A stretch of 62,595 nucleotides of DNA from Thiobacillus sp. 65-1059. Lineage in GTDB: Bacteria > Pseudomonadota > Gammaproteobacteria > Burkholderiales > Thiobacillaceae. The stretch lies in NCBI GenBank assembly GCA_001897675.1, contig MKUE01000004.1, positions 1-62,595 on the forward strand, given 5' to 3'. The notes under the pieces were generated by a model. It saw only the letters and a list, made by a program, of their open reading frames with translations. It ran no database searches and was not told where the DNA came from. Position 1 is the stretch's first letter. Each line of letters opens with the position of its first letter. This document shows positions 1 through 62,595 of the stretch, in pieces. A program made the translations under genes and the position numbers.

Positions 1-484
1 CGTCACCGCCACCGGCAACTTCCACGTCATCAACCACGACCACATGGCGAAGATGAAGGACCAGGCCATCGTCTGCAACATCGGCCACTTCGACAACGAA
101 ATCGACGTCGCTTCGATCGAGAAGTACCAGTGGGAGGAGATCAAGCCGCAGGTCGACCACGTGATCTTCCCGGACGGCAAGCGCATCATCCTGCTCGCCA
201 AGGGCCGCCTGGTGAACCTCGGCTGCGCCACAGGCCATCCTTCGTACGTGATGAGCTCCAGCTTCGCCAACCAGACCATCGCCCAGATCGAGCTGTGGCA
301 GGAGCGCGATTCCGGCAAGTATCCGGTCGGCGTCTACACTCTGCCCAAGCATCTCGACGAGAAGGTCGCGCGCCTGCAGCTGAAGAAGCTCAACGCGCAG
401 CTGACCGAGCTGACCGAGCAGCAGGCCGCCTACATCGGCGTGGCCAAGAGCGGCCCCTACAAGGCCGAGCATTACCGCTATTGA
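1..484 (+). CDS. ahcY: Adenosylhomocysteinase, C-terminal part (5' truncated by the window)
   Basis: This enzyme hydrolyses S-adenosylhomocysteine to adenosine and homocysteine in the activated methyl cycle, using bound NAD. About 160 C-terminal residues are visible, read from base 2. They include the conserved GHFDNEIDV segment, the [20 protein letters not shown] block, and the family's C-terminal tail ending in KAEHYRY, whose Lys and Tyr are known to reach the NAD site of a neighbouring subunit. The N-terminal catalytic part lies outside the window. The gene is followed within 25 bp by a small membrane protein and then metF, so homocysteine production and its re-methylation are grouped. Identification is secure; the upstream regulatory region cannot be seen. 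Confidence 0.97.
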
Positions 485-508
485 TCGATCCGTCCGAAGG
501 AGCGCGCC

Positions 509-856
509 ATGCGTCTGCTGCTGCTGTGGATACTGAATGCCGTCGCCCTGCTGGCGGTGACCTGGCTGCTGCCCTCGATTCAGGTATCGGGCTTCGGCAC
601 GGCGCTCGCCGCCGCGCTGGTGCTCGGCTTCATCAACACGCTGGTGCGGCCGGTGCTGACGCTGCTGACCCTGCCGATCACGCTGCTGACGCTGGGCGTT
701 TTCTACCTGGTGCTGAACGGCCTGCTGTTCTGGCTGGCCAGCGCGCTGCTGCCCGGATTCCAGGTGCAGGGCTTCGTCTCCGCGCTGGTCGGCGCGCTCC
801 TCTACGGCGTGATCGCCTGGGCGCTGTCCGCGCTCGTCCCCAATGCAAAAGGTTGA
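509..856 (+). CDS. Small integral membrane protein, phage-holin 4 / YvlD-like family
   Basis: The 115-residue product is almost entirely hydrophobic, with about four predicted membrane helices separated by short loops (for example GFINTLVRPVLTLLTLPITLLTL). This is the pattern of the phage holin family 4 / YvlD proteins, whose cellular function is unknown and which should not be read as evidence for a prophage. It sits 24 bp after ahcY and its stop lies 3 bp before the metF start, so it is probably co-transcribed with the methyl-cycle genes. In my recollection this ahcY/holin-like/metF order is common in betaproteobacteria. The start is supported by GAAGGAG about 9 bases upstream. Confidence 0.85.
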   Translation: MRLLLLWILNAVALLAVTWLLPSIQVSGFGTALAAALVLGFINTLVRPVLTLLTLPITLLTLGVFYLVLNGLLFWLASALLPGFQVQGFVSALVGALLYGVIAWALSALVPNAKG

Positions 857-859
857 AAC

Positions 860-1690
860 ATGAGCGCTCGTACTTACAGCTTTGAATTCTTTCCGCCGAA
901 GACGGCGGAAGGCGCCGAAAAACTGCGCGCCACCCGCAAGCAGCTGGCGCAGCTCAATCCCAAGTTCTTCTCCGTCACCTTCGGTGCCGGCGGTTCCACC
1001 CGCGACCGCACCCTGGAAACCGTGCGCGAGATCCAGGCCGACGGTTCGGAGGCCGCGCCGCATCTGTCGTGCATCGGCTCGACCGAAGCGAGCATCCGCG
1101 ACATCCTCAACGAATACAAAAGCCAGGGCATCCGCCATCTGGTCGCGCTGCGCGGCGATTTGCCCTCCGGCACCATGGACGCCGGCGAATTCAACTACGC
1201 CAACGAACTGGTGGCCTTCATCCGCAAGGAAACCGGCGACTGGTTCGAGATCGAAGTCGCCGCCTACCCCGAAGTCCATCCGCAGGCGCGTTCCTATACT
1301 GAAGACATGATCAACTTCAAGCGCAAGGTCGACGCCGGCGCGAATGCCGCGATCACGCAGTATTTCTTCAACGCCGACGCTTACTTCAGCTTCGTCGAAG
1401 ACGCACGCGCCCTCGGCGTCGGCATCCCCATCGTTCCCGGCATCATGCCGATCGGAAACTATGTGCAGCTGGCGCGCTTTTCGGATGCCTGCGGCGCGGA
1501 GATTCCGCGCTGGCTGAGGAAGAAGCTGGAAAGCTATGGCGACGACCTGGCGTCGATCCGCGCCTTCGGCCTCGACGTGGTGACCGACCTGTGCGACCGC
1601 CTGCTCGCCGGCGGCGCGCCGGGTCTGCACTTCTACACCATGAACCAGGCGGGGCCGAGCACCGTCATCTGGCAGCGGCTGGGGCTGTGA
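860..1690 (+). CDS. metF: 5,10-methylenetetrahydrofolate reductase
   Basis: The FAD enzyme reduces methylenetetrahydrofolate to 5-methyltetrahydrofolate, the methyl donor for methionine synthesis. The 276-residue length is normal for bacterial MetF. The N-terminal FEFFPPKT segment (catalytic Glu region), the SVTFGAGGSTRDRT loop and the QYFFNADAY/PGIMPI segments fit the TIM-barrel fold of the family. It begins 3 bp after the small membrane protein gene and probably forms one transcript with ahcY. The start MSARTYSFEFFPPK fits the family N-terminus closely. Confidence 0.97.
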   Translation: MSARTYSFEFFPPKTAEGAEKLRATRKQLAQLNPKFFSVTFGAGGSTRDRTLETVREIQADGSEAAPHLSCIGSTEASIRDILNEYKSQGIRHLVALRGDLPSGTMDAGEFNYANELVAFIRKETGDWFEIEVAAYPEVHPQARSYTEDMINFKRKVDAGANAAITQYFFNADAYFSFVEDARALGVGIPIVPGIMPIGNYVQLARFSDACGAEIPRWLRKKLESYGDDLASIRAFGLDVVTDLCDRLLAGGAPGLHFYTMNQAGPSTVIWQRLGL

Positions 1691-1770
1691 CGCCTTGCGC
1701 AAGCCTCGTTCCGCAAGACGCGCGCTGCCGGGCTGCGGCGCGTGACTGAGGCATTGCCGCCGGGAAAACA

Positions 1771-3645
1771 ATGAACCCGCCCCAGCCGGTACACAGCAAA
1801 TCCAGCGCCCTCGCGCTCGGCGCGCTCGGCGTCGTCTTTGGCGATATCGGCACCAGCCCGCTTTACACCATGAAGGAGGTCTTCGGCGGGCACCACCTGG
1901 CGCTCACCCAGGACAACGTCCTGGGCATACTCTCGCTGGTGTTCTGGTCGCTGATGCTGGTGGTTTCGCTGAAATACGTCAGCGTCATGATGCGGGCCGA
2001 CAACAAGGGAGAGGGGGGCATTCTGGCCCTGCTCACGCTCGCCCAAGGGCAGGCCCCGCTGGGCTCGCGCATCCGCTGGGTGCTGATGTCGCTGGGTTTC
2101 CTCGGGGCATCCCTGTTTTTCGGCGACAGCCTGATCACCCCGGCCATTTCCGTGCTGTCCGCCGTCGAGGGACTGGAAATGGGCGCGCCGGCGCTGCATC
2201 CCTTCATCGTGCCGCTGGCGCTGGGGATTCTGGTCGGGCTGTTCGTCATCCAGCGTCACGGCACGGCCGCCATCGGCAAGCTGTTCGGCCCGGTCATGCT
2301 GCTCTGGTTCACGGTACTGGGCCTGCTCGGGCTGCTGGGCATCCTGCGCAATCCGCAGGTGCTCGCCGCCCTGTCGCCGGCGTATGCCCTGCATTTCTTC
2401 GCCGCGCACGGCGTCGCCGGCTTCCTCATCCTCGGCGCGGTGGTGCTGGCGATCACCGGCGCCGAGGCCCTGTATGCCGATATGGGGCACTTCGGCCGCC
2501 GCCCCATCCAGCTGGTCTGGTTCGCCTGCGTGCTGCCGGCCCTGGTCCTCAACTACTTCGGGCAGGGCGCGCTGCTGCTCGCCAGTCCGGAGGCGGTGCG
2601 CAATCCGTTTTACATGCTCGCGCCGGAATGGGCGCTCTACCCCATGGTCGGTCTGGCCACCGTGGCGACCGTGATCGCCTCCCAGGCCGTCATCTCGGGC
2701 GCCTTCTCGGTGACCCGCCAGGTCATCCAGATGGGCTATGCGCCGCGCCTGATCATTCGCCATACCTCCGCCGCCGAGGCCGGCCAGATCTACATCCCCT
2801 TCGTCAACTGGACCCTGATGGCCGGCGTCGCCCTGCTGGTATTGGGCTTCCAGAGTTCGAGCAACCTGGCCGCCGCCTACGGCATCGCCGTTACCGGCAC
2901 CTTTGCCATCGATACCATACTGGTGTGCATGGTCATGCGCGTGCGCTGGGGTCTCAGCCTCGGCGCGACACTGGCCGGCATGCTGACCTTCCTCACCATC
3001 GATCTCGCCTTTTTCAGCGCCAATGCGGTCAAGATACCGGACGGCGGCTGGTTCCCGCTGGCCGTGGCGATGCTGGTTTTCACCCTGCTGGTGACCTGGA
3101 AGCGCGGCCGCGAGATCGTGCAACAGCGCCTGCAGGAGACTGCGCAGCCGCTCGCGCCTTTCGTGGGCGTGCTGCTGGCGCATCCGCCGATCCGCGTGCC
3201 GGGGACCGCCGTATTCATGACCGCCGACGCGCATGGCGCGCCATCGGCCCTGCTGCACAACCTCAAGCACAACAAGGTGCTGCACGAACGGGTGGTGATC
3301 CTGAATGTGCGCTATGCGGAAGTCCCGTATGTCGCCGCCGACAGGCGGCTGGAGATGGAGAAACTGGCCGAAGGCTTTTATCACGTCGTCGTCCGCTACG
3401 GCTTCATGGACGACATCGACATTCCCCTGGCCTTGTCGGAATGCGCTTGCGGCATGCAGTTCGAGCTGATGGACACCACCTTCTTCTTCAGCCGGGAAAA
3501 CCTGATCCCCACCCGCGGCGCCGGCATGTCGCCCTGGCGCGAGCATCTGTTCGCCACCATGGCGCGCAACGCCGCCAGTCCCATGACCTTTTTCCGCATC
3601 CCGGCCAACCGGGTGATCGAACTGGGCGCGCAAATCGAGATATGA
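1771..3645 (+). CDS. kup: Kup-type potassium uptake transporter
   Basis: The 624-residue protein is a low-affinity, probably proton-coupled K+ importer of the KUP/HAK family. The N-terminus carries the signature GVVFGDIGTSPLYTMKEVF, followed by about twelve membrane helices and a soluble C-terminal domain from roughly residue 460. Length and domain order are normal. It is separated from metF by 80 bp and converges with the next minus-strand gene, so it is probably an independent unit. No unusual residues were noticed. Confidence 0.96.
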   Translation: MNPPQPVHSKSSALALGALGVVFGDIGTSPLYTMKEVFGGHHLALTQDNVLGILSLVFWSLMLVVSLKYVSVMMRADNKGEGGILALLTLAQGQAPLGSRIRWVLMSLGFLGASLFFGDSLITPAISVLSAVEGLEMGAPALHPFIVPLALGILVGLFVIQRHGTAAIGKLFGPVMLLWFTVLGLLGLLGILRNPQVLAALSPAYALHFFAAHGVAGFLILGAVVLAITGAEALYADMGHFGRRPIQLVWFACVLPALVLNYFGQGALLLASPEAVRNPFYMLAPEWALYPMVGLATVATVIASQAVISGAFSVTRQVIQMGYAPRLIIRHTSAAEAGQIYIPFVNWTLMAGVALLVLGFQSSSNLAAAYGIAVTGTFAIDTILVCMVMRVRWGLSLGATLAGMLTFLTIDLAFFSANAVKIPDGGWFPLAVAMLVFTLLVTWKRGREIVQQRLQETAQPLAPFVGVLLAHPPIRVPGTAVFMTADAHGAPSALLHNLKHNKVLHERVVILNVRYAEVPYVAADRRLEMEKLAEGFYHVVVRYGFMDDIDIPLALSECACGMQFELMDTTFFFSRENLIPTRGAGMSPWREHLFATMARNAASPMTFFRIPANRVIELGAQIEI

Positions 3646-3688
3646 AGCTCGCCGCTCGTCCGGATGCGGCCTGCAGTGCCTGAAGCGC

Positions 3689-4003
3689 CTACAGCCAGGC
3701 GATGCGCTGCTGCAAGGCGGCCAGATCGGCCGCCACGTCCTTGAGCGTGGCGCCGTCGTCGCCGGACCCCGCGACCACCGCCTTGTCGGCGACCGGCACC
3801 AGGCTGTCGAGCTTGAAGCGGCCCTTGCCGGTCTGGTCGCGCAGAAAGCAGCCCTCGTCGAAGAACAGGCGGTCGCCGCTGGCGTCGATTTCTTCGGAGT
3901 CGACCGAATCGTAGCCGATCAGCCGGCGAATCCCGGCCAGTCCGTCAGCCAGCTCGACCGGACTGACGGTTTTCCGGTTGGCATCGATCAAATAGGCTTT
4001 CAT
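3689..4003 (-). CDS. Small conserved-looking protein of unknown function (104 aa)
   Basis: I do not recognise a named family. The acidic soluble protein begins MKAYLIDANRKTVSPVEL and has a segment (IRRLIGYDSVDSEEI) reminiscent of small DUF3846-like proteins, then a possible short helix at the C-terminus (VAADLAALQQRIAWL). It has no signal peptide, cysteine pair or catalytic motif. It lies 28 bp upstream-to-downstream of the aminotransferase gene on the same strand, on its promoter side in map terms but downstream in transcription, so it may be the tail of that transcript. The reading frame is supported by normal codon use and by a start followed by typical protein composition. Confidence 0.65.
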   Translation of the reverse strand: MKAYLIDANRKTVSPVELADGLAGIRRLIGYDSVDSEEIDASGDRLFFDEGCFLRDQTGKGRFKLDSLVPVADKAVVAGSGDDGATLKDVAADLAALQQRIAWL

Positions 4004-4031
4004 GGCGCGGCCTTTCCGGTTGTTGGGGGAG

Positions 4032-5147
4032 TCAGGGCAAACAGGCCTTGAGTGCTTTCAGGCAATAGTCGACGTTCTCCTGCTTGGCAGAATAGCCCAT
4101 CAGGCCGATGCGCCAGATCTTGCCGGCCATGTCGCCGAGGCCGGCGCCGATTTCCAGGTTGAACTCATTCAGCAGGCGAGCGCGCACCGCAGCCTCGTCG
4201 ACGCCTTCCGGCACGTAGATCGAGTTGAGCTGCGGCAGGCGCGCGGACGCCTCGACCACGTAGCGCAGGCCCATGCCCTCGAGCCCGGTCTTGAGCTTTT
4301 CGTGCATGGCGCGGTGGCGCGCCCAGGCGTTTTCCAGGCCTTCTTCCTCCAGCATCACCAGCGCTTCGTGCAGGCCGTACATCGGGTTGATCGGCGCGGT
4401 ATGGTGGTAGGTGCGCTTGCCGGCGGACTGCCAGTAGCCGAGCACCAGATTCAGGTCGAGAAACCAGCTCTGCACCGGGGCCGTGCGCGCCTTGATGCGG
4501 GCGATGGCGCGCTCGGAGAACGACACCGGCGACAGCCCCGGGGTGCACGACAGGCATTTCTGGCTGCCGGAATACGCCGCGTCGATGCCCCACTGGTCGA
4601 GCAGGACCGGTGTGCCGCCGAGGCTGGTGACGCAGTCCATGATGGTCAGCGCGCCGTGCTCCTGCGCGATCTTCGCCAGCGTCGCGGCGTCGCTCTGCGC
4701 ACCGGTCGAAGTCTCGGCATGCACAAACGCCAGCACCTTCGCATCAGGGTGCGCCTTGAAGGCGTCGCGCACTTTCTGCGGGTCGACCGGCGCACCCCAG
4801 GCGTCGTCGACGATCACCGGCACGCCGCCGGTGCGCTTGACGTTTTCCAGCATGCGGCCGCCGAACACGCCGTTCCTGCACACGATCACCTTGTCGCCCG
4901 GTTCCACCAGGTTGACGAAGCACATTTCCATCCCCGCCGAGCCGGGCGCCGATACCGGGAAGGTCAGCGCGTTTTCGGTCTGGAACGCCATGCGCAGCAT
5001 CGTCTTGATCTGCTCCATCAGGTCGACGAAGGCGGGGTCGAGGTGGCCGATGGTCGGACGCGCCATGGCGTCGAGGATGCGCTGCGGCACGTCGGAGGGG
5101 CCGGGCCCCATGAGAATGCGTTTGGGGGGAATAAAGGAAGCCGTCAT
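4032..5147 (-). CDS. Class V PLP aminotransferase (serine/alanine-glyoxylate aminotransferase type)
   Basis: This fold-type I pyridoxal-phosphate enzyme probably transfers an amino group from serine or alanine to glyoxylate. The 371 residues contain MGPGPSDVP at the N-terminus, the PLP-contacting Asp171 in LTIMDCVTS, and the Schiff-base Lys197 in SGSQKCLSCTPGL, all typical of alanine-glyoxylate / serine-glyoxylate transaminases. In a Calvin-cycle autotroph such an enzyme could recycle glyoxylate from phosphoglycolate; that role is inferred from the presumed organism and not from neighbours. Substrate preference cannot be settled from sequence. A 74-bp gap separates it from the upstream ttcA gene. 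Confidence 0.92.
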   Translation of the reverse strand: MTASFIPPKRILMGPGPSDVPQRILDAMARPTIGHLDPAFVDLMEQIKTMLRMAFQTENALTFPVSAPGSAGMEMCFVNLVEPGDKVIVCRNGVFGGRMLENVKRTGGVPVIVDDAWGAPVDPQKVRDAFKAHPDAKVLAFVHAETSTGAQSDAATLAKIAQEHGALTIMDCVTSLGGTPVLLDQWGIDAAYSGSQKCLSCTPGLSPVSFSERAIARIKARTAPVQSWFLDLNLVLGYWQSAGKRTYHHTAPINPMYGLHEALVMLEEEGLENAWARHRAMHEKLKTGLEGMGLRYVVEASARLPQLNSIYVPEGVDEAAVRARLLNEFNLEIGAGLGDMAGKIWRIGLMGYSAKQENVDYCLKALKACLP

Positions 5148-5221
5148 AACCTTGGTCTCTGTGTGGAAAACATCAACTAAAACAAAGGTTTGATTCTACG
5201 GGGAAACGGCGGCGCGGAGAA

Positions 5222-5973
5222 TCAGGCGGGCGGCTCGCCCATCAGCGGCTTCATCGCCGTGAGCAGGCTGTTGAAAATGCGCGGATGGACTTTCTCCTGC
5301 TCGGCCAGCATCTGCTTCATCGCGTAGCGCTGCTGCGGCTTGGCGAAGCAGGCCGGGCAGTTCTCGAAGATCACCGGCAGCCCGGCGTCGGCGGCGAAGG
5401 CGCGGGTCTGGCGTTCGCGCGCGTAGGCGAAGGGGCGGATGATGCGCAAATCGCCGGCGTCGTTCAGATAATGCGGCGACATGGTCCTGAGCTTGCCGCC
5501 GAACAGCATCGACATCATCAGCGTTTCGGCGAGGTCGTCCAGATGCTGCGCCAGCGCGACAACGTTGCAGCCCTGTTCGCGGGCGACGCGGTAGAGGATC
5601 CCGCGGCGCATCCTGGAACAGTATGCGCAATAGGAATCGCTGTCTTTCGTCAGCGTCTTTTGTGCTTCGGCCAGAATCGGCTGCGATTCGAGGAAATAGG
5701 GCACGCCGAGCCCGGCCAGATAAGGCTTGAGGGGCGCGGGGTCGAACTGGTCGGATTGCGGATCGACCGTGCAGGCCAGCAGCTCGAATTTCACCGGCGC
5801 CTTCTGCTGCAGGTGGTGCAGGGTGTGCAGCAGCGACAGCGAGTCCTTGCCGCCCGACAGCCCCAGCAGGATGCGGTCGCCGTCGCGGATCATGCGGTAG
5901 TCGCCGATGGCGCGCCCGGCGGCGGCGGCGAGCGAGCGGGAGGGCTTGATCCAGCCGTTGGGAAGGTCTTGAT

Positions 5974-5977
<4 letters not shown>
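5222..5977 (-). CDS. ttcA: tRNA 2-thiocytidine biosynthesis protein TtcA
   Basis: TtcA thiolates cytidine 32 of certain tRNAs using ATP and an Fe-S cluster. The 251-residue protein has the PP-loop SGGKDS at residues 41-46, the CxxC pair Cys117/Cys120 (SYCAYCSRMRRG), and a third ligand candidate Cys207 in ENCPACFAK, which match the cluster cysteines known in TtcA. The start is chosen at MNQDLPNGW because the ATG overlaps the msbA stop as ATGA, so translation is probably coupled. It is shorter at both ends than the E. coli protein but keeps all the key motifs. Confidence 0.94.
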
Positions 5978-7712
<1,735 letters not shown>

Positions 7713-7716
<4 letters not shown>

Positions 7717-9155
7717 AGCAGCAGCAGGGTGGCGAGCCCGAGGAAGATGAAGAAGCCCATGCTGTCGGTGGTGAAGGTGAGCAGCACCGACGAGCCGACG
7801 GCCGGGTCGCGCTTCAGGCGTTCCAGCGTCATCGGAATGAAGATGCCGGCCAGCGCCGCAACCAGCAGATTCAGCAGCATCGCCAGCGCCATCACCCCGC
7901 CCAGCGCCGGGCTGTCGTACAGCAGCCAGGCGAAGACGCCGACCACCGAGCCCCACAACAGGCCATTGAACAGGGCGACGCCGAGTTCCTTCACGATCAG
8001 GCGGCGCGCGTTGGCCTGGGTGATCTGGCCCAGCGCCAGGCCGCGGACGATCAGGGCGATGGTCTGGTTGCCGGTGTTGCCGCCGATGCCGGCGATGATC
8101 GGCATCAGCGCCGCCAGCGCGGCGAGCTTTTCGATCGAGCCCTCGAATGCGCCGATCACGCGCGAGGCGATGAAAGCCGTGGCGAGGTTGATTGCCAGCC
8201 ACATCCAGCGGTTCTTCGCCGAACGCCACACGGTGGAGAACAGGTCTTCCTCTTCTTTCAGGCCGGCCATCGACAACATGTCGGCGTCGGCCGATTCGCG
8301 GATGTAGTCGAGTACCGCGTCGACCGTGAGGCGGCCGATCAGCCGCCCCGCGACGTCGACCACCGGCGCCATCACCAGATCGTAGCGCTCGAACGCCTGC
8401 GCCGCCTCGTGCGCCTCGTCCTCGGGGTGGAACTTGACGAAATCCTCGACCATCACCGCCGCCACCGAGGCCTCGGGGTCGGTGGTCAGCAGTCTTTTCA
8501 GCGGCAGCACGCCGATGATCGCGTCATCGCGGTCGACCACGAACAGCTTGTCGAGCTGGTCGGGCAGTTCGCCGAGACGGCGCAGGTAGCGCAGCGCCAC
8601 TTCCAGCGTCACGTCGGCGCGGATGGTCACCATCTCGAAGTCCATCAGCGCGCCCACCGTGTCCTCCGGATAGGCCAGCGCCGATTGCAGGTGCGCGCGC
8701 TTCTGCGCGTCCAGCGTGGTCAGCAGTTCCTGGATCACGTCGTACGGCAGGTCGGCCGCGATGTCGGCGATCTCGTCGGTGTCGAGCGATTCGGCGGCAG
8801 CCAGCAGCTCCGCCTTGTCCATGGTCTGGATCAGCGATTCGCGCACCGAATCGGAGACTTCCAGCAGGATCTCGCCGTCGTGCTCCGCCTTGACCAGGTC
8901 CCATACCAGCCGGCGCTCGTCCAGCGGCAGCGCTTCCAGAATGTAGGCCACGTCCGCCGGGTGCAGCGTTTCCAGATGCCGCTGCAACTCGGTCAGGTTC
9001 TGCTTGTGCACCAGGTTCTCGACCAGATCCTGGCGCGGCCCGCCCTGCTTGTGGACGAGCTCCTCCACCAGCTGCATCTTGGCAAGCAGCGCCTGCACCT
9101 GCGCGAGGCTGGTTTCCAGGTTGTCCTGCGACTGGTTTTCGAGGTTTTCGGTCAT
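7713..9155 (-). CDS. mgtE: MgtE-type magnesium transporter
   Basis: The 480-residue Mg2+ channel/transporter has the usual three parts: a cytosolic helical N domain rich in acidic residues (to about residue 160), paired CBS domains (for example GVLPLKRLLTTDPEASVAAVM and APVVDVAGRLIGRLTVD), and about five membrane helices containing MPIIAGIGGNTGNQT, the conserved pore region. Cytosolic Mg2+ binding to the N/CBS domains gates the pore in studied homologues. It is the first gene of the coupled run mgtE-msbA-ttcA. The start is an ATG with MTENLENQSQDN, upstream of which lies the long gene-poor region of the KilA-N island. Confidence 0.95.
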
Positions 9156-9498
9156 GGGGCGGATGTCAAAAAGCCCCGCGATTGTAACGCGCTATGGGTT
9201 GCGGACGGGCGGCACGCTGCTGATTTGGCTGGCCCCGGTCCTGCAGCGCCGAGGCGGTCGGCTCAGAGCGGCACGGGCGCAAGCTGCCCCAAGGGGAGGG
9301 GGCGGGCTGGCGGAGCCAAGCGTCCGGTTCTCGGCCTTTGCAGACTGTCATGGGGAACGCCGTGATGGTCTGCTTTGGAACCGGAACTGACGCCCACAAA
9401 TGGGTAGGAGAATGTGATTTTGAAAGACCTACCCCCAGCTTTTTTGTGTGTTTCGGTAAGCAGGCCGAGGTCACACCGCAGACTACAGATCACTATTA

Positions 9499-9514
9499 GC
9501 GCACGATTGTGCGC
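9499..9514. repeat. Inverted repeat GCGCAC-GATT-GTGCGC
   Basis: A perfect 6-bp inverted repeat with a 4-base spacer lies in the gene-poor region. It could be a protein-binding dyad or a small hairpin. No T-run follows on either strand, so it is not an obvious terminator. Confidence 0.5.
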
Positions 9515-9742
9515 GTCAGGTGTGATGGGCGGGACGTGAGTGAGTTACCAGGTGCGAAGCGACATGGCCTGGGTGTTCGCCGCTATGTGAAGGACCGCAC
9601 AGCCTGCATCCACTGCAGGGCGAAGCCCGTCACGCAGCCAGAGGACTGTGGTCGGACTTAAACCCGGTGCCGCCATGGGAGTAGCGGGCAGCGGTCAGAA
9701 ATAAGAATGGAAAAACTGAATGACCTTGCGGTCCGATAAATT

Positions 9743-9765
9743 GTGCCGCTAGTTTCCAGCGGCAC
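9743..9765. repeat. Perfect 8-bp stem-loop GTGCCGCT / AGCGGCAC
   Basis: Bases 9743-9750 pair perfectly with 9758-9765 around a 7-base loop. On the minus strand the stem is followed by AATTTA, giving a weak terminator-like shape for minus-strand transcription. Its function is unknown; it may be a remnant of a mobile-element end. Confidence 0.5.
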
Positions 9766-9940
9766 CATCATGTCTGCACGATGGCAACAGCCGGGTGCTG
9801 CTGACTTTCTTTGGGCTTGAGGAATCCTGACAGTCCGATTACGGACACCTATTGCAGGTGATGAAAAAGTACATTCATTTTTAAAGTTTAGCAATTTCAA
9901 TGGCTTGCGACGTTGTTGCGCGGTACAACCCCGGCTTCCC

Positions 9941-9949
9941 TGTGGATAA
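9941..9949. promoter_or_regulatory. Consensus DnaA box (TGTGGATAA, reverse of TTATCCACA)
   Basis: The nine bases match the strong DnaA box consensus exactly and lie next to an AT-rich stretch (ATGATAAAATATTTT, 9961-9975). A single box is not an origin. It may be chance, a DnaA-titration site, or a remnant of a plasmid or phage replication region. Confidence 0.35.
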
Positions 9950-9974
9950 CTTCGAGCGCAATGATAAAATATTT

Positions 9975-10035
9975 TCAGGTCGAAAAATTAAGCCCCGCGG
10001 TTGCGACGCGAGGCTTAGTGAGGTCTTCGACCTGA
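9975..10035. ncRNA. Nested double stem-loop element
   Basis: An outer 10-bp perfect stem (TCAGGTCGAA 9975-9984 with TTCGACCTGA 10026-10035) encloses an inner 11-bp stem with one mismatch (9989-9999 with 10007-10017, loop 10000-10006). Read on the minus strand, the inner stem is followed by AATTTTT, so it also resembles a factor-independent terminator. Read on the plus strand, it could be a structured leader about 170 bases upstream of the KilA-N gene. The structure is clear from the sequence. Calling it an RNA rather than a DNA element is inference. Confidence 0.4.
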
Positions 10036-10129
10036 GTCCGCAACGGTTGGCTCCTACCACGAAACGGCCGTTGCGTTTTTCTGAATTGCGGCGCGGATTA
10101 TTACCCGGCTTATTGCTATCTGTAAATAA

Positions 10130-10147
10130 TATTAGCACACGCTAATA
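10130..10147. promoter_or_regulatory. Operator-like dyad TATTAGC-ACAC-GCTAATA upstream of the KilA-N gene
   Basis: A perfect 7-bp inverted repeat with a 4-base spacer lies about 55 bases before the KilA-N start in AT-rich DNA that includes a TAATAT -10-like hexamer at 10127-10132. It overlaps the likely promoter, which is the usual place for a repressor operator. The binding protein is unknown; autoregulation by the adjacent protein is possible but unproven. Confidence 0.45.
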
Positions 10148-10202
10148 ATTCAGCAATTGCTGGGGGTTTCCGTTGCTGCAGGCATGATGAAAGGATATTT
10201 CG

Positions 10203-11027
10203 ATGCCGCAACACCAGTACTCCCTCGTTCTGATCCAGCACGAGTCCAACGGTTCCGTTATCGAGCAGCGTGCGAGCGACGGGTACATCAACGCCACTCA
10301 GCTCTGCCAGGTCGCCGGCAAACGCTGGCACAACTATGTTCGGAACGAGACCACCGGGCACTTCCTGCGCGCCCTTGAGGCCAAAACGCGAATTCGCGTT
10401 ATGGAGTTAATTCAAGAGGTTATCAGTGAAGATGGGGTGAAAAGCACGTGGGTGCACCCCAAGGTGGCGATCCATCTGGCCCAGTGGCTGTCGGCCGATT
10501 TCGCCGTCCAGGTGACGGAGTGGGTATATGACTGGGTGAGCGGAGGTGGGGCGCCGCAGATGCGCCCGTCGCTCCCGTACCATATCGAGCGTCACTTGCT
10601 GAACCAGGGTTCCGTGCCGGCTGGCTATTTCAGCATCCTGCAGGAGATGACCCTCACCTTGATCGCGCCGCTTGAGCAGGCCGGCTACACGCTGCCCGAG
10701 AAGCTGGTTCCGGACATTTCTCAGGGCCGCATGTTCTGCAAGCACCTGCGTGACGTGCACGGCATCGACACCAACGCGCTGCCGCAGTACATGCACCGGT
10801 ATCAGGACGGCCGGGTGGTTCCCGCGAAGCTCTACCCCGAGGAAATTCTCGGGGCGTTCCGGAAGTTCCTGCGCGAAGAGTGGATGCCCCGCCAGGCAGC
10901 GGCGTACTTCAAACCTCGTGCGCCCGAGGCTTTACCGTTCCTCGATCGCCTGCCGGCGCTTGCTGGGCCGAACACTGGTGTGGTTGTGGCGACCATCTTT
11001 CCCCGTAAGGGCAAGAAGAAACCCTAA
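10203..11027 (+). CDS. KilA-N domain protein (phage-type DNA-binding)
   Basis: The 274-residue protein contains an N-terminal KilA-N domain (about residues 10-115) with ASDGYINATQLCQVAGKRWHN and the signature WVHPKVAIHLAQWLSADFAV. This domain is known from large DNA viruses and phages, where it is thought to bind nucleic acid. The C-terminal half (about 120-274) is unfamiliar and ends in a basic PRKGKKKP tail. AAGGAT seven bases before the ATG supports the start. It stands alone between mgtE and mtgA, preceded by structured AT-rich DNA and followed by two phage-style hairpin terminators, so acquisition from a mobile element is likely. No phage structural or integration gene is nearby. Confidence 0.85.
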   Translation: MPQHQYSLVLIQHESNGSVIEQRASDGYINATQLCQVAGKRWHNYVRNETTGHFLRALEAKTRIRVMELIQEVISEDGVKSTWVHPKVAIHLAQWLSADFAVQVTEWVYDWVSGGGAPQMRPSLPYHIERHLLNQGSVPAGYFSILQEMTLTLIAPLEQAGYTLPEKLVPDISQGRMFCKHLRDVHGIDTNALPQYMHRYQDGRVVPAKLYPEEILGAFRKFLREEWMPRQAAAYFKPRAPEALPFLDRLPALAGPNTGVVVATIFPRKGKKKP

Positions 11028-11045
11028 ACCAGCACTTTTCTCCCT

Positions 11046-11061
11046 ACCCGCGATAGCGGGT
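11046..11061 (+). terminator. Short hairpin ACCCGC-GATA-GCGGGT after the KilA-N gene
   Basis: A 6-bp perfect stem with a GATA loop followed by TT lies 19 bases after the KilA-N stop. It is probably the weaker of two tandem terminators. Confidence 0.55.
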
Positions 11062-11068
11062 TTCTACG

Positions 11069-11092
11069 GCCCGCCATTGCGCGGGCTTTTTT
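11069..11092 (+). terminator. Rho-independent terminator of the KilA-N gene
   Basis: Stem GCCCGC (11069-11074) with GCGGGC (11081-11086), loop CATTGC, followed directly by six T residues. This is a classical intrinsic terminator for the plus-strand KilA-N transcript. Confidence 0.85.
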
Positions 11093-11340
11093 CCGTCCAT
11101 TGGTTAACGTGGTGAACTCAAAAATGCTTAGGTCGATTCAGGTCGGGCTTACACCCGAAAAAATGGAAGCATCCGGCCAGAACACAGAATATCCAATGCC
11201 TAGTCTTGGATGACATTGGCCGATGAGGGGCATCCAGACTAGCGTCACCTTTGGTCGAGCATCGGGCGATCAGTCTAGGTCACTCCAAGTGTCCGTTCTT
11301 GCCCAGAAATGGTGAGCCTGAATCGGCCTGTTGAGTCGAG
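11093..11340. other. Intergenic tail of the KilA-N island
   Basis: No gene is visible between the KilA-N terminators and the mtgA stop. The only structure found is the long inverted repeat at 11200-11242. Base composition is mixed and less GC-rich than mtgA. This region is the downstream flank of the mtgA transcript, which comes from the other strand. Confidence 0.55.
11200..11242. repeat. Imperfect inverted repeat with 12-bp arms
   Basis: CTAGTCTTGGATG (11200-11212) pairs with CATCCAGACTAG (11231-11242) with one bulged T, around an 18-base loop. It lies about 100 bases past the mtgA stop in the direction of mtgA transcription. It may act as a 3' RNA structure or be the scar of a mobile element. 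Confidence 0.5.
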
Positions 11341-12042
11341 TCAGCGCGGCACCTGCGAATACCCCATATACCGCTTGATCGCAGCCACGCGCTTCTGATA
11401 CGCCCGCGAACTGCGGTGGTTCTCGTACCAGCGCGGGTTGGGCACCATCGCGGCCATACGGGCGGCCTGGTCGCGGCTGAGGTTGGCGGCGGAGGTCTTG
11501 TAGTAGCGGCGGGCGGCGGCTTCGGCGCCGTAGATGCCGTTGCCCCATTCGATGACGTTCAGATACACCTCGAGGATGCGGCGCTTGCTCCAGGTGGCTT
11601 CGATCATCAGGGTGATGACGGCTTCCTGGCCCTTGCGGATGAAGCTGCGCTCGCCGGAGAGGAACAGGTTCTTGGCGAGCTGCTGGCTGATGGTCGAGCC
11701 GCCGGCGACGAGGCGCCCTTTCTTCAGGTTTTTTTCGACCGCTTTCTGGATGCCCTCGACGTCGAAGCCCTCGTGTTCGATGAATTTGGCGTCCTCGGCA
11801 GCGACGATGGCGCGCTTCAGATGGATGGAAATGCGCTCGTAGGGCACCCACTGGTGGCGCAGCTCGGCGTCCGGATTCTTGTCCTGCTGGCGCGCCAGGC
11901 CGGCCGCCATGAACGAGGTGGAGGTGGGGTTGTGATCGATCCACCACAGCACGTGCGCGAAGATCCACACCTGATACAGCAGCACCAGCGCGATCGCCGC
12001 GGCGATGCCCTTGCCGAGCCAGCGCAATGCGGTGCGGATCAC
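11341..12042 (-). CDS. mtgA: Monofunctional biosynthetic peptidoglycan transglycosylase
   Basis: The inner-membrane GT51 enzyme polymerises lipid II into glycan strands without a transpeptidase domain. The 233-residue protein has one N-terminal membrane helix, the catalytic [14 protein letters not shown] motif, [15 protein letters not shown], and [18 protein letters not shown] choose the GTG start at 12042 because it gives the correct N-terminus and overlaps the aroE stop as GTGA, implying coupling. Length is normal for MtgA. The aroE-mtgA pairing is common in betaproteobacteria. Confidence 0.95.
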
Positions 12043-12890
12043 GTGCGGAGCCCCCGCAGGGGGGACGCCGCCAGACTCTCGCCTTCCAGGCGGTCTTGGC
12101 GCAGGTTCGCGATGACGGGCGCGGTGTCGGGCCGCACGCCGCGCCACAGGTAAAACGCTTCGGCCGCCTGCTCCACCAGCATGCCGAGGCCGTCGGCCGT
12201 CGCTGCGCCGTGCGCGCGGGCGAAGCCGAGGAAAGGCGTGTCGCGCCCGTACATCATGTCGTAGGCCAGGGCGCCCGCGGCGAACACGCGCGGCGACAGC
12301 GGCGGCAACTCGCCGGCCAGACTGGCGGCGGTGGCGTTGATGATGAGGTCGAATGGGGTGTCGAGGCCGTCGAAACCGCAGGCGGCGACGCCGCGGCCGA
12401 ACAGCCCGGCGAGTTCCTGTGCCCGGCTGACGGTGCGGTTGGCGATGACGAGTGCGGCGGGCGCCTGCTCCAGCAGCGGTTCGATCACGCCGCGCGCCGC
12501 GCCGCCGGCACCGAGCAGCAGGATGCGCTTGCTGGCGAGCGTGCAATGCAGGTTGCGGGTGAGATCGGCCACCAGTCCGGCGCCGTCGGTGTTGTCGCCG
12601 CGGATGCCGCCGGCATCGAACGTCAGCGTGTTCACCGCGCCGGCCCGTTCGGCGCGCGGACTGCGGCGGTTCGCCAGGGCAAACGCCTGTTCCTTGAACG
12701 GCACCGTGACGTTGGCGCCGCGCCCGCCCGCCGCCACGAACTGCGCCACGCTGTCGGCAAAGCCGTCCTTCGGCGCGAGGATCGCCTCGTACGTCATGTC
12801 CTGCCCGGTTTGACGGGCAAACGCGGCGTGGATCAGCGGGGATTTGGAATGGGCAATCGGGTGCCCGAATACGGCGTAACGGTCGGTCAT
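12039..12890 (-). CDS. aroE: Shikimate dehydrogenase
   Basis: AroE reduces 3-dehydroshikimate to shikimate with NADPH in aromatic amino-acid biosynthesis. The 283 residues show the substrate motif [14 protein letters not shown] at the N-terminus and the nucleotide-binding loop [10 protein letters not shown] in the middle. The Asn/Thr of GDNTDGAG is the usual shikimate-binding region. The stop overlaps the mtgA start (GTGA). Length and motifs are normal. Confidence 0.96.
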
Positions 12891-12946
12891 GGCGGCCGTA
12901 TTCTAACTGTTGATGCGCGCATTGCCTCCTGCCGCGATGCCGGCGA

Positions 12947-13402
12947 TCAGGTTTGCGCCCAGGGCAGGTCGCGTCGTTTCCAGCCGTTCAATTCGTTGCG
13001 GTGGCCGGTGGCCTTGTTGAGGTCGCCCTCGAAGCCTTCCAGCACGTTGTAGCAATGGTTGCGGCCGGCTTCGGTGCAGGCGGCGGCCGCCCGGTGCGAC
13101 CGCGCGCCGTTGCGGCAGATGAACAGCAGCAGGGATTCCGGGTCGGTGGCCTGCGCCAGCTGAACCAGAAAATGGGGGTTGGAAACCCAGCCCGGCCAGG
13201 ACTGCCACTCGATGTGCAGCGCCGCGGGAATGACGCCGTTCAATTCGAGTTCGGCCCGCGAACGCACGTCGATCAGACGTGCCCCCGGCGCGCGTTGCAA
13301 CAATTCATGCGCTTCATGTGGCAGCAGGGCGCCGGCGAAAGACCAGGCATGGGTTTGACTGCGGCTGTGGGCGGCGTCGAGCAACTCGGTGATGCGTCCC
13401 AT
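12947..13402 (-). CDS. Rhodanese-like sulfurtransferase domain protein
   Basis: This single-domain cytoplasmic rhodanese of 151 residues has the CH2A-like LIDVRSRAEL and the active-site loop around Cys96, CRNGARSHRAA. Such proteins carry a persulfide on the catalytic Cys and pass sulfur to acceptors; the acceptor here is unknown. I choose the start MGRITELLDAA because AAGGAG lies just upstream, whereas a longer in-frame reading runs into the glnA regulatory region. It is divergent from glnA across a 280-bp intergenic region. Confidence 0.88.
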   Translation of the reverse strand: MGRITELLDAAHSRSQTHAWSFAGALLPHEAHELLQRAPGARLIDVRSRAELELNGVIPAALHIEWQSWPGWVSNPHFLVQLAQATDPESLLLFICRNGARSHRAAAACTEAGRNHCYNVLEGFEGDLNKATGHRNELNGWKRRDLPWAQT

Positions 13403-13457
13403 GACGGACTCCTTTTTTCTTGATTCAAGTATATGAAAGCCGGTGTCCGATGCAATT

Positions 13458-13474
13458 TGCACCAATGTGGTGCG
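13458..13474. promoter_or_regulatory. NtrC (NR-I) binding site, distal
   Basis: TGCACC-N5-GGTGCG differs from the consensus TGCACC-N5-GGTGCA at the last base only. It lies about 105 bp upstream of the sigma-54 promoter of glnA, a typical enhancer distance. Confidence 0.8.
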
Positions 13475-13522
13475 CAACAGGATGGCTATGCGTTTTTTCG
13501 GTGCGTGAATCCCGGCTGATTC

Positions 13523-13539
13523 TGCACTATCCTGCTGCA
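13523..13539. promoter_or_regulatory. NtrC binding site, proximal
   Basis: TGCACT-N5-GCTGCA is a close match to the NtrC consensus. With the distal site it forms the tandem enhancer expected upstream of a glnA sigma-54 promoter. Confidence 0.65.
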
Positions 13540-13579
13540 TAGGCCTTATGGCACAATGGTTCGACCCTGATTTTTCGCA

Positions 13580-13595
13580 TGGCACGGTTGCTGCT
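13580..13595 (+). promoter_or_regulatory. Sigma-54 promoter of glnA
   Basis: TGGCACG at 13580-13586 and CTGCT around 13591-13595 give the invariant GG-N10-GC spacing of sigma-54 promoters. A transcript would start near 13606 and leave about a 77-base leader before glnA. A second TGGCAC at 13549 lacks the GC at the correct distance. Confidence 0.75.
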
Positions 13596-13682
13596 AACAG
13601 TCTTCCGTGTGGCGTTTGGCGTGGCTGCTGCGGGCGGCGCGCAACGCTGTCATTCAATCCATTTCAGTTTGAGGAGTTCAGC

Positions 13683-15092
13683 ATGGCCGTGGCCAATGTG
13701 ATCAAGATGATTCAGGACAACGAAGTGAAATTCGTTGACTTGCGCTTTACCGATACCCGCGGCAAGGAACAGCATGTTTCCATTCCCTCGCGATTCGTCA
13801 CCGAAGAATGGTTCGAGGATGGCCATCCCTTCGATGGCTCGTCGATCGCCGGCTGGAAAGGCATTCAGGCGTCCGACATGCTGCTGAAGGCCGACCCGGA
13901 AACGGCCTATATGGACCCCTTCTTCGACGAGCCCACCCTGATCCTGACCTGCGACGTGATCGAGCCGTCAGACGGCAAGGGCTACGAGCGCGACCCGCGT
14001 TCGGTGGCCAGGCGCGCCGAAGCGTATCTGAAGTCGACCGGCATCGCCGATACCGCCTACTTCGGCCCGGAACCCGAGTTCTTCATTTTCGATTCCATCA
14101 CCTGGCACGACGGCCTGTCGGGCTGCGGCGTGAAAATCAATTCCGAGGAAGCGTCGTGGTCGTCCGCCGAGAAATTCGAGAACGGCAACACCGGCCACCG
14201 CCCCGGCATCAAGGGCGGCTATTTCCCGGTACCCCCCGTCGACAGCCTGCAGGATATCCGCGCCGCCATGGTGCTGGCGCTGGAAGAAGCCGGCGTCCCG
14301 GTGGAGGTGTTCCACCACGAAGTGGCGACCGCCGGCCAGTGCGAAATCGGCACCCAGTTCAGCACGCTGACCAAGCGCGCCGACTGGACGCAGATCCTGA
14401 AGTACATCGTGCACAACGTCGCCCATGCCTACGGCAAGACCGCGACTTTCATGCCCAAGCCCATCGTCGGCGACAACGGCTCCGGCATGCACGTGCACAT
14501 GTCGCTGTGGAAGGACGGCAAGAACCTGTTCGCGGGCAACGGCTATGCCGGCCTGTCCGAACTGAGCCTGTACTACATCGGCGGCATCATCAAGCATGCC
14601 AAGGCGCTGAACGCGATCACCAACCCGTCGACCAACTCGTACAAACGTCTGGTGCCCGGCTTCGAGGCCCCGGTGATGCTGGCCTATTCCGCGCGCAACC
14701 GCTCGGCCTCGATTCGCATCCCGATTTCCTCCAGCGAAAAGGCGCGCCGCATCGAAACCCGTTTCCCGGATCCCACCGCCAACCCGTACCTGTGCTTTGC
14801 CGCGCTGATGATGGCCGGCCTCGACGGCATCCAGAACAAGATCCACCCCGGCGATCCGTCGGACAAGGACTTGTACGACCTGCCGCCGGAAGAGGACGCG
14901 AAGGTCCCGAAAGTCTGCCACAGCCTGGAAATGGCGCTGGAAGAGCTCGACAAGGATCGCGAGTTCCTCACCCGCGGCGGCGTGTTCACCAACGACATGA
15001 TCGATGCCTACATCGCGCTGAAGATGGAGGAAGTCACTAGGTTCCGCATGACCACGCACCCGGTCGAGTTCGCGATGTACTACTCGCTGTAA
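13683..15092 (+). CDS. glnA: Glutamine synthetase type I
   Basis: This dodecameric enzyme makes glutamine from glutamate, ammonia and ATP. The 469-residue protein has the [10 protein letters not shown] segment, the metal/ATP motifs [10 protein letters not shown] and [12 protein letters not shown], and the adenylylation-site Tyr398 in [10 protein letters not shown], so GlnE-type covalent control is likely. The start [17 protein letters not shown] follows GAGGAG; longer in-frame readings upstream cross the promoter and are rejected. Two NtrC sites and a sigma-54 promoter upstream, with ntrBC downstream, show nitrogen control. Confidence 0.98.
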
Positions 15093-15112
15093 ATGCGCTG
15101 CATGCAGTGAGA

Positions 15113-15135
15113 GGGGCGGCTGCGGCCGCCCTTTT
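15113..15135 (+). terminator. Rho-independent terminator of glnA
   Basis: GGGCGGC (15114-15120) pairs with GCCGCCC (15125-15131) around TGCG and is followed by TTTT. It lies 21 bases past the glnA stop. Confidence 0.85.
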
Positions 15136-15207
15136 GCGTTGTCCGGCAGGGCGGTCAAGATTGCCCGGTTTGGGCCGTTAACGAACGGGTACGCTACACT
15201 CGGCCCT

Positions 15208-15678
15208 ATGCAAACTGCCCGCTTTTTCTTTCTGTTGTGCTTGATTCCGGCGGCGTCCGCGCAGGCGGAAATCTACAAGTACGTCGACGAAAACGGCCAG
15301 GTGACGTTTACCGACGTCTACAAGAAGGGCGCCAAGCGCATCGATCTGCCTGGCGCCCCGGCGCCGCTGCCGGGGGGCGGCAAAGCGTCCCGGCGCGCCT
15401 CCTACAGTCCCAGTCCGGCGGATTTTCCGCGCATCGACGCGGGCACGCAGAAACGCCGCGACGACATCCGCCGCCAGGTATTGCAGGACGAAATTTCCGG
15501 CGAGCGCCGCAACGCCGACGAGGCGCGCCGCCAGTTGGCGCTGGGCGAGCGCCTGCAGCCGGGCGAGCGCGCGACCGACGCCACCTATCTCAATCGCGTG
15601 AACAAGTTGCGTGCCAGCGTGCAGCAGCACGAACAGAATATCGCCTCCATCCAGCGCGAGCTGGCCAATCTGAAGTAA
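15208..15678 (+). CDS. Secreted DUF4124 domain protein
   Basis: The 156-residue protein has a clear signal peptide (MQTARFFFLLCLIPAASA-QA, probable cleavage after ASA). It is followed by the small DUF4124 motif EIYKYVDENGQVTFTDVYKKGAKRIDL, a proline/basic linker, and a long charged helical region (about residues 75-156) that could form a coiled coil. The function of DUF4124 proteins is unknown. It lies between glnA and ntrB, a common place for this family in betaproteobacteria. An upstream in-frame start is rejected because it would precede the signal peptide and overlap the glnA leader-side DNA. Confidence 0.85.
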   Translation: MQTARFFFLLCLIPAASAQAEIYKYVDENGQVTFTDVYKKGAKRIDLPGAPAPLPGGGKASRRASYSPSPADFPRIDAGTQKRRDDIRRQVLQDEISGERRNADEARRQLALGERLQPGERATDATYLNRVNKLRASVQQHEQNIASIQRELANLK

Positions 15679-15706
15679 GCCGGCGCGGGGCCTGATTGCA
15701 AAGAGA

Positions 15707-15785
15707 CTAAAGCACCAACAGCCACGCTCCACCCGCACGGAGCAGGCCGTGGCTGTAAGGCGCTAAAGCACCAACAGCTACGCTC
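15707..15785 (+). repeat. 23-bp direct repeat, two copies, upstream of ntrB
   Basis: Bases 15707-15729 and 15763-15785 are the same 23-mer with one C/T difference (it begins CTAAAGCACCAACAGC). They are 56 bp apart. The second copy runs directly into the -24 element of a sigma-54 promoter. Each contains GCACC, half of an NtrC site. The repeat looks like a local promoter-region duplication. Confidence 0.8.
15719..15755 (+). terminator. Stem-loop between the DUF4124 gene and ntrB
   Basis: CAGCCACG (15719-15726) pairs perfectly with CGTGGCTG (15748-15755), and inside it GCTCC pairs with GGAGC. There is no T-run, so it may be an attenuator or RNA-stability element rather than a true terminator for the DUF4124 transcript. 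Confidence 0.45.
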
Positions 15786-15800
15786 TGGCACAATCGGTGC
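15786..15800 (+). promoter_or_regulatory. Sigma-54-type promoter upstream of ntrB
   Basis: TGGCAC and TGC in TGGCACAATCGGTGC have exact GG-N10-GC spacing. The transcript would begin near 15811, almost at the ntrB start codons, so an ntrB mRNA from here would be nearly leaderless or begin translation at a downstream ATG. Confidence 0.55.
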
Positions 15801-15806
15801 TTCACT

Positions 15807-16976
15807 GTGCGTATGAGCATGATGTCCCCGACTGCCCCCGACTTTTCCGGTCTCGACTGCCTGTCCACCGGCGCGCTGGTGCTGGGTGCCGACGGCAGGA
15901 TCGTGTACGTCAACCCGGCTGCCGAGAGCCTGCTTGGCGTGTCGGGCGCATTGCTGGCGGGCGATCATGTCGAGCGGGTGTTCGAGCGCAGCCCCGAGCT
16001 GCTGGCGGCGATCCGGACCGCGCGCAGCGAACTGGAAACGGTCATCGAATACGAGCTCGATGTGGCGGCGAGCGGCCATCCGCCGATTCGCCTCGGCTGC
16101 AGCATTTCACCGCTGGATGCACCGGCGCATGCCGTATTGATCGAAATGCGCGCGGTCGATCCGCATCTGCGCATCGCCCGGCTGGAGCAGACGCGCCTGC
16201 AGCAGGAGGCCAACCGCGAATTGCTGCGCAACCTGGCGCACGAGATCAAAAATCCGCTCGGCGGCATTCGCGGCGCGGCGCAATTGCTGGAACGCGAACT
16301 GCCGCGCGAGTCCCTGCGCGAATACACGCAGGTCATCATCAAGGAATCCGACCGTTTGCAATCGCTGACTGAGCGTTTGCTGACGCCGCACCGCACGCCC
16401 CGTTTTGGTGCAGTGAATATCCATGAGGTGCTGGAACGGGTGCGCAGCCTGATCCTGGCTGAAACGCCGGGCGTGACCTTGCGGCGCGACTACGACACCA
16501 GCTTGCCGGAAATCCGTGCCGACGCCGAACAGTTGATCCAGGCCACGCTCAATATCGCACGCAACGCCGTGCAGGCAATGCACGGTAACGGGCATGGGCA
16601 CGGTAACGGGCATGGGCACGGTAACGGGCATGGGCACGGTAACGGGCATGGGCACGGTAACGGGCATGGGCACGGTAACGGGCACGGCCAGAGCCAGGGC
16701 GAGATCGTTTTCAAGACCCGGGTGGCGCGCCAGATTACGCTGGAAAGCCGGCGTTACCGCCTGGGCCTGCGCGTCGAGATCATCGACAATGGCCCCGGCG
16801 TGCCGGAGGATATCCGCGAGCAGATTTTCTATCCGCTGGTGTCGGGACGCGAAGGCGGCAGTGGTCTTGGGCTGGCGGTCGCGCAGACGCTGATCGTGCA
16901 GAACCACGGCACCATCGACTGCGAAAGCAGTCCCGGACATACCGTGTTCGCGATTTTTCTACCCTTTCCTGCCTGA
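15807..16976 (+). CDS. ntrB: Nitrogen regulation sensor histidine kinase NtrB, with a His/Gly/Asn repeat insert
   Basis: NtrB phosphorylates or dephosphorylates NtrC according to PII status. Up to 389 residues comprise an N-terminal PAS domain (about 20-125), the H-box LAHEIKNPLGGIRG with His145, an N-box NIARNAVQAM, and the ATP-lid motifs DNGPGVPEDI and GREGGSGLGLAVAQ. Residues 259-294, between the N-box and the next strand, are six copies of HGNGHG encoded by an 18-bp tandem repeat, which ordinary NtrB proteins lack. The start is uncertain: GTG 15807 or ATG at 15813, 15819 or 15822, with no strong ribosome site. ntrC follows after 5 bp. Confidence 0.93.
   Translation: MRMSMMSPTAPDFSGLDCLSTGALVLGADGRIVYVNPAAESLLGVSGALLAGDHVERVFERSPELLAAIRTARSELETVIEYELDVAASGHPPIRLGCSISPLDAPAHAVLIEMRAVDPHLRIARLEQTRLQQEANRELLRNLAHEIKNPLGGIRGAAQLLERELPRESLREYTQVIIKESDRLQSLTERLLTPHRTPRFGAVNIHEVLERVRSLILAETPGVTLRRDYDTSLPEIRADAEQLIQATLNIARNAVQAMHGNGHGHGNGHGHGNGHGHGNGHGHGNGHGHGNGHGQSQGEIVFKTRVARQITLESRRYRLGLRVEIIDNGPGVPEDIREQIFYPLVSGREGGSGLGLAVAQTLIVQNHGTIDCESSPGHTVFAIFLPFPA
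16581..16688 (+). repeat. 18-bp in-frame tandem repeat inside ntrB (six copies)
   Basis: The unit CACGGTAACGGGCATGGG occurs five times perfectly (16581-16670), then once with two synonymous changes (16671-16688). Each copy encodes HGNGHG. Because the unit is a multiple of three, copy-number change would not break the frame. Confidence 0.97.
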
Positions 16977-16981
16977 ACATC

Positions 16982-18400
<1,419 letters not shown>

Positions 18401-18426
18401 CTCGCCGGGGGCTTGAAGCGGCAACA

Positions 18427-18453
18427 AAAAAGCCGACACGCAGTCGGCTTTTT
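18427..18453. terminator. Bidirectional rho-independent terminator between ntrC and grxD
   Basis: AAAAGCCGAC (18428-18437) pairs with GTCGGCTTTT (18443-18452) around a 5-base loop. The A-run and T-run let it terminate both the plus-strand ntrBC and the minus-strand grxD transcripts. Confidence 0.9.
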
Positions 18454-18472
18454 GCGTGGCGCGGACGGCGCG

Positions 18473-18793
18473 TCAGGCGGCCTGCGCTTCTTCCAGCAAC
18501 TTCTGGATCTCGCCCTTCTGGTACATCTCGATCATGATGTCGGAGCCGCCGATCAGTTCGCCCTTGACGTAGAGCTGCGGGAAGGTCGGCCAGTTGGCGT
18601 AGTACTTCAGGTTTTCGAAGATTTCCGGATCGGCCAGCACGTTCACCGCCAGAAAATCCTTCAGGCCGCAGGCCTGCAGCACTTGCGCCGCACGCGACGA
18701 AAAACCGCATTGCGGAAACTGCGGCGTGCCTTTCATGTACAGCACGACGGTATTGTTGGTGACTTGGTCACGAATGCGATCGAGGGGGGTCAT
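18473..18793 (-). CDS. grxD: Monothiol glutaredoxin (Grx4 type)
   Basis: The 106-residue protein has the monothiol active site CGFS with Cys29 in PQFPQCGFS, and the glutathione-binding TFPQLYVKGELIGGSDI region. Monothiol glutaredoxins of this type bind and transfer [2Fe-2S] clusters with glutathione. Length and motifs are normal. It converges with ntrC at the shared terminator. A good purine-rich ribosome site (AGGAGCC) precedes the ATG. Confidence 0.96.
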   Translation of the reverse strand: MTPLDRIRDQVTNNTVVLYMKGTPQFPQCGFSSRAAQVLQACGLKDFLAVNVLADPEIFENLKYYANWPTFPQLYVKGELIGGSDIMIEMYQKGEIQKLLEEAQAA

Positions 18794-18856
18794 GGCAGGC
18801 TCCTGGATAATACTTGACTGGAATGCTCGGGAATTATACGCGCGGCGAAATCGGCG

Positions 18857-19954
18857 TCAAGCCGGTTTGGGGGCGCGCTGGTGGGGACTGACCAATGCCT
18901 TGTGGAGCAGGTGCGGGATCAGCAGCCGCGGGGGCATGCGCAGCCAGTGGGCGCGGATGAAGGCGGCCAGGCGCGCGGCTGGCGTGAAAGCATCCGCGCA
19001 ACTGGCGTGCGCGGGCGCCAGCGCACGTTTGAAAATGCCGTCCATCAGGGCGAGCGTGGCGCGATTGGGAGCGGCGCCATCCAGCGTGGCCATCATGCCG
19101 GCGGGAATGGGCGTGTCGAGAAAGTGGCGCAGATAACGCAGCGCGTAGAACAAAGGTCGGCTCAACTGCAGCTCGCCGGCGCGTGCGGCCAGGCGCGGCC
19201 AGAATTCGCGGTCCGCGGCGGCGTCGCGCAGCAGCAGATCGAGGTCGGTCAGGTCGCGCAGGCCATGCGGCAGTTCGCCGTCGTGGAAAAGATGGGCGGC
19301 GGAATGCAGAATGCGGTCTTCCGCCGCCAGCACATAGACGCCGGGCAGGCCTTTCACCGCGACGGCGCGGCTGCGCAGCTTGGCGGAGTCGGGATGGTAG
19401 CGCGCAGTGTCGGGCAGGATGGCGTGGTGCACGTCGATCACGGTGGCGCGCTGGATGTGCTGCATCGGGGGGATCTCGTGCATCCAGCGGCGGTAATAGC
19501 GCTTGTCGTATTCCGACAGTCCGCTGGCGTGCCAGCCGGCCAGCATGAGCGAGGACTCGGCCTGCGGCAGATGCTCGCGCGGCACCAGGATGTCGATGTC
19601 GTTGAACAGCCGCCCTTCGGCGGCGGGCAGGCCAGCGGCGACGTAGGCCGCACCCTTGAGCACGATCAGCGGGCCGTCGAGGTCGGCCAGCGCAGCGCGG
19701 ATCTGCTGCAACTCCCAGCACACGGCTGTGCGCTGCTTGTCGGCCAGCGTTCTGGCGGCATCGAAATGCCAGCGCGCCACGCCCGGTATCGTGGCCGTCA
19801 GACCGTGCTGATGAAAACGGTGCGCCAGGCGTGCCAGCAGCCCCGCCGCGCGGGCCTGCCGCACCAGGGTGTCCCATTCGCTGCTGGAAAAACGGCTGAC
19901 GGAATCGGGCGAGCGCAGGGTGCAGGCGAGCAAATCGCGGGAGGTGGATTTCAT
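18857..19954 (-). CDS. Nucleotidyltransferase family protein (last gene of HPr-rel-A type cassette)
   Basis: The 365-residue protein has VLKGAAYV followed by the nucleotidyltransferase metal motif NDIDILVPREH (Asp119, Asp121), then IDVHHAI and several helical segments. This is the layout of the uncharacterised nucleotidyltransferase family (PF14907 type). It starts at MKSTSRDLLA, 5 bp after the HprK-like kinase gene, so the two are probably translated from one mRNA. The substrate is unknown. By analogy with other pol-beta-fold enzymes it could transfer a nucleotide to a protein, a small molecule or a peptide. Confidence 0.75.
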   Translation of the reverse strand: MKSTSRDLLACTLRSPDSVSRFSSSEWDTLVRQARAAGLLARLAHRFHQHGLTATIPGVARWHFDAARTLADKQRTAVCWELQQIRAALADLDGPLIVLKGAAYVAAGLPAAEGRLFNDIDILVPREHLPQAESSLMLAGWHASGLSEYDKRYYRRWMHEIPPMQHIQRATVIDVHHAILPDTARYHPDSAKLRSRAVAVKGLPGVYVLAAEDRILHSAAHLFHDGELPHGLRDLTDLDLLLRDAAADREFWPRLAARAGELQLSRPLFYALRYLRHFLDTPIPAGMMATLDGAAPNRATLALMDGIFKRALAPAHASCADAFTPAARLAAFIRAHWLRMPPRLLIPHLLHKALVSPHQRAPKPA

Positions 19955-19959
19955 GCGGT

Positions 19960-20880
19960 TCAGGAAGTGCGGCGCTCGGCCAGGCGATCGAATGCGGCGA
20001 CGGCCTCGCGCAATTGTCCGTAGCGGAAATCGTAGCACTCTGTCTGGTCGATCAAGGCGGTGCCGACGCGAAAGCCGTCTGCGCCCAAATGACTGTAATT
20101 GAATGCGTTTTGTGCCAGGAACATGAAGGTCTGGGCTTGCGAGCGCGGGCTGAGGGTGGCAGGCGCACCGGCCTGCCACTTGGGGAAAATCACCCAGCCG
20201 GGGCGTGCCGCTTCGTGCTGGCGCAACACGCTGTCGCGCGGCGGCCGCATGTGCGCCACCGTGCCTTTGACGGTGTCGTGCGAGGCACGGTTGATGTAGG
20301 CTTCCGGATCGAACTGGCGAATGACTTCGATCGACTGGTTTTTCAGGCTGACCGGGCGCGGCAGCGGTTGAATCAGGCCGGTTTTGCGGTTGATCAGGGT
20401 GAGCTCGTCGGACAGCAGACGCCAGCCTGACAGCACCAGGCCGGCGGTCAGCGTGCTTTTTCCGGAGCCCGGCGGGGCGGGCAGAATCGCCGCCAGGCCA
20501 TTCTTTTCGACGACGGCGGCGTGGATGACGAGGCAGTGATGCGCCTGCGTCGACACGCACCAGTTGAGGCCCCATTCCAGCATCGGAAAAGCCTGGTCGC
20601 GCGGCAGCGGCTTGAAAGGGCGCAGGCCATCGAACGAAAAATCGACCTGGGGGCGCAGCCAGCGGCGCAGACTGGCGGGCGGATTGACCGCCACGTGGAA
20701 ATCGGCAAAGGCCTCGTGCACGCTGCGCACCTCGAACTGGCCGTAGAGCTCAGCCAAGCCTTCCGCCACGTGCGGGACGCGCGACTGCACCTTGAGCGAG
20801 AACGGCCCGGTACGCAGCCATACGCCGGCCCCGGCCAATTGCCGGCGCAACTCGGCAGGGGGCAGTTGCAGCAGTTTCAT
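19960..20880 (-). CDS. HprK-related kinase A
   Basis: The 306-residue protein resembles the C-terminal catalytic domain of HPr serine kinase/phosphorylase. It has a P-loop PAPPGSGKST (residues 134-143) preceded by VIHAAVV (His120) and followed by LLSDEL (Asp158/Glu159). These are the positions expected for ATP binding and the acid-base residues of HprK. No HPr or PTS gene is nearby, so its phosphoacceptor is unknown. I relate it to the HPr-rel-A system kinases from memory of that family. The ATG overlaps the PqqD-like stop (ATGA), indicating coupling. Confidence 0.8.
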   Translation of the reverse strand: MKLLQLPPAELRRQLAGAGVWLRTGPFSLKVQSRVPHVAEGLAELYGQFEVRSVHEAFADFHVAVNPPASLRRWLRPQVDFSFDGLRPFKPLPRDQAFPMLEWGLNWCVSTQAHHCLVIHAAVVEKNGLAAILPAPPGSGKSTLTAGLVLSGWRLLSDELTLINRKTGLIQPLPRPVSLKNQSIEVIRQFDPEAYINRASHDTVKGTVAHMRPPRDSVLRQHEAARPGWVIFPKWQAGAPATLSPRSQAQTFMFLAQNAFNYSHLGADGFRVGTALIDQTECYDFRYGQLREAVAAFDRLAERRTS

Positions 20881-21149
20881 GCGGGTTCCAGCAGACCGAT
20901 TGCGCGCAGGCTGGCGAGGGTGTCTTCAATCGATTCCTGGAATTGCGGTGTGTTCGCCGCATCGAGGCGCGTCGCCAATGCCGCGGCGAGGTCGACCGAG
21001 GTATAGCCGGGATGGTCGTGACAGAGCTGATACAACGCCAGCGTCAGGGGTTTCAGGTAATGGGTGTCGCCCGACGCCGTATCGTAGACGACCGCTTCGT
21101 CTCCCCAGCTTTTCAGCAGGCGCGGCGGGAGGGGGGTAGCGGGCGCCAT
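20877..21149 (-). CDS. PqqD-like peptide chaperone of the HPr-rel-A system
   Basis: This 90-residue protein has the PqqD-type winged-helix pattern: RLLKSWGDEAVVYDTASGDTHYLKP, then an aliphatic helix LTLALYQLCHD and a C-terminal helix. PqqD proteins present a precursor peptide to modifying enzymes, which suggests that this cassette acts on a peptide. No radical SAM enzyme is present here. It lies 4 bp after the exported-protein gene and overlaps the kinase gene by 4 bp. Confidence 0.7.
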   Translation of the reverse strand: MAPATPLPPRLLKSWGDEAVVYDTASGDTHYLKPLTLALYQLCHDHPGYTSVDLAAALATRLDAANTPQFQESIEDTLASLRAIGLLEPA

Positions 21150-21153
21150 CGCA

Positions 21154-21795
21154 TCAGTTCAGCGGACAGCCGCGCTCGTTCAGCATGGCGAGGGAATCCT
21201 TGAGTTCGGCGGCGCGATGCAGGTTGTTGCGGAAGAGCTCGGTCAATTCGCCCGGGGTGTAGCCGAAGTTGACGTCCGGATGCGCGGAATTGAGCAAGGC
21301 GGCGACCGCATGGAAGCCGAGGTTGACGGAAACGGGATCGCAGCCCATGTTGCCGATGGCGGGCCCGTTGGGCTTGGCGCTGCAATTCGGCTGCACCGTG
21401 TCCGGCGTGCAGTTGCCGCTGCCCTGCAGGCCGAGTACCTGGAGCAGGGTGTAAGGCTGGTTGTTTTTCGGGTTGATGTATTGCGTGACCCCGAAAACCG
21501 TATTGAACGAATCGTTCGGGCTGTAGCCGGTCGCGGCCCAGGAATCCAGATGCTGGCATTTGCTCCAGTAACCCGGGGTGCAGCCGGCGCAGGCCGGTCC
21601 CTTGGGCGCGGACAGGTTGCCGGAAGCCATGCCCGAGATGCTGCACTGGCTGGCCCATACTGGGCGGCTGGCCAGCGTGAACACCGCCGACACGCCCAGC
21701 GCGGCGCCGGCGAGTCTGCGGCGGGACTGATCGATCGCGTCGTTCTGGGGCGCCTCGGGCGGAGTGTCGTGGGTTTCGGGTGTGCGGTCAGACAT
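21154..21795 (-). CDS. Tat-exported cysteine-rich protein with a CTPGYW domain
   Basis: The 213-residue protein has a twin-arginine-type signal (SRRRLAGAALGVSAVFTLASRPVWA) after a 25-residue polar extension. The mature part has eight cysteines and the motif CTPGYWSKCQHLDSW, which resembles the 'C-T-P-G-Y-W-K-x-H' segment found in diverse secreted bacterial proteins. The cysteine number would allow disulfides or metal binding. It is the first gene of the minus-strand cassette, so it is the most likely target or substrate of the PqqD-like, kinase and nucleotidyltransferase proteins. That link rests on gene order only. Confidence 0.7.
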   Translation of the reverse strand: MSDRTPETHDTPPEAPQNDAIDQSRRRLAGAALGVSAVFTLASRPVWASQCSISGMASGNLSAPKGPACAGCTPGYWSKCQHLDSWAATGYSPNDSFNTVFGVTQYINPKNNQPYTLLQVLGLQGSGNCTPDTVQPNCSAKPNGPAIGNMGCDPVSVNLGFHAVAALLNSAHPDVNFGYTPGELTELFRNNLHRAAELKDSLAMLNERGCPLN

Positions 21796-21935
21796 GGCAA
21801 GCCTCGATCATTGTTTGGATTCGTCCCGCTAATTACAGCAAGAATCGCACCAATATTACATCGGCCAGCCTGAAACGCCCACCACATGCAGGCCGCCGCC
21901 ATGTCGCGCGTTGCCGGACGGCACGGGCGTGTAAA

Positions 21936-22784
21936 TTATTCCGACAGATGGCCGCCGCTGACGCGGCGAATCCCGGACAGGTCCGTCCAGCTCCGGGGAC
22001 GCTGGAAGCCGCTGGCCTGCAGCAAGGCCTGGACGGCGTCCGCCTGATTGTAGCCGTGCTCCAGCAGCAGCGCGCCGCCGGGCTTGAGGTGGGCACCGGC
22101 GGTTGCGGTCAGCCGGCGCAGATCGTCCAGGCCGTCACCGCCGGCGGCCAGCGCGGCGAGCGGTTCGAAGCGGATGTCGCCGCGCCCCAGATGCGGGTCG
22201 CCGGCGGCGATGTAGGGCGGGTTGCCGACGATGAGGTCGAAGCGCCGCCCGCCGAGCGCGGCGAACCAGTCGCTGCTCAGAAACTCGACATGAGCGTCGA
22301 GGCGGGCGGCATTGCGCTGTGCGACGGCCAGCGCGGCCGGGGAGCGATCAAGCGCAGTCACCTGCGCAAGCGGGCGTTCCAGCGCCAGGGTAACGGCAAT
22401 GCAGCCGCTGCCGGTGCCAAGGTCGAGCACCTCCACGGCCTGGCCGGGCGGCGCGTGCGCCAGCGCCAGTTCGACCAACAACTCGGTATCGGGGCGCGGG
22501 ATCAGGACCGCGGGCGAAACCTCAAACGGACGGCCATAGAATTCGCGGGCGCCGACCAGATAGGCGATGGGTTCGCCTGCCAGCCTGCGGGTCAGCAGGG
22601 CGTCGGCCGCTGCGATTTGCGCGTCGGTCGGCGTGTCGCGGTCGTGCGCGATCAGCCAGGCCGGGGTAACCTTCCAGGCAAACGCCGCCAGCACACGCGC
22701 CTCCAGCCGCGCCTCGCGCTTCTCCAGTCCCTGCGCCGCGGCAATCCGGACGGTGGCCGCGTCGAGCCAGGCCGCGACGGTCAT
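21936..22784 (-). CDS. prmC: Peptide chain release factor N5-glutamine methyltransferase
   Basis: PrmC methylates the Gln of the GGQ motif in release factors, using SAM. The 282-residue protein has the SAM loop VLDLGTGSGCIAVTLAL and the catalytic NPPY motif in LIVGNPPYIAAGD. It lies 3 bp after prfA, its substrate gene, in the conserved hemA-prfA-prmC order. Length is normal. Confidence 0.97.
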   Translation of the reverse strand: MTVAAWLDAATVRIAAAQGLEKREARLEARVLAAFAWKVTPAWLIAHDRDTPTDAQIAAADALLTRRLAGEPIAYLVGAREFYGRPFEVSPAVLIPRPDTELLVELALAHAPPGQAVEVLDLGTGSGCIAVTLALERPLAQVTALDRSPAALAVAQRNAARLDAHVEFLSSDWFAALGGRRFDLIVGNPPYIAAGDPHLGRGDIRFEPLAALAAGGDGLDDLRRLTATAGAHLKPGGALLLEHGYNQADAVQALLQASGFQRPRSWTDLSGIRRVSGGHLSE

Positions 22785-22787
22785 CGC

Positions 22788-23870
22788 TCAGCTTTCGCCG
22801 GAGAGCGTCGCCAGCAGTTCGGCCTGATGCTCGGCCGCCAGCGCATCGAGCAGTTCGGCGAGATCGCCATCCATCATCGCGTCGATCTTGTACAGCGTGA
22901 GATTGATGCGGTGGTCGGTGATGCGCCCCTGCGGGAAGTTGTAGGTGCGGATGCGGTCGGAACGGTCGCCGCTGCCGATCAGGCTCTTGCGGGTGCTGGC
23001 CTCGGCCGACTGCTGCTGCTGCAGCTGGCGGTCCTTCAAGCGCGCCGCCAGCACGCTCATCGCTTGCGCGCGGTTGCGGTGCTGCGAGCGGTCGTCCTGG
23101 CATTCGACCACCAGGCCCGTGGGCAGATGGGTGATGCGCACCGCGGAATCGGTCTTGTTGATGTGCTGGCCGCCGGCGCCGGAGGCGCGGTAGGTGTCGA
23201 TGCGCAGATCGGCCGGGCTGATGTCGATTTCGCCGACTTCGTCGGCTTCCGGCATCACCGCGACGGTGCAGGCCGAGGTGTGGATGCGGCCCTGTGATTC
23301 GGTTTCCGGCACGCGCTGCACGCGGTGGCCGCCCGATTCGAACTTCAGCCGCGAGTATGCGCCGTGGCCGACGATGCGCACGATGGCTTCCTTGTAGCCG
23401 CCGACTTCGCCAGGGTTCTCCGACACCACTTCGACGCGCCATCCGCAGCGCTCGGCGTAGCGCGTGTACATGCGCAGCAGGTTGCCGGCGAACAGCGCCG
23501 ATTCGTCGCCGCCGGTGCCGGCGCGGATTTCCAGGAAGATGTTGCGTTCGTCGTTGGGGTCTTTCGGCAGCAGCGCGGTCTGCAGCTCGGTTTCCAGCTG
23601 CGCGATGCGGGCGGCGCCGTCGGCGAGTTCGGCTTCGGCGAGCTCGCGCATATCCGGATCGGCGAGCATCTCGCCGGCGGTTTTCTGGTCGGCCTCGACT
23701 TGCCGGTACTGGCGATACAACGCCACCACCGGCGTGAGGTCGGCGTGCTCGCGGGTGAGCTTGCGGTAGCTTTCCATGTCGCCGGCGATTTCCGGTTGCG
23801 ACAGCAGGGCGTCGAGTTCCTCCAGTCGCTCGTCGGCGCGAGCGAGCTTGTCCGCCAGGGAGGGCTTCAT
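22788..23870 (-). CDS. prfA: Peptide chain release factor 1
   Basis: RF1 recognises UAA and UAG and triggers peptide release. The 360-residue protein has the codon-reading tripeptide PET (residues 188-190, the PxT motif) and the catalytic GGQ at 233-235 in [10 protein letters not shown] place the start at [11 protein letters not shown] because it is family-like and overlaps the hemA stop as ATGA; longer readings run antisense to hemA coding sense. It is the middle gene of hemA-prfA-prmC. Confidence 0.97.
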
Positions 23871-25117
23871 TCGTGATGCAGACCGTAGAGTTGGCTGATG
23901 AGGCGGACGAACTGGTCGCGCTCGCTGCGGGTGGCGTGGTTGAGCGCGTGGGTGGGGGCGTGCAGCAGCTTGTTGGCGAGTGCGTGGCTCATCGCGTCGA
24001 GCACCGCCCGCGGGTCGTCGCCGCGCGCCAGCGCCTTGTCGGCCTTTTCGATTTCGTGGCGGCGGTGGCGTTCGGCGGCATCCCGCAGTGAGCGGATCAG
24101 CGGCACCAGTTCGCGTCCTTCCATCCAGTGCACGAAGCTTTCCACGCTGGTTTCGATGATCGCCTCGGCTTGCGCTACCTGCGCCACGCGGTTGTCCAGT
24201 CCTTCGCGCACCACTTGGCCGAGGTCGTCCACGCTGTAGAGGAAGACGTCGGCCAGGTCGGCGACTTCGGCCTCGACGTCGCGCGGCACCGCCAGGTCGA
24301 CGATGAAAATCGGGCGATGGCGGCGCTGCTTGATCGCGCGCTCGAGCATGCCCTTGCCGAGGATGGGCAGCGGACTCGCGGTCGAGGTGATGATGATGTC
24401 GTAGCTGGGCAGTTCGTCCGGCAATTCGGTGAGCGGGATGACCCCGGCGTTGAAACGCTCGGCCAGCGGGCGGGCGCGTTCGGCGGTGCGGTTGGCCACC
24501 GTCATGCGGCGCGGATGCTGCGCGGCGAAGTGGGTGATGCACAGTTCGATCATCTCGCCGGCGCCGATGAACAGGCAGGCCTGGTCCTTGACGCTGGGGA
24601 AGATGCGTTCGGCCAGGCGCACTGCGGCGGCGGCCATCGACACCGAATTGGCGCCGATTTCGGTGCTGGTGCGCACTTCCTTGGCGACCGAGAAAGTGCG
24701 CTGGAACAGCTTGTGCAGCAGCAGGCCGAGGGTGCCGGCTTCCTCGGCGGCGGCAACCGCCTGCTTCATCTGTCCGAGGATCTGGGTTTCGCCGAGCACC
24801 ATCGAGTCGAGTCCGGCAGCGACGCGGAAGGCATGCTGCGCCGCCTGCTCGCGCGGCAGCGTATACAGATAGGGAGCGAGTTCGCGCCGCTCGATGTGGT
24901 GGAAATCCGCCAGCCATTGCGCCACGGCATCGGCGGACGGCGTGTTGACGTACAACTCGGTGCGGTTGCAGGTCGACAGGATGGCGACTTCGGATGCGCG
25001 CTGGCTCTGGGTCAGTTCGTGCAGCGCCTGCACCAGCTTGTCGGGGCCGAATGCCACCTGCTCGCGGATCGCGAGTGGCGCAGTGTGATGGTTGACCCCG
25101 AGGGTGAGAAGCTGCAT
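23867..25117 (-). CDS. hemA: Glutamyl-tRNA reductase
   Basis: HemA makes glutamate-1-semialdehyde from Glu-tRNA with NADPH, the first committed step to heme and siroheme. The 416-residue protein starts [15 protein letters not shown] and has the catalytic Cys50 in [10 protein letters not shown], then the NADPH loop FIGAGEM. An upstream in-frame ATG (MFRPSAV) is rejected as not family-like. The gene begins 49 bp after the end of the sulfur-auxiliary operon on the same strand, so readthrough from it could raise tetrapyrrole supply for DsrAB siroheme; that is inference. Confidence 0.96.
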
Positions 25118-25166
25118 GACGGCAGATGGCCGAAACAAGAAGACCGCTATTTTACCCGCTCCCCCG

Positions 25167-26063
25167 CTACTGCGCGCGCGCGGGAAAGCTCAGGCGGTCG
25201 TAATAGCGGCCGCGATAGAGCAGGCGGCGGTGCCGGGGGGAATCGGAGAACGCGTTGCGGGTGTGCAGCACGTTGTTGCAGATGAGCCCCATGCCCGGTC
25301 GCAAGCGGGCGGTGAGGAGGTATTCGGAGCCGGCGAGGATGTCGGCCAGGGTTTTGACCGCGGCTTGCGTGACGGCATCGCCTTTCCAGATGATCGAGCG
25401 GGTGCGCGCGGTGTAGCGCATGTAAAGAAAGCCTTGCACGGGATCGACCGCGAACACCGGGCCGCTCTGCTCGGGCCGGGCCACGCTGTCCTCGTCCATG
25501 CGCGCAGGGATCGTCATCGCGTCGGGCCGCATCAGCGCGGCGACGTAATCGGGGTTGACGTCGCGCAGCTGGAGGTAGGCGATTTCGTGGTCGAGCAGCG
25601 CGTTCTCGCCGCCGGCCTCGGCATCCTGCGCGCAGTGCAGCGTCATGCCGAGGATGCGGCGGTCGAGCGCGTTGTAATAGCCGTCGGTGTGCCAGTTGAT
25701 CGGCTTGTGCGTGTAGGGAATGAAGTCGCCGCGTGCGTTGCCGGCGTCGCCCGCCGGCGTGATGCTGGACAGCCCGTCCTCGTCGGCGAGATAGTTGCCT
25801 TCCAGGCGAACGAGGCCGAGCTGGCGCGCCAGTTGATGCGGGATCGACTTGTCGGCGGCGGGCAGGTGCGGCGCGCTGTAGATCGCCATGTTTGCGCGTG
25901 CGCAGCGCGATTCGAGGGCGCCGAATTCATCCGCGCTCAGGCACCGCGGATCGGCCAGCGGCACGACCAGTGCGTCGGCGCTGCGCGGGTATGCCGCGAG
26001 CTTGGCGTCGCGCCAGGCGCGATAGCCGCTTTCGTTGGCCAGGTCGAAAGGCGAACTCGCCAT
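25167..26063 (-). CDS. TauD/TfdA-type Fe(II)/2-oxoglutarate dioxygenase
   Basis: The 298-residue protein has the iron ligands His125 and Asp127 in NWHTDGYYN, a distal His267 in [10 protein letters not shown], and a nearby Arg (Arg280 region) for 2-oxoglutarate. These are the features of TauD-family oxygenases. True TauD releases sulfite from taurine. Here no sulfonate transporter is adjacent, and the gene ends the minus-strand operon that faces dsr, so a sulfur-linked substrate is plausible but unproven. It is preceded after 8 bp by the 206-aa unknown gene. Substrate assignment is open. Confidence 0.85.
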
Positions 26064-26071
26064 GCCGCGCC

Positions 26072-26692
26072 TTATTCCGGCGGCAGCATGTCGGGCGAAC
26101 CGAAGCCGCGCTTGACCGGCGCATCGGACAGCAGACCCTGGAAGCTCTTGCGCACCGTGCCCATCATTTCGGGCATTTCGATGTCCATGATCTGGTCCAT
26201 GATCCAGGTCTTGTCGTCCTCGCCCATCTCGTCGCGGATCTGCAGGCCGAGGAAGCGCAAAGCCGGGAAGCTGGCCTTCTCGTCGTCGGGGAATTCGAAT
26301 TCCGCGTAGTCGGCGAAGCGGCGGTTGAGGAAATCGATGAGTTCGGCCTTGAAGTTGCGGCCGGGATCGGGGCCGACCACGCTGATGATGTTCTCTTCCA
26401 TCACTTCGCCGAGCCGGTTGGCGATCGCCTGCAGTACTGCGACACGGCGTTCCGGCGTCAGCGAGGCGTAGGCCATGCGGTCGCAGTAATGCACCAGGAA
26501 GGCGAGGCATTCGGCGATCAGCTTGAAGCCGCGCGCCGGAGTGATGATGTCGTAGTTCTCGTGGCCGAGGTTGTCTATCGCCTTGTCGGTGACGCGCCAG
26601 ATGGTGGAGGCCACCGAGCTGGCGATTTCCTCGGCACTGCGTTCGCCGTCCCTTTTGAACCAGACGGTACGGACTCTGACGGGTTTGACCAT
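26072..26692 (-). CDS. Unknown conserved-looking protein (206 aa) in the sulfur-auxiliary operon
   Basis: I do not recognise the family. The soluble protein begins MVKPVRVRTVWFKRDGERSAEEIASS and is rich in acidic and helical segments (TVWRVTDKAIDNLGHENYDI, AFLVHYCDRMAYASLTPER). It has one obvious Cys (in VHYCDRM) and no signal peptide or membrane helix. The C-terminus ends GSPDMLPPE. It lies 8 bp before the dioxygenase and 21 bp after the sulfurtransferase gene, so it is almost certainly co-transcribed with them. A CAGGAG-type ribosome site precedes the ATG. Its role cannot be inferred beyond its neighbours. Confidence 0.8.
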   Translation of the reverse strand: MVKPVRVRTVWFKRDGERSAEEIASSVASTIWRVTDKAIDNLGHENYDIITPARGFKLIAECLAFLVHYCDRMAYASLTPERRVAVLQAIANRLGEVMEENIISVVGPDPGRNFKAELIDFLNRRFADYAEFEFPDDEKASFPALRFLGLQIRDEMGEDDKTWIMDQIMDIEMPEMMGTVRKSFQGLLSDAPVKRGFGSPDMLPPE

Positions 26693-26713
26693 GGCTGTTC
26701 TCCTGTTGGTCGC

Positions 26714-27565
26714 CTAGGCGACGTCTCCTGTGGCGACGGGGCGTTGCGGGTCGCGAATCCACTCGCTCCATGAGCCGGAATACAATTTCGATCCGGGCAG
26801 GCCGGCGATTTCCATCGCCAGAATGTTGTGGCAGGCGGTGACGCCGGAGCCACAGGTGTGGACGACGTTTTCGGGTGCCACGCCGTTCAGGATGCCCAGG
26901 AAGTTGTCGCGCAACTCGGCGGCCGGCAGGTAGGTGCCGTCCAGGTCGAGGTTTTCCTCGAAGACCCAGTTGACGGCGCCAGGGATATGACCGGCGACGC
27001 TGTCGATCGGTTCACGCTCGCCGCTGTAACGCTGCTCGGGACGGGCGTCGATCAGCCGGTGGCCGGGCGCCAGGCGTATGGCTTCGACCGTGGCGGCATC
27101 CACGCCCCAGGCGGGCTCGTCCGGGCAGGGGAAGTGCTGCGGCACGACCGTGGGCAGCGCGTCGCTCAGCGGGCGTTTTTCGCGCGTCCATTTCGGCAGG
27201 CCGCCGTCGAGCAGCGCGACCTTGGCATGCCCGAGTCCGCGCAGCAACCACCACAGCCGCACTGCCATCGAGCCGAAGCTGTCGTCGTAGACGACGACTT
27301 GCGTCTCGGCGCCGATGCCCCACTCGCCGAGCCGGGCGCACAGCGCGGCGCGGTCGGGCAAAGGGTGGCGCCCCGATTGCGGGGTGATCGGCGAAGACAG
27401 GTCGTCGTCGAGATGCGCGTAACGCGCACCCGGAATGTGCCCCGCAGCATAGGCCCGTTGACCGGCCGCAGGGTCGGTCAGCGTAAAGCGGCAGTCCACG
27501 ACCACCCAGTCCGGACGACCGAGCTGGGCGGCGAGTTGTTCGGTAGAGACAATAGTAGAAGACAT
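26714..27565 (-). CDS. sseA: Thiosulfate/3-mercaptopyruvate sulfurtransferase (tandem rhodanese)
   Basis: The 283-residue protein has two rhodanese domains. The N-terminal one (about 8-130) lacks a catalytic Cys; the C-terminal one (about 155-270) has Cys238 in HTCGSGVTAC, where the CGSGVT loop is typical of 3-mercaptopyruvate sulfurtransferases. Such enzymes form a persulfide and pass it to acceptors. Here it could feed sulfur into the DsrC/DsrEFH relay, because it sits in the operon with a DsrC homologue. The start MSSTIVSTEQ is chosen over an upstream arginine-rich extension. The symbol is by family resemblance. Confidence 0.87.
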   Translation of the reverse strand: MSSTIVSTEQLAAQLGRPDWVVVDCRFTLTDPAAGQRAYAAGHIPGARYAHLDDDLSSPITPQSGRHPLPDRAALCARLGEWGIGAETQVVVYDDSFGSMAVRLWWLLRGLGHAKVALLDGGLPKWTREKRPLSDALPTVVPQHFPCPDEPAWGVDAATVEAIRLAPGHRLIDARPEQRYSGEREPIDSVAGHIPGAVNWVFEENLDLDGTYLPAAELRDNFLGILNGVAPENVVHTCGSGVTACHNILAMEIAGLPGSKLYSGSWSEWIRDPQRPVATGDVA

Positions 27566-27588
27566 AATAATTAAGGTGGGGCCGGGAT

Positions 27589-27620
27589 CAGGGCGTGCGG
27601 CTCGACCGCGCAACGCCCTG
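27589..27620 (-). repeat. Intercistronic stem-loop after the DsrC-like gene
   Basis: CAGGGCGT (27589-27596) pairs with ACGCCCTG (27613-27620), with an inner GCGG/CCGC pair and a 3-base bulge. It lies just past the stop of the cysteine-free DsrC homologue in transcription order and before the sulfurtransferase. There is no T-run. A similar element follows true dsrC. Confidence 0.65.
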
Positions 27621-27646
27621 AACCTGTTGCCGCCCCTGAGTCCTGC

Positions 27647-27979
27647 TTAGTAGCCGCCCTTGCCGTACGGCTTGGTCAGGCCGGCGACGCGAGCCGCTTG
27701 GCGCGCGGGCTGGTTGGGGAACAGCTCGTACAGCTTTTTCTTCCAGTCGGTGCCCGGGTACAGGTCTTCCATCTCGGACAGCATGTTGCGGAAGTTGGGG
27801 GTCTGGCCGTCTTCCTTGTACTTGTCGCGCATGAAATTGATGACCGTCCAGTGCTCGTCGGTCAGCGTGATTTTTTCGGCCGCGGCGATGACCGGGGGAA
27901 CGTCGTCGCTGAAGTTGGCCTCCAGCAGAAAGTCCTCTTCACCGGTTTCCAGCTCTTCGCCGTTTACAACATAAGACAT
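27647..27979 (-). CDS. DsrC/TusE-family protein without cysteines
   Basis: The 110-residue protein aligns with DsrC over its length (NGEELETGEEDFLLEA, DEHWTVINFMRDKY, KKKLYELFPNQPARQAARVAGLTKP). It lacks both redox cysteines: the position of CysB is Ala (RQAARVAG instead of KQACKIAG), and the tail is KPYGKGGY instead of KPTGCI. The whole protein has no Cys. It cannot carry DsrC trisulfide or thiolate chemistry, so a structural or regulatory role is likely; cysteine-poor DsrC relatives with presumed regulatory roles have been noted in the literature. The start MSYVVNG is fixed by AAAGGAG just upstream. Confidence 0.9.
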   Translation of the reverse strand: MSYVVNGEELETGEEDFLLEANFSDDVPPVIAAAEKITLTDEHWTVINFMRDKYKEDGQTPNFRNMLSEMEDLYPGTDWKKKLYELFPNQPARQAARVAGLTKPYGKGGY

Positions 27980-28002
27980 GTTTTCTCCTTTCGGGGTGGT
28001 CA

Positions 28003-28662
28003 CTAAAGAATCGCCGGAATGACCGGCGCGATGGATTTATGCGGGATGAATATCCCGCAGCCTAACAAGCGGTTGCGTCCCAGGCCTTCGTCCTGCAGCT
28101 GCAGGGACTTGTGCGGGGGGACGTCGTGCAGCATCAGGCTGTAGCCATACAGCGGGCCTGAGGTGCTTTGCAGGGTTTGCTGCTTGCCGCAGATGAAACC
28201 GCAACGCAACTGGAAGCGGCCGTCCAGTTCGCGCATCACATCCTGCACGAATTGTTCTTCACCCGCGCTGCCCGTGTCAACAAAGTGCGCGTAGATGTTG
28301 GCGAACGGGCTGAATTCGCGGGTCTTGAAGTCGCCAATCTGCAAGACGTGGCCGGCCAGGTCGAGCGTCTGGCCGACCAGCCGCTGCATGGCGTCCACCC
28401 GCGCCCTGGGCACGCGCAGAAACAGCTTGGTGCGCCGGTTGATGTTGAGCGTGGCGTCACCGCTGTTGGTTTCCGCGCCCTTCAGGTGCTGAATGCCGAT
28501 GCCCGGCTCTTCGCCCAGCCACGGCACCAGCTCTTGCAGCGCGACGGACAGCAATTGCGCATTCTCGGTCGGGATGGTGGTGCCGACCAGATCGAACTGC
28601 AGGTCGATCATGCGCGGCGCGTACTCCTCAGGTTTGTTTTCAGGCCAGCCCGCCCAGTTCAT
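28003..28662 (-). CDS. Cas6/RAMP-like protein (type I-MYXAN Cas6/Cmx6 family) without a CRISPR array
   Basis: The 219-residue protein shows the two-ferredoxin-fold RAMP pattern: IDLQFDLVGTTIP and LVPWLG at the N-terminus, a central LFLRVPRARVDAMQRLVGQTLDLAGHVLQIG, and a C-terminal glycine-rich loop GLGRNRLLGCG (residues 193-203). I recognise this as the Cas6/Cmx6 family of I-MYXAN systems. No array, Cas3, Cas5, Cas7 or Cas8 gene is present in the window. The start MNWAGWPENK overlaps the 73-aa gene as ATGA. Catalytic activity is unknown. Its operon partners are sulfur-metabolism proteins. Confidence 0.68.
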   Translation of the reverse strand: MNWAGWPENKPEEYAPRMIDLQFDLVGTTIPTENAQLLSVALQELVPWLGEEPGIGIQHLKGAETNSGDATLNINRRTKLFLRVPRARVDAMQRLVGQTLDLAGHVLQIGDFKTREFSPFANIYAHFVDTGSAGEEQFVQDVMRELDGRFQLRCGFICGKQQTLQSTSGPLYGYSLMLHDVPPHKSLQLQDEGLGRNRLLGCGIFIPHKSIAPVIPAIL

Positions 28663-28880
28663 GGCGCGTCTCCCGTGTGGTCCCTGGCCCAGGCCTGCAT
28701 CAGTTCGCCCCATTTCTGCGCACTGGCCGGATCGACGTCGAATATGGTGAAGCGCTTGTTCTCGCGGATACGGATGCGCAGGAACGGCACACCGCCCGCT
28801 TCGTGCGTCAGGTGCTGAAACTCGATTTCCTGGCCGCCGAATGGCAGCCGCAATTTATCCAGGGGCGTAATCTCAGGCAT
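28659..28880 (-). CDS. Small unknown protein (73 aa), first gene of the operon divergent from dsr
   Basis: The protein begins MPEITPLDKLRLPFGGQEIE and has a core FLRIRIRENKRFTIFDVDPASAQKWGELMQAW that predicts a compact beta-then-helix fold. It has no Cys, membrane helix or known motif that I can name. It overlaps the Cas6-like gene by 4 bp (ATGA), which indicates coupled translation and suggests that the two products act together. It is the promoter-proximal gene facing dsrA. Confidence 0.78.
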   Translation of the reverse strand: MPEITPLDKLRLPFGGQEIEFQHLTHEAGGVPFLRIRIRENKRFTIFDVDPASAQKWGELMQAWARDHTGDAP

Positions 28881-29258
28881 GGAATCTCAATCCGTGTAGC
28901 TACAGCTCGTTGATAGGGTTGCGTTGCCGGGCGATGCAACCAGGCGTTAATTTAAATTGGGGAGGGGAGCAGGGTTTCAACCCTTCTCCGTACGTGGACT
29001 TGCGTTCGCAACAATATTTTAATACTCTAATTGATTCCGGTAGCGGGCACGTAATGTCTCACTCTTTGCTTGGGTGGGGCATTCCCGCGTTGGGGAAAAC
29101 GATCTACTCCTTTTGGGTAGGTTGCGGCCTACCGCGATGGAGTAACCGGTTTACCCATGAGAATGATGGTGGCAAGGCTGTCAACTCAATAGGATGGCGG
29201 GACACCGTTGAGCTGTCGGCTTAAGCGGGCATTTCGAAATGTTCTAGGAGAGAAAACT
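28881..29258. promoter_or_regulatory. Divergent control region between the auxiliary operon and dsrA
   Basis: This 378-bp gene-free region must hold promoters for both directions. It has three short palindromes: AATTTAAATT (28949-28958), AGGGTT-TC-AACCCT (28971-28984), and TTGCG-TT-CGCAA (29000-29011). The last overlaps a candidate sigma-70 promoter for dsrA, with TTGCGT at 29000-29005 and TACTCT at 29023-29028 (17-base spacer). An in-frame reading across part of it has no ribosome site and no family-like features and is not annotated. Confidence 0.55.
29000..29028 (+). promoter_or_regulatory. Candidate dsrA promoter overlapped by a palindrome
   Basis: TTGCGT and TACTCT with 17-base spacing give a weak sigma-70-like promoter. 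The -35 hexamer is part of the palindrome TTGCGTTCGCAA, so a bound regulator could block or recruit polymerase here. The predicted leader is about 220 bases. Confidence 0.35.
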
Positions 29259-30563
29259 ATGGCAAAGAAGATGATTGATACGCCCAATCTGGACGAGCTC
29301 GAGAAAGGCCCGTGGCCCAGTTTCGTGACCGGCCTGAAGCGTTTGGCCAATGACAACGACATGATGGTTGACCTGATGGGTCAGCTGGAAACGTCCTACC
29401 AGCACATGAAGGGCTACTGGAAGGGCGGTACGGTTGGCGTGTTCGGCTACGGCGGCGGCGTGATTCCCCGCTTTACCGAGCTGAAGGATGAGAACCATCA
29501 GCCGCTGTTCCCCGAGGCAGCCGAGTTCCACACCCTGCGCATCCAGCCGCCCCCCGGCATGCATTACACCTCCGATCTGCTGCGCAAGATGTGCGACGCC
29601 TGGTCGGCCACCGGCGGCTCGGGTCTGATCGGGCTTCACGGCCAGTCCGGCGACATCATGCTTCAGGGTGTCAAGACGGCTGACGTGCAGCGCGCTTTCG
29701 ACGAGTTCAACGAAATGGGCTTCGACCTCGGCGGCGCGGGCCCGGCTCTGCGCACCTCGATGTCTTGCGTTGGTGCGGCCCGCTGCGAGCATTCCTGTTT
29801 TGACGAAGCCAAGGCGCTGCGCACTGTCATCAACAACAACATCGATGACATGCACCGCCCGTCCCTGCCCTACAAGTTCAAGTTCAAGTTCTCCGGTTGC
29901 GGAAACGACTGCGTCAACGCCATCCAGCGTTCCGACATGGCGACCATCGGCACCTGGCGCGACAACATCCGCGTCAACGAAGCCCTGGTTCAGGACTACT
30001 TCAAGGCCCACGGCATGAACGATCTCGTCAATGACGTGGTCAGCAAGTGCCCGACCAAGGCCATTACCCTGGTGTCCACCGATAAGTTCCAGGCCAGCGA
30101 GCATGTTTCCGCTGCCAACCTGGGCGACGGCAACACCCTGTGCATCGACAACAAGAACTGCGTGCGCTGCATGCACTGCCTGAACGTTATCCCCGGCGGT
30201 CTGCGGACTGGCGTGGACAAGGGCGTCACCATCCTGGTTGGCGGCAAGGGCGTGCTGAAGATTGGCGCAACCATGGGTACCGTGGTGATCCCGTTCATGA
30301 AGCTCGAGTCCGACGAGGATTTCGAGAAGCTGAACGAGTTGTCGCGCAACATCATCGACTTCTTCGCGGAAAATGCGCTTGAGCATGAGCGCACCGGTGA
30401 AATGATCGAGCGTATCGGTCTGGCCAACTTCCTCGAGGGTATGGACATCCCGGTTGATCCCAACATGATCAGCCAGCCGCGTTCCAACCCCTACTTCCGT
30501 TCCGATGACTGGGACGAGCAAGTCGAGAAGTGGAACGAGTACAAGCAGTCGTCAGCCGCTTAA
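29259..30563 (+). CDS. dsrA: Reverse-type dissimilatory sulfite reductase alpha subunit
   Basis: DsrA and DsrB form the siroheme sulfite reductase that here oxidises DsrC-bound sulfur to sulfite. The 434-residue protein has the siroheme-[4Fe-4S] ligands Cys170 and Cys176 (SCVGAARCEHSC) and Cys214 and Cys218 (FSGCGNDC), then an inserted ferredoxin domain with CIDNKNCVRCMHCLNVIPGG. The start MAKKMIDTPNLDELE is set by AGGAG nine bases upstream. The direction of the pathway (oxidative) is inferred from dsrEFH and dsrL downstream. Confidence 0.98.
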   Translation: MAKKMIDTPNLDELEKGPWPSFVTGLKRLANDNDMMVDLMGQLETSYQHMKGYWKGGTVGVFGYGGGVIPRFTELKDENHQPLFPEAAEFHTLRIQPPPGMHYTSDLLRKMCDAWSATGGSGLIGLHGQSGDIMLQGVKTADVQRAFDEFNEMGFDLGGAGPALRTSMSCVGAARCEHSCFDEAKALRTVINNNIDDMHRPSLPYKFKFKFSGCGNDCVNAIQRSDMATIGTWRDNIRVNEALVQDYFKAHGMNDLVNDVVSKCPTKAITLVSTDKFQASEHVSAANLGDGNTLCIDNKNCVRCMHCLNVIPGGLRTGVDKGVTILVGGKGVLKIGATMGTVVIPFMKLESDEDFEKLNELSRNIIDFFAENALEHERTGEMIERIGLANFLEGMDIPVDPNMISQPRSNPYFRSDDWDEQVEKWNEYKQSSAA

Positions 30564-30628
30564 CTTTCGTTTACCGCGGGTCTTGGTGAGAGCCGGGGCC
30601 CGTGCATTAAATCAGTTGGAGAAAAGAA

Positions 30629-31699
30629 ATGGCAGAATTGCGTCCGCCTATCGAGTCCGGTGCACCGGATCCGATGCCCTACATGCACCCCGTGATGGTG
30701 AAGAACTATGGCAAGTGGGCTTTCCACAGCCATCCGAAGCCGGGTGTTCTCTATCATCGTGCCGATTCCGGCGATGAGATCTGGACGGTCAAGGCCGGTA
30801 CGGCGCGTCAGTTGGACCACTACACTGTGCGCGAGCTGGCCGACATTGCCGATCAATACGCAGACGGTTTCGTGCGTTTCACCGCGCGTTCCAACATCGA
30901 ATACATGGTGGCCGACGGTTCCAAAGTCGAGCCGCTGATCAAGGCGCTGAACGACAAGGGCTACCCCATCGGCGGCACCGCCAACTCGGTGTCGATGATC
31001 GCCCATACCCAGGGCTTCCTGCATTGCGACATTCCCGGTACCGACGCCTCCGGCGTGGTCAAGGCGCTGATGGATGAGTTGTACGACGACTTCGTCAAGT
31101 GCGAGATGCCCAACCGCGTCAAGCTGTCGACTTCCTGCTGCGAGATCAACTGCGGCGGCCAGGCCGACATCGCCATCATCGTTCAGCACACCAAGCCGCC
31201 GAAGATCAACCATGATCTGGTCGCCAACGTGTGTGAGCGTCCCTCCGTCGTTGCCCGTTGCCCGGTGGCGGCGATCCGTCCCGCCCTGGTGAACGGCAAG
31301 CCCTCGCTGGAAGTGGACGAGAAGAAGTGCATCTGCTGCGGCGCCTGCTTCCCGCCCTGCCCCCCGATGCAGATCAACGATCCCGAGCATTCCAAGATTG
31401 CGATCTGGGTGGGTGGCAAGAACTCGAACGCTCGCTCCAAGCCGACCTTCCACAAGTTGGTTGCGTCCGGTCTGCCGAACCGTGCGCCGCGCTGGCCCGA
31501 AGTGGCCGAAGTGGTCAAGAAGATCCTGGCGACCTACAAGGCTGACGGCAAGCCCTGGGAGCGCATGAACGACTGGATCGAGCGTATCGGTTGGCCCGCG
31601 TTCTTCGAGAAGACCGGTCTGCCTTTCACCAAGTATCACATCGATAACTGGCGTGGCAGCCGTGCCAACCTGAACGCTTCTGCGCACATCCGCTTCTAA
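30629..31699 (+). CDS. dsrB: Reverse-type dissimilatory sulfite reductase beta subunit
   Basis: The 356-residue beta subunit has Cys133 in LHCDIPGTDASGVVKALMDE and the cluster-binding STSCCEINCGG (Cys170, Cys171, Cys175). A ferredoxin domain follows with CICCGACFPPCPPM near residue 229. It forms the alpha2beta2 enzyme with DsrA, encoded 65 bp upstream. A GGAG ribosome site precedes the ATG. Length and motifs are normal for sulfur-oxidiser DsrB. Confidence 0.98.
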   Translation: MAELRPPIESGAPDPMPYMHPVMVKNYGKWAFHSHPKPGVLYHRADSGDEIWTVKAGTARQLDHYTVRELADIADQYADGFVRFTARSNIEYMVADGSKVEPLIKALNDKGYPIGGTANSVSMIAHTQGFLHCDIPGTDASGVVKALMDELYDDFVKCEMPNRVKLSTSCCEINCGGQADIAIIVQHTKPPKINHDLVANVCERPSVVARCPVAAIRPALVNGKPSLEVDEKKCICCGACFPPCPPMQINDPEHSKIAIWVGGKNSNARSKPTFHKLVASGLPNRAPRWPEVAEVVKKILATYKADGKPWERMNDWIERIGWPAFFEKTGLPFTKYHIDNWRGSRANLNASAHIRF

Positions 31700-31714
31700 G
31701 CTTTTGGGAGCCTG

Positions 31715-31750
31715 TCAGCGACCGCCGCGGCTTGATTGCGGCGGCGCTGA
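31715..31750 (+). repeat. Intercistronic stem-loop between dsrB and dsrE
   Basis: TCAGCG-A-CCGCCGC (31715-31728) pairs with GCGGCGG-CGCTGA (31738-31750), a 13-bp stem with one bulged A. No T-run follows, so it is more likely an RNA-processing or stability element separating dsrAB from dsrEFHC than a terminator. Confidence 0.75.
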
Positions 31751-31787
31751 TGGTAAATGACTGGATTTTTCGGAGTTTGAGCTAGCC

Positions 31788-32147
31788 ATGCAATTCGGCA
31801 TTCTTGTAAACGAAGGGCCTTACACCCATCAGGCCAGTGACTCCGCTTATCTCTTCGCCCGTACGGCGATCGAGAGGGGCCACAAAGTACCGCGGATTTT
31901 TTTCTACCACGATGGCGTGAACAATTCCACGCGCCTGGCAACGCCCCCCCAGGACGACCGCAATGTCTCGGCGCGCTGGTCCAAGCTGGCCGCGGATCAT
32001 GGCATTGACCTGGTCGTGTGTGTTGCCGCTGCGCAGCGTCGCGGCATCAACGATGACGTTCTGGCGCCGGGTTTCCGGATTTCCGGTCTGGGCCAGCTGG
32101 TGGAGATGGGTATTCAGTACGATCGTCTCGTGACGTTCGGTGATTGA
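31788..32147 (+). CDS. dsrE: DsrE sulfurtransferase subunit
   Basis: DsrE is the catalytic subunit of the cytoplasmic DsrEFH hexamer that passes persulfide sulfur to DsrC. The 119-residue protein has the active-site Cys78 in DLVVCVAAAQRRG, the same residue number as studied Allochromatium DsrE. It is the first of three short related genes. Its presence marks the oxidative type of Dsr pathway. Confidence 0.97.
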   Translation: MQFGILVNEGPYTHQASDSAYLFARTAIERGHKVPRIFFYHDGVNNSTRLATPPQDDRNVSARWSKLAADHGIDLVVCVAAAQRRGINDDVLAPGFRISGLGQLVEMGIQYDRLVTFGD

Positions 32148-32158
32148 GGAATAGCGAG

Positions 32159-32554
32159 ATGAGCGATATGGACGAAATGGACGAGGGCTCCGGCATCGTC
32201 AAGAAATTCATGTTCCTGAACCGCAAGGCGCCGCACGGTACCGTGTACGCGCTGGAAGGCCTGGAAGTGGTGCTGATTACCGCCGCTTTCGATCAGGACG
32301 TGAGCATGGTGTTCACCGATGATGGGGTCTACCAGTTGATGAAGGGCATCGACACCAAGGGCATCGAGGTCAAGGATTTCTCCAAGACCTACCGTGCCCT
32401 GGAGGGCTACGACATCGAGAAGCTGTATGTCGACCAGGCGTCGATGGATGCGCGCGGTTTGACCGAAGACGACCTGATTGTGGATGTGACGGTGCTCCCC
32501 GTCGATGAGATGGCGAATCTCATGGCCGAGCAAGACGTCGTGATCAGCTTCTAA
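32159..32554 (+). CDS. dsrF: DsrF subunit of DsrEFH
   Basis: The 131-residue protein belongs to the DsrE/F-like fold (FMFLNRKAPHGTVYALEGLEVVLITAAFDQDVSMVFTDDGVYQL). It has no active-site cysteine in the usual position and is structural in the complex. I take the ATG at 32159, 11 bp after dsrE, with GAGGA upstream, rather than an in-frame TTG at 32144 overlapping dsrE. Confidence 0.95.
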   Translation: MSDMDEMDEGSGIVKKFMFLNRKAPHGTVYALEGLEVVLITAAFDQDVSMVFTDDGVYQLMKGIDTKGIEVKDFSKTYRALEGYDIEKLYVDQASMDARGLTEDDLIVDVTVLPVDEMANLMAEQDVVISF

Positions 32555-32565
32555 GGGGACCAGAC

Positions 32566-32865
32566 ATGCTGCATATTGTAAATAAATCGGCCACAGAGCG
32601 CAGTTCGCTGGAAAGCTGCCTGCGCATGGCCACCAAAGGTTCTGCTGTATTGCTGATCGAAGACGCGGTGTGCGCGGCAACGAGCGGCAACGCGGCAGCG
32701 GCGAAAATCCAGGCGGCGGCGGCTGACCTCAAGATTTACGCACTCGGTCCTGATCTGGCGGCGCGCGGCATGGCTGGGCGCGTGCTGGACGGAGTCAATG
32801 TCGTGGATTACGGCGGTTTTGTGGATCTGGTCGCAGAGCACAGCAACTGTCAGTCTTGGCTGTAA
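32566..32865 (+). CDS. dsrH: DsrH subunit of DsrEFH
   Basis: The 99-residue TusB-like protein begins MLHIVNKSATERSSLESCL. Cys18 corresponds to the conserved DsrH cysteine in the LESCL motif. It completes the DsrEFH sulfur relay. It lies 11 bp after dsrF, and dsrC follows 23 bp later. Confidence 0.95.
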   Translation: MLHIVNKSATERSSLESCLRMATKGSAVLLIEDAVCAATSGNAAAAKIQAAAADLKIYALGPDLAARGMAGRVLDGVNVVDYGGFVDLVAEHSNCQSWL

Positions 32866-32888
32866 CTTTTAACAGAAGGAGTATTGCT

Positions 32889-33224
32889 ATGCCCATGGTG
32901 AATATCGCCGGTAAGGAAGTCGAAGTCGACGAAGAAGGCTATCTGGTCGATCTGTCGCAGTGGAACGAAGACGTCGCCAAATACATGGCGGTTGAAGAGA
33001 AGGTCGAAATGACCGAAAGCCACTGGGAAGTCGTCAACTTCCTGCGTGAGTACTATGCCGAATACCAGATCGCGCCGGCTGTGCGCGTGCTGACCAAGGC
33101 TATCGGCAAGAAACTCGGCCCTGAAAAAGGCAACAACAAGTACCTGTACGAGTTGTTCCCCTACGGCCCCGCCAAGCAGGCTTGTAAGATCGCTGGCCTG
33201 CCCAAGCCGACCGGCTGTATCTAA
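32889..33224 (+). CDS. dsrC: DsrC sulfur carrier
   Basis: DsrC is the sulfur-carrying protein substrate of DsrAB. The 111-residue protein keeps both redox cysteines: Cys99 in KQACKIAG and the penultimate Cys110 in KPTGCI on the flexible C-terminal arm. The start MPMVNIAGKEVEV follows AGAAGGAG; a longer in-frame reading overlaps dsrH and is rejected. A strong hairpin follows the gene. In relatives dsrC mRNA is unusually abundant, and the hairpin may contribute to that. Confidence 0.98.
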   Translation: MPMVNIAGKEVEVDEEGYLVDLSQWNEDVAKYMAVEEKVEMTESHWEVVNFLREYYAEYQIAPAVRVLTKAIGKKLGPEKGNNKYLYELFPYGPAKQACKIAGLPKPTGCI

Positions 33225-33241
33225 GTTCTAAAAAATTCGGA

Positions 33242-33266
33242 TCACCCCGGAGGCATTCCGGGGTGA
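33242..33266 (+). repeat. Perfect 10-bp stem-loop after dsrC
   Basis: TCACCCCGGA (33242-33251) pairs perfectly with TCCGGGGTGA (33257-33266) around GGCAT. CTTCGATATT follows instead of a T-run, so it could be a partial terminator or a 3'-end protecting element between dsrC and dsrM. Confidence 0.75.
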
Positions 33267-33411
33267 CTTCGATATTTAACAGTGTTTCCCAATCGAATGT
33301 GGCTGGGCTATGCCGAGTTTTGCGTTTGATTCGTAAACAGAACGTTGTTAGAGGATACGATTCCGCACACGCTCCAGCACGGGCGGATCGGAGTCCAATA
33401 GGAGATAGGGT

Positions 33412-34146
33412 TTGTCTACTGTGACGATGATTTATGCCGGGATGTTTTACATCGCCACCTTGCTGTTGGTGGTCGGCCTGGCCTACAAGATTTTTGATTA
33501 CAGCCGCACACCTGCGCCGCTGAAAATCCCGACCACCCCTGCGCCTACGACGCAAAAGGGCGTTGTGTACCGGATGGCGAAGGAAGTGGTGTTGTTCGAG
33601 TCCTTGTTCAAATCCAATAAATGGATTTGGGTATTCGGTTATCTGTTCCATTTCGGCCTGTTTCTGGTGTTGGCGCGTCATCTGCGTTACTTCACCGAGC
33701 CTGTCTGGTTCTGGGTCGGCATCGTGCAGCCGTTCGGCAAGTACGCCAGCATCATGATGGTGGCGGGTCTGGCGGGCTTGCTGGCGCGGCGTTTTCTGGT
33801 TGATCGCGTGCGCTACATTTCGACTCCGTCCGACTATCTGATGCTGGTGCTGCTGATTGCAATCGGCCTCTCCGGCATGTTGATGACCTTTGTCGCCCAT
33901 ACCGACATCGTGGCGCTGAAGGGCTTCTTCATGGGTCTGATGTATCTCGACGTGCAGCCGGTTCCGCAGGATCCGATCCTGCTGGTGCATCTGGCCCTGG
34001 TGGCCCTGTTGATGGTGATTTTTCCGATCAGCAAACTGTTGCATGCGCCGGGCGTGTTCTTCAGCCCCACCCGCAATCAGGTGGACAACCCGCGTGAGCA
34101 CCGCCATGTCGCGGCGTGGGCGGCCCGCCTCGATCAGAACAACTGA
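33412..34146 (+). CDS. dsrM: DsrM, heme b membrane subunit of DsrMKJOP
   Basis: This 244-residue integral membrane protein of the NarI-like type has about five membrane helices (for example MFYIATLLLVVGLAYKIF and GYLFHFGLFLVLARHL) with histidines suitable for heme b. It links the membrane quinone pool to DsrK. The start is a TTG at 33412, supported by AGGAG seven bases upstream; the next ATG at 33427 would lose five residues. The 187-bp gap from dsrC holds the stem-loop. Confidence 0.94.
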   Translation: MSTVTMIYAGMFYIATLLLVVGLAYKIFDYSRTPAPLKIPTTPAPTTQKGVVYRMAKEVVLFESLFKSNKWIWVFGYLFHFGLFLVLARHLRYFTEPVWFWVGIVQPFGKYASIMMVAGLAGLLARRFLVDRVRYISTPSDYLMLVLLIAIGLSGMLMTFVAHTDIVALKGFFMGLMYLDVQPVPQDPILLVHLALVALLMVIFPISKLLHAPGVFFSPTRNQVDNPREHRHVAAWAARLDQNN

Positions 34147-34195
34147 TTCGTTGACATCGATTAACGAACATTAAGTACGGAAAAAGGACTCTCAA

Positions 34196-35719
34196 GTGGC
34201 TGCTGCTGAATTTGACATCCCAGAAATCAAGGACGACATCGAGGTTCCCAGGTTGCGCGAAGGCGTGATGGCGCATGCCAAGTCCTTTATTGCGGGCGAG
34301 GCGGTGCAGTCTTTCATGGGCTATCCGCATGAGCTGGGCGAGGACTGGAAGGAGCGCGCGCTCGACAAGATGGGCGATCTGCTCGGCAAGTACCGCTCGC
34401 TGAAGGTTTTCCTCGACGCCTGCGTGCATTGCGGCGCCTGCACCGACAAGTGCCACTATTACCTGGGCACCTCGGATCCCAAGAACATGCCGGTGGCGCG
34501 CCAGGATCTGATGCGCCAGGTCTATCGCCGCTATTTCACCCCCGCGGGCAAGCTGTTCCCCAAATTGGTCGGCGCCAAGGATCTGACCAAGGAAGTGCTG
34601 GACGACTGGTACAGCTACTACTATCAGTGCTCGGAATGCCGCCGTTGTTCGGTGTTCTGCCCGTATGGCATCGACACCGCCGAAATCACCATGGCCGGGC
34701 GCGAGATTCTCAACCACGTCGGCATGGGGCAGAAATATTCCAACGAAATTCTGGGCAAGGTCCAGAAGATCGGCAACAACCTCGGTTTGCCCGGCCCCGC
34801 GCTGGAAGACACGCTCGAGGGCTTGGCCGAAGACATCGAAGCGGACACCGGCGTGGCGGTGAAAATGCCGCTTGATGTGAAGGGCGCCGAGGTGCTGCTG
34901 GTTACGCCGTCCGCCGACTTCTTCTCCGAGCCGCATGTCGAGTCGCTGATTGGCTACGCCAAGGTGTTCCACGCCGCGGGCATTAGCTGGACCTTGTCTT
35001 CGCACGCATCGGAAGCCGGCAACTTCGGCCTGTTCGACGCCAATTACGACGTCATGCGCAAGGTCGCCATGCGGATCCGCGATGCCGCGCTAGAGCTTGG
35101 GGTCAAGCGTATCGTGGTCGGCGAATGCGGCCACGCCTGGCGTGTCGCCTACAGTTTCTGGAACACGCTGACAGGCATCGGCTATGGCGGCAACGACCCG
35201 TTCTCGATCGAGCTGCAGAAACAGCTCGACCCGACTTATCCGCAGCCGCAGCACATCTGCGAACTGACCAACGACCTGATCAAGTCCGGCAAGATCAAGG
35301 TCGACCCCTCGGCCAACGACGATCTGGTGGTGACTTATCACGACTCGTGCAACGTCGCGCGTGCGTCGCGCATGGGCACCGAACCCGGCGGCCAGTTCGC
35401 CATCCCGCGCGAGCTGATCAAGTCGGTGGCGAACAACTTCCACAATATGGCCGACGACACGATTTACGAGTCTACTTTCTGCTGCGGCGGCGGCGGCGGC
35501 CTGCTGACCGACGATCTGATGGAAGTCCGCGTCAAGGGCGCATTACCGCGTGCTACGGCGCTGAATAATGTCGTGAAGGAGCATCAGGTCAACTTCATGG
35601 CTACGATCTGCGCTATCTGCAAGGCGCAGTTCACCAAGGTTTTGCCCAAGTATGGCTTCGACATGGGCATGGTGGGCGGAGTGCATCAATTGGTCAGCAA
35701 GGCGATCAAGCTGGACTGA
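34196..35719 (+). CDS. dsrK: DsrK, heterodisulfide-reductase-like Fe-S subunit
   Basis: DsrK is the catalytic cytoplasmic subunit of DsrMKJOP and is thought to act on DsrC. The 507-residue protein has two ferredoxin clusters, Cys76-Cys86 (CVHCGACTDKCHYY) and CSECRRCSVFCPYG, and HdrD-like CCG motifs such as CCGGGGGLLTDDL. The start is a GTG at 34196 with AAAAAGGA upstream. It follows dsrM by 49 bp. Confidence 0.96.
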   Translation: MAAAEFDIPEIKDDIEVPRLREGVMAHAKSFIAGEAVQSFMGYPHELGEDWKERALDKMGDLLGKYRSLKVFLDACVHCGACTDKCHYYLGTSDPKNMPVARQDLMRQVYRRYFTPAGKLFPKLVGAKDLTKEVLDDWYSYYYQCSECRRCSVFCPYGIDTAEITMAGREILNHVGMGQKYSNEILGKVQKIGNNLGLPGPALEDTLEGLAEDIEADTGVAVKMPLDVKGAEVLLVTPSADFFSEPHVESLIGYAKVFHAAGISWTLSSHASEAGNFGLFDANYDVMRKVAMRIRDAALELGVKRIVVGECGHAWRVAYSFWNTLTGIGYGGNDPFSIELQKQLDPTYPQPQHICELTNDLIKSGKIKVDPSANDDLVVTYHDSCNVARASRMGTEPGGQFAIPRELIKSVANNFHNMADDTIYESTFCCGGGGGLLTDDLMEVRVKGALPRATALNNVVKEHQVNFMATICAICKAQFTKVLPKYGFDMGMVGGVHQLVSKAIKLD

Positions 35720-35779
35720 AATCCAGCGGGCTGATTGCGATTTATCTATTTTAGTTACACAGACGTTAGGAGAACCAAC

Positions 35780-37741
35780 ATGGCTGTCACGACGAACAAA
35801 GCAAAAACCGAAGGCGTTTCATGGCGTCGCTACAAGGATGGCGAGTCCGAGCAGGACTATCGTTCTTCGCAGGAGCGCATTTTCCAGGCGAGCTGGACGC
35901 ACAAGTGCCCCGAGTACATGCTCTCCACGCCGCCTTGCCAGGGTTCCTGCCCGGCCGGTGAAGACATCCGTGGCTACCTCAACATCGTGCGCGGCATCGA
36001 GAAGCCGCCGGCTGGCGTGACCTGGCAGGAATATGCATTCCGCCGCGTCACCCAAGCCAACCCCTTCCCCGGCGTGATGGGCCGGGTCTGTCCTGCGCCG
36101 TGCGAATCCGGCTGTAACCGCAACATGGTCGAAGACCACGTGGGCATCAACTCGGTCGAGCATTTCATCGGCGACTGGGGCATCGAAAACAACATGGCCT
36201 ACACCTCCACGGCCCCTGAAAGCGGCAAGAAAGTGGCGGTGATCGGTGCCGGCCCTGCCGGCCTGGCCGCCGCCTATCAGCTGCGCCTGCGCGGCCATGG
36301 CGTGACCATTTTCGACGAGCACGAAGAACTCGGCGGCATGATGCGCTACGGCATTCCCGGCTTCCGCACCCCGCGCGAGATGCTCGACGCCGAAATCAAC
36401 CGCATCATCGCCCTCGGCGTGGAAACCCGCCTCAAGACCCGCATCGGCTCCGACATCAGCTTCGAGCAGATCGAAAAGGATTTCGACGCCATCTTCATGG
36501 CAATGGGCGCCCAGGCTGGCCGTCCGCTGCCGGTTCCCGGCGCCGAAGCCCCCAACTGCGTGACCGCCGTGGCGTTCCTGCGCGCCTTCAACGAAGGCCG
36601 CCTGCAGCACGTCGGCAACCGCGTGGTGGTCATCGGCGGCGGCGACACCTCGATCGACGTGGCGACCGTTGCCCGCCGTCTGGGCAATGTCACCAAGACC
36701 GGTTCGCACGACGACCGCCCGGAAAACGTCATTGCCGGCCACATGGCATCTGACGTCGCCTCGATCTCGGCCCGCGAAGGCGCCGAGGTGGTACTGGTGT
36801 CGCGTGCCACCATCGACAAGATGGCAGCCAACAAGCACGAAGTCGAACATGCCCAGCAGGAAGGCATCGAAATCATCGGCGGCGTGACCCCCGTGGGCGT
36901 GGTGGTCGACGCGAATGGCCGTGCAACCGCGCTGCGCGTGGCCGATTTCGTGATGGAGGGCAAGGAGACCAAGATCGTCGAAGGCACCGAGCGCGATCTG
37001 CCAGCCGACCTGATCGTTTCCGCGATCGGCCAGGGCGTCGACTTCACCGGCCTGGAGCAGTTCAACAACAACAACGGCCTGATGAAGGCCGACAAGAACT
37101 ACCGCTTCCCCGGCAAAGAGCACATCTTCGTCGGTGGCGACGTGCTGCGCCCGCACCTGCTGACCACCGCGATCGGCCATGCGTCCATCGCAGTCGACGG
37201 CATCGATGCCTTCCTCAAGGGCCAGGAACTCGACAAGCGCCCGAAAGTGGACGTGCACCACTTCGATCAAATCCGCAAGTGGCTCGAAGCCGGTCATGAG
37301 TACAACTGCGAAATCCATGGCGAGGCCTGGGGTACGTCGGAGCGCAAGGACATCCTGCACAACTTCGAAGACCGCTCGCAGCGCCACATCATTCCGCACA
37401 ACGACCTGTTCCTCGGCCATTTCCCCAACGTGGCGCGCAACATCCGCGAAGTCACCGTGCTCGACAAGGAAGGTGCGCTCGGCAACTTCGAAGAGCGTCT
37501 GCATGCGCTGTCCGAGAAGGCGGTCGTGGATGAGGCCAAGCGCTGCATGTCCTGTGGCCAGTGCTTCGAGTGCGACAACTGCGTGGTCTACTGCCCGCAG
37601 ACCGCCGTGTTCAAGGTCAAGAAGAAGGACAACCCGACGGTCGGCCGTTACGTCGACACCGACTACTCCAAGTGCATCGGTTGCCACATTTGTGCCGACG
37701 TCTGCCCGACTGGCTACATCATCATGGGTATGGGCGACTGA
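35780..37741 (+). CDS. dsrL: DsrL, NAD(P)H-linked Fe-S flavoprotein of the oxidative Dsr pathway
   Basis: This 653-residue oxidoreductase is thought to couple DsrAB turnover to NAD(P). It has N-terminal cluster cysteines (Cys43, Cys53, Cys57 and the RVCPAPCESGC region), an FAD loop GAGPAGLAAAYQL, an NAD(P) loop VIGGGDTSIDVATVARRLG, and C-terminal ferredoxin motifs CMSCGQCFECDNCVVYCP and CIGCHICADVCP. It resembles the glutamate synthase small subunit with an added ferredoxin tail. The start MAVTTNKAK follows TAGGAGAA. dsrL is characteristic of sulfur oxidisers. Confidence 0.97.
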   Translation: MAVTTNKAKTEGVSWRRYKDGESEQDYRSSQERIFQASWTHKCPEYMLSTPPCQGSCPAGEDIRGYLNIVRGIEKPPAGVTWQEYAFRRVTQANPFPGVMGRVCPAPCESGCNRNMVEDHVGINSVEHFIGDWGIENNMAYTSTAPESGKKVAVIGAGPAGLAAAYQLRLRGHGVTIFDEHEELGGMMRYGIPGFRTPREMLDAEINRIIALGVETRLKTRIGSDISFEQIEKDFDAIFMAMGAQAGRPLPVPGAEAPNCVTAVAFLRAFNEGRLQHVGNRVVVIGGGDTSIDVATVARRLGNVTKTGSHDDRPENVIAGHMASDVASISAREGAEVVLVSRATIDKMAANKHEVEHAQQEGIEIIGGVTPVGVVVDANGRATALRVADFVMEGKETKIVEGTERDLPADLIVSAIGQGVDFTGLEQFNNNNGLMKADKNYRFPGKEHIFVGGDVLRPHLLTTAIGHASIAVDGIDAFLKGQELDKRPKVDVHHFDQIRKWLEAGHEYNCEIHGEAWGTSERKDILHNFEDRSQRHIIPHNDLFLGHFPNVARNIREVTVLDKEGALGNFEERLHALSEKAVVDEAKRCMSCGQCFECDNCVVYCPQTAVFKVKKKDNPTVGRYVDTDYSKCIGCHICADVCPTGYIIMGMGD

Positions 37742-37743
37742 AC

Positions 37744-38241
37744 ATGGCAGGCAAGATGAAACGTCTGCTGGCGTTGGGCGCGGTGGTGCTGACGACCGCG
37801 GCCTTGGCCTGGGCCGGGTCCGAGGCCCAGCCCAGGACCGGGGGTGCGCCCAAGCCGGTGATTGCGAAGGCCGTCAAGGGCGAGCAGTGTGTGGAAGACA
37901 ACGACTACATGCGGCGCAATCACATGAAGGTTCTGAATCATCACCGGGATGAAACTGTGCTTGAAGGCATCCGTACCAAGAAGTACAGCCTCAAGGAGTG
38001 CATCAATTGCCATGCCAGCGAAAAGACGGGCAGTGTTGCCGCCGCCAAGGACGATTTTTGCGTGAGTTGCCACAGCTACGCAGCAGTAAAGATCGACTGC
38101 TTCGATTGTCATTCCACCAAGCCGCAGGGCCCGATGGCGATGCATCCGCTGAATGCTGAAACGGCGCACTACAAACACAAGCTTGCCGCCCAGGCGACAA
38201 GCAAGGTCAGTGCAGAAGAGATGGCTGGGGTTGCCCAATGA
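37744..38241 (+). CDS. dsrJ: DsrJ, periplasmic triheme cytochrome c
   Basis: The 165-residue protein has an N-terminal signal/anchor helix (LLALGAVVLTTAALAWAG) and three heme c sites: CINCH (86-90), CVSCH (106-110) and CFDCH (119-123). Cys49 in EQCVEDNDYM corresponds to the unusual axial Cys ligand reported for Allochromatium DsrJ. It starts 2 bp after dsrL and overlaps dsrO as ATGA. Confidence 0.96.
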   Translation: MAGKMKRLLALGAVVLTTAALAWAGSEAQPRTGGAPKPVIAKAVKGEQCVEDNDYMRRNHMKVLNHHRDETVLEGIRTKKYSLKECINCHASEKTGSVAAAKDDFCVSCHSYAAVKIDCFDCHSTKPQGPMAMHPLNAETAHYKHKLAAQATSKVSAEEMAGVAQ

Positions 38242-39017
38242 GCGATATGAAACCGAGGTCTGATTCCACGCCGGCATCGCCCGAGCGTCGCCGCTTTGTC
38301 GGCGCCGCCACGGCAACCGCAGCGGGTCTGGCAATTGCTCCCGGCGTGATGCTGTACGAAGTGGCTCACGGTCGTGCCGAAGATCAGGCCGCCAGCAGTG
38401 CCGTGCGCTGGGGCATGCTGGTCGACGCCACCAAGTGCGCCACCGGCTGCAATGATTGCGTGAGCGCGTGCAGCACCGAAAACGGCTGGACGCCGGTGGC
38501 GGAAAGCAAGCATCCAAAACAGGCGCCGCAGTGGATTCGCAAGCTGGAACTGCAGGATCCGCTGACGCAGATGGAGACCAATCTGCCGATGATGTGCCAG
38601 CACTGCGCGGAGCCACCGTGCGTGGACGTCTGTCCGACCGGTGCCTCGTTCAAGCGCGCCGACGGCATCGTGCTGGTCAACCGCCACACCTGCATCGGCT
38701 GCCGCTACTGCATGATGGCCTGCCCCTACAAGGCGCGTTCACTGGTACACGAGCCGCTGAACGACACCCAGAAGCCGGATGTGCCGCGCGGCATCGGCTG
38801 CGTCGAGGCCTGTACCTTCTGCGTGCAGAAGGTGGATCGCGGCGACGGCAACACCGCGTGCGCCGAGGCCTGCACCGCCGCTGGGCACAATGCATTGGTG
38901 TTCGGCGACATGAATGACCCCGAAAGCGAGATTTCCAAGCGCCTGCGCGAACTGCCGACCAAGCAGGTGCGGGCCGACCTGAATCTCAACCTCGGCGTTC
39001 GCTATCACGGAATCTAA
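38238..39017 (+). CDS. dsrO: DsrO, periplasmic ferredoxin subunit
   Basis: The 259-residue protein has a Tat-type signal (ERRRFVGAATATAAGLAIAPG) and four cysteine clusters (for example CATGCNDCVSAC, CQHCAEPPCVDVCP, CIGCRYCMMACP, CTFCVQKVDRG), like other ferredoxin-like subunits that pair with NrfD membrane proteins. It links DsrJ and DsrP. It overlaps dsrJ by 4 bp, and dsrP starts 6 bp later. Confidence 0.96.
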   Translation: MSDMKPRSDSTPASPERRRFVGAATATAAGLAIAPGVMLYEVAHGRAEDQAASSAVRWGMLVDATKCATGCNDCVSACSTENGWTPVAESKHPKQAPQWIRKLELQDPLTQMETNLPMMCQHCAEPPCVDVCPTGASFKRADGIVLVNRHTCIGCRYCMMACPYKARSLVHEPLNDTQKPDVPRGIGCVEACTFCVQKVDRGDGNTACAEACTAAGHNALVFGDMNDPESEISKRLRELPTKQVRADLNLNLGVRYHGI

Positions 39018-39023
39018 ATCAAC

Positions 39024-40226
39024 ATGGCAAGCATTACTTTCCGCGAAGTAGAAGGCAGCAGCCCGAAGTACTGGATGCTGTTCGGGTTCCTTGGCCTTTT
39101 CGTGCTGTTCGGCGCGCTGGCCTGGAACTACATGCATCACCACGGCCACGTCGTGACCGGCATGGACAACCAGATCGTCTGGGGGCTGCCGCATGTGTTC
39201 GCGGTGTTCCTGATCGTCGCCGCCTCCGGCGCGCTCAACGTCGCCTCGATCGCCTCGGTGTTCAACAAGCCGATGTACAAGCCGCTGGCGCCGCTGTCGG
39301 CGGTTCTGTCGCTGGCGCTGCTGCTGGGCGGTCTGCTGGTGCTGGTGCTTGACCTGGGCCGCTCCGACCGCCTGATCGTGGCGATGACGAACTTCAACTT
39401 CAAGTCGATGTTCACCTGGAACGTGTTCCTGTATTCCGGCTTTTTTGTGCTGGTGGGCATCTATCTGTGGACCATGCTGGACCGCAGCGTCAAGTCCTAC
39501 TCCAAGGCGGCCGGCACCGCGGCCTTCATCTGGCGCCTGACCCTGACGACCGGCACCGGTTCGCTGTTCGGCTTCCTGGTCGCGCGCGAGCTGTACGGCA
39601 CCGCCATGCTGGCGCCGATGTTCATCATCATGTCGTTTGCCTACGGCCTGGCGATCTACCTGATGGTGCTGGCCGCGGCCTATGCCTGGACCGGCCGGGC
39701 GCTGGGCGATGCCGTGATGATGCGCCTGAAGACCCTGCTCGTGGTGTTCGTCGCGGCGGTGCTGTATTTCGTCGTCGTCCAGCACATGACCAGTCTTTAT
39801 TTCACCAAGTTCCACGCGGTGGAGGCTTTCATCCTGCGCGATGGCGGTGGCCTGACCACCCTGTTCTGGGTGGGGCAGATCGTCATCGGTTGTGTGGTTC
39901 CGCTGGTGATCCTGCTGAGCAGCCTGGGCAGACAGCGCACGTGGATCATGATTGCCTGCGCCCTCGTCATCCTGGGCGGGGTCGCGCAGATGTATGTCAC
40001 CATCATCGGCGCCCAGGCCTATCCGCTGGACATGTTCCCCGGCCTGACCGAAAAGAGCAGCTTCTTTGACGGCGAGATCCATGCTTACGCACCCAGCATG
40101 CCCGAGCTTTTCCTCGGCCTGGGCGGCGTGGCGGTCGCGCTGCTGGCCACCACCTTCGCGGTCAAGGTGCTGCGCCTGCTGCCGGCCAGCCTGGACGACG
40201 CCACCGTCGCCAAGCTGGAACATTGA
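39024..40226 (+). CDS. dsrP: DsrP, NrfD-family quinone-interacting membrane subunit
   Basis: The 400-residue protein has about ten membrane helices of the NrfD/PsrC type (for example YWMLFGFLGLFVLFGALAWN, GSLFGFLVARELYG). It completes DsrMKJOP and is expected to exchange electrons with quinone. After it the operon has a 190-bp gap with a tandem repeat before dsrN. Confidence 0.95.
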   Translation: MASITFREVEGSSPKYWMLFGFLGLFVLFGALAWNYMHHHGHVVTGMDNQIVWGLPHVFAVFLIVAASGALNVASIASVFNKPMYKPLAPLSAVLSLALLLGGLLVLVLDLGRSDRLIVAMTNFNFKSMFTWNVFLYSGFFVLVGIYLWTMLDRSVKSYSKAAGTAAFIWRLTLTTGTGSLFGFLVARELYGTAMLAPMFIIMSFAYGLAIYLMVLAAAYAWTGRALGDAVMMRLKTLLVVFVAAVLYFVVVQHMTSLYFTKFHAVEAFILRDGGGLTTLFWVGQIVIGCVVPLVILLSSLGRQRTWIMIACALVILGGVAQMYVTIIGAQAYPLDMFPGLTEKSSFFDGEIHAYAPSMPELFLGLGGVAVALLATTFAVKVLRLLPASLDDATVAKLEH

Positions 40227-40317
40227 TCGCATAACCTGCTAGGCGAGAGCCTGGCGGGGGATCGTCAGGCATGAACCGGCAAGCCATTTCAGCGATTCCT
40301 CCAGGCGCGGGGCTTGC

Positions 40318-40428
40318 ATGCCGCGCAAGGGGAGTCCGGCTTTCAGCGGCATACCAGCCCATGAAAGACCGTATGCCCCGCAAGCGGACGCCGGCTTTCC
40401 ATGCGGTTGAAGCCCCATGAAGGATCGC
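40318..40428 (+). repeat. Imperfect tandem duplication (about 55 bp, two copies) before and into the dsrN start
   Basis: Copy 1 (40318-40372) and copy 2 (40373-40428) each begin ATGCC(G/C)CGCAAG, share CCGGCTTTC, and end in CCATGAA(A/G)GA(C/T)CG(T/C) before the next ATG. The real dsrN start region continues the pattern. It appears that the DNA around the dsrN start was duplicated, so decoy ATGAARGAY starts lie upstream. Confidence 0.75.
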
Positions 40429-41799
40429 ATGTCCCGTGTCTTCATTTCTGCCGCGCATAAATCGTCGGGCAAAACCACGCTCACGCTAGGCCTGTGCGCC
40501 GCATTGCATGTGCGCGGCCACGCGGTGCAGCCTTTCAAGAAAGGCCCTGATTACATCGATCCGCTGTGGCTGGGGATGGCGGCGCAGCGCCCCTGCTACA
40601 ACCTCGATTTCCACATGATGCGGCGCGACGAGATCGAGCAACAGTTCGCCCGCGCTGCAGCCAGCGCCCGCATCAGCCTGATCGAAGGCAATAAGGGCCT
40701 GTATGACGGCCTCGATCTCGACGGCAGCAACAGCAATGCGGCACTGGCCAAGCTGCTCGGCGCGCCGGTGGTGCTGGTGATCGACGCGCGCGGCATGACG
40801 CGCGGCGTGGCGCCGCTGATCCTGGGCTACCAGGTGTTCGATCGCGGGATTCATATCGCCGGCGTCATCCTCAACAACCTCGGCGGCAGCCGCCACGAAT
40901 CCAAGCTGCGCGCGGTGATCGAGCATTACACCGACGTCGAGGTGATCGGCGCGGTACAGCACGACGCCAGCATGCAGATCGCCGAGCGCCACTTGGGGCT
41001 GGTGCCGGCCAACGAACAGGACGCTGCGCGCGCGCGGATTCGACACGTCGGCGAACGCGTGGCGGCGCAGGTCGATCTTGACCGGCTGCTGGCGATTTCC
41101 GACAGTGCGCCCGAACTGAATGTTCCGCTGGCGGCCGAGGCGGCAGAGCCCGCCGAACGTGTGCGCATCGGCATTGCGCACGACCAGGCTTTCGGTTTTT
41201 ATTACAGCGAAGATATCGACAGCCTGCACGCCGCCAATGTCGAACTGGTCGACATCGATACCCTGCATGCACAGGCTCTGCCCGAGGTGGACGGTCTCAT
41301 CATCGGCGGCGGCTTCCCCGAAATGTTCATGACGGAACTCGAAGCCAATACGGCCTTGCGTAGCAACATCCGCAGCGCCATCGAAGGCGGACTGCCGACC
41401 TATGCGGAATGCGGCGGGCTGATGTACCTGTCGAAAAGTCTCGACTGGCGGGGGCGGACGTGCGAGATGGTCGGCGTGGTGCCGGGCAATACCGTGATGC
41501 ACGAGCGCCCGGTCGGGCGCGGCTATGCGCGTCTGCAGCCAACCGGTGAGGACCGCTGGCAGGAAACGTTCCCCATTCCGGCGCATGAATTTCATTATTC
41601 GAGCCTGGAAAATCTGCCCGCCGACTCCATATACGCCTATCAGGTGCAGCGCGGCCACGGCATCGATGGCCGGCATGACGGCTATCAGCAGCACAATCTG
41701 CTGGCCGCCTATGTGCATCGCCGGGGCAGCGGCGCTCAGGGCTGGATCGCCCCGTTTTTGAACCAGGTGCGCGCGCATAAGGCGCGCGCTGCCGCCTAA
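40417..41799 (+). CDS. dsrN: DsrN, cobyrinic acid a,c-diamide synthase-like siroheme amidase
   Basis: The 460-residue protein has the ATP loop ISAAHKSSGKTTL and a C-terminal class I glutamine amidotransferase-like domain with YAECGGLMYLSK (Cys nucleophile). DsrN is thought to amidate siroheme for DsrAB. ATG 40417 or 40429 could be the start; the latter gives MSRVFISAAHKSSGK and is closer to the family. It lies in a duplicated sequence. It belongs to the dsr operon, and dsrR follows 18 bp later. Confidence 0.94.
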   Translation: MKDRMSRVFISAAHKSSGKTTLTLGLCAALHVRGHAVQPFKKGPDYIDPLWLGMAAQRPCYNLDFHMMRRDEIEQQFARAAASARISLIEGNKGLYDGLDLDGSNSNAALAKLLGAPVVLVIDARGMTRGVAPLILGYQVFDRGIHIAGVILNNLGGSRHESKLRAVIEHYTDVEVIGAVQHDASMQIAERHLGLVPANEQDAARARIRHVGERVAAQVDLDRLLAISDSAPELNVPLAAEAAEPAERVRIGIAHDQAFGFYYSEDIDSLHAANVELVDIDTLHAQALPEVDGLIIGGGFPEMFMTELEANTALRSNIRSAIEGGLPTYAECGGLMYLSKSLDWRGRTCEMVGVVPGNTVMHERPVGRGYARLQPTGEDRWQETFPIPAHEFHYSSLENLPADSIYAYQVQRGHGIDGRHDGYQQHNLLAAYVHRRGSGAQGWIAPFLNQVRAHKARAAA

Positions 41800-41817
41800 T
41801 TTTGTAAGGACCCGCGC

Positions 41818-42153
41818 ATGATCAAGATCACCGATGCCGCCGCCGCGCAGATTCGCGTCGCCAACAACAATCCCGACGTGTTCGAGATGGTGCTGCGTGT
41901 CGCCGCCTACCAGGAGGACGACGGCAGCGTGAACTACGGCATGGGCTTCGACATCGAGCGCGAAGCCGACGAACACCTCGTCGTCAATGGCATCGCAATC
42001 CTGATCGCGGCCTCGAGCACGCCTTATCTGCAGGGGGTGACGCTCGATTTCGTCGAAATGAGCCCGGGCGACATGCGCTTCATCTTCATCCCGCCCTATT
42101 CCGCAGAAGACGGGCCCGCCGAATCGGGCGACGACGCTGCGCCCACCGAGTAA
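41818..42153 (+). CDS. dsrR: DsrR, cysteine-free IscA-like protein
   Basis: The 111-residue protein has the IscA/HesB fold pattern (MIKITDAAAAQIRVANN, YGMGFDIEREADEHLVVNGIAILIAASS, DMRFIFIPP) but no cysteine, as in Allochromatium DsrR, where the absence of cluster ligands was noted. It is thought to assist post-transcriptional or maturation control of Dsr proteins. It lies 5 bp before cysG. Confidence 0.93.
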   Translation: MIKITDAAAAQIRVANNNPDVFEMVLRVAAYQEDDGSVNYGMGFDIEREADEHLVVNGIAILIAASSTPYLQGVTLDFVEMSPGDMRFIFIPPYSAEDGPAESGDDAAPTE

Positions 42154-42158
42154 ACTCC

Positions 42159-43598
42159 ATGAATTACCTGCCCATTTTTCTCGATCTGCGCGACCGCCAC
42201 TGCCTGGTGGTGGGCGGCTCCGAAACCGCGGCGCGCAAAAGCGAACTGCTGCTGCGCGCCGGGGCCTGCGTCGAGGTCGCCGCGCCTGACCTGCACGAAG
42301 GCTTCGCGCGCCTGCCGCACGCCGAACGTCTGAAGCGGGTGGCGGATGCCTTCACCCCCGACCTGCTCGACGGCAAGGACGCGGTGATCGTGGTCGAGGA
42401 CGATGCGGCGGCTGCCAAGGTCGTCGCGGACGCCGCGCGCGCGCGCCACATTCCGGTGAACGTGGCGGACAAGCCTGCGCTGTGCAGCTTCATCCTGCCC
42501 TCGATCATCGACCGCTCGCCGATCATGGTGGCGGTCTCCAGCGGCGGCGAATCGCCGGTCCTGGCGCGCATGCTGCGCGCGCGGCTGGAAACCCTGATCC
42601 CGGCCGCCTACGGCCGTTTGAGCGCGCTCGCTGCACGCTACAAGGACCGCGTGCGCGCGGCGATCAAGCCGGAGCAGCGCCGCGCCTTCTGGGAAAAGGT
42701 GTTCCTCTCGCCGGTCGCCGAAATGGTGTTTTCCGGACGCGACGTCGAAGCCGAGCAGCAGCTCGATGCCATGATCAGGGAGCCGGCCTCCCACACCACC
42801 AGCCGCGGCGAGGTCTATCTGGTCGGCGCCGGCCCCGGCAATCCCGACCTGCTGACTTTCCGCGCCCTGCGCCTGATGCAGCAGGCCGACGTCATCGTCT
42901 ACGATCGCCTCGTCTCGCAGCCGATTCTCGACATGTGTCGGCGTGACGCCGACCGCGTCTACGTCGGCAAGGAGCGCGACGACCACGCGGTGCCGCAGGA
43001 GGAAATCAACATGATGCTGGTGCGCCTGGCCAAGGAGGGCAAGCGCGTCCTGCGCCTGAAGGGCGGCGACCCCTTCATCTTCGGCCGTGGCGGCGAGGAG
43101 ATCGAAACCCTGGTCGAGCACGGCGTGCCGTTCCAGGTGGTGCCCGGCATCACCGCCGCCGCCGGCGTGGCGTCCTACGCGGGCATTCCGCTCACCCACC
43201 GCGACTATGCGCAGTCGGTCGCCTTCGTCACCGGGCACCTGAAGGAAAACACCTTCAACATGAACTGGGAAGGCATCGCGCGCAAGGATCAGACCATCGT
43301 CATCTACATGGGACTGAAAGGGCTGCCATTGCTGTGCGAGGCGCTGATCAAGCACGGCCTCACCGCCGATATGCCGGCGGCCATCATTCAGCACGGCACC
43401 CTGCCGACCCAGCGCGTCATCACCGGCGACCTCGCCACGCTGCCCGCGCTGGCCGAGCAGGCCGGGCTCAAGGCGCCCACCCTCATCATCGTCGGCAACG
43501 TCGTCAAGCTGCGCGAAAAGCTCGGCTGGTACCAGCCCGAACAGCATGGCGAGCAGGCCCGCCGCACTCCGCTCGAAGAAGCGGATCACCTGCCCTGA
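42159..43598 (+). CDS. cysG: Siroheme synthase (bifunctional)
   Basis: The 479-residue protein joins a CysG(B) dehydrogenase/ferrochelatase domain (GGSETAARKSELLLRAGA at the N-terminus) with a uroporphyrinogen methyltransferase domain (VGAGPGNPDLLTFRALR and LRLKGGDPFIFGRGGEE). Together they convert uroporphyrinogen III to siroheme, the cofactor of DsrAB. Its place at the end of the dsr operon fits that demand. Confidence 0.97.
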   Translation: MNYLPIFLDLRDRHCLVVGGSETAARKSELLLRAGACVEVAAPDLHEGFARLPHAERLKRVADAFTPDLLDGKDAVIVVEDDAAAAKVVADAARARHIPVNVADKPALCSFILPSIIDRSPIMVAVSSGGESPVLARMLRARLETLIPAAYGRLSALAARYKDRVRAAIKPEQRRAFWEKVFLSPVAEMVFSGRDVEAEQQLDAMIREPASHTTSRGEVYLVGAGPGNPDLLTFRALRLMQQADVIVYDRLVSQPILDMCRRDADRVYVGKERDDHAVPQEEINMMLVRLAKEGKRVLRLKGGDPFIFGRGGEEIETLVEHGVPFQVVPGITAAAGVASYAGIPLTHRDYAQSVAFVTGHLKENTFNMNWEGIARKDQTIVIYMGLKGLPLLCEALIKHGLTADMPAAIIQHGTLPTQRVITGDLATLPALAEQAGLKAPTLIIVGNVVKLREKLGWYQPEQHGEQARRTPLEEADHLP

Positions 43599-43642
43599 CA
43601 AACGCGGCAGGCCGCTGGCCTGCCCGTACCCGACCCCGAATC

Positions 43643-43879
43643 ATGAGCAGACTCCCCGCACGTTTTGAATTGCCCCTCTTTGCACTGCTGCTGTCCGGCC
43701 TGATGTCCTTGCTGGTGTCGGGCGTGGCGACCTGGAATGCGGTCGGCCTGTATGCGGAATTTACCGATAAGTGGCTGTCGGCCTGGCTGAATTCGTGGCT
43801 GGTGGCGTTTCCTGCCGTGATGGTGGTGGCGCCGCTGGTGCGCAGGCTCGTGGCGCGCTGCGTCCGCGCCAAAGCCTGA
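43643..43879 (+). CDS. Small DUF2798-type membrane protein (78 aa)
   Basis: The protein has two membrane helices (LPLFALLLSGLMSLLVSGVAT and WLSAWLNSWLVAFPAVMVVAP) separated by WNAVGLYAEFTDK. It ends with a basic tail. This matches the DUF2798 pattern of unknown function. It follows cysG by 44 bp and precedes nifJ by 140 bp. No specific role can be inferred. Confidence 0.8.
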   Translation: MSRLPARFELPLFALLLSGLMSLLVSGVATWNAVGLYAEFTDKWLSAWLNSWLVAFPAVMVVAPLVRRLVARCVRAKA

Positions 43880-44019
43880 TCCGCCCCGGATTTGCGCGGC
43901 GGCGTGCGCGCATGGTGCGCCATCCTGCCCGCCGCCGCTCTCCGCGCCGGCAGGAGGATTGGTTGCATGCGCAACTCACGGCTAAACTAAAAGACATCTT
44001 TGTCCGCTAAAGAGTAGCC

Positions 44020-47000
44020 ATGACCAGCACGCTTACCATCGATGGCAACGAAGCCGTTGCCCGGGTGGCTTACCTTGGCAACGAGGTGATCGCCATCTAC
44101 CCCATCACGCCCTCGTCCAACATGGGCGAGTGGGCGGACGAGTGGGCATCGCAGCGCAGGCCCAACCTGTGGGGCGCGGTACCGGGCGTGATCGAGATGC
44201 AGTCGGAGGGCGGTGCGGCCGGCGCGCTGCACGGCGCGCTCACCTCCGGCGCCCTGGCCACCAGCTTCACCGCCAGCCAGGGACTGCTGCTGTTCATCCC
44301 CAATCTCTACAAGCTCGCCGGCGAACTGACGCCCTGCGTGCTGCACGTGGCGGCGCGCGCGGTGGCGACGCATGCGCTGTCGATCTTCGGCGACCACTCC
44401 GATGTCATGGCCTGCCGCGCCACCGGTTGCGCCATGCTCGCCGCCAACTCGCCGCAGGAGGCGCAGGATTTTGCGCTGATCGCGCAGGCGGCCACGCTCG
44501 CCGGGCGCATTCCGCTGATCCATTTCTTCGACGGCTTCCGCACCTCGCACGAGGTGGCGAAAATTGCCGTGCTGGAGCCGGCAACGCTGCGTGCCATGAT
44601 CGACGACAGCCAGGTTGCGGCGCACCGGGCGCGCGCGCTGTCGCCGGAACATCCGGTGCTGCGCGGCACCTCGCAGAATCCGGATGTCTTCTTCCAGTCG
44701 CGCGAGCGCGCCAATCCGTTTTACGACGCTTTTCCGCAGATCGTGCAGGACGCGATGGAGCGTTTCGGCGAACTCACCGGGCGGCGTTACCGGCTGTTTG
44801 ACTACGTCGGTGCGGCCGATGCCGAGCGCGTCATCGTGCTCATGGGCTCCGGCGCCGAGACCGTGCACGAGACGGTCGAGCACCTGCTTGCGCGCGGCGA
44901 AAAGGTGGGGGTGCTGAAGGTGCGGCTGTACCGGCCGTTTTCGGCCGCGGCGCTGCTGGCCGCGCTGCCGCCCAGCGCCAAAGCCGTCGCCGTGCTCGAC
45001 CGCTGCAAGGAACCGGGCGCCGACGGCGAACCGCTGTACAAGGACGTGGTGACCGCGCTGGCGCAGGCGGCGGCGGACGGCGCGCGCGCGATGCCGCGCG
45101 TCAGCGGCGGCCGCTACGGCCTCGCCAGCAAGGAATTCACCCCCGGCATGGTCAAGGCGGTGTTCGACGAACTGTCGCTGGCCGCGCCCAAACGCCAGTT
45201 CACCGTCGGCATTCACGACGATCTCACCCACCTGTCGCTGCCGTGGGACGCGGCTTTCCGCACCGATGCCGCCCGCCAGTTGCAACATGCTGTGTTCTGG
45301 GGGCTGGGCGCGGACGGCACGGTGTCGGCCAACAAGAACTCGATCAAGATCGTGGGCGAGGCCACCGGCCTCATGGCGCAGGGCTATTTCGTCTACGACT
45401 CCAAGAAGTCCGGTGCGGTCACGGTGTCGCACCTGCGCTTCGGCCCGGCGGCCATCCGTTCCACTTATCTGGTGGAAGCGGGTATGGCCGGCTTCGTCGC
45501 CTGCCACCAGCCGGTGTTCGTCGAACGCTACGACCTGCTCGAACATGCCGCGCCGGACGGGGTGTTTTTGCTCAATACCCCGGCGCCGCCCGGTCAGGCG
45601 TGGGACGCGCTCCCTGAAAAACTGCGCATGCAGATACGCGACAAGCGCCTGCAGCTGTGGGTGATCGATGCCTATGCCGTCGCCGCCGCGGCCGGCATGG
45701 GGCGGCGCATCAACACCATCATGCAGACCTGTTTCTTCGCCATTGCCGGCGTCCTGCCGAAGGACGCCGCGATCGCCGCGATCAAGCAGGCGGTCGACAA
45801 GACCTACGGCAAGAAGAGCCGGCGCCTGGTGGAACTGAATTACCGCGCCATCGACATGACGCTGGCGGAGTTGCATCAGGTCGCCATTCCGGCAGCGGCG
45901 TCCAGCGGCGAGCAGCCCGAACCCGCTGCCGCGGCGGCAGTCGGCATTCCCGATTTCGTGCGCGACCTCACCCTGCCGATCTACCAGGGCAAAGGCGACG
46001 CCTTGCCGGTGTCGCTGCTGCCCGCGGACGGCACCTATCCGCTCGGCACCGCGCAATACGAAAAGCGCAACATCGCGCTGGAAATCCCGGTGTGGGACGC
46101 GGATCTGTGCACCCAGTGCGGCAAGTGCGTGTTCGTCTGCCCGCATACCGCCATCCGCGCGCGCGCCTTCAGCGCAGCGTCCGTTGCGGATGCGCCGCCG
46201 ACCTTCAAGCACGTTGCGGCGAAAAGCAAGGACTTCCCCGCCGGCACCCGCGTCAGCTACCAGGTCGCGGCAGAGGACTGCACCGGCTGCGGCGACTGCG
46301 TCGAGGCCTGCCCGATCCACGACAAGTCCAACGTCAGCCGGCGCGCGGTGAACATGGCGCCGATCGCGCCGCTGCGCGATCAGGAGCGCGACAACCTTGC
46401 CTACTTCCTCAGGTTGCCCGAGTTCGACCGCAGCGCGATCAAGCACGGCACCATCCCCAGCGCCATGCTGCTCGACCCGCTGTTCGAATTTTCCGGCGCC
46501 TGCGCCGGCTGCGGCGAGACGCCCTACATCCGCCTCGCCACCCAGCTGTTCGGCGACCGCATGCTGATCGCCAACGCCACCGGCTGCTCCTCGATCTACG
46601 GCGGCAACCTGCCGTCGACGCCCTACACCGTGAACGGCGCCGGACGCGGCCCGGCGTGGAGCAATTCGCTGTTCGAGGACAACGCCGAATTCGGCCTCGG
46701 CATGCGGCTGGCCGCCGACCAGCTGATGGGCTACGCGCAGCAGCTGGTGCGGGAACTGGCCGGCGAGATCGGCGGCGACCTCGCCGCCGCGCTGGTCGAT
46801 GCCGGCCAGCGCGAGGAGGCCGGCCTGGTCGAGCAGCGCGGCCGCGTCGCGGTGCTGCTGCGGAAACTGGCGGCATCGAGGCACCCGCGCGCGCAGGAAC
46901 TCGCCAGCGTCGCCGAATGGCTGATCCGCCGTTCGGTGTGGATCATCGGCGGCGACGGCTGGGCCTACGACATCGGCTACGGCGGCCTCGACCATGTGCT

Positions 47001-47598
47001 GGCGCTGCCCTACGACGTCAACATCCTGGTGCTCGACACCGAGGTCTATTCCAACACCGGCGGCCAGACTTCCAAGGCCACGCCGCTCGGCGCGGTCGCC
47101 AAGTTCGCCGCCGGCGGCAAGGCCACCGCGAAGAAAGACCTGGCCAGACTGGCGAGCAACTATGGCCACGCCTACGTCGCCACCGTGGCCTACGGCGCCA
47201 AGGACGTGCAGACCCTGCGCGTGTTCCACGAGGCCGAGTCCTATCCCGGCCCTTCGCTGATCGTCGCCTACAGCCCCTGCATCGCCCACGGCTACGACAT
47301 GCTCTACAACCAGCGCCAGCAGGACATGGCGGTGAAGAGCGGACACTGGCCGCTGTTCCGCTTCGACCCGCGGCTGGAGGCGACGGGCGGCAATCCCTTC
47401 AAGCTCGATTCCGCCGCGCCGACCCAGCCGATCAAGGCCTTCATGGAATCGGAGACCCGCTTCGCCATGCTCGCGCGCAGCCATCCCGAGGCGGCGCAGC
47501 GCTTCCTGGAACAGGCGCAGCAGGATGCCGAGCGGCGCTTCAAGGCCTATCGGGAACTGGCGCAAAAGCCTGCCGATCAATCCAAACCGGAAACCTGA
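44020..47598 (+). CDS. nifJ: Pyruvate:ferredoxin (flavodoxin) oxidoreductase
   Basis: This 1192-residue single-chain enzyme interconverts pyruvate with acetyl-CoA and CO2 using TPP and Fe-S clusters. It has the N-terminal pyruvate-binding part (YPITPSSNMGEWADEWAS), a central domain, two ferredoxin motifs CTQCGKCVFVCPHTAIRA and CTGCGDCVEACPIHDKSN, and the TPP domain with GACAGCGETPYIRL and TGCSSIYGGN. It runs next to a dihydroorotate-dehydrogenase-like gene (2-bp gap). In an autotrophic sulfur oxidiser it may serve reductive or anaplerotic carbon metabolism; the direction is not shown by sequence. Confidence 0.96.
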   Translation: MTSTLTIDGNEAVARVAYLGNEVIAIYPITPSSNMGEWADEWASQRRPNLWGAVPGVIEMQSEGGAAGALHGALTSGALATSFTASQGLLLFIPNLYKLAGELTPCVLHVAARAVATHALSIFGDHSDVMACRATGCAMLAANSPQEAQDFALIAQAATLAGRIPLIHFFDGFRTSHEVAKIAVLEPATLRAMIDDSQVAAHRARALSPEHPVLRGTSQNPDVFFQSRERANPFYDAFPQIVQDAMERFGELTGRRYRLFDYVGAADAERVIVLMGSGAETVHETVEHLLARGEKVGVLKVRLYRPFSAAALLAALPPSAKAVAVLDRCKEPGADGEPLYKDVVTALAQAAADGARAMPRVSGGRYGLASKEFTPGMVKAVFDELSLAAPKRQFTVGIHDDLTHLSLPWDAAFRTDAARQLQHAVFWGLGADGTVSANKNSIKIVGEATGLMAQGYFVYDSKKSGAVTVSHLRFGPAAIRSTYLVEAGMAGFVACHQPVFVERYDLLEHAAPDGVFLLNTPAPPGQAWDALPEKLRMQIRDKRLQLWVIDAYAVAAAAGMGRRINTIMQTCFFAIAGVLPKDAAIAAIKQAVDKTYGKKSRRLVELNYRAIDMTLAELHQVAIPAAASSGEQPEPAAAAAVGIPDFVRDLTLPIYQGKGDALPVSLLPADGTYPLGTAQYEKRNIALEIPVWDADLCTQCGKCVFVCPHTAIRARAFSAASVADAPPTFKHVAAKSKDFPAGTRVSYQVAAEDCTGCGDCVEACPIHDKSNVSRRAVNMAPIAPLRDQERDNLAYFLRLPEFDRSAIKHGTIPSAMLLDPLFEFSGACAGCGETPYIRLATQLFGDRMLIANATGCSSIYGGNLPSTPYTVNGAGRGPAWSNSLFEDNAEFGLGMRLAADQLMGYAQQLVRELAGEIGGDLAAALVDAGQREEAGLVEQRGRVAVLLRKLAASRHPRAQELASVAEWLIRRSVWIIGGDGWAYDIGYGGLDHVLALPYDVNILVLDTEVYSNTGGQTSKATPLGAVAKFAAGGKATAKKDLARLASNYGHAYVATVAYGAKDVQTLRVFHEAESYPGPSLIVAYSPCIAHGYDMLYNQRQQDMAVKSGHWPLFRFDPRLEATGGNPFKLDSAAPTQPIKAFMESETRFAMLARSHPEAAQRFLEQAQQDAERRFKAYRELAQKPADQSKPET

Positions 47599-47599
47599 C

Positions 47600-48612
<1,013 letters not shown>

Positions 48613-48616
<4 letters not shown>

Positions 48617-48960
48617 GAACTTACTTTCTTCACGAACTCCGACTTCAGGCCCATCGCGCCGATGCCGTCGATCCTGCAGTCGATGTCGTGGTCGCCTTCG
48701 GCCAGGCGGATGTTCTTCACCTTGGTCCCGACCTTCACCACCAGCGATGAACCCTTCACCTTCAGATCCTTGATCACGCTGACGGTGTCGCCGTCGCGCA
48801 GCTCGGTGCCATTGGAATCGCGCACCACGCGCGCATGCTCGGCGCTCTCCGCTGCAGCTGCTTGCGGCCATTCATGCGCGCATTCCGGGCAGACATATCG
48901 GTCGCCGTCCTCGTAGGTGAATTCCGAGCCGCATTTCGGGCAGGGGGGCAAGTCGCTCAT
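48613..48960 (-). CDS. yjdM: PhnA-type zinc-ribbon protein (YjdM)
   Basis: The 115-residue protein has an N-terminal zinc ribbon ([25 protein letters not shown]) followed by the PhnA/YjdM domain ([27 protein letters not shown]). The molecular role of this family is unclear despite an old association with phosphonate use. It stands alone on the minus strand. Confidence 0.9.
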
Positions 48961-49010
48961 GTCGTTTCCTGTTTCGATTGATAGTCCGTTTTCCCGGCGG
49001 GTGGTTGGCC

Positions 49011-49676
49011 TTAGCGCCCCTCGCCGCGCCCCCCCGGCGCCACCCGGTGCTCCACCGCGAACACCGCCGCCTCCACCCGCGACGACAGGTTGAGCTTGGC
49101 GAGAATATGCCGCACGTGGAGCTTGACGGTGTCGTGGCTGATGTCGAGGGTGCGGGCGATGGCCTTGTTGGACTCGCCGCGCGCCAGGTGGGTGAGGATT
49201 TCGCGTTCGCGCGGGGTCAGCGCGTCGAGCAGAGAGCCGGCGTCCTGGCCTTTCTGGTCGTACAGCTTGACGAGCTTGGCGGTCATCGCCGGAGCGACCA
49301 CGGTCTCGCCGCGCTGGGCGCGCAGGATGGCGTCGACCACTTCGTCGGGTTCCATGCTTTTCAGCAGATAGCCGTTGGCGCCGGCGCGCAGGGCGCGTGC
49401 GAGATCGTCTTCGGCTTCGGAGAGGGTGAGGATGAGGATGGGCAGGGCGAAGCCGTCGCCACGCAGTTGCTGCATCAGGGTGATGCCGTCGGTGCCGGGC
49501 ATGTTGAGATCGACGATGAGCACGTCGGGGCGGTGCGCTTTCAGCAGCATGGCGACGTCGTCGGGGTTGCCGGTAAAGGCGGTGACCTCGATGCTGCCGC
49601 TCTGTTCGAGCAGTTCGGCCAGACCCTTGCGGAACAGGGTGTGGTCGTCGACGAGAATGATGCGGGTGAGGCTCAT
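49011..49676 (-). CDS. NarL/FixJ-type response regulator
   Basis: The 221-residue protein has a receiver domain with Asp56 ([10 protein letters not shown]), and a LuxR-type helix-turn-helix ([39 protein letters not shown]). It is coupled by an ATGA overlap to the sensor kinase upstream in transcription. The helix-turn-helix is like NarL; the target genes are unknown. Its C-terminal tail ([14 protein letters not shown]) is glycine/arginine rich. Confidence 0.92.
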
Positions 49677-50890
49677 GCGGGATGCTCGCTGTGTTGGTGG
49701 GACGCGGCGCGCTGGGGAAAGACCAGACGGATCACGGTGCCGCCGGCGGGGCGGGATTCCACGGTGAGCTTGCCGTTCAGCTTGGCGGCGCGTTCGCGCA
49801 TGATGGTCAGCCCGAAGCTCTTGCCGAGGGTGGAAGACTCGTCGTTTTTCTTCTGCACGCCGACGCCGTCGTCGGCGACGTTGACGATGTACTGGCCGTT
49901 TTCCAGGTCGAAGGTGATGACGACGTGGCGCGCGCGCGCGTGCTTGGCGATGTTGTAGAGCGACTCCTGGATGATGTGGAAGACCTGGATTTCCTCGTCG
50001 GGCGTGAGCGAGACGTCCTGCACCAGGTTGAGGAAATCGACGTCGGCATTGGCCTTCTTGCGGAAGCTCTTGGCGAGTTCCTGGATCGCCGGCACCAGCC
50101 CGCGCGGATTGATGCGGTCGCGATACTGGGTGATGAGATCGCGCAGGTCGGCATAGGCGAGATCGACCGCCTCCTCGACGTCGCCCAGGTAGCGGCTGGC
50201 CTTGGAGTAGTCCTCGTGGCGCATCGCGTCGCTCAAAACGGTGAGCCGCATCTTGGCGTAGGCCAGCGTCTGCGCCAGCGAGTCGTGGATCTGGTTGGCC
50301 AGCATCTGGCGTTCGTTCATCAGCGAGATGCGCATGTTCTCGCGCGTCAGCCGCGCGTTTTCCAGCGCGATGCCGAGGTGTTCGCTGATCGAGCGGAACA
50401 GCAGGCGTACGTCCTCGGGGACGCTGTGGCCCTCGTCCAGAAACAGGTTGTAGACGCCCATGACCTGGTTCTTGTGCATCAGCGGCACCGCCACCACGGT
50501 GTTGCAGGTGTCGCTGAAATAGGTGTCGTTGGCCTGGCGCTTGCAGAAGGCGACGTTGTTCCAGCTGCTCACCGTCACCTCGCGCGCGGCCTTGCCGCAC
50601 ACGCCGCAATCGACGCTGACAATGCTCTCGTGTTCGACCAGTTCCGGCGGCAGGCCGACCGAGCCGATCAGGCGCAGATGCGTGCGGTCGTCGGTGATGA
50701 CGCGCACCGCGCCCGCCTGCGCGCCGGCCAGGCGGATCATGGTCGACAGGAAGCGCCCCAGCAGCTGTTCGACGTTGGCGTCGCTGGACAGGCTGGTGGT
50801 GATTTCCGACAGCACCCGCAGAGCCGGGATGCTGACGTTGTCCGGGTCGGTGGAGGCGTGGTGCTGGATCAGGGGATGAATGTCTTTCAT
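49673..50890 (-). CDS. NarX-like sensor histidine kinase with a cysteine-rich GAF domain
   Basis: The 405-residue protein has no membrane helix. A GAF domain (about 45-190) contains four cysteines in [18 protein letters not shown] and SDTCNTV, suggesting a redox or Fe-S sensor. HisKA_3 dimerisation follows with the phosphoacceptor His in [20 protein letters not shown] near residue 205, then an ATPase with VADDGVGV and [10 protein letters not shown]. It is the cytoplasmic sensor of the pair with the response regulator (ATGA overlap). The start is taken at [11 protein letters not shown]. Confidence 0.92.
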
Positions 50891-50953
50891 GGCCAAGTCA
50901 GAAGAAGCAGCTTTTTAGCATATTCCGATTTGTGCGCGATCCCAAGCCCCGCG

Positions 50954-53900
50954 TCACGGCGCGTCGGCCGCTGGCGCGGGGGCGGGCGGCACCGGCACCA
51001 CCACGCTGGGCTCGAGGTCTTCCGGAAAACCGCCTTCGGCCGAAGGTTCCTTGGCGGGCGGGTCGGCCTGGCTGGTGGCGCCGTCGGGTTTGTCCTTCAG
51101 CGGCATGCGCGGGGCGATGGGCGCCGGTTCGGCGACGGGTGCGGCAGCCGCCGCCGGCTTGGGCGGCGCCGGCGGCTGCGGATACAGGTGCGGCTGCAAA
51201 GCGGGCAGCAGGGTTTTCAGGATCTGCGTGGTGAGCGAACTGGTGAAGCCGAACTGGCCGGCCTGCTCGCCCGGCACCAGCGCGGTGAGGGTGCCGAAAT
51301 AGCGGTCGCCCAGATAGAACGCGAAGGTGGCGGTACGGTTGACCACGCGCGATTCGAGCAGTTGCCCGCCCTTGCCGTAACGCTCGAAGCGGTGATCGCC
51401 GGTGCCGGTCTTGCCGCCGATGGCGAGCGGCTGGCCGGCTGCATCCTTGAGCGCGCCAGCCAGCCGCGCGGCGGTGCCGCCCTCCACCACGCGTGCCAGC
51501 GCGCGGCGCACGGTGTGCGCCACCTCGGCCGGCATCAGCCGTTCGCCGCGGGCCGGCTTGGGCGACAGGCGGGTGTCGTAAGGCGTGTCGGCCGCAAAAT
51601 GCAGGCCGACGAGGCTCGTCATCGGCGCGCGCACGCCGTCGTTGACCAGAATGCTCATCAGTTCGGCCAGCGCGGCGGGGCGGTCGCCCGAGCTGCCGAT
51701 GGCGGTGGCGTACGACGGCGTGATGTTGTCGAACGGGTAGCCCAGCCGTTTCCAGTCGTGCAGCAGGCCGTCGAAGGCCTCGACTTCGAGCAGGCTCTGG
51801 ATGCGGATGTCCTGCGCATTCTTGCGGCTGGTCTTGAACAGCCAGTTGTAGACCTCGCGGCGCACCCCGGCGCCCTGTTCATAGAGCGCCTTGAGGTCGG
51901 TCTTCGGCGCCGCGCGCAGGGTTTGCACCACCCACAGCTCCAGCGGGTGAATCTGCGTCACGTAGCCGCGGTCGGCCAGATTGTAGGCGTCGGGCGCGTG
52001 GGTTTTGTAGAGCGATTCGAGCGTCTTCCGGCTGAGGCTGGCGCTGGCAGGAACCTGCTGGTGCAGCGTGGCGACGTACGCATCGAAGCTCGCGTTCGGT
52101 TCCAGATAACGGAACACCGAGGTGAAGCGGCGCGGGTTGGCACGCACGCGGGCGTACAGGTCCTCCGCCATCTGCGCCGCCGTCCGGCCCTGGTGGCGCT
52201 GGTAGAAGCGGTGGGTGAAGACGCGGCCTTCCTTGTCGACAAAACGCATCAGATAGGTTGCGCGCATCGGGTTGCTGGCGTCGTCCAGGATGCGCGCCGC
52301 CGCCCCCGGCGAGGCGCTGGCGTAATGCCGCACGATATCGCGCATGATGCGGATGTAGACGAGGTTGACCGAGTTCTTGGTGGCCTCCCATACATCCATC
52401 ACGCGGCCATTGTCTCGGGAATCGAAGTTGGCGAAGTTGTGCAGGCCGCCGCCGGTGAAAAAGGTTTCCGGCGATGCCGAATAGGGGCGGCTCATTGCCG
52501 CGTCGAGGGTGACGGCGAGCGTCTCGCTGCGGTTCGTCAGCAGGCGCGCCGCCACCCATTGGGCCAGTATGTCGCGCTGCGGCTGGGCTTTCTGCGCGAG
52601 CACTTTCGCATCGAGCACACGGTAGTCGGCGTGCAGCCGAGCGATGATTTCCAGGTAGGTGACCAGGGTGCGCAGCTTGGCGGTGGAGCCGAGATCGAGG
52701 CGCGCCTGGCTGTTGATGTCGAACGGCTGGTTAAGATTGTCGGCCTGGATGCGCAGCACGTTGCCGGACGGCGCTTTTTCATACAGGGTGAAGCTGTAGA
52801 TCACCTGGCTCAGCGGGTCTTCCGGTTTCAGCAGGCGAAACCCGATCAGCCCCGATGCGGCGGCGGCTTCCGATTTGGCCAGACTTTGCAGGTAGCCGCT
52901 GACGATCTTCTGCGCCGGCTGGTTGATGGTGGTGTCGACCGCCAGGTCGAGCCGGTCGAGATCGTACAGGCGCTGCTCGGCGAGCAGCGCGGCGACGCGG
53001 ATGCGCTGCGCATTGGTGGCTTTCTGGTCGGCGAAACGCTGCGCCGGCGGGTCGATGCGCAGGCGCGTGCTGCGCAGCTTGACGGCCTTGGCGCGGCTGG
53101 CGAGTTCGCGCGAAATCAGATTGGCGCCGGCCAGCAGATCGAGGTGGTCGTCGGTGAGGGCGTCCAGCGCCTTGCGGTTGGCGGCGAGGTAATACGACGG
53201 GCGGCGCTCCGCCACGATCAGCGACAGTACATGCTTCAGCGCGCTGGCGTAGGCCGTGTCGCGGGCAGCCGGCTTGCTGGCCAGGATGCGGTTGATCTCG
53301 GCGAAGTCCAGTCCGTACCACGCCCACAGGCCGTCGCCGACACCGTTGACTTCGCCGAAGCGCGGCGCCGCGGCGAGCGGAACCGTGTTGAGGTAGGCCA
53401 TCACGGTTTTGCGCCGCATCGGCAGCGTGTTGGCGCCATCGAGATAGGCGCGCAGGCTGGCGGTGGCCATCTGGCGCAGCTTCTCGCTCATGCTGCCGGT
53501 CAGGCCTTCCGGAGAATGGCGGTATTTTTCGATCTGCGTCGGCAGGGTGCTGCCGCCCGGCACGTTGCGATCCGTGTCGACCAGGCTGATGCCTTTTTCC
53601 AGCAAGGCCTGGGCGAGCCGGTCCCATTCCACCGCCGGGTTGCGGGTGGGAAACTGCTCGGTCAGCAGTTCGCGGTTTTCGATATGGAGCAGGGCGTCGA
53701 CCAGCACCTTGGGGATCTCCTCGAAGCGGCGGTACACCCGCGTCGGATGCTGCCCCTGATAGAGCGGTTTGCCGTCGCTGTCGAAAAGAGTCAGGCCGGC
53801 CTGATCCTTTTCGTGATACGGCAGGAACAGGCCGAGATCGTCTGCCCGCGCCATCTGGATGCTGATCCGGGCCTGCCGGTCGATTTGCCAGCCTGCGCGG

Positions 53901-54148
53901 TCGAGCCGTGCCAGGTATTCAGGCAGCTTGTTGTAGCCGAGGCGCACGTCGTACGGCCCCTGGCCCGGGTAACGGATGCGGTCGGACGGTCCCGACCGGA
54001 TTTGCCAGGTCATTTTCTGCGCGGTCTTGGCGAGATACTTCGCTTCCAGCGCCGACGACAGCAGTTCCCAGGCGATCAGCCCGATCAGCCCGATCAGCAG
54101 CAGCAGGATGCCAAGGCCGATCAGGATGCGGCGCGGGACCTTGTGCAT
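50954..54148 (-). CDS. Divergent class A penicillin-binding protein (transglycosylase/transpeptidase)
   Basis: This 1064-residue protein has an N-terminal membrane helix (ILIGLGILLLLIGLIGLIAWEL), a GT51-like transglycosylase domain (HIENRELL, GGSTLPTQIEKY, MAYLNTVPL), and a penicillin-binding domain with LGSTAKLR (SxxK, Ser near residue 487), an ATKNSVNL SxN-like segment, and GGKTGTGDH (KTG near 913). The GT51 motifs deviate from EDxxF and TQQLAKN. The C-terminal tail of about 70 residues is Pro/Ala rich. It is coupled with hemF by a 3-bp gap only in map terms; they may share a transcript. The role is likely peptidoglycan synthesis, possibly specialised. Confidence 0.82.
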   Translation of the reverse strand: MHKVPRRILIGLGILLLLIGLIGLIAWELLSSALEAKYLAKTAQKMTWQIRSGPSDRIRYPGQGPYDVRLGYNKLPEYLARLDRAGWQIDRQARISIQMARADDLGLFLPYHEKDQAGLTLFDSDGKPLYQGQHPTRVYRRFEEIPKVLVDALLHIENRELLTEQFPTRNPAVEWDRLAQALLEKGISLVDTDRNVPGGSTLPTQIEKYRHSPEGLTGSMSEKLRQMATASLRAYLDGANTLPMRRKTVMAYLNTVPLAAAPRFGEVNGVGDGLWAWYGLDFAEINRILASKPAARDTAYASALKHVLSLIVAERRPSYYLAANRKALDALTDDHLDLLAGANLISRELASRAKAVKLRSTRLRIDPPAQRFADQKATNAQRIRVAALLAEQRLYDLDRLDLAVDTTINQPAQKIVSGYLQSLAKSEAAAASGLIGFRLLKPEDPLSQVIYSFTLYEKAPSGNVLRIQADNLNQPFDINSQARLDLGSTAKLRTLVTYLEIIARLHADYRVLDAKVLAQKAQPQRDILAQWVAARLLTNRSETLAVTLDAAMSRPYSASPETFFTGGGLHNFANFDSRDNGRVMDVWEATKNSVNLVYIRIMRDIVRHYASASPGAAARILDDASNPMRATYLMRFVDKEGRVFTHRFYQRHQGRTAAQMAEDLYARVRANPRRFTSVFRYLEPNASFDAYVATLHQQVPASASLSRKTLESLYKTHAPDAYNLADRGYVTQIHPLELWVVQTLRAAPKTDLKALYEQGAGVRREVYNWLFKTSRKNAQDIRIQSLLEVEAFDGLLHDWKRLGYPFDNITPSYATAIGSSGDRPAALAELMSILVNDGVRAPMTSLVGLHFAADTPYDTRLSPKPARGERLMPAEVAHTVRRALARVVEGGTAARLAGALKDAAGQPLAIGGKTGTGDHRFERYGKGGQLLESRVVNRTATFAFYLGDRYFGTLTALVPGEQAGQFGFTSSLTTQILKTLLPALQPHLYPQPPAPPKPAAAAAPVAEPAPIAPRMPLKDKPDGATSQADPPAKEPSAEGGFPEDLEPSVVVPVPPAPAPAADAP

Positions 54149-54151
54149 GCT

Positions 54152-55078
54152 TCAGACCCAGTCGCGCGCGCCGAGAAAGTCGGTGTAGAGCGCCGCTTCC
54201 GGCGTGCCGGGCGCGGGATGCCAGTCGTAGCGCCATTTCACGATCGGCGGCAGCGACATCAGGATCGATTCGGTGCGCCCGCCCGATTGCAGGCCGAACA
54301 GGGTGCCGCGGTCGAAAACCAGGTTGAATTCGACGTAGCGGCCGCGCCGATAGGCCTGGAAGTCGCGTTCGCGTTCGCCGTAGGGCGTGTCGCGGCGGCG
54401 CTGGAGAATCGGCAGATAGGCGGTGAGGAAGGCATCGCCCACACTTTTCGTCATGGCGAAGGCATGCTCGAAGCCGCCCTCGGAAAAGTCGTCGTAGAAC
54501 ACGCCGCCGATGCCGCGCGGCTCGTTGCGGTGCCTGAGGAAGAAATAGCGGTCGCACCATTCCTTGAAGCGGGGATGCAAGCCGGCGCCGAACGGATCGA
54601 GCGCGTCCTTGCAGGTGGCGTGGAAGTGCCGCGCGTCGTCCTCGAAGCCGTAGTAGGGTGTCAAATCCATGCCGCCGCCGAACCACCACACCGGCGCCTC
54701 GCCGTCCTTCATCGCGACGAAGCAGCGCACGTTCATGTGCACCGTCGGCGCGTAGGGGTTCTTCGGGTGCAGCACCAGCGAGACGCCCATCGCCTCCCAG
54801 CGCCGCCCGGCGAGCTCCGGCCGGTGTGCGCTCGCCGACGGCGGCAGCTGGCTGCCGAGCACGTGCGAGAAATTCACCCCGCCGCGCTCCAGCACATTGC
54901 CTTCCTCGATCAGGCGCGAGATGCCGCCGCCGCCCTCGGGGCGCTCCCAGGCGTCGGTGCGGAACGGCAGGCCGTCGGCGGCTTCCAGCGCGGCGACGAT
55001 GCGCGCCTGCAGGTCGAGCAGCCAGGTTTTGACTGCGCTTGTATTAAACGTGGCGGTGTCGAAGGCGTCGGATGGCAT
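54152..55078 (-). CDS. hemF: Oxygen-dependent coproporphyrinogen III oxidase
   Basis: HemF performs the aerobic decarboxylation of coproporphyrinogen III to protoporphyrinogen IX. The 308-residue protein has the family segments [45 protein letters not shown] and [28 protein letters not shown]. The start [11 protein letters not shown] overlaps the TsaC-like stop by one base. It lies 3 bp before the penicillin-binding gene in transcription order. Confidence 0.97.
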
Positions 55079-55626
55079 CAGGGTCTCAAAACGGTTCCGG
55101 TGGCAAGGTCGATCAGGGTGGAGGGACGGCGGCGCCGGCCGATGCGGCCATCGATCACGCGTACCTGCGCGCCGAATATTCTGCGGCATTCGGCTGCGCT
55201 TTTGGCGGGCGGCTTGCCGCTTTTGTTGGCGCTGGTGGAAACCAGCGCCATGCCGAGGCTGCGGCACAGCCGTGCGGCGCCGGCGTGGGCGGTGACGCGC
55301 ACCGCGATGGTGGGGCGTCCGCCGGTGAGCAGGGGGGGGCAGGCGGCGGACGCGGGCACCACCCAGGTGACGGGGCCGGGCCAGCTGCGCTGCATCCGCG
55401 CCCGGTCGGGCGCACTCAGGGGACGCACGAAGGTTCGCAGCCGCTTGAAGCGGTCGGCGATCAGCAGCAGGCCCTTGGCGGCGCTGCGGCCCTTGAGCCG
55501 GATGAGGCGCTTCAGCGCACGCGGATTGCGCGGGTCGCAGCCGAGGCCGTAGCAGGATTCGGTCGGGTAGGCGATCAGGCCGCCGCGCCGCAGGTACGCG
55601 CGCAGGTTCGTCGCCTCGCAGCTCAC
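55078..55626 (-). CDS. tsaC: L-threonylcarbamoyladenylate synthase, TsaC type
   Basis: TsaC makes threonylcarbamoyl-AMP for the universal tRNA t6A37 modification. The 182-residue YrdC-fold protein has [19 protein letters not shown], and [13 protein letters not shown]. Its length matches the short TsaC form. It is followed by hemF with a one-base overlap (TGATG) and preceded by purD after 10 bp. Confidence 0.95.
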
Positions 55627-55636
55627 GCCTGGCGCC

Positions 55637-56911
55637 TCACTTCTTGCGGTCGAGCGCGCGCCAGCCGATGTCGCGGCGGTATTGCATGCCTTCGAAGTGG
55701 ATGCAGGCCGCCGCCTCGTAGGCGCGCTTCTGCGCCATGCGCACGCTGTCGCCGAGCGCGGTCACCGCCAGCACGCGGCCGCCGCTCACCACGGTCCGCC
55801 CATCCTGCGCGGCCGTGCCGGCGTGGAACACGTGCAGGTCGGCGGCGGCGGCGGGCAGTGCGCCGATGAGCGCGCCCTGCTGCGGCGCGTCGGGGTAGCC
55901 GGCGGCGGCCAGCACCACTGCAAGCGCGGTGCGGCGGTCCCATTCGGCCTCGGCCTGGTCGAGCCTGCCGTTGACGGCGGCTTCCAGCAAGGCGACGAGA
56001 TCGGATTTCAGCCGCATCATGATCGGCTGGGTTTCCGGGTCGCCCATGCGGCAGTTGAATTCGAGCACCTTGGGCGCGCCGTCGGCGCCGACCATGATGC
56101 CGGCGTACAGAAAGCCGGTGTAGCGGATGCCGTCGGCAGCCATGCCCTCGACCGTGGGATGGATCACCTCGCGCATGATGCGCGCGTGCAGTTCCGGCGT
56201 GACCACCGGCGCCGGCGAATAGGCGCCCATGCCGCCGGTGTTGGGGCCGGTGTCGCCGTCGCCCAGGCGCTTGTGGTCCTGGCTGGATGCCAGCGCCAGC
56301 ACGTGCTCGCCGTCGACCATGACGATGAAGCTGGCTTCCTCGCCCAGCAGGCATTCCTCGATCACCACGCGGTGGCCGGCTTCGCCCATGCTGTTGCCGG
56401 CGAGCATGGCGTCGACCGCGGCGTGCGCCTCGTCGGCGCTCGTCGCGACGACCACGCCCTTGCCGGCGGCCAGGCCGTCGGCCTTCACCACGATGGGCGC
56501 GCCGTGCCTGTCGATGTAGGCGTGCGCCGCGGCGGCATCGGTGAAGGTGCCGAAGGCCGCAGTGGGGATGCCGTGGCGCGCCATGAACTGCTTGGCGAAA
56601 TCCTTCGAACTTTCGAGCTGCGCGGCGGCGGCGCTCGGGCCGAAAATCTTCAGCCCGGCGGCGCGGAAGGCGTCGACCACGCCCGCCGCCAGCGGCGCTT
56701 CGGGACCGACCACGGTGAGCGCAACCTCTTCGCGGCGGGCGAATTCGACCAGCGCCGGGATGCCCGAAATGGGCACGTTGAGGAGACCGCTTTCGGTTGC
56801 CGTACCGCCGTTGCCGGGTGCGACGTAGACCTGGGAAACCTTGGGCGATTGCGCGAGCTTCCATGCCAGTGCGTGTTCGCGTCCGCCGGAGCCGATGACG
56901 AGGAGTTTCAT
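55637..56911 (-). CDS. purD: Phosphoribosylamine-glycine ligase
   Basis: PurD joins phosphoribosylamine and glycine in purine synthesis. The 424-residue ATP-grasp protein has an N-terminal [21 protein letters not shown], the ATP loop [16 protein letters not shown], and [14 protein letters not shown]. It follows purH across a repeat-filled gap of 110 bp on the same strand. Length and motifs are normal. Confidence 0.97.
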
Positions 56912-56917
56912 GGGTGC

Positions 56918-57014
56918 GTGAGGGTGAGGGGTGAGGCGTTAGGGGTTAGGCGCGGTGTGGCGCGGGAGCTGACGTTCGCGCTTTTCGCCTCACGCCTCGC
57001 TCCTCACGCCTCAC
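56918..57014. repeat. Degenerate heptamer repeats forming an inverted repeat between purH and purD
   Basis: The left arm (56918-56952) is GTGAGG/GGTTAGG-type heptamers; the right arm (56985-57014) is the reverse, CGCCTCACGCCTCGC and CTCACGCCTCAC. They can fold against each other around a central GC-rich segment. They fill most of the purH-purD gap and may be a small intergenic repeat family. Confidence 0.65.
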
Positions 57015-57021
57015 CGGCACG

Positions 57022-58581
57022 TCAGTGCCGGAAATGCCGCGTCCCGGTGAACACCATCGCGATGCCGTGCGCGTTGGCGGCGGCGATGACTTCATCGTCG
57101 CGCATCGAGCCGCCGGGCTGGATCACCGCCTGGATGCCAGCCGCCGCCGCCTGGTCGATGCCGTCGCGGAAGGGGAAGAAGGCGTCCGAGGCCATCACCG
57201 AGCCGGGCACCGGCAGGCCGGCGTGCTCGGCCTTGATCGCGGCGATGCGCGCGGAGTTGACGCGGCTCATCTGGCCGGCGCCGACGCCGACGGTCATGCG
57301 ATCCTTCGCGTAGACGATGGCATTGGATTTGACGAACTTGGCGACGCGCCAGGCGAACAGCAGGTCGTCCATTTCCTTCTCGGTCGGCGCGCGTTGCGTC
57401 ACCACCTTCAGCTCGGCGTTGAGCAGCACGTCGGCGTCCTGCACCAAGAGGCCGCCGGCCACGCGCTTCATGTCGAGCTGGGCGACGGCGCCGCTCCAAT
57501 GGCCACATTCGAGCAGGCGCACGTTCTTCTTCGCGGCGACGGCGGCGGAGGCCTCCGGGCTCACCTCGGGGGCGATGATGACCTCGACGAACTGGCGTTC
57601 GACGATGGCCGCAGCGGTGGCGCCGTCGAGCCGGCCGTTGAAGGCGATGATGCCGCCGAAGGCCGACTCGGGGTCGGTCTTGTACGCGCGGTCGTAGGCT
57701 TCCATGAGGCTCGCGCCGTAGGCGACGCCGCAGGGGTTGGCGTGCTTGACGATGACGCAGGCCGGCGCGGCGTCGAACTGCTTGACGCATTCGAGCGCGG
57801 CGTCGGTGTCGGCGATGTTGTTGTAGCTGAGTTCCTTGCCCTGGATCTGGCGCGCGGTGGCGATGGTGCCTGCCGGGGCATTCGCCTCGACATAGAAGGC
57901 ACCGGCCTGGTGTGGGTTCTCGCCGTAGCGGCAGGTCTGCGCGCGGGTGAAGTTCAGGTTGAGACGCTCGCCGAACTGTGCCTTTTTGCCGGCGTCGTTC
58001 AGCGCGGTGAGGTAGTTGGAGATCGCGCTGTCGTATTCGGCGGTGTGGGAAAACGCCTTTTTCGCGAGGCCGAAGCGGGTGGCGTCCGTGAGCGCGCCGC
58101 CGTTGGCCTGCATCTCGGCGACCAGTGCCGGGTAATCGGCCGGGTCGGTGACGATGGCGACGAAGCGGTAGTTCTTGGCCGACGAGCGCACCATCGCCGG
58201 GCCGCCGATGTCGATGTTCTCGATCGCGTCGTCGAGGATGTGCGGCTTCGACACCGTGGCGACGAAGGGATACAGGTTGACGCACACCAGGTCGATGTAA
58301 GGCATGCCGTGCTCGCTCATCGTTGCCACGTGCTCGGGCAGGTCGCGCCGGGCGAGGATGCCGCCGTGCACTTTCGGATGCAGCGTCTTGACGCGGCCAT
58401 CGAGCATTTCGGGGAAGCCGGTGTATTCGCTGACGTCGATCACCGCGAGGCCGGCGTCGCGCAGCGCCTTGGCGGTGCCGCCGGTGGACAGCAGTTCGAC
58501 GCCGGCCGTGGCGAGGGCGCGGGCGAAATCGACGAGGCCGGTTTTATCCGATACGGAGAGCAGGGCGCGCTGGATTTTCAT
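57022..58581 (-). CDS. purH: Bifunctional AICAR transformylase / IMP cyclohydrolase
   Basis: PurH performs the last two steps to IMP. The 519-residue protein has the MGS-like cyclohydrolase domain ([37 protein letters not shown]) and the transformylase with [10 protein letters not shown] and [10 protein letters not shown]. The start [13 protein letters not shown] is family-like; an upstream extension is rejected. It follows fis in the dusB-fis-purH-purD run. Confidence 0.97.
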
Positions 58582-58600
58582 GAGGCGGGAGCGGAAAGGG

Positions 58601-58840
58601 TTAGTCGGAAAGGCCATGCTCGCGCATTTTCTTGCGCAGGGTGTTGCGGTTGATGCCGAGCATGTCGGCCGCGCGCGTCTGGTTGCCCGCGGCGCGGTCG
58701 AGGATGTAGGTCAGCAGGGGTTTTTCCACCGCGCTCACCACCATGTTGTAGATCTCGCTCGGCGTCTCGCCGTCGAGGTCCTTGAAATAGCGATTGAGCG
58801 ACCGCCGCATGCAGGCGGCGATTTCGTTTTCTTCTATCAT
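58601..58840 (-). CDS. fis: Fis-family nucleoid protein
   Basis: The 79-residue protein matches Fis: an N-terminal acidic arm, the dimerisation helices and the C-terminal helix-turn-helix [26 protein letters not shown]. Fis bends DNA at many promoters and recombination sites. It lies between dusB and purH, in the dusB-fis order well known in gammaproteobacteria. Confidence 0.95.
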
Positions 58841-58852
58841 TGAAGTTCCCCT

Positions 58853-59905
58853 TTATGCCGCAAGCCTTGAAGCGGGCGGCATGTCTTGCGTGTTATTGTT
58901 TTCGTGGCTGGTTTCGTAGCGCAGGCGGCTGTCGGCGCGCGCCGCCTGGGCAAAGTATTCGTTGACCGCGGCGAGCTGCTCGGCCACCGAATCGAGCTGG
59001 TTCATGGTGTGGCGGAAAGCGCTGCTGCCCACCAGTCCGCGGGTGTACCAGGATATGTGCTTGCGTGCCACGCGCACGCCGGTGACGTCGCCGTAGAACG
59101 CATGCAGATCGTGGATGTGCTCGAGCAGGACGGCGTGGATTTCCGCCACTTCGGGCTGCGGCAGATGCTCGCCGCTGGCCAGGTAATGCGCGATTTCGCG
59201 GAAGATCCACGGCCGTCCCTGCGCGGCGCGGCCGATCATCACGGCATCCGCGCCGGTGTATTCGAGGACGTATTTCGCCTTTTCCGGGGTGGTGACGTCG
59301 CCGTTGGCGATGACGGGAATGCGCGCTTCCGCCTTCACCGCGCGGATGGTGTCGTATTCGGCCTCGCCGCTGTAGCCGCAGGCGCGGGTGCGGCCGTGCA
59401 TCGCCAGCGCCTGCACCCCGGCGCTCTCGGCGATCTTCAGGATGTTCAGCGCATTCTTGTGCTCGCGATCCCAGCCGGTGCGGATCTTCAGCGTCACCGG
59501 CACCTCGGGGACGGCCTTGACCACGGCGTCGAGGATGCGGCCGACCAGGGCCTCGTCCTGCAGCAGGGCGGAGCCCGCCATCACGTTGCACACCTTCTTC
59601 GCCGGGCAGCCCATGTTGATGTCGATGATCTGCGCGCCGCGGTCGACGTTGTGGCGTGCGGCCTCCGCCATCATCGCCGGGTCGGCGCCGGCGATCTGCA
59701 CGCTGATCGGGTCGACCTCGCCTTCGTGGTTGGCGCGCCGCGCGGTCTTGGCCGAACCGTACAAGAGCGAGTTCGACGTCACCATCTCGGACACGGCCAT
59801 GCCGGCGCCCAGCTTCTTGCAAAGCTGGCGGAAAGGCCGGTCGGTCACCCCGGCCATGGGGGCGACGATCAGGCGGTTCTTGAGGTGGTGGCTGCCGATA
59901 CGCAT
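58853..59905 (-). CDS. dusB: tRNA-dihydrouridine synthase B
   Basis: DusB reduces specific uridines in tRNA, with FMN and NADPH. The 350-residue protein has LIVAPMAGVTDRPFRQLCKK, the active-site loop NMGCPAKKVC with its catalytic Cys, and RTGWDREHKNALNI. The start MRIGSHHLKNRLI is preferred over an in-frame ATG four codons upstream (59917), by family resemblance. It leads the dusB-fis-purH-purD run. Confidence 0.95.
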   Translation of the reverse strand: MRIGSHHLKNRLIVAPMAGVTDRPFRQLCKKLGAGMAVSEMVTSNSLLYGSAKTARRANHEGEVDPISVQIAGADPAMMAEAARHNVDRGAQIIDINMGCPAKKVCNVMAGSALLQDEALVGRILDAVVKAVPEVPVTLKIRTGWDREHKNALNILKIAESAGVQALAMHGRTRACGYSGEAEYDTIRAVKAEARIPVIANGDVTTPEKAKYVLEYTGADAVMIGRAAQGRPWIFREIAHYLASGEHLPQPEVAEIHAVLLEHIHDLHAFYGDVTGVRVARKHISWYTRGLVGSSAFRHTMNQLDSVAEQLAAVNEYFAQAARADSRLRYETSHENNNTQDMPPASRLAA

Positions 59906-60036
59906 AAGGGATCGCATTTTACCCGCGTCGCGGGCCCCGACCAAGCCGGAGAGAATTTACATTTCGGGCTGGAGGCATGCGGCCTTAGCGGCTACCATCC
60001 ATGAGATCGCGTTTCATCGAAAAACAGGGGGAAAAC

Positions 60037-60460
60037 ATGGGTTTTATGTCGGAATTCAAGGAATTTGCGGTCAAGGGCAATGCCATGGACCTGGCGGTTG
60101 GCGTCATCATCGGCGCGGCCTTCGGCAAGATAGTCGACTCGATCGTCAATGACCTCATCATGCCGATCGTCGGCGCGGTTTTCGGCGGCTTCGACTTTTC
60201 CAACCTGTTCCTGCCGCTGAAGAGCGTGCCGGAAGGCGTGGCGATGACGCTGGTGGAAGTGAAGAAAGCCGGGGTGCCGGTATTCGCCTACGGCAGCTTC
60301 CTGACCATCCTGCTCAATTTCATCATCCTGGCCTTCATCGTCTTCATCCTCGTCAAGCAGATCAACCGGCTGAAGAAGGAAGCGCCGCCTGCCCCCCCCC
60401 GCCGCCACGCCGGAGGACATCGTGCTGCTGCGCGAGATCCGCGACAGCCTGAAAAAATAG
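60037..60460 (+). CDS. mscL: Large-conductance mechanosensitive channel, frameshifted near its C-terminus
   Basis: MscL opens under membrane tension to release solutes. The N-terminal 100 residues are normal ([40 protein letters not shown], two membrane helices). A run of nine C at 60392-60400 shifts the frame. With eight C it would read [18 protein letters not shown] and end REIRDSLKK at 60460, an ordinary MscL of 140 residues. As given, the frame runs on to 60879 into antisense polA. The pore region is intact; the conserved C-terminal helix is lost. It may be a sequencing error or real phase variation. Confidence 0.9.
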
Positions 60461-60530
60461 GGCGCCGGACCCGGCAAGCGGATAGGGCAACGCGGCGAGG
60501 CCGGGTTGCCCTTTTTCATGGGCGCAGCAA

Positions 60531-62595
60531 TCAGTGCGCTGCCTCCCAGTTGCCGCCCGCGCCGACGCCGACGCGCAGCGGCACCTTGAGCGCGGCGACG
60601 TTGCACATGTGCGCGGGCAGTTCGGCGCGCACGCGGTCGAGTTCGCGCTCGGGCACTTCGAGGATGAGTTCGTCGTGCACCTGCAGCAGCAGGCGGCTGG
60701 CCAGCTTTTCCCGGTCGAGCCAGTCCTGTACCGCGATCATCGCCAGCTTGATCAGGTCGGCGGCGGTGCCCTGCATCGGTGCATTGATGGCGGCGCGCTC
60801 GGCGCCCTGGCGGCGCTGCGGATTCCTGGCGTTGATTTCCGGCAGGTACAGCCGGCGGCCGAACACGGTCTCGACGTAGCCCTGGCTGCGCGCGGCCTCG
60901 CGCGTGCGCTGCATGTAGTCGGCCACCCCGGGGTAGCGCGCGAAATAGCGGTCGATGTAGGCCTGCGCGGCGGCGCGCTCGAGGTTGAGCTGCGACGCCA
61001 GGCCGAACGCCGACATGCCGTAGATCAGGCCGAAGTTGATGACCTTGGCCATGCGCCGCTGGTCGCTGCTCACCTCGGCCAGCGGCACGCCGAACACTTC
61101 GGCAGCGGTGGCGGTGTGGATGTCGCGGTCTTCGGCAAAGGCCTTCAAGAGGCCGGCGTCGTCGGACAGGTGCGCCATGATGCGCAGTTCGATCTGCGAA
61201 TAGTCGGCCGACACCAGCACGTGCCCGGGCGGCGCGATGAAGGCCTCGCGGATGCGGCGGCCCTCGGCGGTGCGCGCGGGGATGTTCTGCAGGTTGGGGT
61301 CGGAGCTCGCCAGCCGTCCGGTCACCGCGGTCGCCTGCGAATAGCTGGTGTGCACCCGTCCGGTGGCCGGGTCGATCATCTGCGGCAGCTTGTCGGTGTA
61401 GGTCGACTTCAGCTTGGCCAGCCCGCGGTAGTCGAGGATCGCCCGCGCGATCGGGTGGTCGAGCGCCAGCTGCTCCAGCGTTTCCTCGTCGGTGGAGGGT
61501 GCGCCGCCCGGGGTTTTCTTGAGCACCGGCAGGCCCTTCTGGGCGAACAGGATGTCGCCGATCTGCTTGGGCGAGCCGAGATTGAATGGCTGCCCGGCTT
61601 CCTGGTAGGCGCGCTGCTCCAGTTCCAGCATCTTCCTGCCAAGCTCGCCGCTCTGCACCGCGAGCAGGTTGCGGTCGAGCAGCACGCCGGCGCGTTCCAT
61701 GCGGAACAGGATCTGCGCCACCGGCAGCTCGATGCGCCTGTACACGAAAGTCAGCGTGTCGGAGGCGCCGATCTGCGGTGCCAGCGCATCGCGCACCCGC
61801 AGCGTGATGTCGGCATCCTCCGCCGCGTATTCGCCGGCGCGCTCGATCGCCACCTGTTCGAAGCCGATGCGCGCTGCGCCCTTGCCGGTGACGTCGTCGT
61901 AGCTGAGCGTCGCCAGCCCCAGATGGCGCGTCGCCAGGTTGCCGAGCTCGTGCGACTGGTGCGCTTCGAGCACGTAGGACTGCAGCAGCGTGTCGTCCGC
62001 CACGCCGCCGAGCGCGATGCCGTAGTTGGCGAAAATATGGCGGTCGTACTTGAGGTGCTGGCCGATGATCCTGGGTTCGGGGTTTTCCAGCAGCGGCTTC
62101 AACCTGGCCAGAACGGCGGCCCGGTCAAGCTGCGCGGGCGCGCCGGCATAGTGATGCGCCAGCGGCAGGTAGGCCGCTTCGCCGTGGGCCGTGGCGAACG
62201 AGATGCCGACCAGTTCGGCCTGCATCGCGTTGAGGCTGGTGGTTTCGGTGTCGAGCGCAAACGCCGGCGCGGCTTCCAGCCTGGCGATCCAGGCGTCGAG
62301 CCGGGTCTCGCTCAGGATGGTTTCGTAGCCGGCGCGATGCTCGCCGCTGCAGTCCTGCTCGGGCGTCGAGGCCGCGCCGGTGGCGGCGGCGTCGAGCTCG
62401 CGCAGCCAGGTGCGGAATTCGTAGCGCTCGAACAGCGCGCGCAGCGCGTCCCGGTCGCGCGGCCCGAGGACCAGATCGTCGAACTCGAAGGGCAGCGTCA
62501 CATCGGTCTTGATGGTGATCAGCGCGCGCGCCTGCGGCAGCCAGTCGCGGGCGGCGCGCAGGTTGTCGCCGACCGTGCCCTTGATGGCGTCGGCA
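60531..62595 (-). CDS. polA: DNA polymerase I, C-terminal part (5' end outside window)
   Basis: The visible 688 residues cover the end of the 5' nuclease region ([21 protein letters not shown]), the 3'-5' exonuclease domain with [11 protein letters not shown] and [10 protein letters not shown], which look intact, and the polymerase domain with [32 protein letters not shown] and the [11 protein letters not shown] motif C. The reading frame is open to the window edge, so the gene starts beyond base 62595. It faces mscL (convergent). Confidence 0.97.

Follow-up and report, generated by a model that had tools for sequence, protein, structure and literature searches.

Cas6 is the enzyme that produces CRISPR guide RNAs by trimming CRISPR RNAs, which raises the question of why a gene for a Cas6-like protein stands beside dsrA in a sulfur-oxidation region. 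We addressed this question in a 62,595-nucleotide stretch of DNA from Thiobacillus sp. 65-1059, the whole of which is called the window below. A preliminary description of the locus had proposed an orphan Cas6/RAMP-like protein recruited to sulfur metabolism. The gene, its neighbours and dsrA are arranged as follows.

28003..28662, minus strand: dsr-linked Cas6 homologue, 219 aa (TIGR02807, PF09559, AF2 fold)
28659..28880, minus strand: DUF6967 protein, 73 aa, first gene of the divergent operon (PF22295, 107.6 bits)
27647..27979, minus strand: DsrC/TusE-family protein (PF04358, 105 bits; TIGR03342, 79 bits)
26714..27565, minus strand: presumed rhodanese-like sulfurtransferase, next in the operon (ORF)
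26072..26692, minus strand: 206-aa all-helical protein (AF2 pLDDT 84, all helix)
25167..26070, minus strand: TauD-like dioxygenase (approximate start, taken from the ORF)
29259..30563, plus strand: dsrA (TIGR02064, 485.9 bits, cut-off 392.85)

The family assignment is firmly supported. In profile searches the protein scores 220.3 bits against TIGR02807 (curated cut-off 98.85) and 199.1 bits against PF09559 (curated cut-off 26.7). Its AF2 model, with a pLDDT of 91, has a fold that matches Cas6 in comparison with PDB structures, and the loop GLGRNRLLGCG agrees with the C-terminal glycine-rich consensus of Cas6. The profile search and the structure prediction suggested in the preliminary description thus both confirm a Cas6/RAMP-like identity. 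The window protein belongs to the same family as the Cas6/Cmx6 proteins of type I-MYXAN and of the I-B CAST (TIGR02807, PF09559; PDB 8fcj), and shares 10-11% identity with a Cas6-related protein of Pyrococcus furiosus (3ufc) and with Thermus Cse3/Cas6e (2y8y). Between Cas6 subfamilies, substrates and catalytic residues differ, according to the available part of a review (PMC3727216). The dN/dS ratio of the gene ranges from 0.07 to 0.22 in 15 pairs among six Thiobacillus-clade copies, showing that purifying selection acts on it in this clade.

The cas6-like gene is coupled by an ATGA overlap to the 73-aa gene, as first described, and the product of the latter proved to be a DUF6967 protein (PF22295). 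Rather than facing dsrA, as had been stated, it is divergent from dsrA. The DsrC-like protein lacks the C-terminal cysteines and ends in ...KPYGKGGY; we take this cysteine-less homologue to be RspA-like. The product of 26714..27565 is named here as a rhodanese-like sulfurtransferase on our own reading of its sequence. The 206-aa helical protein of the window has no Pfam match, and one weak match was found among 37 of its relatives. A gammaproteobacterial TauD protein (PF02668, 78 bits) served as the reference for the window dioxygenase. Elsewhere in the window, a very stable hairpin lies directly after dsrC (33225-33330, fold z -4.6) and may help to keep dsrC levels separate, and a perfect 18-base tandem repeat of 5.8 copies occupies positions 16580-16687. 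The same genome contains a partial second dsrA match (G000:C6:7212-7859, 303 bits over the model's first half), which is either a second copy or contamination, the latter being reported at 4% for the assembly.

The arrangement is widely conserved in relatives. Among named genome contigs at least 548 relatives were confirmed, and the 80 most similar to the window protein were compared. dsrA is the divergent neighbour of the gene in 78 of these best 80 loci; in two loci (L069 and L075) the contig starts at or just before cas6. The other members of the operon recur in the same best 80: 77 have a DsrC-family gene next to cas6, 76 have the 206-aa helical protein, 75 have DUF6967, 75 have the rhodanese-like protein, and 60 have the TauD-like protein at the position corresponding to 25167..26070. 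By title, these 80 records belong to betaproteobacterial groups or are assigned no further than Proteobacteria, Pseudomonadota or Gammaproteobacteria, apart from one Rhizobium metagenome-assembled genome (L046), which has a Thiobacillus-like locus and may be misnamed. In gammaproteobacteria the order differs: tauD (11 of 20 stretches), a 63-aa protein (14/20), cas6 and a DsrC-like gene (12/20). The 206-aa protein was found in 8, dsrA in 10 and DUF6967 in 2 of the 20 gammaproteobacterial stretches, a set that includes some picked for an unlinked cas6 or an absent dsrA. Three small to mid-size protein families also flank the gammaproteobacterial cas6 (L012:1237-1428, L020:2150-2854 and L012:2711-2920); none of them reaches a Pfam or NCBIfam cut-off.

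At the level of the class, the gene tracks dsrA and shows no association with cas1. Among 229 genomes across the class, 76, belonging to 57 family codes, carry the cas6-like gene with one match each, and 78 carry dsrA at a best E below 1e-50 (73 exceed the curated cut-off). Both genes are present in 72 genomes, cas6 alone in 4, dsrA alone in 6 and neither in 147 (Fisher p 6e-47, a guide only, as related genomes are not independent). With cas1 there is no association (34 of the 229 genomes with both, p 0.25), and genomes of only 1.1-1.4 Mb (G039, G142, G109) retain the gene without cas1. The survey suggested earlier thus returned a close link to dsrA and none to cas1. In the four genomes with cas6 only (G067, G093, G127 and G186; loci L122-L125) the contig ends close to the module, on the flank expected to hold dsrA. 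In three of the six with dsrA only (G070, G079 and G110) the dsrA match lies 195, 6 and 658 bases, respectively, from the contig start on the upstream side, and in G123 (L146) other module genes reach the contig start. The remaining two are G207 and G211, of which G207, 99% complete, is as far as seen a real exception. The distance between the cas6-like gene and dsrA is 675-4508 bases in 55 of the 76 genomes, and the pair is divergent in all 55. The two genes are not adjacent on a single contig in 17 of the 72 genomes that carry both: 16 have them on different contigs, some of which are perhaps assembly breaks, and in G109 they are 41 kb apart. In a phylum-wide sample the only match among 219 genomes was the window's own, so the family is not general in the phylum. 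DUF6967 occurs in 7 of the 229 class-sample genomes, 4 of which carry cas6; because these are only 4 of the 76 cas6-positive genomes, DUF6967 is a partner of cas6 in betaproteobacteria and not in general. By co-occurrence and conserved placement, the cas6-like gene is a component of the reverse-Dsr locus. Set against the reverse-Dsr cluster as it is known (dsrABEFHCMKLJOPNRS, as in A. vinosum), the gene often stands next to dsrA, in divergent orientation, in beta- and gammaproteobacteria, and does not appear among the A. vinosum-type dsr genes named in the available part of PMC3368242.

Phylogeny separates the dsr-linked proteins from those of CRISPR systems. A maximum-likelihood tree of 72 proteins places 56 dsr-linked proteins on one side of a branch (100/100) and 16 CRISPR-type proteins on the other, the latter comprising six plasmid proteins and ten cyanobacterial proteins known by database label only. 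Betaproteobacterial (96/87) and gammaproteobacterial (98/96) proteins each form one group, with bootstrap values that are not fully settled. A further 16 gammaproteobacterial proteins, including unlinked and dsrA-less ones, fall outside the CRISPR branch in a quick tree (SH-aLRT 99). Alignment A1 used 24 of 30 sequences (L009, L015, L019, L023, L025 and L027 were left out), and L096, whose frame is broken at the start of the match, was excluded from all protein sets. Five of the six plasmid comparators lie in I-MYXAN cas operons with cas genes present; the Gloeobacter gene does not. This protein (L148) is of the TIGR02807 type, lies without annotated cas genes near PAPS-reductase-family genes and a DNA methyltransferase, and possibly represents another non-CRISPR use. 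Two other origins were considered for the window gene and rejected: its conservation, dN/dS and the tree speak against an orphan left over from a CRISPR locus that was lost, and for a phage-borne gene no phage record matched, and none of seven pattern-matching stretches in viral contigs was confirmed.

The CRISPR content of the window's own genome was also analyzed. The cas6-like gene is the single TIGR02807 match in the genome, and the single cas1 belongs to a type I-C locus (L142, G000:C122:41000-60000) with cas3c, 5c, 8c, 7c, 1c and 2c and about 73 repeat copies. No cas4 was found among the ORFs scanned at this locus, which has no TIGR02807 gene, and no PF03787 RAMP is present. A CRISPR array with cas genes elsewhere in the genome, whose repeats were its substrate, had been named as what would refute the proposal; an array with cas genes does exist, but it is of type I-C, with its own Cas5c. 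Beside the window gene, unlike the Cas6 genes of type I-MYXAN and the I-B CAST, there is no cas3, cmx8/cas8a1, cas7 or cas5; its neighbours are dsr genes, DUF6967, the DsrC-like gene and others. A crude repeat scan found no array in the window, and among 100 loci a three-copy candidate repeat, a weak one, only at L129; the same scan recovered the I-C array, but an array in only 1 of 5 true CRISPR plasmid loci. No tRNA genes were found in the window, L142 or L174.

Residue conservation provides clues to what the protein retains. The basic positions R76, R77, K79, R83 and R198 and the glycine-rich loop are conserved in dsr-linked proteins, and R83 and the loop glycines are common to these and CRISPR-type Cas6. 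The dsr-linked branch, in contrast to the I-MYXAN and I-B CAST proteins, has its own residues W48, R77, E135, G159 and H208. Six positions split the two sets: five or all six of the residues occur in 54 of the 56 dsr-linked proteins and four in the other two, whereas CRISPR-type proteins carry at most one; L129 and L134, from the 16 added gammaproteobacterial proteins, carry only three. H34 lies where the first long helix begins and is found in 42 of 44 other betaproteobacterial proteins, 29 of 29 gammaproteobacterial proteins and 10 of 16 CRISPR-type proteins. It is kept in 1 of the 12 Thiobacillus-clade copies read (from 34 Thiobacillus-type loci, L042-L075; L077 was left out), the rest having N or S, and H58 is replaced by Q in all 12; the window protein has Q58. 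By analogy we assume H34 to be the catalytic histidine. The window protein, with N34, therefore lacks the N-terminal histidine feature of Cas6. This histidine was formerly considered typical but is not universal, no catalytic residue is common to all Cas6 subfamilies, and two active Cas6 paralogues have no general acid and base, as far as the review covers these points in the part available (PMC3727216). As the histidine is not a required feature, the window protein remains a member of the Cas6 family. Because two otherwise near-invariant histidines are lost, RNA binding appears likelier than cutting in the window's genus, and cleavage would be less likely there than in the branch generally.

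A possible RNA partner lies in the space between the divergent genes. The preliminary description had pointed to intercistronic hairpins of the dsr mRNA; in our view the conserved dsrA leader is the better candidate. Its elements are listed below.

28976..29258, plus strand: conserved dsrA leader (alignment A3, 21 Thiobacillus-clade leaders; fold z -2.9)
29096..29257, plus strand: leader core (covariance model from 17 leaders outside the window's Thiobacillus clade)
29105..29144, plus strand: P1 hairpin or dyad, TACTCC..GGGTAGG / CCTACC..GGAGTA
29205..29228, plus strand: P3 hairpin, immediately before the dsrA ribosome-binding site

Around 290 bases before dsrA align well in the 21 leaders of A3, taken from 34 Thiobacillus-clade leaders with the window counted in, and contain recurring GGGTAG/CTACCC elements, with a hairpin preceding the ribosome-binding site. 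The fold energy of the leader core is mildly unusual (z -1.8). P1 is nearly invariant in sequence, and in P3 all cells are paired in the 21 leaders. Seventeen leaders of other betaproteobacterial genera share a hairpin ACCTACCC-N4-GGGTAGGT, a nearly invariant CGGAATGATGG block and P3, whose counterpart there shows both-sided changes at 5 of 6 pairs, mostly still paired. Over the whole structure these 17 leaders have 11 cells with both-sided changes against 4.3 in shuffles (0/500), and their number of both-sided-change pairs was matched in 57 of 500 shuffles. Covariation within Thiobacillus is weak, with 5 cells against 2.8 (70/500 shuffles) and a covariation score at 3/500, and RNAalifold on the full A3 found almost none (term -0.44).

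The covariance model finds the window leader at E 2.7e-7 in 904 kb (R1), as its only match in the window's genome. Within the 82 sources searched, a subset of those available, 14 have a sense-strand match at E up to 0.01; most of these are Thiobacillus, and Sulfuricella-type leaders were not matched. L117 and L100 gave antisense matches at E up to 0.01, which are possible because the element is a near-palindrome. In gammaproteobacterial leaders there was no convincing match, with one antisense hit (L154, E 0.74). The motif TACYCCNNNNGGGTAG without mismatch occurs once in the genome, at the P1 of dsrA, so there is no wide regulon; when one mismatch is allowed, its 10 occurrences do not exceed the 15 of its reversed control. 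The form CC-N4-6-GGGTAG occurs in 69 of 74 betaproteobacterial leaders, with 150 matches on both strands against 2.8 expected from mononucleotide shuffles, although related leaders are not independent. The betaproteobacterial motif forms are not clearly enriched in gammaproteobacteria (4 of 20 regions, below expectation), where 10 of 30 dsrA leaders contain a related dyad, TATCC-N3-6-GGATA, against an expected 0.04. A known RNA family was rejected, no Rfam match in the window exceeding the threshold; a relaxed search of the leader gave two chance-level matches (E 1.1 and 5.3). A simple scan found no sigma-70 promoter at the leader.

Collectively, the co-occurrence with dsrA, the divergent placement and the separate branch bear out the proposed recruitment, and we are confident that a Cas6 was recruited into the reverse-Dsr locus. 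This would have been a single recruitment of a Cas6-family protein, probably preceding the split of the beta- and gammaproteobacterial branches of the gene, which would since have been retained as part of the sulfur-oxidation locus instead of a CRISPR system. Like Cas6, the protein has probably kept the ability to bind RNA, and its target is probably a transcript of the host. The likeliest choice is a dsr-locus transcript, whose stability or translation the protein may tune. DUF6967 (in most of the gammaproteobacteria seen, a 63-aa protein) and the cysteine-less DsrC homologue would be its operon partners in this tuning. To judge from shape and neighbourhood, the target could be the conserved dsrA leader and its GGGUAG hairpin, a tentative assignment that is clearly less likely than not. 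Comparably doubtful is a complete CRISPR-free regulatory system, in which Cas6 would act on the dsrA hairpin leader with DUF6967 and the DsrC homologue as sensor or adaptor and would adjust the expression of sulfur-oxidation enzymes to the cell's sulfur status.

Several other explanations were weighed against RNA binding at the dsr locus. The Cas6 fold could be retained with its RNA work lost, the protein being a scaffold or regulator that acts via DUF6967 and the DsrC-like partner. The histidine losses in the Thiobacillus branch and the constancy of the neighbours in betaproteobacteria suit this idea, and W48, E135, H208 and other branch-specific residues could make a protein-binding surface; it nevertheless seems unlikely, as the conserved basic residues and glycine-rich loop, partly shared with CRISPR-type Cas6, argue against it, and so does the activity of some Cas6 proteins without general acid or base (PMC3727216, in the part available). 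A true Cas6 serving CRISPR arrays in trans, such as the I-C array on contig C122, is far less probable still. That array has about 73 repeats, and the NCBIfam model names all 51 A2 members Cas6/Cmx6, but in type I-C the repeats are cut by the system's own Cas5c, whose family acts on repeats with hairpins (PMC3727216, available part), so a Cas6 homologue is not expected to be needed there; the available part of PMC5944118 likewise assigns a locus to I-C partly from the lack of cas6. Neither the absence of association with cas1, including its absence from the small genomes, nor the single candidate repeat at 100 loci in the crude scan fits such a role.

The protein could also, with the TusE-like partner and the dioxygenase, modify tRNA or another structured RNA, the dsr leader being unrelated. 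TusE takes part in tRNA thiolation in E. coli (PMC3397948, available part), and the TauD-like dioxygenase is near in both betaproteobacterial (60 of the best 80) and gammaproteobacterial (11 of 20) loci; this reading is improbable, as the TusE-like partner in the window has no sulfur-carrying cysteines and no RNA-modifying enzyme was identified in the operon. The leader dyad, for its part, may be a DNA operator for another regulator, with the Cas6 homologue acting on a different target. This is compatible with the RNA-binding reading and is judged separately from it, as a possibility of some weight that still falls well short of even. The near-invariance of P1 is as expected of an operator, and DNA binding by DsrC upstream of dsr is reported for A. 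vinosum in the available part of PMC5944118. The mostly paired both-sided changes of P3 suit RNA, and the occurrence of the exact motif at dsrA alone in the genome also counts against the operator.

We know of no Cas6 with a metabolic role. Among open-access papers, judged by title, opening of the abstract and selected passages, none was found linking cas6 to dsr. Both terms occur together in, for example, PMC8226683, PMC5109826, PMC4046663 and PMC3949148. The exaptation of CRISPR modules in general is discussed in PMC6452270, in the part available. The dsr-linked gene is a strong case of a Cas protein in non-defence use. The NCBI model labels all 51 scanned members of the branch 'type I-MYXAN CRISPR-associated', and the annotation of dsr-linked cas6-like genes should change, since the branch tracks a metabolic locus through 57 family codes of one class. 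It also provides a testable lead on the control of the dsr genes, which are central to microbial sulfur oxidation.
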